Shown here: positions 1-32,231 of the stretch, in pieces
Position numbering within the stretch: the first letter of the stretch is position 1
How the letters are laid out: every line of letters starts with the position of its first letter
Origin: Myxococcaceae bacterium
GTDB lineage: Bacteria > Myxococcota > Myxococcia > Myxococcales > Myxococcaceae
Length of the DNA stretch: 32,231 nucleotides
Reading direction: 5' to 3'
Assembly: GCA_022842905.1 (NCBI GenBank)
Contig: JALHOS010000019.1
Location: 5,651 to 37,881, forward strand
Translations under genes and position numbers: made by a program
Notes under the pieces: generated by a model
Databases searched by the model: none
What the model was told of the DNA's origin: nothing
The model's input: the letters and a program-made list of their open reading frames with translations, nothing else

Positions 1-1665
1 CCCGAGCCCGCCCAACCCGCCGAGCCCACCCAAGCCACCGGCGGAGAACCCGGACTGGAACGGCACGTTCTGGCCGACCGTGATCTCCGCCTCTTCGTTG
101 TCGGTGGTCAGAATGTGCGGCGTCGACAGCACGTTCACGTCGCTGCTCGTCTGCATGGCGTTCATGACCAACCCGAACGCCGGCACGCTCAGCCCTTCCG
201 CGAGCTGAATCGTCTGTGTTCCTTGAATGCCAGACAGAAAGCCGCTCAGGCTCAGCAAGCTGGCCGGGCTGATCGACGGCGGGAGCGGGCTGTTCCGTGA
301 GTACTTGGTGCCGAAGAAGATCGGCTGGATCGGCGAGCCGGACTTGAGCGGAATGCCGCCGTGCAGATTGATACCCAGCTCCGAGCTGCGGTCCAGGTTT
401 ACCTCCATGATCACCGCCTCGACGAAGACCTGGCGGCGGCGAATGTCGAGCTTCTCGATCACCCGCACCAGCGACCGGTAGTCGTTCTGGCTGGCGATGA
501 CGACGAGCGCGTTGGTGGCCTTGTCGGCGGACACCTTCACCTCACCTTGAAACAGCTCCGCGGCTGACGAGCCGCCCTTCTGCCCCGGGGGCGGCGCTGG
601 AGCCTTCGGCCGGTTCGCCGTGCCCTGCGCCAGCGTCTGCAACGTCGACGCGACCTCTTCGGCGTTCGCGTTCTCGAGGTAGTAGACGTTGATGCGCCCT
701 TCCCCCGAGATCGGAATGTCGATCTCCCGCACCAGCGCCATGATCCGGTCCATGGCCGCCGGCGTCGCGATGATGATGAGCTTGTTCGTCCGCTCGTCGG
801 GAATGAGCTGGGTCAGCGTGGCCGGGCCTTCGGCCGGCTTCTTCGCTTCTTGCCCCGGCACCGCGCTGCCCGACGGCGAGACCGGCATCGCGGCGAGGTT
901 GCCCGGCCGCTGCCCCGGCCGCGCCTGCTTCGCTTCGAACAGCTTGGTGACCTTGTCGGCGATCTCCTGGGCTGTGGCGTAGTTGATCTGCAGAATCCGC
1001 ACTTCGTCGGTGCTCGCCTTCGCGTCGAGCTGCTCGGCGATCTTCTCGAGCCGGTGCATGTTCGACCCCAGGTCGTTCACGATGATCGTGTCCGGCTGGA
1101 AGGGAATGGTGTCGCCCGACGGCGTGACCAACTGCTGCAGCACGCCGCGGAGGGTCTCGATCTCCACGTGCTTGACCTTGAACACCCGCGTCACCATTTG
1201 CTCGTTGAGCGTGTACGGCTCGGTCGGGTCGGTGATCGTGGGAATCGTGAACTGCTTGGCGCGCTGCTTGTCGATGATCTTGAGGAACTTGCCGTGCTGG
1301 TAGACGGACAGGCTGTTCGAATCGAGCGCCGCCAGGAACGCCGCGTAGAACTGGTCGGAGTCGACTTCGACCTTGCCGTTCTCCGGACCGATGATGCTGA
1401 TCTTCCCGCGAATGTTCTCCGGCAAGATGAACGTGCGGCACGTCACGTCGGACACGGTCTGGACCAACTTCTCGATCTCGACCTTGTCGAAGTAGATGTT
1501 GTACTTGCCCTTCTTGCGCGCTTCTTCGCAGGTGGGCTTCTTCGGCGCGATCGTCGTCCCCGCACCGGCTGGCGCTGGAGCAGGCGAAGGCGCGGGCTGG
1601 GCCAACACAGACATGGCGCCCAGACCAACTACGAACAGAACTGTACGAGTCATGGTGGAAGTCAT
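1..1665 (-). CDS. gspD: Type II secretion secretin GspD (C-terminus beyond window)
   Basis: Outer-membrane secretin that forms the exit channel of the type II secretion system. Reading leftward from the ATG at 1665, 555 codons stay open to the window edge, so the C-terminal end of the secretin barrel lies outside. Residues 6-23 form a signal peptide (MTRTVLFVVGLGAMSVLA), followed by an Ala/Pro-rich linker. N0 lies at about 50-135, and N1-N3 fill about 150-425 (e.g. VFKVKHVEIETLRGVL, INVYYLENANAEEVASTL, DKATNALVVIAS). The secretin domain begins near 435 with RRRQVFVEAVIMEV, and VGQNVPF sits close to the edge. A Gly-Leu-Gly repeat follows VGQNVPFQSGF, probably a surface loop. The ATG overlaps the gspC stop (ATGA), so the genes are translationally coupled; an in-frame ATG at 1653 is an alternative start. 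Identification is firm. Confidence 0.95.
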   Translation of the reverse strand, partial: MTSTMTRTVLFVVGLGAMSVLAQPAPSPAPAPAGAGTTIAPKKPTCEEARKKGKYNIYFDKVEIEKLVQTVSDVTCRTFILPENIRGKISIIGPENGKVEVDSDQFYAAFLAALDSNSLSVYQHGKFLKIIDKQRAKQFTIPTITDPTEPYTLNEQMVTRVFKVKHVEIETLRGVLQQLVTPSGDTIPFQPDTIIVNDLGSNMHRLEKIAEQLDAKASTDEVRILQINYATAQEIADKVTKLFEAKQARPGQRPGNLAAMPVSPSGSAVPGQEAKKPAEGPATLTQLIPDERTNKLIIIATPAAMDRIMALVREIDIPISGEGRINVYYLENANAEEVASTLQTLAQGTANRPKAPAPPPGQKGGSSAAELFQGEVKVSADKATNALVVIASQNDYRSLVRVIEKLDIRRRQVFVEAVIMEVNLDRSSELGINLHGGIPLKSGSPIQPIFFGTKYSRNSPLPPSISPASLLSLSGFLSGIQGTQTIQLAEGLSVPAFGLVMNAMQTSSDVNVLSTPHILTTDNEEAEITVGQNVPFQSGFSAGGLGGLGGLGGLG

Positions 1666-2591
1666 CGAACGTTGTAGGTCTTTCGAACCGCGGCGCCGTT
1701 CCGCTCGACCTCGATGTCGATGCGAGAGGCCTCTTTGAGCTTGCTGTAGATCTCCAGCGCCTTCTCAGGGCTGTTCAGGTCGTAACCGTTGATGCGCTTG
1801 ATCACGTCCCCGTTCTGAATGCCGATTCGGGAGTAGATGGAATCGGGCCGAATCGAGAACAGCTTGAAGCCCTGGGCGACGCCGTCCTTGAACGCGGGGA
1901 CGATGCGCGCCTGCATGGCCACGTCGTTCAGGTTCGACAGCGTCTTGTCGATCTCCGCCCGCGGCACCTCGTAGTCGTTCTCACTCGTCTGCTTGATGCT
2001 GGCGCCCAGCCCGCTCGACGGCGGCGGCGCGTCGTTCACGGCCTTGGCGACGGCCATCATCGGCGGAGGCGCGACCGGCGCCGCGGCCACCGGCTGCCCG
2101 TTCCCCGGCACCTCGTCGATGTACTCGCGCCGGTTGTTGTTGAGCACCAGCACGCGCTTGCGCTCGATCTCGAGGATCTTCGCGCCCTGAATCGTGTCGT
2201 CCACGCGGTAGGTGTTGCTCCGCTGCGTCGCCATGTCCTGGATCGACGCCACGCTCCACTGCGGGAAGCCCTCGGCCACCATGGTGCCGAGCAGCTTCAC
2301 GTTGAGCGACGTGTGCACCGGCGCCGAGTTCAGGTCGACCGTCGGCTCCTTCGGCTCTTCGACCTTGGGCTCGATCTTCCCCGGCAGCCCTGTGAGTTTG
2401 GCCAGCCGCTCGAAGCTCAGGCTCGCCAGCGGCTCCGCCACCGGCTTGGGCCCCGACTTCGCCTGCGCCGTCGGCAGCGGCAGCAGCGCGGCTTCCACGA
2501 AGCCGTTCGCCGTCCGCGCGACGAGCACCCCCACCGCCAACAGAAAGGCGAGGTGCACGATCCAGAAATGCCGCTTGAACAGGAACTCCAC
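1662..2591 (-). CDS. gspC: Type II secretion inner-membrane protein GspC
   Basis: Inner-membrane subunit that links the type II secretion platform to the secretin. Taking the GTG at 2591, the 309-residue protein has a short cytoplasmic tail (MEFLFKRHF), one membrane helix at about 9-26, a periplasmic homology-region domain at about 95-165 that would contact GspD N0, an Ala/Pro linker, and a PDZ-like domain at about 240-305 (SRIGIQNGDVIKRINGYDL). A TTG at 2609 would add six residues, but it lies inside a sigma-54-type promoter match, and the sequence from GTG fits the compact N-terminus expected of GspC. No convincing Shine-Dalgarno precedes either start. The stop overlaps the gspD ATG. It is probably the first gene of a gsp operon continuing left. 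Confidence 0.9.
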   Translation of the reverse strand: MEFLFKRHFWIVHLAFLLAVGVLVARTANGFVEAALLPLPTAQAKSGPKPVAEPLASLSFERLAKLTGLPGKIEPKVEEPKEPTVDLNSAPVHTSLNVKLLGTMVAEGFPQWSVASIQDMATQRSNTYRVDDTIQGAKILEIERKRVLVLNNNRREYIDEVPGNGQPVAAAPVAPPPMMAVAKAVNDAPPPSSGLGASIKQTSENDYEVPRAEIDKTLSNLNDVAMQARIVPAFKDGVAQGFKLFSIRPDSIYSRIGIQNGDVIKRINGYDLNSPEKALEIYSKLKEASRIDIEVERNGAAVRKTYNVR

Positions 2592-2604
2592 GGGCCAGCC
2601 ACGA

Positions 2605-2620
2605 AGCAAGCCGGGTGCCA
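2605..2620 (-). promoter_or_regulatory. Sigma-54-type promoter, proximal, facing gspC
   Basis: On the minus strand this reads TGGCACCCGGCTTGCT, against the sigma-54 consensus TGGCACG-N4-TTGCW. The only mismatch is the base after TGGCAC, and the invariant GG and GC are exactly ten bases apart. Predicted transcription start is near 2594, only three bases before the GTG proposed for gspC, which would give an almost leaderless message. Either that is real, or the distal element is the working promoter and this one is fortuitous. A sigma-54 activator gene lies immediately divergent. Confidence 0.5.
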
Positions 2621-2659
2621 GCTAGCTTCTTGATTTTACTGACGAATCAACCCTCTCCA

Positions 2660-2676
2660 AGCTGCGGCCGTGCCAA
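2660..2676 (-). promoter_or_regulatory. Sigma-54-type promoter, distal, facing gspC
   Basis: The minus strand reads TTGGCACGGCCGCAGCT. The -24 box TTGGCACG is perfect and the -12 GC is at the correct ten-base spacing from GG, but the -12 box is CAGC rather than TTGC. Predicted start is near 2649, leaving a leader of about 58 bases before gspC. It lies about 55 bases upstream of the proximal element. Confidence 0.4.
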
Positions 2677-2683
2677 TTTGGCA
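2671..2683. promoter_or_regulatory. 13-base palindrome between gspC and the activator
   Basis: TGCCAATTTGGCA is a perfect six-base inverted repeat around one central base. It overlaps the -24 box of the distal sigma-54-type element and sits 75 bases upstream of the activator ATG, so it could be an operator for either direction. No known regulator site was matched. Confidence 0.3.
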
Positions 2684-2757
2684 GGCCCCCGGGCCCCCAG
2701 GTGCCAGCGTGGCGTCGGCGCCTGTCTGCGGGCCCAGGCGTGCTAGGTCGTCGCGCC

Positions 2758-4389
<1,632 letters not shown>

Positions 4390-4476
4390 CCACCGCGCCC
4401 GCGCAACCTCGCGGACGGACGGCGGAAGTGGGTCGGCTAGATCGCCCGAGCCCGGCGGTGCGTTGAAGCGGGGGCG

Positions 4477-4992
4477 ATGAGCGCGCTCCCCAACCTCGAC
4501 CAGCTGTACCAGGCCCACCGTCGGCGGGCGCTGGCGATCGCCAAGCGGATCGTCGGCGACCAGGACGAAGCCGAAGACGTGGTGCAGGAGGTCTTCGCGC
4601 GGCTGTTCAGCCAGCCGTTCCGCTTCGACGGCCGCGCCGCTTGCACCACCTGGCTGCACCGGGTGCTGGTGAACTCGTCGATCAACTGGCTGCGCGCCAA
4701 GAAGCGCCGCGGCAAGCTCACCAGCGAGCTGAGCGAGGCGAAGGACCCCGAAGCCAGCGCGCTCAACACCGAACGCCAGGAGCTGCTGCTTCGCGCCATG
4801 CAGGGGCTCTCGTCGCAGCACCGCGCGGTGGTGACGCTGCGCGATCTGCAAGGCCACTCCTACCCGGAGATCGCCCGGCGCCTGGGCGTGCCCGAAGGCA
4901 CCGTGAAGAGCGCGCTCAACCGCGGGCGCAGCCGGCTCCTCGCCGCGCTGGCCGCGACCGGGGACGAGCCCCTCACAGGCCAAAGCGAGTGA
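4477..4992 (+). CDS. ECF-type sigma-70 family RNA polymerase sigma factor
   Basis: A 171-residue sigma factor of the two-domain (ECF) type. Region 2 lies at about 10-85 (AIAKRIVGDQDEAEDVVQEVF, then TTWLHRVLVNSSINWLR). Region 4 at about 108-160 includes LSSQHRAVVTLRDLQGHSYPE and a recognition-helix region with GTVKSALNRGRSRL. The ATG is preceded by a G-rich stretch (GCGGGGGCG) that may act as a weak ribosome site. It lies 87 bases after the sigma-54 activator on the same strand and could be read through from it. No anti-sigma gene is adjacent: the next gene is convergent and overlaps this one by 20 bases at the 3' ends. The regulon cannot be read from the sequence. Confidence 0.9.
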   Translation: MSALPNLDQLYQAHRRRALAIAKRIVGDQDEAEDVVQEVFARLFSQPFRFDGRAACTTWLHRVLVNSSINWLRAKKRRGKLTSELSEAKDPEASALNTERQELLLRAMQGLSSQHRAVVTLRDLQGHSYPEIARRLGVPEGTVKSALNRGRSRLLAALAATGDEPLTGQSE

Positions 4993-5917
4993 CGAGCGGC
5001 ACGTGGTCCGACAGGCCGTGGAAGCGCCCGGTCGCCTCGCCGAAGGTGTGCGTGTCCTGCATGTCCACGAAGGCCACCTGCTTCGAGCCGAACACGTGGT
5101 CCAGGTGCATGCGCAGCTTGAGGAAGCCCGCGGTGGCGAAGCTGTCCGGCACCTTCGGGTCGATGAGCCGGAGCACCTCCTGCGCCCCATGGAGCCGCCC
5201 CGCTTCGGTGAGCAGCCGGTAGACCGGCGTGGCCGGCGCCGAGTTGAAGTCGCCGAAGATGAGGTACGGCTCCTGCTGCGAGACGTGCTGCGCGTAGTCG
5301 AGCACGCGCTTGGCTTCGGTCAGCTGGTTCTGCCCGTGCCCCATCTTCTGCGTTTCGCGCCAGAACTCCTTGGCCCACGGTGAGGGCAGGCTCAGGTGGG
5401 TGTTGAACAGGTGCAGCTTCTTCCCGGCGGCCGTCTCTACGTGCAGGTGCGCCGCGATGCGGGTCTGTTTGATGACCTTGAGCCGCGACTCGGGGCGCGC
5501 GGTGACGTCGTGCGGCGCGTCGACGTTGTCCTTGAGCACGTCGACGGAGTGGCCGTTGACGAGGAACGCGAGGCCCGTCGTGTACAGCGTCAGCGGGCCG
5601 AGCCGGTACGCGTGCGCGGGGTAGTAGTGCGCCCGGTAGCGCACGGCGCTGCCTTTGGCCGCCAGCTCGGCGTCGAGGTGCCGCAGAAAGGCCTCGAGCT
5701 GCGTCTCTCGCGGGTGGGCCTTGGCGTGCAGGGCGTGCGCGCGCAGCGACTTGGTCTCGACTTCTTGCAGCGCCACCACGTCGGGCAACGGGTCGAGCGC
5801 CGCGAGCGCCTGGGCGATGCCGCGCTTCGACTTGGCCGTGCTGGCCAGCCCTTTGAGCCCGTGCCCGAAGTACCGGACGTTGTAGCTGACCAGCCGTACG
5901 CTCGCGCCGCCGGCCAC
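4973..5917 (-). CDS. Endonuclease/exonuclease/phosphatase family protein
   Basis: A 314-residue metal-dependent phosphoesterase of the EEP (DNase I-like) fold. Family landmarks are in order: SYNVR at 11-15, LQEVE with the metal-binding Glu near 52, GDFNSAP near 220, HLDHVFG, and the C-terminal SDHVPL with Asp304-His305. The length matches the family. Substrate cannot be told: DNA, RNA, inositol phosphate and sphingolipid phosphoesterases all share this fold. No signal peptide is evident. The start is a GTG with GGGAAG about ten bases upstream. It follows the 237-residue membrane protein gene by seven bases and so is probably its operon partner. Its last 20 bases overlap the end of the convergent sigma factor gene. 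Confidence 0.88.
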   Translation of the reverse strand: MAGGASVRLVSYNVRYFGHGLKGLASTAKSKRGIAQALAALDPLPDVVALQEVETKSLRAHALHAKAHPRETQLEAFLRHLDAELAAKGSAVRYRAHYYPAHAYRLGPLTLYTTGLAFLVNGHSVDVLKDNVDAPHDVTARPESRLKVIKQTRIAAHLHVETAAGKKLHLFNTHLSLPSPWAKEFWRETQKMGHGQNQLTEAKRVLDYAQHVSQQEPYLIFGDFNSAPATPVYRLLTEAGRLHGAQEVLRLIDPKVPDSFATAGFLKLRMHLDHVFGSKQVAFVDMQDTHTFGEATGRFHGLSDHVPLVTRFGL

Positions 5918-5924
5918 GGACGAG

Positions 5925-6638
5925 TCACTTCCCGCAGGGGTTCATGGGCTTGAGGAACCGCGCCAGCTCCGCCTCGTCGGCGACGGTCCCGCTCAGGTCG
6001 AGCGCTTCCTTGGCGACGCCCGGCTGCGCGGTCCGCTGCGCCCAGAGCCCCAGGTGCAGCGCCTTGTCGGCGCAGTCGAAGAGGATCAGCGTAGCGAGGC
6101 CGTTTTGGTCCGACGCGCGCTTGAAGCCGGAGCCACCGGAGCCCCGCACCGCCACGTACTTGAGCGCGCGGCCGGACACCGACAGGCTGCCGCGCTTGAC
6201 GATCGCCTCGGGGTTGAGCCGAATGCCGTGCGGCTCGAGCACCGCAGGATCGCCGTCTTCCTTGGCGAAGAACTGCTTGGTCAGCTCGTTCTGATCGTTC
6301 GCGAACAGGCGCCGGTACTGGAACACGTGCTCACCTTCGTTGATCCCCCCGTCCTCGTCGGGCGGAGCGTCGGTCAGCACCAGCATGTCGACGATGCCCA
6401 GGCCCACCGCCGGCCCCGCGTAGTAGCCCGCGGGCAGCTCCCCCAACATCTCCTTGGCCTTCTCTTGCCGCTTGGCGGGGTCCGTCACCCCTTCGCCGAT
6501 GTCCTTGAGCTTGAGGCCGCACGCACCAGCGGCGCCCACGACGCCCAGGCAGGTGAGGAGCGCAAAGCCGCCGCACCCGAGCAGCACGTAGAACCACGGG
6601 GACCGTTGACGCTTGGGTGCTGGGGAGGCGCTTTCCAT
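5925..6638 (-). CDS. Single-span membrane protein of unknown function
   Basis: A 237-residue protein not recognised as a named family. After a short basic, Pro-containing tail (SPAPKRQRS), residues about 16-40 form one hydrophobic helix rich in Gly and Cys (FYVLLGCGGFALLTCLGVV), so the bulk is probably outside the cytoplasm. The soluble part is mixed alpha/beta with no Cys-rich region apart from a lone Cys in FDCADKAL and the terminal PCGK. It lies seven bases upstream of the EEP-family gene and 46 bases downstream of the Flp-like gene, all on the same strand, so it could be the tail of the long surface-assembly operon. The ATG start is followed directly by a plausible N-terminus. Confidence 0.8.
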   Translation of the reverse strand: MESASPAPKRQRSPWFYVLLGCGGFALLTCLGVVGAAGACGLKLKDIGEGVTDPAKRQEKAKEMLGELPAGYYAGPAVGLGIVDMLVLTDAPPDEDGGINEGEHVFQYRRLFANDQNELTKQFFAKEDGDPAVLEPHGIRLNPEAIVKRGSLSVSGRALKYVAVRGSGGSGFKRASDQNGLATLILFDCADKALHLGLWAQRTAQPGVAKEALDLSGTVADEAELARFLKPMNPCGK

Positions 6639-6684
6639 GGGCTCGCGCGGTATAGCCTGTCGCCCGCGCGGCGGAAGGTACGAC

Positions 6685-6918
6685 TCACACCGCGCCTGAT
6701 TTCAAGACGAAGTAAATGGACTTGTAGAACATGTCCATCGCCTTGAAGAGCCAGCTGATGATCGGGACCATGTCCCCGTTGTGCTCGGGGTGAGGCACCG
6801 GCGTCAGCGCCGCGAGCCCACCCGCCAACAGCAGCACGTGCGCGACGATGCTGTACTCCACCGTCGACTGCCCGCGCTTGAACCACGCGCGAAGTTTGGA
6901 CCGCCTGGTCATGTGCAT
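6685..6918 (-). CDS. Small Flp/TadE-like prepilin-type membrane protein
   Basis: A 77-residue protein with a basic N-terminus (TRRSKLRAWFKR) running into GQSTVEYSIVAHVLLLAGG. The G-Q-S-T-V-E-Y motif at the start of a hydrophobic helix is characteristic of Flp pilins and TadE-like pseudopilins, where a prepilin peptidase cuts after the Gly. The rest (about 40-77) is a second amphipathic or hydrophobic region (WLFKAMDMFYKSIYFVL), which is unusual for a Flp pilin. Start is the ATG at 6918, three bases after the upstream stop, with GAGGTGA at the junction as a ribosome site; an ATG at 6912 is possible. Function as a minor or major pilin-like subunit is inferred from the motif and the TadE-like neighbours. 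Confidence 0.75.
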   Translation of the reverse strand: MHMTRRSKLRAWFKRGQSTVEYSIVAHVLLLAGGLAALTPVPHPEHNGDMVPIISWLFKAMDMFYKSIYFVLKSGAV

Positions 6919-6921
6919 GGG

Positions 6922-7782
6922 TCACCTCACCTCGTTCGACATGAGAATGTGGACCTGCGTGCCTTCTTTGCGCAGGGCCACGCTCCAGGTGCGGTTCTGC
7001 CGCACGCCGGTGATGACGCGGCGCTCGTCGGTGCTCTGCGACGTGTCGACTGTCCACCCGTTCGTCTTCATGTGACCCTGGAAGAATGTGTCGACCTGGC
7101 CCAGCTCACCATCGGTCAGGTGGGCGAAGATCTGCTGGCGCTTGTAGCCCGGCCCTTCACCCGCCAGCTCGATGATGCGGGGCGTCGACGCGCCCTTGGG
7201 GAGGACGACGCCTTCGGGCAGCTGTGGCTCGACGCCGGCGAGCATGGCGGCGGGGAACATCTTCCCCAGCATGACCAGCGTCTTGCCGGTCTGCGGCATC
7301 ACCGTGACGCTGTACATGGGCTCGTGCTCCACGCCGCCGTCGATCAAGTCCGTCCCGTTGATGTCCCGCATCCACGCGACGTAGCCGCTCTGGGGCCCGG
7401 TGATCGCAGACGTCCACAGCACGCCGCCGTCGCTCATGGCGCGGCGATAGAAGGCCAGCACGTCTCCAGGGGTATCGTCGGTGTGAAACCACGCCACTGA
7501 GTACGGCGCGTTGAGCAGCTTCCCGCCGGTGACCATGCGCCGCGGCAGCGCGTTGGGGTACGGCGGCACGTTGCTCAGAATGTCCGGGTCCGCCGCCATG
7601 TCGTCGCCGGAGTGCTGCGGGGCCCCCAGCGGCACGGCGCGCTCGGCGAGCGCGGCCGCTTCATCGAGCTCGAGGTCCATGGACGGCTCGCGCAGAAAGG
7701 ACGCGACCAGGCCGACGGTGGTGCCGGCGACGGCCGCGCCGACCAACACCAGCCACACGGGAATGCCGCGCTTCGAGCTCAC
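6922..7782 (-). CDS. Membrane-anchored protein of the TadE-like cluster
   Basis: A 286-residue protein that begins at a GTG overlapping the previous stop (GTGA at 7782-7779). The short basic start SSKRG leads into one membrane helix (IPVWLVLVGAAVAGTTVGLVASFL, about 6-29). The remainder is predicted periplasmic, with no cysteine and a pattern of beta-strands (YSVAWFHTDDTPGDVLAFYRR, MYSVTVMPQTGKTLVML). YSVAWFHTDDTP followed by an alpha segment recalls the small domains that bacteria use for assessing or binding residues in envelope proteins, but no family was recognised. It sits between a TadE-like gene and the Flp-like gene, three bases from the latter, so it probably takes part in the same assembly. 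Confidence 0.8.
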   Translation of the reverse strand: MSSKRGIPVWLVLVGAAVAGTTVGLVASFLREPSMDLELDEAAALAERAVPLGAPQHSGDDMAADPDILSNVPPYPNALPRRMVTGGKLLNAPYSVAWFHTDDTPGDVLAFYRRAMSDGGVLWTSAITGPQSGYVAWMRDINGTDLIDGGVEHEPMYSVTVMPQTGKTLVMLGKMFPAAMLAGVEPQLPEGVVLPKGASTPRIIELAGEGPGYKRQQIFAHLTDGELGQVDTFFQGHMKTNGWTVDTSQSTDERRVITGVRQNRTWSVALRKEGTQVHILMSNEVR

Positions 7783-8993
7783 CAGATGCCGGGTGCGTTG
7801 ATGGTGTCGTTCCGGCCTTGATCGCGCCATTCCTTCTGGCGTTCGTCGACGGCGCCGGAGTGGAAACCACAGAGGGTGCCAGTGCAGTTTGGGCTGGCGG
7901 GGCGCTGCGGGTCGTCGTTCCACCCCATGGTGGGCGTGAGCAGGTTGTCGCCGCGCGCGTCTTCGCGGAGGTTGACGCTCAGCACGTTCGCGGACACGAG
8001 CTGATCGAGGTAGCGCTGCGCGCGCACCGCAGGACCTTGGCCGTTGGTGCCGCGCCCCCGCGCCGCGTAGTACGTGGCCGCGCGGTCGTACACGGGGTGA
8101 ATCGTGTCCTGTTCCCGCGTCAGCATCCGGCAGCTCGCGGTGGTGCACTCGCGGGTGAGGTTCGTGTCCCACACGTCAGGCTCGACTTCTTCGATGGCGC
8201 GGTTTCGCGTCGCCGTCCCGGTGTTGACGGCCCACGGGTCCTGCAGGACGGCGAAGAACTCGCGCTGGAGGCAGAGCTGATCGTCGCCCGTGCAGGCCTC
8301 CTGCGGCTGCTCCTTGGGCAGGAGCGGATCGTCTTCGATCGCCACTTGGTGTGAGGTGGCCAGCGCCTTCGACGGGCCTTTGCCGGAAGGACCGCCTTCG
8401 TCCTTGTGGGCCTTCAGGCGCGTCACCTGCACCTTCGAGCCGCCACCAAGCCCGTCTTGGAGGAACGCCTGGGTAATGAACTTGTTGAACACACCCAGCC
8501 GCGCGGTGCAGTGGGCCAGGCCGCCGCGGTTCCAGTGGTCGTAGAACAGCCCCACGGACTCGAAGCCCGGGCCGTCTGGACGCGCGACGTCGTCGTCGAC
8601 GCCGCACTGCACCTGGCCGTTGTGGCCGAAGGCGACCCAGCACGCGTGTGCGGTCAGCGACTTGTGGTGCTCGAGCGCCTCTGAGCCGTTGCAGTCTTTG
8701 TTGTAGTCCGAGTACGTGTTGTACGCCGACGTGTGGTCGCAGAACGTCTTGCGGTTGTTCGCGCCGATGTCGTGCGACCGGTCTTTGCCTTGGTCCTTCT
8801 GGTAGTTGACGATCGCGAAGTCCCAGGGCGGCGCGTTCACCGTCTCCTGCTGGTCCAAGCGGTAGGACAACAGGTCCTGCAGGAACAGCGTGTAGAAGAT
8901 GAGCGGCACGACGACGACCATCATCACCGCGAGCTCGACCGCCGCCTGACCGCGGCGCGGGGCCGAACGCTGGGTGGCACGTTCATTCGGCAT
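7779..8993 (-). CDS. TadE/TadG-like envelope protein, cysteine-rich
   Basis: A 404-residue protein with the TadE-type N-terminus RRGQAAVELAVMMVVVVPLI (about 13-32): a basic residue pair, then Gly-Gln-Ala-Ala-Val-Glu leading into a single hydrophobic helix. The remaining 360 residues are predicted periplasmic or extracellular and hold about 11 cysteines, many in close pairs (ECTTASC, CTGDDQLC, CTGTLC), so disulfides are likely. TadE proteins are usually about 150-200 residues, so the large ectodomain is unusual. The ATG at 8993 overlaps the end of the upstream gene by 11 bases, and the stop overlaps the downstream GTG. Role as a minor pilin-like or scaffolding component is inferred. Confidence 0.82.
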   Translation of the reverse strand: MPNERATQRSAPRRGQAAVELAVMMVVVVPLIFYTLFLQDLLSYRLDQQETVNAPPWDFAIVNYQKDQGKDRSHDIGANNRKTFCDHTSAYNTYSDYNKDCNGSEALEHHKSLTAHACWVAFGHNGQVQCGVDDDVARPDGPGFESVGLFYDHWNRGGLAHCTARLGVFNKFITQAFLQDGLGGGSKVQVTRLKAHKDEGGPSGKGPSKALATSHQVAIEDDPLLPKEQPQEACTGDDQLCLQREFFAVLQDPWAVNTGTATRNRAIEEVEPDVWDTNLTRECTTASCRMLTREQDTIHPVYDRAATYYAARGRGTNGQGPAVRAQRYLDQLVSANVLSVNLREDARGDNLLTPTMGWNDDPQRPASPNCTGTLCGFHSGAVDERQKEWRDQGRNDTINAPGIW

Positions 8994-10578
8994 GGCTGGA
9001 GCCCTCCGTGGGAATGTTGTCTTGGCGCGCGAGCGAAGCTTCCGCCGGCAGGCCCATGCTCTCGAAGGCCTTCTCGAGCTCCTTCTTGGCGAACGGGTGC
9101 AGCTTGGCTCGCCAGAAGGGATCGAACGAGTTGGGCGGCACGCTCCAGTCGCCCAGCTGGTGGAAGTACACCTTCGCCTTGGACACCGCGTACGCTTCGC
9201 CCTGCGGCGCCATGACCAGGTTCCACGACGAACCGCCGAGGGTGATGGTGGCCTGCCCGGACTCGTTGAGTTCCCACGGGCGCTGCGTGTTCGCCCGGCC
9301 CATGAGCTTGAGCGGCTGCTGCATGCCGCCGTAGACGGACGGCTGGTTGTACGCGAGGCCCTTCTCGTTGGTGAGGTTGAAGTTCACGAAGCAGGCGTGC
9401 TGGTCCTCGCAGGACGTGCCGTAGTAGCCGCTGGGGCCCCCTCGCCCCGAACTCAGTCGCGTCGGCCCGACCACCCCTTCCCACCCGCCGATGATCTGGT
9501 CCGGGTGGCCCCACTGGATCGTGAGCTGGCCGAGCAGCTCCGCGCCGACCTCCCCCGTGCCGACGATCTCGCCCCCTGCCTCCTCGAGGAACGCGCGGGT
9601 GCGATTGCGATCCGGCACGTAGAGCCACAAGCCCGACCCCTGGATCGCCATTTGCCGGTTGGGGTTGCGAATGACATGAGCGTTGGGCCCGTTGGTGTAC
9701 TGCCGGTCGGCGAGGTGCGGCGGCCGCCCAGCCATGGTGCCGTAGCCCCGGGCCAGGTTCGGCCGGGCGCCGTACACGACGTTCGCCATGATCGCGTCGC
9801 GGTCTTGGTACCGCGCGGGGATCGGCTTCTGCTTGTCGGGGTGAAAGAGGTAGCGGCACCCGTCGCCGTAGCCCCGGCCGTCGGCTCCGTTCCCTTCGAA
9901 CGCGCAGGCGAAGGCGCCGCGGCTGGCCTTGGCCCCCAGGTTCCGGTCGTTGGTGGAGTGTGGCGCGTTGTGCTCCTTGAGCTTGGCGAACAGCGAGTCC
10001 GCGCCGCCGCTGCCGTCGAGCTCCCGCATGGTCCAACGAACCAGGGCCGTCTGGTCGGCGGACAGCTGATCGGTCATGGCCTGGAGGCTGCCGACGGCGT
10101 CCCGCCACTTCCCGCCGGCCTGCCCGCCCGCCGAGCGCACGCGCTGCGCTTCACGGTCGTACTCCTCGGCGATCCGCAGCGCGGTCGCGGAGTGCACGCA
10201 GTGAATCGGCTCGTCGCAGGGGTTCGACGTGCCGTCGTAGCCCTTGTCCGACTCCATGCCGGCGATCGACCGGAACGCGTCGGCGCTGCGCTCGAGCTGC
10301 TCGGCCAGGTGCTCGACGATCGTCGCGTACACGTGCAGCGACATCTCCGCGGCGATCACCGACGCGATCGACCGGTTCAGGTGCGCCACCGAGTTGAGCG
10401 TGCGCGCTTCGAGCACTCCGAGCGAGAACGCGAGCGAGTCTGACGCCGACTGGAGGCGGATCTTCTCGTGCACCGCGTTGCCGATGTTGAAGCTGATCAT
10501 CACGGTCGCGGCCATGATGAGCAGCGCCCCGACCCCCATCACCAACGCTTGGCCTCGGCGAGTCGGCTTCATGGTCAT
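8983..10578 (-). CDS. TadG-like large envelope protein
   Basis: A 531-residue protein starting at the ATG at 10578 that overlaps the previous stop (ATGA). The N-terminus PTRRGQALVMGVGALLIMAA resembles TadG/TadE pseudopilins: a basic stretch, Gly-Gln-Ala, then a hydrophobic helix (about 9-32), followed by NAVHEKIRLQSASDSLAFSLG, a typical TadG-like ADSAALA-type segment where the helix exits the membrane. The rest is a long ectodomain with a helical first part (about 45-200) and a Gly/Asn/aromatic-rich part containing six cysteines. There is no von Willebrand domain, which canonical TadG often has. It is translationally coupled to both neighbours. The function is inferred to be surface assembly together with the two TadE-like proteins. 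Confidence 0.82.
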   Translation of the reverse strand: MTMKPTRRGQALVMGVGALLIMAATVMISFNIGNAVHEKIRLQSASDSLAFSLGVLEARTLNSVAHLNRSIASVIAAEMSLHVYATIVEHLAEQLERSADAFRSIAGMESDKGYDGTSNPCDEPIHCVHSATALRIAEEYDREAQRVRSAGGQAGGKWRDAVGSLQAMTDQLSADQTALVRWTMRELDGSGGADSLFAKLKEHNAPHSTNDRNLGAKASRGAFACAFEGNGADGRGYGDGCRYLFHPDKQKPIPARYQDRDAIMANVVYGARPNLARGYGTMAGRPPHLADRQYTNGPNAHVIRNPNRQMAIQGSGLWLYVPDRNRTRAFLEEAGGEIVGTGEVGAELLGQLTIQWGHPDQIIGGWEGVVGPTRLSSGRGGPSGYYGTSCEDQHACFVNFNLTNEKGLAYNQPSVYGGMQQPLKLMGRANTQRPWELNESGQATITLGGSSWNLVMAPQGEAYAVSKAKVYFHQLGDWSVPPNSFDPFWRAKLHPFAKKELEKAFESMGLPAEASLARQDNIPTEGSSHAE

Positions 10579-11468
10579 TCCCCCTTCTTCCAGGGCACCA
10601 CGCAGAAGTTCTTGGTCGGCAGCATGCCCAGGGTCGGGTTCGAATGCATGCGCATGAGGTAGGACGCGCGGATCGGCAGCACGTACTTGTTGGCGCGGGC
10701 CAGGTTGATGAGTTCCTCGAGCGTGCGCTGCCGCGAGCCGTTCTCCCGCTCGTTGTACATCTCGGTCAGGCTCCCGCCGCTGTCCTGGCGGATCTGCTCG
10801 CGCGTCTTGCGGCCCATGCGCAGCGTCTGCAGCAGGTTGGGGTCTTCCTTGCCGTACACCATCCACCACAGGGCGCCGTTCACGAAGGGGATCAGCATGC
10901 GGTAGTAGAACGTCACCTGCACGCTGAGCCGACTGCGATCGAACTCGCCGCCCGCCCAGCTGAAGCGCCCGACGCCGAAGTTCGCGTCGGAGTTGGGGTC
11001 GTCGAAGTCCACGCGCACGTCGGTGTGCTGGCGCAGCGGTCCGCAGATCGTCACGTCGACGAGCGGAATGCCGCCGGGGTACTGCGCGGCCTTCGACCGC
11101 ATGCGCGCCCAGTTGCTCGCGTAGCCCGCGGCGTCGGTGGCCACGTAGAACCCGTCACCGTCGAGCTGGCCGGCGACGGGCATGAGCACGGCGAGCGCCG
11201 CGTCCTTCATGACCTGCTTGTCCGCGCCGTACAGCGCGCCAGACCGCACGGCCTTGTACGCCGCGTACTTGGTCAGCAGCCGCGCCTGGTGCAGCAAGGA
11301 CAGCTGCAGGATCCCCAACGTCAGGAAGACGAACAGCGGCATGACCAGCGCCGTCTCGACGGCCGCCTGCCCGGCCTCGCGCGCGAGCCCCCGAACGCCA
11401 CGACCTGTGCGAGCCCGAGCGGAAGCCATGCCCGCGGTCATCCTCGCACGCAGCTTCTCCCTGCCCAT
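10575..11468 (-). CDS. TadE-like pseudopilin-type protein
   Basis: About 297 residues. A basic Arg-rich leader precedes EAGQAAVETALVMPLFVFLT, a clear TadE signature with Gly-Gln-Ala-Ala-Val-Glu-Thr at the head of the single hydrophobic helix (about 36-60). The ectodomain starts HQARLLTKYAAYKAVRSGAL, matching TadE-family post-membrane helices, and ends in a basic C-terminal half. Three in-frame starts are possible (11468, 11441, 11429) and none has an ideal ribosome site; the longest is reported. The upstream FHA gene ends 58 bases before. The stop overlaps the next ATG (ATGA), so the gene is coupled to the TadG-like gene. Cleavage by a prepilin peptidase is known for TadE in Tad systems and is inferred here. 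Confidence 0.85.
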   Translation of the reverse strand: MGREKLRARMTAGMASARARTGRGVRGLAREAGQAAVETALVMPLFVFLTLGILQLSLLHQARLLTKYAAYKAVRSGALYGADKQVMKDAALAVLMPVAGQLDGDGFYVATDAAGYASNWARMRSKAAQYPGGIPLVDVTICGPLRQHTDVRVDFDDPNSDANFGVGRFSWAGGEFDRSRLSVQVTFYYRMLIPFVNGALWWMVYGKEDPNLLQTLRMGRKTREQIRQDSGGSLTEMYNERENGSRQRTLEELINLARANKYVLPIRASYLMRMHSNPTLGMLPTKNFCVVPWKKGE

Positions 11469-11526
11469 CGGATAGCTGGACGCAGCCTTCGACTCGTCGA
11501 CTGCGCGCACAGCCGGCGCCCAACGC

Positions 11527-13293
<1,767 letters not shown>

Positions 13294-13364
13294 GCGCCAA
13301 GGGGAATACAGGCCGCCCCTCGGGTCAAGCGTCATGACCGGGGGCGTGCTACGGGGCCGCCCGC

Positions 13365-14096
13365 ATGCGCACCACACTCGGCACGCTCGACACCCACGTC
13401 TTCCAGGCCGAGCGCGGGCCCCCGTCGCTGGCCGTCGTGCTCTGCCATGGCTACGGCGCGCCGGGAGACGACTTGGTCGACCTGGGCGCCGCGCTGGTGC
13501 AGCAGCGTCCGGAGCTGTCGGCCGTGCGCTTCTTCTTCCCGGCGGCGCCGCTCGAGCTCGACTTGGGCTTCGGCGACAGCCGCGCGTGGTGGCCGATCGA
13601 CATGGCCAAGCTCGTCGCCGCTCAGGCCGGCGGGCCAGACGCGCTCCGGGCGTTCCGCAACGAAGAGCCAGTCGGGTTGCCCGACGCGCGCAAGGCGCTG
13701 CTGCGCTTGGTCGACGCGGTGCTGCGCTCCACGCAGCCGGACTTGAGCCCCGCGCAGCTGGTGCTCGGCGGCTTTTCCCAAGGCGCCATGTTGGCCTGCG
13801 ACGTGGCGCTGCGCCTCGAAGACGCGCCGGCCGGCCTCGCCCTGCTGTCGGGCACGTTGCTGACCGAGCCGGTGTGGAAGGAGAAGGCGCTCAGGCGCGC
13901 GGGGCTGCCCGTGTTCCAGTCGCACGGCCGGCTCGATCCGATCCTCCCGTTCGAGGGCGCCGAGGCGCTGCGCAACCTGCTGCGCGAGGCTGGGCTCGCC
14001 GTGACCTTCGTCCCCTTCGACGACGGGCACACCATTCCGCGGCCCGCCTTCACCGGGTTGGCGGACTTCTTGGTGGCGCGGCTGCCGAAGAAGTGA
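13365..14096 (+). CDS. Carboxylesterase/phospholipase-type alpha/beta hydrolase
   Basis: A 243-residue serine hydrolase of the carboxylesterase/lysophospholipase (PF02230-type) family. The nucleophile elbow GFSQGAM places Ser138, with Asp191 in HGRLDPILPF and His222 in DDGHTIP, completing the triad. The oxyanion segment LCHGYGAPGDD is at 27-36, and the length equals the family norm. No signal peptide is seen, so it is probably cytoplasmic. Substrates in the family include short acyl esters and lysophospholipids; which applies here cannot be read. It diverges from the FHA gene with about 70 bases between. The next gene downstream is convergent and ends 10 bases away. Confidence 0.9.
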   Translation: MRTTLGTLDTHVFQAERGPPSLAVVLCHGYGAPGDDLVDLGAALVQQRPELSAVRFFFPAAPLELDLGFGDSRAWWPIDMAKLVAAQAGGPDALRAFRNEEPVGLPDARKALLRLVDAVLRSTQPDLSPAQLVLGGFSQGAMLACDVALRLEDAPAGLALLSGTLLTEPVWKEKALRRAGLPVFQSHGRLDPILPFEGAEALRNLLREAGLAVTFVPFDDGHTIPRPAFTGLADFLVARLPKK

Positions 14097-14106
14097 CGCA
14101 GCGGCT

Positions 14107-14328
14107 TCAGCGCTTGGCCGGTGCAGCGTCGAGCTCGGCGGAGCCGCGCTCTTCTTGGTGCTGCTTGGGGTTGGTCCCCCAGGTGAAGTCGGCGGGCACC
14201 TTGCCGCCACCTTGACGGCCGCTCACCCACTCCTGCGTCTGGTGGATGATGTCCGCGCCGCTCGGCGGCTTGGCCTTGAACGGCACCGGCGCCTTCTTCG
14301 GATCGACGGGCTTGTTGGAAGAACCCAT
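14107..14328 (-). CDS. Small protein of unknown function, 73 residues
   Basis: The ATG at 14328 opens 73 codons (GSSNKPVDPKKAPVPFKAKP...). It is Lys/Pro-rich at the start, carries DIIHQTQEWV in the middle and has no signal peptide or membrane helix. GC-rich third positions agree with real coding. A longer upstream reading without a good start exists but lacks coding character. It diverges from the acyltransferase gene, with 56 bases between the starts, and ends against the hydrolase gene. No family is recognised. Confidence 0.6.
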   Translation of the reverse strand: MGSSNKPVDPKKAPVPFKAKPPSGADIIHQTQEWVSGRQGGGKVPADFTWGTNPKQHQEERGSAELDAAPAKR

Positions 14329-14384
14329 GGCCGGCTCGGTGTAACCACTTTCGGGGCGCGCTGCTACCGCTAGCATGCGCCTCC

Positions 14385-15440
14385 GTGAGCGACAGCCGCA
14401 TCCGCGCGTTCGACTGGCTCCGCGGCCTGGCGGTCCTGGTGATGATTCAGACGCACGCGCTCGAGCTGCTCCGCGCGGACCTCGCGAAGGGCACGGTCTA
14501 CGGCTGGGTGCAGCGGCTCGACGGGCTGGTGGCACCGAGCTTCTTGCTGACGGCGGGGTTCGCGCTGGGGCTCGTGTCGCTGCGCGCGCAGGACCGGCTG
14601 GCCCAGGCGAAGAAGAACCTCTGGCGCATCGGCGAAGTCCTGCTCGTGGCCAGCTGGGTCAACGCGGCGTGGTTTCCGGTGTTTCGGGAGCCTCGGTGGC
14701 TCCTGCGCCTCGACATTCTCCACTGTGTGGGGCTCTCGCTGCTCGCCACGCTCGGGCTGCTGACGCTGCTGCGGCGCTGGCCGGCGTGGTCGCTGGCCGC
14801 GAGCCTGGCCGTCGGCCTGGCGGTGTTCTTCGTGGCGCCGCTGCTCGAAGGCGTGCCGCAGCCGTGGGCCGCGTGGGTCAGCGCGAAAGGTGGAGGGCTG
14901 TTCCCGCTCGCGCCGTGGGCCGGCTACGTGTTCAGCGGCGCGGTGATCGGCGGCCTCGCGGCGCTGCGCCCGAGCTGGCTGGGGCGCGTCCTCTGGGGCG
15001 CGCTGGTGGTTGCGTTCGCAGGCTGGGCCGCCACCGAGCCGCTGCGCGCGCTCTACCCGGCGCACGACTTCTGGGTGACCAACCCGGCGAACACGGCGCA
15101 GCGGCTGGTGTTCGTGTTGGGCACCGTGCTCGTGTTTCGCGGCGTGGAGCGATCGCGACCCGCGTGGGCGCAGACGCGGGTGGGTGCCTTTCTGACGACG
15201 TTCGGCACGTCGAGCCTCTCGGCGTACTTCTTCCACGAAATGTTGCTCTTCTACCCGACGCTGGGCTTCCTCTCGTTCGCCAAGTGGTGGCGCGGAAAGC
15301 TCGACTGGGCGGAGCTGGCCGCGGCGTTGGTCGCGCTCTGGGCGCTCACGTACGCCTGCGTTCAGCTGTGGGCGCGCTGGGAACCGGCCGTGCGCCAGGC
15401 GCTCGCCAGGGCGGTTGGGGGTCGGCCCGGGCAAGAGTAG
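14385..15440 (+). CDS. Multi-span membrane acyltransferase (HGSNAT-like)
   Basis: A 351-residue integral membrane protein beginning at GTG 14385. The N-terminal segment RAFDWLRGLAVLVMIQTHAL (7-26) is the signature of the heparan-alpha-glucosaminide N-acetyltransferase-like family (DUF1624/PF07786): Arg-x-Phe-Asp-x-Leu-Arg-Gly plus the membrane His. DILHCVGLSLL near 110 is the second conserved segment. About eight to ten hydrophobic helices alternate with Arg/Trp-rich loops, as expected for this family, which transfers acyl groups from the cytoplasmic to the outer face. The acceptor, possibly a surface sugar, is unknown. No operon partner lies downstream: 371 gene-free bases follow. Confidence 0.85.
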   Translation: MSDSRIRAFDWLRGLAVLVMIQTHALELLRADLAKGTVYGWVQRLDGLVAPSFLLTAGFALGLVSLRAQDRLAQAKKNLWRIGEVLLVASWVNAAWFPVFREPRWLLRLDILHCVGLSLLATLGLLTLLRRWPAWSLAASLAVGLAVFFVAPLLEGVPQPWAAWVSAKGGGLFPLAPWAGYVFSGAVIGGLAALRPSWLGRVLWGALVVAFAGWAATEPLRALYPAHDFWVTNPANTAQRLVFVLGTVLVFRGVERSRPAWAQTRVGAFLTTFGTSSLSAYFFHEMLLFYPTLGFLSFAKWWRGKLDWAELAAALVALWALTYACVQLWARWEPAVRQALARAVGGRPGQE

Positions 15441-15811
15441 GGCCCGGCGGCGCCTCCGAACGGGTGGGGTCTCGCGTGCGGGGTCTCAGCTGAGGACGTC
15501 GGCGCTGACGACGTCGGCGTTGAGGCCGTCGGCGTCGAGAACGTCAGCGTCGAGGTCTTCGGCCGCCACGTCCTGTGGGTCGGCGGACCTTTGTGTCGGA
15601 TGCCATCTCTCGACGTGTCTCCGCGAAGTCGTGGGACCTCATTTTTCGGCCGCGCACCGAAGCCGCCCGCTGCAGGGTGTGGCGGCGCGCGTCGCTCGAG
15701 CCGGTGACGAGGAGCGCACGCCGCTCACGGCGCGCCCGAAGCCGCCCGCTCGTCGAATGTTCGGCTCAGCTGCGGCTCTCGGACGCGTCAAGAACCGCCC
15801 AGGCGCGGCGC
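15441..15811. other. Gene-free stretch between acyltransferase and envelope operon
   Basis: No convincing gene in 371 bases. The first half holds a 15-base tandem repeat (15492-15566). A 15-base exact direct repeat, CCGAAGCCGCCCGCT, occurs at 15657-15671 and 15736-15750. Reading frames here have poor codon use. The minus-strand frame across the tandem repeat encodes Ala-Asp-x-x-x units ending at a TGA (15486-15488), but it has no good start and is interrupted upstream. Confidence 0.6.
15492..15566. repeat. 15-base degenerate tandem repeat, five units
   Basis: Five consecutive units: GAGGACGTCGGCGCT, GACGACGTCGGCGTT, GAGGCCGTCGGCGTC, GAGAACGTCAGCGTC, GAGGTCTTCGGCCGC. The shared core is NNCGTCGGCGTN; the last unit is the most diverged. 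A 15-base period would give a pentapeptide repeat if translated (minus frame ADVLD/ADGLN/ADVVS/ADVLS), but no complete open frame with a start is present. It could be a decayed pentapeptide-repeat gene end or a simple tandem duplication. Confidence 0.7.
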
Positions 15812-17014
15812 TCACCGCGGCGGCAGCTCGCAGCGCAGCAGCCGCAAGCCCGTGCTCTCCCCGACCAGCAGCACCAGCTGGCCGTTCTCGAAGGTCGAGG
15901 CCACCGAGCTGCGCGGCTCGACGGAACACAACGCGTCGAGGCCATTGGGCGCCAACCGCGAATAGGGCTCGAACGAGGGTCCCGAGAGCGCGACCACCAG
16001 CGGCGGGTTGGCGGCGCCGCGGAGCACGACGGTCGACGCGACACAGTCCGCGCCACACCCAGCCAACGCCGACCACTCCAACGCCGGGAAGCCCGCCGTC
16101 AGCACGCCGTTGCTGCTCTGAGCGCCGGCCGGCACGGCTCGAAGCGCGCCGGTGTCCGAATTGCCGCCGCAGGCCTGCTCCTGACTCAACGCGTAGACCG
16201 TCCGTTCGTCGTGGGACCGCGCCGCCAACAGTCGGCTCACCGCCGCGCTGGTCGTTCCGACGACTCGGCTCCCGCCGTCGAGCGTCACCAGGCGCAGCGG
16301 CCCCTGGCAGGTGTTGGACGCGGTGACGAACCGGAACCCATCGGAGCCCTCGCTGGGCAAGTGTACCGCCGCCGTTTGGGTGTGCAGGCCCTCGGCGACC
16401 AGCGCGCCGAGCGAGGGTGGGCACCCGCCGTCCGAAACGCCGTAGACCAAGCTCCCCGCATCCGGGGTTGCCCGTACGATCGCCGTTGCCCCGGTCGGCG
16501 CGACGGCCACGTCGAAGCTGGCGCCCGCGGGCACGCCGTAGGACACGCCGGTGGTGCTCCGCCCCGAGAAGCAGGTCAGCGAGCTGCCGAGACGGGCCAG
16601 CACCGCCCACTCCGAGCCGGCCCCCGAGACGCGCAGCAGCTCGACGTTCCCGAGCGGCGCCGAGCCGATCGCGGTCCGCGTACCGTTCGGGCTCACCCGT
16701 GCGACGTTCACTCCCTGAAAGTCGCTGAAGGCGACCAACAGCCCGTCTTGAAGCGCCGCGAGGCCCACGTCGCCCACTCCGCCGTCGGACAACACCGTCA
16801 CGTCGCACCGCAGCCGAGGCACGCTGCTGCCGGGGCAGCGCGGGCCTCCGTCGTAGTCGCCGGGCGGGAGTCCCGCGTCGAGCTGGCCGCCGTCCTGAAG
16901 CCCACCGTCGGCCGGGCCCGCATCGACTTCGCGCAGCAGCCGCGCGAGCTCCCCGTCGACCACGAGGGAGCAGGAGCTCGAGAGCCACAGCGCGAACAGC
17001 ACCAGCCGCTTCAT
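15812..17014 (-). CDS. Secreted or lipid-anchored protein of unknown function
   Basis: A 400-residue protein with an N-terminal signal MKRLVLFALWLSSSCS. Cys15 follows the hydrophobic core, but the residues before it (SSS) are not a textbook lipobox, so lipidation is uncertain. Residues about 30-58 are an Asp/Gly-rich low-complexity linker (DAGPADGGLQDGG), followed by a beta-rich repetitive domain, possibly a propeller, with scattered Cys pairs (SDGGCPPS, ACGGN, GCGADC). This looks like the myxobacterial class of secreted Asp/Gly-linker proteins. The ATG at 17014 overlaps the stop of the upstream gene (ATGA), so the two genes are coupled. No enzymatic motif is seen. Confidence 0.8.
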   Translation of the reverse strand: MKRLVLFALWLSSSCSLVVDGELARLLREVDAGPADGGLQDGGQLDAGLPPGDYDGGPRCPGSSVPRLRCDVTVLSDGGVGDVGLAALQDGLLVAFSDFQGVNVARVSPNGTRTAIGSAPLGNVELLRVSGAGSEWAVLARLGSSLTCFSGRSTTGVSYGVPAGASFDVAVAPTGATAIVRATPDAGSLVYGVSDGGCPPSLGALVAEGLHTQTAAVHLPSEGSDGFRFVTASNTCQGPLRLVTLDGGSRVVGTTSAAVSRLLAARSHDERTVYALSQEQACGGNSDTGALRAVPAGAQSSNGVLTAGFPALEWSALAGCGADCVASTVVLRGAANPPLVVALSGPSFEPYSRLAPNGLDALCSVEPRSSVASTFENGQLVLLVGESTGLRLLRCELPPR

Positions 17015-17799
17015 GGCTTCACCTGGGCCGCCGCCCGAGGTTGCAGCAACAACCAGACGACACCGACGATGCCGGTGACGCTCGCGCCCACGAAGAAGCC
17101 GTCGGCGACGTTGGCCTTGGTGCGCGCCGAAGCCGCGGCGGCGTTGTCTTCCGGGCCCGCCTTGAGCGACGCGCCGTAGACGCCGACGTCACCCAACGAG
17201 AGCGCCCCGAGGATCGCGCCCACCACCGCCAGCGCCCCAGCGGCCATGAGCACGAACCAGCCCGGGGAGAGCTTGAGCGGCGGCGGAGCAGTCGAGGTCG
17301 CTGGCGCCAGCGCCGCGGCGGACGGCGGCGGAGGGAAGAGCTTGGCCAGCATGGCCGTCGCGGCGGCGATCAGCTCACCTTCCTTCTCGAGCGTCGCCGT
17401 GTCCCGCCCGAGCGCCACCCCGCGCACGGTGTCATACGCGCGCAACGTCAACACGAAGGTGTCGCCGAGCTTGCCGAGGGACCCCGAGACGAGCACTTCG
17501 GAGCCGAGCGCCGCGCCGATCTCCGCCATGCAGCTGGCTTCCTCGGAGCAGCCGAGCAGCGCCTTCTGTCGCTCGAAGCCCAACATCGACGCGATGTCGG
17601 ACGACGAGAGCACCTGCAGCCAGCTGCGGCGAGACAGGTCCGTCGCGACGACGTCGCTGAGCACGCCGGCGATCGGCTGGAGCGCGTTTCCTTGCGCCTC
17701 GAGGGCCAGGACCGCGACCTTCTTCTTCCCTTCCGACGGCTCAGCCGCGACGGCGATTGGCGCCGCGACGAGCACCAGGACCCAGACGAACGTGCGCAC
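17011..17799 (-). CDS. TolB/CsgG-like domain protein with two membrane helices
   Basis: A 262-residue protein with signal peptide MRTFVWVLVLVAAPIAVAAEP (about 1-20). The periplasmic domain (about 27-155) begins KKVAVLALEAQGN and carries EIGAALGSEVLVSGSLGKLG and VLTLRAYDTVRG, matching the nucleotide-independent TolB-like/FlgO/CsgG N-domain used by many myxobacterial envelope proteins to detect or assemble around partners. Two hydrophobic segments follow (about 178-200 and 236-253), separated by a polar stretch, so the C-terminal part is membrane-embedded after a Pro/Ala linker. The start is a GTG with AGGG nine bases upstream. It is coupled to the following secreted protein gene. Exact function is unknown. 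Confidence 0.78.
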   Translation of the reverse strand: MRTFVWVLVLVAAPIAVAAEPSEGKKKVAVLALEAQGNALQPIAGVLSDVVATDLSRRSWLQVLSSSDIASMLGFERQKALLGCSEEASCMAEIGAALGSEVLVSGSLGKLGDTFVLTLRAYDTVRGVALGRDTATLEKEGELIAAATAMLAKLFPPPPSAAALAPATSTAPPPLKLSPGWFVLMAAGALAVVGAILGALSLGDVGVYGASLKAGPEDNAAAASARTKANVADGFFVGASVTGIVGVVWLLLQPRAAAQVKP

Positions 17800-17858
17800 C
17801 CTCGGACCCTACAGGAATGCGTCGAAAACGCCCGCCTGGAGCGCGCCCGCCGGCTGCT

Positions 17859-18383
17859 TCACTGCTTGGGGAGCACCGCTTCGATCACCTTCTTCATGTC
17901 GTCGGACATGGGGTCCACCTTCGACGGGAGGTGCGCGACGACCTTGCCGTCCGGCGCGACGACGAACTTGTTGAAGTTCCACGCGACCTCGCCGCCGTTC
18001 TCCTTGAGCCCGGTGAGGTGCTTGTAGAGCGGGTGCGCACCGTCGCCCTTGACCGTCAGCTTCGCGAAGAGCGGGAAGGTCGTCTTGTACTTGAGCTCGC
18101 AGAAGCTCTTGATCTCCGAGTTCGAGCCGGGCTCCTGGCCGCCGAAGTCGTTCGACGGGAAGGCGAGCACTTCGAGTCCCTTGGCCTTGTACGCCTGGTA
18201 GAGCTGCTCGAGGCCCTTGTACTGCGGCGTGTAGCCGCACTGGCTGGCGGTGTTGACGATGACGAGCGCCTTGCCCTTGTACTGGGACAGCGCGACGTCC
18301 TTTCCGTCGATCGTCTTCACCTGAACGTCGTGCACGGTCATGGGAGCTCCAGAGAGGGTCAGCGCAAGCAGGGTGGTCAGCAT
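17859..18383 (-). CDS. Glutathione peroxidase, probably exported
   Basis: A 174-residue thiol peroxidase of the glutathione peroxidase family, which reduces peroxides using glutathione or thioredoxin. The active site is complete in the Cys form: Cys49 in NTASQCGYTPQY, Gln83 in FPSNDFGGQEPG, and Trp135-Asn136 in WNFNKF. The N-terminus MLTTLLALTLSGAP is short and hydrophobic and could be a signal peptide, though it lacks a basic start; an internal ATG at 18341 would remove it. Length from that ATG (160 residues) is the usual cytoplasmic size, so the extra 14 residues favour export. It lies 59 bases downstream of the TolB-like gene's start on the other side of a short gap, with the same strand orientation. 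Confidence 0.92.
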   Translation of the reverse strand: MLTTLLALTLSGAPMTVHDVQVKTIDGKDVALSQYKGKALVIVNTASQCGYTPQYKGLEQLYQAYKAKGLEVLAFPSNDFGGQEPGSNSEIKSFCELKYKTTFPLFAKLTVKGDGAHPLYKHLTGLKENGGEVAWNFNKFVVAPDGKVVAHLPSKVDPMSDDMKKVIEAVLPKQ

Positions 18384-18408
18384 GGTGGCGCTTCGTAACG
18401 ACGGCGCT

Positions 18409-19470
18409 TCACTCGCGCACGAACTCTTCGAAGCGCTGCTTCTGAGTCGACTTGTGGAAGGCCTCTTCGCCGGAGATCTTCCCGTCCTTCGCGAACGCGT
18501 AGAGCACGTCGTCCATGGCCTGCATGCCCTGCTGCCGGCCGGACTGGATGATCGAGTGGAGCATGGGCGTGTTCCCTTCGCGGATCACGTTGGGCAGGCC
18601 CGGCGTCTTGAGCAGGATCTCGTGCACCGCGACGCGCCCCTTGCCGTCCGGGGTGCGCAACAACAGCTGGGAAACGACGGCGGCCAGCGACTCCGAGAGC
18701 ATGGTGCGCACCTGCTGCTGCTGATCGGTCGGGAACGCGTCGATGACACGATCGATCGTCTTGGCGGCGTTGTTGGTGTGGAGCGTTCCGAACACGAGCA
18801 CGCCCATCTCCGCCGCGGTGATCGCCAGGCTGATCGTCTCCATGTCGCGCATTTCGCCGACCAGAATGACGCCGGGGTCTTGCCGAATCGCGGATCGCAG
18901 CGCCGCCGAGAAGTTCTTGGTGTCGGTGCCGACTTCCCGCTGGCTGACCGTCGACTTCTTGTTGGGGTGCACGAACTCGACCGGGTCTTCGATGGTGATG
19001 ATGTGCTTGGCGTGCCGCGTGTTGATGCGGTCGATGATCGACGCGAGCGTCGTCGACTTGCCCGAGCCGGTGGGCCCCGTCACCAGCACGAGCCCTTGCT
19101 CCAGGTCGGCCAACTCCCACAGCGCGACCGGCGCCTTGAGCTCTTCGAGGGTGCGGATCTTCTCGGGGATGATGCGGAACACGGCCCCGGTGCCGCGCTC
19201 CTGGTTGAAGTAGTTCGCGCGGAAGCGGGCGACTCCCGGCAGCGCGTACGCGAAGTCCAGGTCCAGGTTCTTCAGGAAATGGCTCCACTGCTCTTCGGTG
19301 GCGATCTCCTCGAGCAGCGCCAAGAGCGCGTCCTGCGTGAGCACTTGCCAGCCGGGCACCGCCTTGACCTCACCGTGCTGCCGCAGGTGGGGCTTCATGC
19401 CCGCGGCCAGGTGCAAGTCCGAGCCGCCGTTGTCTTTGAGGTACCGAAACAACACGTCGATCTGCGCCAT
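18409..19470 (-). CDS. pilT: PilT-family type IV pilus retraction ATPase
   Basis: A 353-residue hexameric ATPase that would power pilus retraction. The reading frame extends further upstream, but the ATG at 19470, with GGGAG 12 bases before it, starts the conserved N-terminus (MAQIDVLFRYLKDNGGSDLH). Walker A GPTGSGKST is at 132-140, the Asp box around HIITIEDPVEFVH at 156-168, Walker B GVILVGEMRDMET at 200-212, and the His box around FGTLHTNN at 227-234. PilT's C-terminal LIRE-type motif is present as PNVIREGNT. It lies 20 bases downstream of a second PilT-family gene. No pilin or PilB gene is in the window. Assignment as a retraction-type rather than extension ATPase rests on length and the PilT-like ends. 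Confidence 0.92.
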   Translation of the reverse strand: MAQIDVLFRYLKDNGGSDLHLAAGMKPHLRQHGEVKAVPGWQVLTQDALLALLEEIATEEQWSHFLKNLDLDFAYALPGVARFRANYFNQERGTGAVFRIIPEKIRTLEELKAPVALWELADLEQGLVLVTGPTGSGKSTTLASIIDRINTRHAKHIITIEDPVEFVHPNKKSTVSQREVGTDTKNFSAALRSAIRQDPGVILVGEMRDMETISLAITAAEMGVLVFGTLHTNNAAKTIDRVIDAFPTDQQQQVRTMLSESLAAVVSQLLLRTPDGKGRVAVHEILLKTPGLPNVIREGNTPMLHSIIQSGRQQGMQAMDDVLYAFAKDGKISGEEAFHKSTQKQRFEEFVRE

Positions 19471-19490
19471 GAGCTGTCTGTTCTCCCATT

Positions 19491-20936
19491 TCAGGCGAAG
19501 CGCTTGGGGTCTTCGGCGAAGCGGCGGGCGACGTCCTTGGAGACCTGGCCGCTCTTCACCAACTCCAGGATCGAGTCGTCGAGCAGACACATGCCCTCGG
19601 ACCGGGCCGTCTGCATGATCGACCGAATCTGGAACGTCTTCTCTTCGCGAATGAGGTTCGACACCGACGGCTTGACGAACAGCGCTTCGATGGCGGGGAT
19701 CCGCTTGAGCCCGTCGACGGAAGGAAGCAGCCGCTGCGAGACGATGCCGCGCAGCGACTCGGACACCATGGCGCGGATCTGCGACTGCTGCTTGGGCGGG
19801 AACACGTCGAGGATTCGGTTGATGGTGCGGATCGCGTTGTTGGTGTGCAGCGTGCCGAGCACCAAGTGGCCGGTCTCCGCCGCGGTGATCGCCAGCTGAA
19901 TCGTCTCGAGATCGCGCAGCTCGCCGATGACGATGACGTCCGGGTCCTCACGCAGCGCCGCGCGCAGCGCGTTGGCGAAGCTCTTGGTGTGCGTGCCGGC
20001 CTGCCGCTGGTTGACGATGCAGCCCTTGGGCGAGTGCACGTACTCGATCGGGTCTTCCACGGTGATGATGTGGTCGGTGCGGGTGGCGTTGAGCAGGGAC
20101 ACCAGCGCCGCGAGCGTCGACGACTTCCCCGAGCCGGCCGGGCCCGTCACCAGCACGAGGCCCTGGTGGAACTCGGTCAGCCGCTCGAGCACCTTGGGCA
20201 GCCCCAGGGACTGGAGCGTCGGCGGCTCGGCGGGAATCGGGCGGAACACCGCGTCCCACCCGCGCTGCTGCTTGTAGAAGCTGGCGCGGAAGCGGCCCAC
20301 GTCCGGCAGCACCAGCGCCGCGTCGAGCTCCCAGGTGGTGTCCAGCACCGCGCGCTGCTCGTCAGAGAGCGCGTCCTTCAAGATGAACTCGACGGCCTGC
20401 GCGTCGAGCACGCCGGTCTTCAGCTCGCGCAGGGTCCCGCCCACCCGCATCTGCAGCGCCGCGCCGGCGTGCACGTGCACGTCCGACGCCTTGGACTCCA
20501 TCGCCTTGGCGAGGATCTGCTTGAGCGACGGCAGCCGGGCGCGCTTCTGCTGGGCCACCTCGTCGTCGAAGGACATGGCCTTCGCGGGCTTCTTGGGACC
20601 GACGTGGTGCAGCGGCTCTTCAGGGACCGGCGCGGCTGCGGGCGCGGGCTTGGCTTCGGCGGGCTTGGGCGCTGCGGGCGCAGGCACCGCCGAGGAGGTT
20701 TGGGCGGGGCTCCCTGCAGCCTGCTTCTGCTTGGCCAGGTACTGCATCTGCGCGTTGAGCAGCCAGTCGAGCTGCTCCTTGGTGATGAACTTGAGCTCGA
20801 GGAGCACGTCGCCCAGCCGCTTCCCCGGCGTGCCGGCCTTGTGCTTGGCGACGGCCTGGTTCACCTGCTCCTGCGTGAGCAGCTTGTAGTGGAGCGCGAT
20901 CCGCCCGAGCAGCCCTTCTTCCGACGTCGCTGTCAT
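19491..20936 (-). CDS. PilT-family ATPase with tandem MshEN-like N-terminus
   Basis: A 481-residue protein. The C-terminal two thirds is a PilT-family ATPase: Walker A GPAGSGKSS (265-273), HIITVEDPIEYVH, DVIVIGELRDLET, HLVLGTLHTNN. The N-terminus is unlike ordinary PilT: two back-to-back segments (9-32 and 40-63) follow the MshEN half-motif, with LG, hydrophobics, and a helix-turn spacing ending in Q or H. The second segment has Arg40-Leu41-Gly42 and Gln63 in the positions that bind cyclic-di-GMP in MshE/GspE-type ATPases; the first has Leu9 and His32 at those places. An Ala/Pro linker (about 74-108) joins the modules. Cyclic-di-GMP binding is inferred. The gene is 20 bases upstream of the PilT gene and shares its operon. 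Confidence 0.9.
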   Translation of the reverse strand: MTATSEEGLLGRIALHYKLLTQEQVNQAVAKHKAGTPGKRLGDVLLELKFITKEQLDWLLNAQMQYLAKQKQAAGSPAQTSSAVPAPAAPKPAEAKPAPAAAPVPEEPLHHVGPKKPAKAMSFDDEVAQQKRARLPSLKQILAKAMESKASDVHVHAGAALQMRVGGTLRELKTGVLDAQAVEFILKDALSDEQRAVLDTTWELDAALVLPDVGRFRASFYKQQRGWDAVFRPIPAEPPTLQSLGLPKVLERLTEFHQGLVLVTGPAGSGKSSTLAALVSLLNATRTDHIITVEDPIEYVHSPKGCIVNQRQAGTHTKSFANALRAALREDPDVIVIGELRDLETIQLAITAAETGHLVLGTLHTNNAIRTINRILDVFPPKQQSQIRAMVSESLRGIVSQRLLPSVDGLKRIPAIEALFVKPSVSNLIREEKTFQIRSIMQTARSEGMCLLDDSILELVKSGQVSKDVARRFAEDPKRFA

Positions 20937-21039
20937 GGAGGCCGCGAAGCCTACCCGCCCTGGCCACCCGTCCGGGCAAATTTGAAGTCGTGTGAAGAAC
21001 GGTGCGCCGACCCCACCCGCGCCGTTACCCTGCCCGACC

Positions 21040-22821
21040 GTGCCCCGCGAAGACCGCGACCAGAAGACGAAGAAGCAGCCCTTTCAGGTGACGCTCAAGC
21101 GCCTCTACGGGCTCGCCTGGCCCGAGCGCACCTCCTTGGGCTTGGCGACGGTGTTCCTCGTCGTCAGCGCGCTGGGCACGCTCGCCTTTCCGAAGGCCGC
21201 GGGCACGCTGGTGGACGAGGCGTTGGGCGGCGCTGGAGGGAAGGTCGACCTCGGGCGCGTCGACGGCATCGCCGCGCAGCTGCTGCTCATCTTCCTGGCG
21301 ACCGCCGTGGCCAGCGCGCTGCGGTACATGATCTTCCAGCGCGCCGGCGAGCGGATCGTGTCCAAGCTGCGCACCGACCTGTACCGGTCGATCCTCTCGC
21401 AGGAGATCGCCTTCTTCGACGCGCAGAAGACCGGCGAGCTGTCCAGCCGGCTGTCCTCGGACACCGGCGTGCTGCAGACGACGGTGACGGCCAACCTGAG
21501 CATGGTGCTCCGCAACCTCATGCAGGCGCTCGGCGCGCTGGTCATGCTGCTGCTCACGTCGACGAAGCTGACCTTCGCCATGCTCGCCATCGTCCCGCCG
21601 GTGGCGCTGTCCGCCGTCATCGTCGGGCGCCGAGTGCGCAAGCTGGCGCGCGAGTCGCAGGACGCGCTGGCCAAGGCCAGTGAGGTCGCCGTCGAGTCGC
21701 TGGGCGGCATTCGCACGGTGCGCAGCTTCGCCGCCGAGCACTTGGAGGTGGCCCGCTACCAGGACGCGATCGGCCAGTCCCTCGAGTTGGCGTACCAGCG
21801 CATTCGGCTGTCGGCGGCCTTCTTCGGCACCGCGTTCTTCGCGGCCTTCGCCGCTGGCGCGCTGGTGTTCTGGTACGGGGCCCGCCTGGTGGCGAGTGGA
21901 GAGCTGTCCGCCGGCCTCCTCATCACCTTCCTCATCTACACGATGCAAATGGCCTTCAGCCTGTCGGCGCTGGCCGAGCTGTGGGCGGACGTGCAGCGGG
22001 CGTCCGGCGCGGCGGAGCGGGTGTTCGAGCTGCTCGCGCGCCCTCCGGCCATGGCCAGCGAGGGCGGCGTCGTCCCTGCGCAGATCACCGGCCGGGTGCA
22101 GTTCGAGAACGTGAGCTTCAGCTACCCGGCGCGCAAGGACGTGCAAGTGCTCCGGCACTTCAGCCTCGAGCTGAAGCCCGGACAGGTGGTGGCGCTGGTC
22201 GGCCCCAGCGGCGCCGGGAAGTCGACGATCGCCTCGCTGCTCTACCGCCTGTACGACCCAAACGAGGGCCGCGTGTCCCTCGACGGCGTGCCCTTCGCCG
22301 AGCTCGACGTGCAGGCGCTGCGGCGGCAGGTGGGCGTGGTGGCCCAGGAGCCGCTGCTCTTCTCCACCAGCATTCGCGAGAACATTCGCTACGGGCGGCC
22401 GGGTGCGACGGACGCCGAGGTCGAGGCGGCGGCCAAGGTGGCCAACGCGCACGGCTTCATCGCGGGCTTCCCCGAGGGCTACCAGACGCTGGTCGGCGAG
22501 CGCGGCATTCAGCTGTCGGGTGGGCAGAAGCAGCGCATCGCCATTGCCCGCGCGGTGCTCAAGGACCCCAAGATTCTGATTCTCGACGAGGCGACCAGCG
22601 CGCTCGACGCGGAGAACGAAGCGCTGGTCCAAGAGGCGCTCGAGCGGCTCATGCGCGGGCGCACCACGCTCGTCATCGCCCACCGGCTGTCGACGGTGAA
22701 GGGCGCGGATCGGGTGGTGGTGATCGACGGAGGCCAGGCCGTGCAGGCCGGCAGCCACGCCGCGCTCGTCACGCAAGAAGGGCTCTACAAGCGGCTCGTC
22801 GAGCGACAGTTCGCGGCGTGA
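21040..22821 (+). CDS. ABC exporter half-transporter (MsbA/LmrA-like)
   Basis: A 593-residue fused membrane and ATPase half-transporter, expected to work as a dimer. The transmembrane domain (about 22-310) has six hydrophobic helices and the coupling-loop pattern of type I exporters (AFFDAQKTGELSSRLSSD). The nucleotide-binding domain has Walker A GPSGAGKST (388-396), signature LSGGQKQRIAIARA from 492, Walker B ILILDEATSALD from 512, and His loop IAHRLSTV. A GTG at 20992 is also in frame, but the intervening codons include TTA and other rare triplets, so the GTG at 21040 is preferred. Such exporters move lipids, drugs or peptides; the substrate is unknown. It ends six bases from the convergent HPt gene. 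Confidence 0.93.
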   Translation: MPREDRDQKTKKQPFQVTLKRLYGLAWPERTSLGLATVFLVVSALGTLAFPKAAGTLVDEALGGAGGKVDLGRVDGIAAQLLLIFLATAVASALRYMIFQRAGERIVSKLRTDLYRSILSQEIAFFDAQKTGELSSRLSSDTGVLQTTVTANLSMVLRNLMQALGALVMLLLTSTKLTFAMLAIVPPVALSAVIVGRRVRKLARESQDALAKASEVAVESLGGIRTVRSFAAEHLEVARYQDAIGQSLELAYQRIRLSAAFFGTAFFAAFAAGALVFWYGARLVASGELSAGLLITFLIYTMQMAFSLSALAELWADVQRASGAAERVFELLARPPAMASEGGVVPAQITGRVQFENVSFSYPARKDVQVLRHFSLELKPGQVVALVGPSGAGKSTIASLLYRLYDPNEGRVSLDGVPFAELDVQALRRQVGVVAQEPLLFSTSIRENIRYGRPGATDAEVEAAAKVANAHGFIAGFPEGYQTLVGERGIQLSGGQKQRIAIARAVLKDPKILILDEATSALDAENEALVQEALERLMRGRTTLVIAHRLSTVKGADRVVVIDGGQAVQAGSHAALVTQEGLYKRLVERQFAA

Positions 22822-22827
22822 CGGTCC

Positions 22828-23175
22828 TTACGCGCGCGCCGCGCCCTGCCCTTTGACGACCGCGACCAGCAGCAGCCCGACCTCACGCTCGAGCTCCGCG
22901 AGCGTCGCCGACGCGCGAGCCAGATCGTTCTCGTGCCCCTGAAGCTCCAAGTCCTTCGCCGCGGCGCTCGCTCGCGGGGCCGCCAGGCTCACCAGCGCGC
23001 CCTTGAGCCGGTGCGCCGTCTTGCGAACCGCGACCGGCTCGCCGGCCTGCACCGCCGCCCGCACGTCGTCCAGCAGCGCCGGCCCTTCCTGCCGGAACAG
23101 CTGAATGATCTCGTCCATCAGCGACTCGTCTCCCGCGCAGTTGTCTTTGAGCGCCGCCCAGTCGATGACGTCCAT
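22828..23175 (-). CDS. HPt phosphotransfer domain protein (orphan)
   Basis: A 115-residue single HPt domain, which accepts a phosphoryl group from a hybrid kinase receiver and passes it on. The start is the ATG at 23175, with AAGGAG nine bases upstream. It has the four-helix bundle layout; the phosphorylated His55 is in AHRLKGALVSL, with the following Lys and Gly conserved. An upstream in-frame start would add 11 residues but has no ribosome site. No kinase or response regulator is adjacent: the neighbours are a convergent ABC exporter and a divergent cyclic-nucleotide-binding gene. It therefore must serve partners encoded elsewhere. Confidence 0.88.
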   Translation of the reverse strand: MDVIDWAALKDNCAGDESLMDEIIQLFRQEGPALLDDVRAAVQAGEPVAVRKTAHRLKGALVSLAAPRASAAAKDLELQGHENDLARASATLAELEREVGLLLVAVVKGQGAARA

Positions 23176-23268
23176 GGCTCCCCACTCCTTGGGTCTAGAA
23201 GGACCCACCCGGCTCGTGCTGACCCACCGCCCTCACCTGACCGCGCAACTTCGCACGCCCAAGGCGTT

Positions 23269-23297
23269 GCCTAAAGCGTGCCAGACAGGCTTTAAGC
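23269..23297. promoter_or_regulatory. Inverted repeat upstream of the cNMP-DUF1003 gene
   Basis: GCCTAAAGC and GCTTTAAGC form a nine-base inverted repeat with one mismatch around an 11-base loop, ending ten bases before the ATG at 23307. GCACGC and GCGTGC (23253-23258, 23276-23281) make a second, nested repeat. This AT-richer block in the divergent gap is a possible operator or promoter site. No known consensus was matched. Confidence 0.3.
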
Positions 23298-23306
23298 CGC
23301 GCGCCC

Positions 23307-24191
23307 ATGCCCGCCGACGCTTCGCTCTTGGCCACCGTGCCGTGGTTCGAACGGCTGGACGACGAAGAACGGTCGCTCTTGGCCGCCCACCTGGACGAAG
23401 TCGAGTTCAGCCAGGGGCAGTACGTGTTCAAGCGGGGCGACCCGGGCGGGGCGATCTTCATCGTCGCGGCGGGTGAGGTGGAGATCTTCATCGAGGACAC
23501 GACGGGCCAGCGCGTGGTCTTCGAAACCGCGAAGGCCAACGACTTCTTCGGAGAGCTGTCGTTGCTCGACGGCGATCCGCGCAGCGCGTCGGCGCAGGCG
23601 GTGGCGGCGACGAAGGCCGTGCGGATCGACCGGCAGGACCTGGAGCTGCTCTTCACCAAACACCCCCACGCGGCCATGGACGTCATGGGCGCCATCGGCC
23701 GGCGGCTGCGCGAGGCGGACCGGCTGATCGGCTCGCGGCCGGTCGCCAGCCCCAACCAAGCGGTCGAAGAGCGGCTGACCACGGTGATGCGCATCGCCGA
23801 CGTGGCCGCCGACTTCTCCGGCCGCTTCAGCTTTCTGTTGGTGCACGCGCTGTGGTTCGCCGTGTGGATCGTCCTCAACGTGGGCGTGCTCCCCGGCGTC
23901 GAGCCGTACGATCCGTTCCCCTTCGGGCTGCTGACGATGATCGTCTCGCTCGAAGCCATCTTCCTGTCGTGCATGGTGCTCATCAGCCAGAACCGCCAGG
24001 CCGCCAAGGAGCGCATTCGCTCCGACGCCGAGTACGAAGCGAACATGCGCGCGGGGCTCGAGGTGACGCACCTCCACACCAAGGTCGACACGCTCTACGA
24101 GCAGGTCGGGCAGCGGCTGGCGGCGATCGAGAAGGCGCTGGGCGTGTCGACCAAGCCCACCGTCAACCCGGTGACGCCGCCCAAGAGCTAA
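23307..24191 (+). CDS. Cyclic-nucleotide-binding protein fused to DUF1003
   Basis: A 294-residue protein in two modules. Residues about 5-140 are a cyclic-nucleotide-binding (cNMP) domain: the beta-roll PGGAIFIVAAGEVEIF and the phosphate-binding cassette FFGELSLLDGDPRSASAQ, whose Glu and Arg are in the canonical positions for cAMP/cGMP contact. Residues about 165-250 are a DUF1003 membrane module with two helices (FLLVHALWFAVWIVLNVGV and FGLLTMIVSLEAIFLSCMVLIS) and its typical ISQNRQAAKERIRSDAEYEAN tail; a helical C-terminus follows. No DNA-binding domain is present, so it may sense a nucleotide at the membrane. The sequence start ATG is reliable. It diverges from the HPt gene. Confidence 0.88.
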   Translation: MPADASLLATVPWFERLDDEERSLLAAHLDEVEFSQGQYVFKRGDPGGAIFIVAAGEVEIFIEDTTGQRVVFETAKANDFFGELSLLDGDPRSASAQAVAATKAVRIDRQDLELLFTKHPHAAMDVMGAIGRRLREADRLIGSRPVASPNQAVEERLTTVMRIADVAADFSGRFSFLLVHALWFAVWIVLNVGVLPGVEPYDPFPFGLLTMIVSLEAIFLSCMVLISQNRQAAKERIRSDAEYEANMRAGLEVTHLHTKVDTLYEQVGQRLAAIEKALGVSTKPTVNPVTPPKS

Positions 24192-24238
24192 CGCGGCACG
24201 CAGCCTGCACGGTAGGCGCTCTCGTGAGAGGGCGTGCC

Positions 24239-25459
24239 ATGTCCGTGACGAACGACGCGGCGGGACTGGGTGTGGGGCTGTTGGCCGTGGCGCTGGCGGC
24301 CTGTGGGCCACTCGAGCCCGCGTCGAGCCCCGTGCTGCAGATGGGCTCGGATCAGTCGAGCATCGACGGGCGCAGCCAGCGGGCGATCATTCGCTTCCGG
24401 GCGTTCGACGCGAAGGGTGCGAACGGCAGCGGGCGGGTGGCGCTGACCGCGCCGATCGGCGCCTTCGTCGAAGGGGACAGCGTCGAGCTGAGCGACGGCC
24501 TGGCGACGGCGGCGTACCGGTGTGATCCCACCGAGCTGCCGGCCTGCGCGGGCGACGTGCGCTTGAGCGCGAGCTGGAACGGCGTGCAGCGCAGCATTCT
24601 GGTCAAGGTGGGCCCGCTCCCCGGCGCCCAGGTGCAGCGCTTCCGCGTGGAGCCGACCTTCACGCTGTCGGCCTTGAACGCGCTCGCCGTGTCGACCGAC
24701 GGAACGGCGTGGGCCGTCGGTGAAGAAGGCGCGGTCGTTCGCTACGGGAGCGCGGGCTGGCAGGTGGTCCCGAGCGGGACGAGCCAGGCGCTCGTGGCGC
24801 TGACACCGCTGCCGGGCGCAAAGCTCGCCGCCGTCGGGGCGCGGACGACGCTGGTGCTCCTCGACCCCTCCCGGCCTCCCGTCGTCGTCCAGGGTGACGC
24901 GCAGGACGACTTCACCGGCGTGTACGCCGTCAGCGCGACGCAGCTCGTCGCCGTGACGAGCACCGGACGCACCGCGACGTGGGACGGCACAGGCTTTTCG
25001 TACCACCAGCTCACCGAAGAGCCGTTGGGTGGCATCAGCGGACGGGGCGCGGAGCTGTGGGCCTTCGGGCGCACCGGCCTCTTCCACGCCGACGTCACGG
25101 GCTGGCACCCCGAGTCCGCGCCGCTGTTCGCCAGCTGGCGCCGCATCACCGTCACCCAGGACGGCGTGTGGCTGGTCGGGCAGCGCGAAGACACGTCCGG
25201 CGAGTACATCGTCGTGCGGGGGCCCACGCCGGACTGGCGCTCGGTCGGCGCCACCCGCCTGGTCATGAACGACTTCACGTTCACCCCCGACAGCACCGAG
25301 CAGCTCGCCGTCGCCAACACGGACGTGCTCCGCCGAGACGGCACCGAGGCCTGGCAGCCGCTGTCCGCACCGTCCGGCGGCAAGGCGATCGCCGCCCGCT
25401 TCAAGGGCGACTTGATCGTCGTCGGCCCCAGGGGCTTCAGCGTGCACAAGGCGCAGTGA
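24239..25459 (+). CDS. Lipoprotein with Ig-like and propeller-like domains
   Basis: A 406-residue lipoprotein. The signal peptide ends in a good lipobox, VALAACG, so Cys near 22 should be lipidated. An Ig-like beta domain lies at about 40-130 (IIRFRAFDAKGANGSGRVALT). From about 140 on, beta-rich repeats of the form Trp-x-Val-Gly-Glu-x-Gly-x-Val (GTAWAVGEEGAVVRYGSAGW, GVWLVGQREDTSGEY) are spaced like propeller blades. The start ATG has GAGAGGG about six bases upstream; a GTG at 24224 is also possible. Two cysteines (CDP, CAG) sit close in the Ig-like domain and may pair. It probably faces the periplasm or surface. No enzyme motif is seen; function is unknown. Confidence 0.82.
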   Translation: MSVTNDAAGLGVGLLAVALAACGPLEPASSPVLQMGSDQSSIDGRSQRAIIRFRAFDAKGANGSGRVALTAPIGAFVEGDSVELSDGLATAAYRCDPTELPACAGDVRLSASWNGVQRSILVKVGPLPGAQVQRFRVEPTFTLSALNALAVSTDGTAWAVGEEGAVVRYGSAGWQVVPSGTSQALVALTPLPGAKLAAVGARTTLVLLDPSRPPVVVQGDAQDDFTGVYAVSATQLVAVTSTGRTATWDGTGFSYHQLTEEPLGGISGRGAELWAFGRTGLFHADVTGWHPESAPLFASWRRITVTQDGVWLVGQREDTSGEYIVVRGPTPDWRSVGATRLVMNDFTFTPDSTEQLAVANTDVLRRDGTEAWQPLSAPSGGKAIAARFKGDLIVVGPRGFSVHKAQ

Positions 25460-25472
25460 AGCGCTTGCGCCT
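25449..25472 (+). terminator. Hairpin overlapping the end of the lipoprotein gene
   Basis: AGGCGCA and TGCGCCT form a seven-base stem around a ten-base loop containing the TGA stop. There is no T-tract, so it is at most a weak or factor-dependent terminator. Confidence 0.3.
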
Positions 25473-25570
25473 CGGCGCGCTTCCCGCGTACGAAGTCAAA
25501 CCGTGACCGACTGGTCGCACTTTCGGTGCGCCCAGGTCTGAACGCCACGGTCCAACGCGCGGAGGAGCAC

Positions 25571-26119
25571 ATGCTGGGGATTCCGTTGGGCCTCGTCCTC
25601 ACCAACGTCGGCGAGTGGTTCATTCACAAGCACGTGCTGCACGGCCTGGGGCGGAACAAGAAGTCGTTCTGGTCTTTCCACTGGCACGACCACCACCGCT
25701 CGTCTCGGCAGCACGACATGGTCGACGAGCAGTACGTGCGGCCGATCTTCCGCTGGGAGCCGCAAGGCAAAGAAGTACTCGCGCTCGCGCTGGGGGCCGC
25801 GGCGCTGGCGCCGGCCTTCCCCGTGGCGCCGTTCTTCACGTCGACCCTCTGGTACGGCATGTGGCGGTACTACCGGATCCACAAGCGCGCCCACCTGGAC
25901 CACACCTGGGCGCGAGAGCACCTGCCCTGGCACGTCGATCACCACTTGGGCAAAGACCAAGACGCCAACTGGTGTGTCACCCACCCGTGGTTCGACCACG
26001 TCATGAAGACCCGCAAGCGCTACGTGCACGGCGCGCGCGGCGTCTCGACGGAAGTGCCGGAGCCGACCGCCAGCCGCAGCCTGCTGCGCCGCGTGTGGGA
26101 CGGGCTCGCCGCGGCCTGA
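25571..26119 (+). CDS. Fatty acid hydroxylase/sterol desaturase-like membrane protein
   Basis: A 182-residue histidine-rich membrane protein of the fatty acid hydroxylase superfamily, which uses a di-iron centre. His clusters lie at 19-24 (HKHVLH), 37-42 (HWHDHH), 104-111 (HKRAHLDH) and 121-125 (HVDHH), matching the superfamily's eight-His arrangement; further His occur at 138 and 143. It is shorter than typical members (250-300 residues) and has fewer membrane helices: one at about 1-17 and one at about 68-95. The ATG at 25571 has a strong GGAGG five bases upstream, so the in-frame ATG at 25526 is not used. The substrate is unknown; a lipid is the family expectation. Confidence 0.85.
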   Translation: MLGIPLGLVLTNVGEWFIHKHVLHGLGRNKKSFWSFHWHDHHRSSRQHDMVDEQYVRPIFRWEPQGKEVLALALGAAALAPAFPVAPFFTSTLWYGMWRYYRIHKRAHLDHTWAREHLPWHVDHHLGKDQDANWCVTHPWFDHVMKTRKRYVHGARGVSTEVPEPTASRSLLRRVWDGLAAA

Positions 26120-26235
26120 CCAAGTCTCCAAGCCAGCCAAACGCCTGGCGATTTCGACGGACTGTCACAAGAATCGGCGACCTCGCGTTGACGGTGGCGA
26201 CGCACCTGAAAACCCCGACGCGAAAGGACACCGCC

Positions 26236-28707
26236 ATGCTGCAAAGCCGCACCGAAGAGTCGACCCCCCACGCCTGTGTCATGAGCCTGGACGGCGTCGT
26301 GCTGCCGCTGACCGAGACCCGCTTCCTGGCCGACGCGAAGGCCGGGCTGGCGCTGGTGACGATCGTGCAGCGCTTCGTCAACCCGCACGCCGAGCCGCTC
26401 AGCGTGCGCTACCAGCTGCCGCTGCCGGCCGACGCCGCGGTGTCGGGCTTCGCGTTCACGGTGGACGATCGCCGCGTGGTGGGCCGCGTCGAGAAGAAGC
26501 AGGTGGCCCGGCAGCAGTTCGAAGACGCGGTGCTCGAAGGGCGCTCGGCGGCGCTGCTGGAGCAGGAACGATCGAGCCTGTTCACCCAGGAGCTCGGCAA
26601 CGTGCCTCCGGGGGCGAGTCTGCTGTGTGAGGTGCAGCTCGACGTGCGGCTGGCCTACCTGCCCGAAGGCAGCTGGGAGCTGCGCCTGCCGACGGTGGCG
26701 GCGCCGCGCTACCTGTCCCAGGTCGGCGCGACCGAGCCGAGCACGCCGGTGACGGTGGCAGACCGGCCGACGGCGGTGGCGCTCGGCCTCGAGCTGACCG
26801 TGCGCGACGACGTCGTGGGCCCGCCGTCGTCCCCCAGCCACGCGCTGTCCTGCCAGGCGCGCGCGGGGGTGCAGGAGGTGCGCCTCGCCCAGGCCAACGC
26901 TGGCCTCGATCGCGACGTCGTCGTGCGCTGGCCCGTCGCGACCCCGAGCGTGGGCGCGGCGCTCGACGTCATGCGACCAGGCAGCGGGCCGCTGGCGCAG
27001 CGCGCGTACGGGCTGCTGACGCTGGTGCCACCGTCCACGCAGGCGCAGCCGCGCGCGACGGCGCGGGACCTCATCCTCCTCTTCGACACCTCGGGCTCCA
27101 TGGGCGGCGAGCCCTTGGCCCAGGCGCAGCGGGTGGCGTTGGCGCTGATCGACACGCTGAGCGCGCAGGACCAGCTCGAGCTAGTGGAGTTCTCGACGAG
27201 CGCGCGGCGGTGGACGGCGCAGCCTGTCTCCGCCGACGAGCCGACGAAGGCTGACGCGCGGCGCTGGGTGAGGGGCCTCCGCGCGGCCGGCGGCACGGAG
27301 ATGCGCACCGGTGTGCTCGAGGCGCTGGCCACCGTGCGCGCCGAGGCGCAGCGCCAGGTGGTGGTGCTCACCGACGGACTCATCGGCCAGGAGCAGAGCG
27401 TGCTCCAGGCGATCGCCGAGCGGCTGCCGCCGGGCTCTCGCGTGCACTTCGTCGGCGTCGGCTCGGCGGTCAACCGCAGCCTCACGCAACCCGCGGCGCG
27501 GCTGGGGCGGGGCGTGGAGCTGGTGCTGAGCCTGGGGGAGGACGCCGAGGTGGCGGCCAAGCGCATCGTCGCGCGGACGAGCTTGCCGGTGGTGACGCAG
27601 CTGAGCGTCGAAGGGACGGCGCTGGTGCGCAGCGGGGCGCAGCGCCCGGCAGACCTCTACGCCCAGGCTCCCGCGCTGTTGCCCCTCGAGCTCGACGTGA
27701 ACGGCGGCACGCTGGTGCTGCGCGGACGCACGGCGGACGGGGAGTTCTGCCAGGTGCTGTCGGTGCCGCCGACGTTGCCGGGCGTGGGCAGCCCGGCGCT
27801 GGCCGCGGTGTTCGGCAGGGAACGGGTGGAGGACCTGGAGACGGAGCGCGCGGTGCGCGGCGCCTCGGCGGCGCTCGACGAGCAGGTCGAAGCGCTGGGC
27901 CTCGGGCACCAGCTCGCCACGCGGCTGACGTCGTGGGTGGCGATCTCCCAGAACGTCACCGTCGACCCCCGCGCGCCCAAGCGCACCCAGGTGATGCCGC
28001 AGACGCTGCCCTTCGGCCTGTCGGCGGAGGGCCTGGGCCTGCGCGGCGCGGTGTCGCTCGGGCGCATGCAGGCCGGTCTCGCCGCACCTCCGCCCCCAGC
28101 GCCCGTCTCGCGCATGGCGCCGGCGAAGAAGGTGAAGCTGAGCGAGCGGGCCCGGGGCGACTTCGAGGCGGAAGAGTCGGATCGCGCCGCGGCGCCGCGA
28201 GGGGCCTCAGGCGGGCCGCGCTTCGGGCTGGGCGCTTCGGAGCCCAAGGCCGACGTGGGAGCGAGCGACTCCTTCGAGAAGCAGGAAGGGACTCGCCGCG
28301 CTGAGCGGGTCGTGACGCCCAGGGAAGAGCCCGCCGACCGCGACGACACGGAGTCGGTGGAACGCAAGCCCGCGGCGGCGGCGAAGGCGTCGGGGCGGCT
28401 CATGCAGGAGGCCCCTGCGCCGCGGCGGTTGCGCGGGACGCTGAGGAGGACCGCCGCGGGCCGCTGGCACCTCGTGTTCGCCTTGCCGATCGACTCCCAG
28501 TTCTCCCCACCGGCCTCAGTGCAGGTGGTGACGGCGGACGGGGCGCACTTCCTCGTGTCGGTCGACCTGGGGACGAGCACCGCGCCGGGCCGCTGGTCGG
28601 CGGGCCTGACGGTGACGATCGCCCTGCTCGGTGAGCCGCCGACTGGGGCGCGCGAGGTCGAGCTGCTCGTGGACGGCGAGCGGTGGCTGGTCGAGCTTGC
28701 CGGCTGA
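26236..28707 (+). CDS. VIT-VWA domain protein
   Basis: An 823-residue protein beginning at ATG 26236 with AAGGA eight bases upstream. A VIT domain fills about 10-150 (VVLPLTETRFLADAKAGLALV, VGRVEKKQVARQQFEDAV). A von Willebrand A domain at about 275-440 has an intact MIDAS (Asp284-Thr-Ser-Gly-Ser), the Thr in GGTEMRTG, and LTDG. Residues about 620-730 are charged, low-complexity sequence, followed by a beta-rich C-terminal domain. No signal peptide or membrane helix is visible, so location is unsettled. VIT-VWA proteins bind proteins through the metal site. The sigma factor gene begins 144 bases downstream and is on the same strand; the two might be functionally linked. Confidence 0.9.
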   Translation: MLQSRTEESTPHACVMSLDGVVLPLTETRFLADAKAGLALVTIVQRFVNPHAEPLSVRYQLPLPADAAVSGFAFTVDDRRVVGRVEKKQVARQQFEDAVLEGRSAALLEQERSSLFTQELGNVPPGASLLCEVQLDVRLAYLPEGSWELRLPTVAAPRYLSQVGATEPSTPVTVADRPTAVALGLELTVRDDVVGPPSSPSHALSCQARAGVQEVRLAQANAGLDRDVVVRWPVATPSVGAALDVMRPGSGPLAQRAYGLLTLVPPSTQAQPRATARDLILLFDTSGSMGGEPLAQAQRVALALIDTLSAQDQLELVEFSTSARRWTAQPVSADEPTKADARRWVRGLRAAGGTEMRTGVLEALATVRAEAQRQVVVLTDGLIGQEQSVLQAIAERLPPGSRVHFVGVGSAVNRSLTQPAARLGRGVELVLSLGEDAEVAAKRIVARTSLPVVTQLSVEGTALVRSGAQRPADLYAQAPALLPLELDVNGGTLVLRGRTADGEFCQVLSVPPTLPGVGSPALAAVFGRERVEDLETERAVRGASAALDEQVEALGLGHQLATRLTSWVAISQNVTVDPRAPKRTQVMPQTLPFGLSAEGLGLRGAVSLGRMQAGLAAPPPPAPVSRMAPAKKVKLSERARGDFEAEESDRAAAPRGASGGPRFGLGASEPKADVGASDSFEKQEGTRRAERVVTPREEPADRDDTESVERKPAAAAKASGRLMQEAPAPRRLRGTLRRTAAGRWHLVFALPIDSQFSPPASVQVVTADGAHFLVSVDLGTSTAPGRWSAGLTVTIALLGEPPTGAREVELLVDGERWLVELAG

Positions 28708-28759
28708 GCCGCGGCGGGTGCGCCAGTGAGCTGCCGCGCAGGTGAATCACCCTCCGCGG

Positions 28760-28773
28760 CACCGCCGGCGGTG
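28760..28773. promoter_or_regulatory. 14-base palindrome upstream of the sigma factor gene
   Basis: CACCGCCGGCGGTG is a perfect palindrome 79 bases upstream of the sigma factor GTG and 53 bases after the VIT-VWA stop. It may be an operator or a hairpin; GC-rich palindromes also arise by chance in this genome. Confidence 0.25.
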
Positions 28774-28851
28774 GCGCTGGCGTGGAGGGCGCCGCAACAC
28801 TGGGGGAGCGTCACCCCAAGACACCACCTGGAATGCTACGAGGGAACGGCC

Positions 28852-29430
28852 GTGAGCGAAGCGCTGACTGACGAGCGGACGGAGCTGGCGGCGATCGCCC
28901 GCGGCGACGTGGACGCGTTCGCGCGGTGGGCCAGCGCGGTGGAGCGGTCGCTGCGCCTGAGCCTGCAGCGCTTCGCGGCGAGCGTCGACGTCGAGGTGGT
29001 GGTCCAAGAGACGCTCCTGCGTGTCTGGCAGGTGGCGCCGCGCTTCGTGCACGACGGGCGACCGCGGGCCCTGCTGCGCTTCGCGACGACGGCGGCGCAC
29101 CACGTCGCGCTGGGCGAGCTTCGGCGGCTGGGCACGACCGGCGCGCTCGTCGCCCTCGAAGACGCACCGGAGCCGGCGGTGGACCCCAGGCCGCCGGACC
29201 CCCACCTGCGTCAGGCGATCGTCGGCTGCCACGAGAAGCTGCCCGACAAGCCCAAGGCGGCGCTCGCCGCCCGACTGCACAGCCGCGGCGCGGAGGATGA
29301 CGCGGCGCTCGGCCAGACGTTGGGCATGTCGCTCAACACCTTCTTGCAGAACGTGACGCGGGCCCGAGCGGCGCTCAAGGCCTGCCTCGAGAAGCTCGGC
29401 ATCGACGTAAGCGCGGAGGCCCTGCCATGA
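28852..29430 (+). CDS. Sigma-70 family sigma factor, ECF-like and divergent
   Basis: A 192-residue sigma factor. The GTG at 28852 has GAGGGA seven bases before it and begins directly before the conserved region 2; a longer upstream reading to 28726 looks non-coding. Region 2 covers about 10-90 (ELAAIARGDVDAFARW, VDVEVVVQETLLRVWQ, RALLRFATTAAHHVALGELRR). Region 4 at about 120-180 is poorly conserved but has the helix pattern LGQTLGMSLNTFLQNVTRARAAL. The spacer contains the acidic EDAPEPAVDPRPPDP. It follows the VIT-VWA gene, and its last four bases overlap the start of a 74-residue protein. The small downstream protein could be a partner or regulator of this sigma factor. Confidence 0.8.
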   Translation: MSEALTDERTELAAIARGDVDAFARWASAVERSLRLSLQRFAASVDVEVVVQETLLRVWQVAPRFVHDGRPRALLRFATTAAHHVALGELRRLGTTGALVALEDAPEPAVDPRPPDPHLRQAIVGCHEKLPDKPKAALAARLHSRGAEDDAALGQTLGMSLNTFLQNVTRARAALKACLEKLGIDVSAEALP

Positions 29431-29651
29431 CGGACGAGCTGCTGATCGAGCAAGTCGTCTCCGCGCACCGCGAGCGCAGCCTGGACGGCGCCGTGAAGAG
29501 CCACCCGGCCTGGCACGACCTGGACGAGGCCGGTCGGGAACGGGCGTTCGCAGCGGCGCTCGAGCAGCGCGCGCTGGAAGCGGCGCTGGCGAAGGACGGC
29601 GTGACGACGACGGTGGCAGCAGTGCTGCGCCGCATCACCCAGGGGCGCTGA
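29427..29651 (+). CDS. Small helical protein overlapping the sigma factor gene
   Basis: A 74-residue protein whose ATG overlaps the sigma factor stop (ATGA), so translation is coupled. It is predicted all-helical and soluble (HRERSLDGAVKSHPAWHDLD, then ERAFAAALEQRALEAALAK). No membrane helix or zinc-binding His/Cys motif typical of anti-sigma factors is present, and no family was recognised. Coupling suggests it modulates the sigma factor, but this is inference only. Confidence 0.65.
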   Translation: MTDELLIEQVVSAHRERSLDGAVKSHPAWHDLDEAGRERAFAAALEQRALEAALAKDGVTTTVAAVLRRITQGR

Positions 29652-29779
29652 AGTTCCTCAACCGACCTGACTCCAGGACGGCGCCTGGTCGCCGAGGCTG
29701 CGCCGCGCGGCGTCGCTGGTGCCCGGCGGCTCCACCGCGCAGAAGACGGCGGTGGCTTGGCCCCTATTCCTCGGGTGGC

Positions 29780-29808
29780 GAGGCGCCCCTTCGCGGTCGC
29801 GGCGCCTC
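29780..29808. terminator. Hairpin between convergent genes
   Basis: GAGGCGCC (29780-29787) and GGCGCCTC (29801-29808) form a perfect eight-base stem with a 13-base loop, in the 180-base gap between the sigma factor operon and the convergent secreted protein gene. No T-run follows on either strand, so it would act as a bidirectional or factor-dependent terminator. Confidence 0.4.
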
Positions 29809-29831
29809 AGGCAGCCCGCGGGCCCGTCGCG

Positions 29832-32231
29832 TCAGTACAAGAACACGGCCCCAAAGTTCGCCCTCACCCCAGCGTCCGCCGGAGGGTTGACGCCCTGCCC
29901 GTTGCCCGACTCCGTGAGGGCGCCGACCGCGAGCGTCGCGCCGTCGGCGGTCAGGACGACGGACGAGCCGAAGCTGTCACCCGTCCCAGGGTAGCGCGAC
30001 TTGACGAACGAGCGCTGGGTCCACGTCGTCCACCCGTTGCTCGTCGACAGCACGCGCACCGCGCCGGAGTTCGGCAACAGCGAGTTCTCCGGGCCCCCGA
30101 CTCCGGCCGAGTTGCTCGAGTCGCCGACGCCCAGCGCCAGCAGCGTGCCATTGCGGGCGAAGGACGGCGTGCCGCTCCAGGGCAGGACCGCGCGTTCGAC
30201 CCATGTCGTCCCGGCGCGCGTGAAGACGTACGTCGCGTTGGTCGCGGTGACGGCCAGCGTGTTCCCGTCCTCACTGAAGCGACTGGTGACGCCGAAGAAG
30301 CCGTTGGTCACCACGGTCGAAGGCTTGATGGTCGCTTCGAGCACCCAGTTCAGGCCGTCGTCGGTGAACACGTACAGGACGCCGGAGCGAGAGGCGCCCG
30401 CGCCGTTGAGCGGGTTGTTGATGCCGGTCGTCGAGGAGCTCTCGTTGTAGTTGCCGACGGCGATGGTGCGCCCGTCGCCGCTGATCGAAACGCCGCGTCC
30501 GACGCCCGAGACGTAAGCAACCGGCGGCGTGCGCGCGTTGCCCCAGCCGCCGTCGCCCAGCTGTGAATACGTCCTGGCGCCGTGCACGTACGAGCCGTTG
30601 ATGACCTTCGTGCCGGCGCGATCCATGCCGATTTGGTTGAAGTCACACGTGCCGGAGACGCCGAAGGTCAGCTGCGCCGGCCCGGCGACGTGGGACCAGA
30701 CGCCCGCGACACGCTTGAAGACGTAGGAGCGGCAGGTGCTGGTCGAGTCACCGACCACGAGCGTGTCACCGTCGCCGCTCAGCGCGACGGCCTCCCCAAA
30801 GCCGCCCCCGGTGCCAGCGACCACAGGCAGGGGCTGGGCGACCCAGCCGCTCGGGCCTCGGGCAAAGACGAACACCCCTGGGTAGGCGCCGAAGACGAGC
30901 GTGTTGCCGTCGAGGCTCAGCGCGCTGGTGATGCCGCCGAGCGACGTCAGCGACGTCGGCTTGAAGTACCCGATCGTGGGGACGCCGTTCGGAGCGACGG
31001 TCAGCGGCGTCGACAGGACGGAGCAGCCCAGCGGGTTGCACGCGCGGACTGCGTAGCGAGCGTTTGCCCAGTCCACGAGGTGCACGGAGACGTCGAGGTC
31101 GACCTGCGTCCCGGTGATGCTGGGAGGCCCGACCGGCGCGAACGTCCCGGTGCCCGGGTTTTCCAGCAGCTCGTACCACGAGGCGTTGGGCACCACGTTC
31201 CACGAGAAGCGCAGCTGCTTGAGGCCGTAGGCCAGCGCGACCGTCGGCGCGACCGTGGGGGCCGGGGGCGGCTGCGCGGCGAAGAGGCGCGCGACGTCGG
31301 CCTCGGAAAGCTCGCGATCGAAGATGCTCAGGTCGTCGCGCTCGACCAGGGACGGCCCGACGACCCAGCGCAGGTTCGGCGCCCGCTGCCAGCCGCAACA
31401 GTCCTCGAAGTGGCCCCGGCGGACGCCGTTGACGTACACGCTGCGCGTCATCTGCGTCGACGGCCCCGTGCCTGGCCCGACGGCGGTGATGACCACGTGC
31501 GCCCAGTCGCCGACGTTGGTGGCCACGGAGGACGGGATCGCGACTCGGTTCGGCGCGCCGTCCCAGTAGAGGTAGTGCTGCCAGAAGAACGAGCTGCCCG
31601 ACACCGGCGCGCTCGTATGGAACTGCACCGGCGTCGCTCCGAATCCGAAGTCGATCGAAGCGATCACCGTGATCCAGTCGGCCGGCATCGGCACGCGCGG
31701 GACCCTGACCCACGCGGCGACGGCGTAGCCTCCGCGCCCGCCGTCGGTCGGGAGGTTGATGCTCTGAATGAGCTCCAGGCTCAACGGCGTGCCGCTGCTC
31801 TCTCCCAGCGCGCGGCCGGCGCGGCCGAGACGATCGACCACGTACCCTGAGCCGCCATCGACGATGGTGTCCCAGGTGCGACCGAAGGCCGCGTTGACCG
31901 TCCCGTCGAAGGGGAACTGCGCGATGAGGCCGCGGCTCGAGGAGCAGCCGACGTAGAGCCCGCCGACGTCGGCGCCCGACGTGGAGCCTTCGCCGCCGAT
32001 GACGCTGCAGCGCTGGTTGGCGGGCTGCGCAGCGACGACGAGCGCGTAGCTGCCGGTCGCGGCCGCGGAAACGGAGAAGGAGACGACGCCTCCGTCGGAC
32101 GAGGTGACGGTCGTCTGGTGCGCGCTGTTCGCGAGCGTGACCGAGGTCCCCGCTTCGAGGCCACGCACGGTGCCCGTGAGATTCACGAGCACCGAGCCGC
32201 CGCCGGTGCCTCCGCCCGCGCCCGCAGTGCC
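29832..32231 (-). CDS. Large secreted LamG/propeller protein (N-terminus beyond window)
   Basis: A partial protein; the frame stays open through 799 codons to the right edge, where it is a Gly-rich linker, so the signal peptide lies outside. A Gly/Ser/Thr beta domain (about 14-80) with LTGTVRGLEAGTSVTL and a Cys comes first. A LamG/concanavalin-like jelly-roll follows (about 101-323: LIAQFPFDGTVN, YAVAAWVRV, YVNGVRRGHF), then a fibronectin III-like domain (about 325-415, LRFSWNVVPNASWYELLEN). The last 380 residues hold repeated blocks (LSLDGNTLVFGAYPGVFVFA, ALSGDGDTLVVGDS, ISGDGRTIAVGNY, LTADGATLAVGALTES) typical of an FG-GAP-like propeller. Such modules bind carbohydrates or ligands at the surface. 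It is convergent to the sigma factor operon. Confidence 0.85.
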   Translation of the reverse strand, partial: GTAGAGGGTGGGSVLVNLTGTVRGLEAGTSVTLANSAHQTTVTSSDGGVVSFSVSAAATGSYALVVAAQPANQRCSVIGGEGSTSGADVGGLYVGCSSSRGLIAQFPFDGTVNAAFGRTWDTIVDGGSGYVVDRLGRAGRALGESSGTPLSLELIQSINLPTDGGRGGYAVAAWVRVPRVPMPADWITVIASIDFGFGATPVQFHTSAPVSGSSFFWQHYLYWDGAPNRVAIPSSVATNVGDWAHVVITAVGPGTGPSTQMTRSVYVNGVRRGHFEDCCGWQRAPNLRWVVGPSLVERDDLSIFDRELSEADVARLFAAQPPPAPTVAPTVALAYGLKQLRFSWNVVPNASWYELLENPGTGTFAPVGPPSITGTQVDLDVSVHLVDWANARYAVRACNPLGCSVLSTPLTVAPNGVPTIGYFKPTSLTSLGGITSALSLDGNTLVFGAYPGVFVFARGPSGWVAQPLPVVAGTGGGFGEAVALSGDGDTLVVGDSTSTCRSYVFKRVAGVWSHVAGPAQLTFGVSGTCDFNQIGMDRAGTKVINGSYVHGARTYSQLGDGGWGNARTPPVAYVSGVGRGVSISGDGRTIAVGNYNESSSTTGINNPLNGAGASRSGVLYVFTDDGLNWVLEATIKPSTVVTNGFFGVTSRFSEDGNTLAVTATNATYVFTRAGTTWVERAVLPWSGTPSFARNGTLLALGVGDSSNSAGVGGPENSLLPNSGAVRVLSTSNGWTTWTQRSFVKSRYPGTGDSFGSSVVLTADGATLAVGALTESGNGQGVNPPADAGVRANFGAVFLY

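Follow-up and report, generated by a model that had tools for sequence, protein, structure and literature searches.

What turns on the gsp operon at gspC in myxobacteria is a question for which no account was met in the literature, and the locus analysed here raises it in a concrete form: in a 32,231-nucleotide stretch of a Myxococcaceae genome (hereafter the window), gspC lies next to a divergent gene for a sigma-54 activator, with sigma-54-like strings in the gap between them (Table 1). The genome (G000) is a 7.85 Mb draft in 667 contigs, with the window on contig G000:C19, and it encodes sigma-54 (G000:C245). The identity previously assigned to gspC is borne out by a T2SSC match and by NF041515 (GspC_delta; score 301 bits, cut-off 150), and gspF and pseudopilin-like genes lie to the left of gspD on the same contig (L241). 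The divergent gene was likewise read correctly as that of a sigma-54 activator, since its product has two FHA stretches, a Sigma54_activat domain with an intact GAFTGA motif and a Fis-type HTH. Downstream of it and co-directional is a gene for an ECF-type sigma factor (4477-4992, plus strand), and farther along the window two adjoining minus-strand ORFs (18409-20936) carry T2SSE-type ATPase domains of the PilT/PilB-like kind.

Table 1. Features of the gspC upstream region and flanking genes (positions in the window)
Feature	Position	Strand	Remarks
gspD (secretin)	1..1665	-	continues past the window edge
gspC (GspC of type II secretion)	1662..2591	-	probable start GTG 2591-2589; ORF open from TTG 2609
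Predicted transcription start (about +1)	2594..2594	-	inferred from the -12 position (-24/-12 geometry)
Predicted sigma-54 promoter of the gsp operon (element 1; -24 TGGCAC, -12 TTGC)	2605..2620	-	10/10 core, conserved before gspC
Weak IHF-like site, AATCAAGAAGCTA	2623..2635	-	8/9; between dyad 2 and the promoter; speculative
Second promoter of the first-pass annotation (element 2)	2660..2676	-	overlaps dyad 2; separate function unsupported
Enhancer-like dyad 2, TGCCAATTTGGCA	2671..2683	.	palindrome about its central base; includes the -24-like part of element 2
Enhancer-like dyad 1, TGCCAGCGTGGCG	2702..2714	.	degenerate, 7/10 of TGACANNNTGTCA; 31 bp above dyad 2
FHA-type sigma-54 activator, divergent neighbour of gspC	2758..4389	+	two FHA, AAA with GAFTGA, Fis HTH

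Two strings in this gap, both present on the minus strand at the positions given by the first-pass annotation, had been proposed as sigma-54 promoters facing gspC. The one closer to the gene, TGGCACCCGGCTTGCT, is indeed near-consensus, matching 11 of the 12 specified bases of TGGCACGN4TTGCW with G7 as the sole mismatch. It lies above the probable gspC start, and its placement outside ORFs depends on the GTG start being correct. Taken in its exact form (TGGCACN5TTGCW), TGGCACNNNNNTTGCW is the single copy in the window, where 0.05 is expected and at least one copy arises in 5 of 100 shuffles. On the scale of the whole genome, the exact pattern occurs four times and the reversed-pattern control also four times, so that the count does not exceed chance and there is no genome-wide excess; the other three copies lie outside the long ORFs callable around them. 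Elsewhere in the same genome, an exact element is located about 12 nt above the ORF of what looks like a small secreted protein (MRSLILVALLAATSGAAEQ...; L282, local positions 1201-1216, G000:C191).

Rarity alone is thus insufficient, and element 1 is judged genuine because it is conserved upstream of gspC. Among 79 Myxococcaceae genomes (drawn from the 95 with a gspC match; L210 in G042 lacked a usable start), the best GG-N10-GC element before gspC scores 10/10 in 71, 9/10 in 7 and 8/10 in one, and its terminal T is found in 77 of the 79. By genus, all 26 genera of the family have an element of at least 8/10, and 25 of them one of at least 9/10. Throughout the order, an element of at least 9/10 accompanied by a dyad of at least 9/10 (see below) is present at 109 of 115 gspC loci in eight of nine families (the count covers 115 genomes out of 138 that have gspC). 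The breakdown by family (f1 to f9, f1 being that of the window) is 89/90 in f1, 7/7 in each of f2 and f3, 1/1 in each of f4, f5 and f7, 2/2 in f6, 0/4 in f8 and 1/2 in f9; in the four genomes of f8 it is the promoter that fails (0/4), yet dyads remain in two. Four paralogue loci (L253-L256) were excluded from both the 79-genome and the 115-genome counts, and upstream of the second-copy gspC genes at two of them, L255 and L256, the sigma-54-like strings TGGTCCCGGCCTTGCT and TGGCCCCCGGCTTGCT were observed.

The notion that element 1 is a chance string draws on the equal genome-wide counts of the exact and reversed patterns, but a string kept before gspC in this many genomes makes it negligibly probable. 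Element 1 reads instead as a genuine and very old sigma-54 promoter of the gsp operon. Absence from relatives had been named as the observation that would speak against it; this comparison was run and the element is kept, and its presence in every genus of the family supports the proposed sigma-54 control of the operon through this site. Its distance to the gspC start codon is 13 nt in the window and 12-39 nt across the family, so that the leader in the window would measure about 3 nt before the GTG, i.e., the mRNA would be near-leaderless. Start codons located 12-18 nt below the -12 box were observed at gspC in genera similar to that of the window and, at the second target described below (the MXAN_2561 homolog), in most genomes, a geometry that predicts leaders of a few nucleotides at both genes.

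The second proposed promoter, element 2, fared differently. Its GG-N10-GC spacing is as described, but it scores only 8/10, with CAGC in place of TTGC, and its position is occupied in relatives by a conserved dyad. Such a score is within noise given that the window contains 12 sites of at least 8/10 where a Markov-1 control window has about 19, and we rejected element 2 as a promoter. In sequence terms, it is half of the dyad TGCCAATTTGGCA, a putative enhancer half-site. At this position, relatives have TGACAAWTTGTCM-like dyads, and most genomes of the family have a second dyad 31-33 bp higher; the window itself has two enhancer-like TGMCANNNTGKCA sites about 31 bp apart, conserved upstream of the promoter, and the position of dyad 1 is conserved in relatives as well.

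Of 96 family genomes, 70 contain the tandem dyad pattern, each exactly once, whereas the reversed control gives none. In 69 of the 70 it was placed by script at most 300 bp upstream of gspC; the last (G049), in which gspC is split, was placed by hand. The 26 family genomes without an exact tandem match include that of the window, the dyads of which use C/G variants; dyad 2, in particular, has C/G where most relatives have A/T. Helical phasing of the dyad distances, although conspicuous on inspection, was set aside (p = 0.11, 0.07 and 0.06 after related distances were collapsed), leaving a trend only. An IHF site between dyads and promoter is a matter of speculation: the best IHF-like score of 8/9 is reached in 20 of 79 loci compared with 1.35 in shuffles, but the loci are related, and only 44 of the 79 score at least 7. 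In Myxococcus-like genera (L194-L251), a conserved block, TATTCCGGAATAATTTC...CTTGGCCGTA, was observed 50-140 bp above gspC, between the dyads and the promoter.

The dyad also points to a second gene. In its single form, TGMCAWWWTGKC, it occurs at only two places in the genome of the window and at two in G062 (reversed control 0 in each), namely upstream of gspC and upstream of an MXAN_2561-family gene (NF045522), whose annotation gives a MYXO-CTERM anchor. In each of the four further genomes tested, TGMCAWWWTGKC likewise precedes the MXAN_2561-family gene and has one to three extra places. NF045522 detects the family in 141 of the order's 145 genomes and in none of 14 control genomes. When the upstream regions of this target were searched in 75 of the 141 genomes that have it, with thresholds of at least 8/10 for the sigma-54 element and at least 9/10 for the dyad, both were found in 66 of the 75, as opposed to a Markov-1 control mean of 0.12 and maximum of 1. 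The element is typically TGGCCY-N5-TTGCT, and annotated starts that are true start codons usually lie 13-18 nt below it (e.g., L313). Orthologous lipoprotein genes (GC[SA]PKKIPGT...; L311, G011:C119:10702, and L312, G047:C4:43892) have a dyad site too, but no consistent -24/-12 element, and were rejected as a third target.

Five of six second-target proteins score above the NF045522 cut-off of 150 (226.6 bits for the copy of the window's genome), the sixth, from G108, being below it at 110 bits. Only two of the six (L308, L324) exceed the cut-off of a MYXO-CTERM C-terminal model (TIGR03382), and the window genome's own copy does not; a GC-TM-RRR tail is visible by eye. The kin receptor TraA and other MYXO-CTERM proteins are reported in the available passages of the source to reach the cell surface via the type II system (PMC11980579). 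Given its family name and visible tail, the MXAN_2561-family protein is a probable client of that system, and we infer a small conserved sigma-54 regulon that joins the secretion machine with a likely cargo.

Which activator would read the dyads? Among 115 genomes (with 120 loci scanned, including paralogue and duplicate loci), 82 have an NtrC-type activator gene, hereafter EBP-2, immediately before gspC and in the same direction, 168-309 bp away except in G051, where the match is partial and 1,145 bp distant. No adjacent EBP-2 was seen at 37 of the 120 loci; short fetches, contig ends and paralogue loci account for some of these and others are real cases, and the 37 include relatives of the window's own lineage. 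According to Pfam, EBP-2 consists of a receiver, a sigma-54 AAA domain and a Fis HTH (the window genome's ortholog, L433, and the G143 copy, L413). The ortholog in the genome of the window (G000:C306:2406-3320) was found in a search of 20 of the 33 EBP loci of that genome, at 66-80% identity against about 50% for the next paralogues, and is unlinked to the gsp operon there. Aligned with this copy, the EBP-2 HTH shows 63-85% identity across f1, f2, f3, f4, f6 and f9. A dyad that is conserved across families should have a reader with a conserved recognition helix, which favours EBP-2 over the FHA activator; EBP-2 is most likely the reader, as a favoured rather than a proven candidate.

The rivals to this assignment concern either the nature of the dyads or the identity of the reader. 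Palindromes with conserved half-sites would also suit a classical repressor, and the dyads might be operators of an unrelated one, with the sigma-54 promoter served by a distant enhancer or by none. Their layout, however, is that of enhancer sites, 55-144 bp above the -24 box at varying distances and often in tandem 31-33 bp apart, and at both targets in most genomes the dyad is accompanied by a sigma-54 element. A dyad-symmetric upstream site common to both target promoters is present, as expected of an EBP enhancer; we regard the operator explanation as very improbable. Closer to hand is the divergent FHA activator itself, which had been proposed to switch on gspC and could do so by binding the dyads, with phosphothreonine binding by its FHA domains as the signal input. 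FHA-domain EBPs were reportedly described in M. xanthus by Jelsbak in PNAS in 2005, and the divergent gene of the window has the same architecture. The activator adjoins gspC in the window with its GAFTGA motif intact, is found in 92 of 96 family genomes at E<=1e-100 and is linked to the gsp cluster by position: of 95 gene pairs, 73 (f6 and f9 included) place it on the strand of gspC and 12.6-21.2 kb downstream (behind gspM/gspN-like genes in L003 and L031), the remainder being 17 pairs on different contigs, four unlinked pairs in f3 and the single divergent pair of the window. Divergent adjacency is thus private to the window among the genomes where the arrangement is visible.

The helix of the FHA activator, however, does not follow the dyad. 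Its HTH is 57-70% identical within f1 but only 24-37% in f2, f3, f6, f7, f8 and f9, although the dyad persists outside f1; these values come from an alignment of 29 f1 loci and nine others (own-genome paralogue baseline 0.24-0.48), which repeated a comparison made with a regular expression that imposed part of the motif. The f2 genomes have paralogue-level matches only (45-51%, covering at most residues 91-539), yet promoters and dyads in 7/7. In all three f3 members examined (L399, L400, L402), the sigma-54 contact loop reads GAFSGA rather than GAFTGA, and the gene is unlinked to gsp in the four f3 genomes checked. The FHA neighbour is probably not the reader of the dyads, and the claim that the adjacent activator drives gspC is probably wrong: the adjacency is private, the HTH is not conserved, and another EBP adjoins gspC in most relatives. 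It is unlikely that the dyads belong to the FHA activator, and only slightly less so that both proteins act, EBP-2 through the dyads and the FHA activator through another site or in mixed hexamers, with the consequence that two-component and Ser/Thr-kinase signals would be integrated. Joint action accords with the position of the two genes on either side of the gsp operon in most Myxococcaceae, but no second conserved dyad class was noticed there, and the interval between dyads and gspC shows only the weak IHF-like matches and the block of the Myxococcus-like genera. Autoregulation of the FHA gene by sigma-54 finds no plus-strand element above 6/10 in the interval of about 2560-2745.

With EBP-2 as the preferred reader, the following mechanism can be proposed. 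The two TGMCANNNTGKCA dyads would be the enhancer sites of the gspC promoter, and the EBP-2 gene, the upstream neighbour of gspC in most of the order, would have moved away from it in the genome of the window. A histidine kinase would activate EBP-2, which, once phosphorylated, would oligomerise on the dyads and loop to the sigma-54 polymerase, giving gspC transcription from a near-leaderless start in this genome. By also switching on the MXAN_2561-family MYXO-CTERM protein, EBP-2 would co-induce the machine and a surface protein, whereas the divergent FHA activator would be a second regulator linked to the operon by position only. The account as a whole, with element 1 as the promoter, the dyads as enhancers, EBP-2 as their reader and the MXAN_2561-family gene as co-target, is derived from comparative sequence analysis, and we consider it likely to be correct.

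Sigma-54 control had been described as not generally associated with gsp genes, a statement that proved too broad. In the available passages of the respective reports, the T2SS-2 of Plesiomonas shigelloides shows RpoN-dependent expression by transcriptome and qRT-PCR (PMC9743648), and the type II cluster of M. xanthus has an internal Nla28/sigma-54 promoter at MXAN2511 (PMC9765219). The likeness to the former is that RpoN positively affects type II secretion genes; the difference is that those passages name neither a T2SS-2 promoter nor an activator (PMC9743648). Nla28 is similar in that sigma-54 and an EBP act on myxobacterial type II secretion genes, but its promoter is GGGCGCG-N4-TTGCA and its half-site CT(C/G)CG(C/G)AG, as opposed to the TGACA/TGTCA dyad here (PMC9765219). 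The gspD gene of M. xanthus is MXAN2514, so by numbering gspC is presumably MXAN2515 and EBP-2 MXAN2516; neither MXAN2515 nor gspC appears in the main text of the Nla28 paper, in the passages available (PMC9765219). The part of the earlier statement that stands concerns the gspC promoter itself: in a literature search with key older papers outside its reach, neither a sigma-54 promoter nor a dyad at gspC of myxobacteria was found described, and within the same scope neither was shared control of the type II machine and a MYXO-CTERM protein.

The closest parallel is the PrsK/PrsR-sigma-54 system, proposed in 2006 to control PEP-CTERM proteins, in which, according to the passages available, an NtrC-type regulator, a conserved upstream site and a -24/-12 promoter are likewise combined with C-terminally sorted surface proteins (PMC1569441). 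The PrsR site, however, precedes most proteobacterial PEP-CTERM genes (PMC1569441), whereas the site described here is common to one MYXO-CTERM family and the type II secretion operon itself. A broader reading, which we offer tentatively and hold at somewhat below even chances, is that across the order a single two-component activator of the NtrC type exclusively serves two sigma-54 promoters that are unlinked, those of the type II operon and of one MYXO-CTERM surface protein exported by the machine. This would be a two-promoter regulon with a founding cargo and near-leaderless mRNAs, in which the FHA activator travels with the operon as a Ser/Thr-kinase input.

These observations correct a natural guess, in that the activator gene nearest to gspC is probably not the right one. 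With a promoter kept across relatives, a putative enhancer of defined sequence and a candidate activator, the proposed control can be put to the test in any myxobacterium that is tractable, and the second target marks a single surface protein family, itself uncharacterised, as probably tied to the type II machine.
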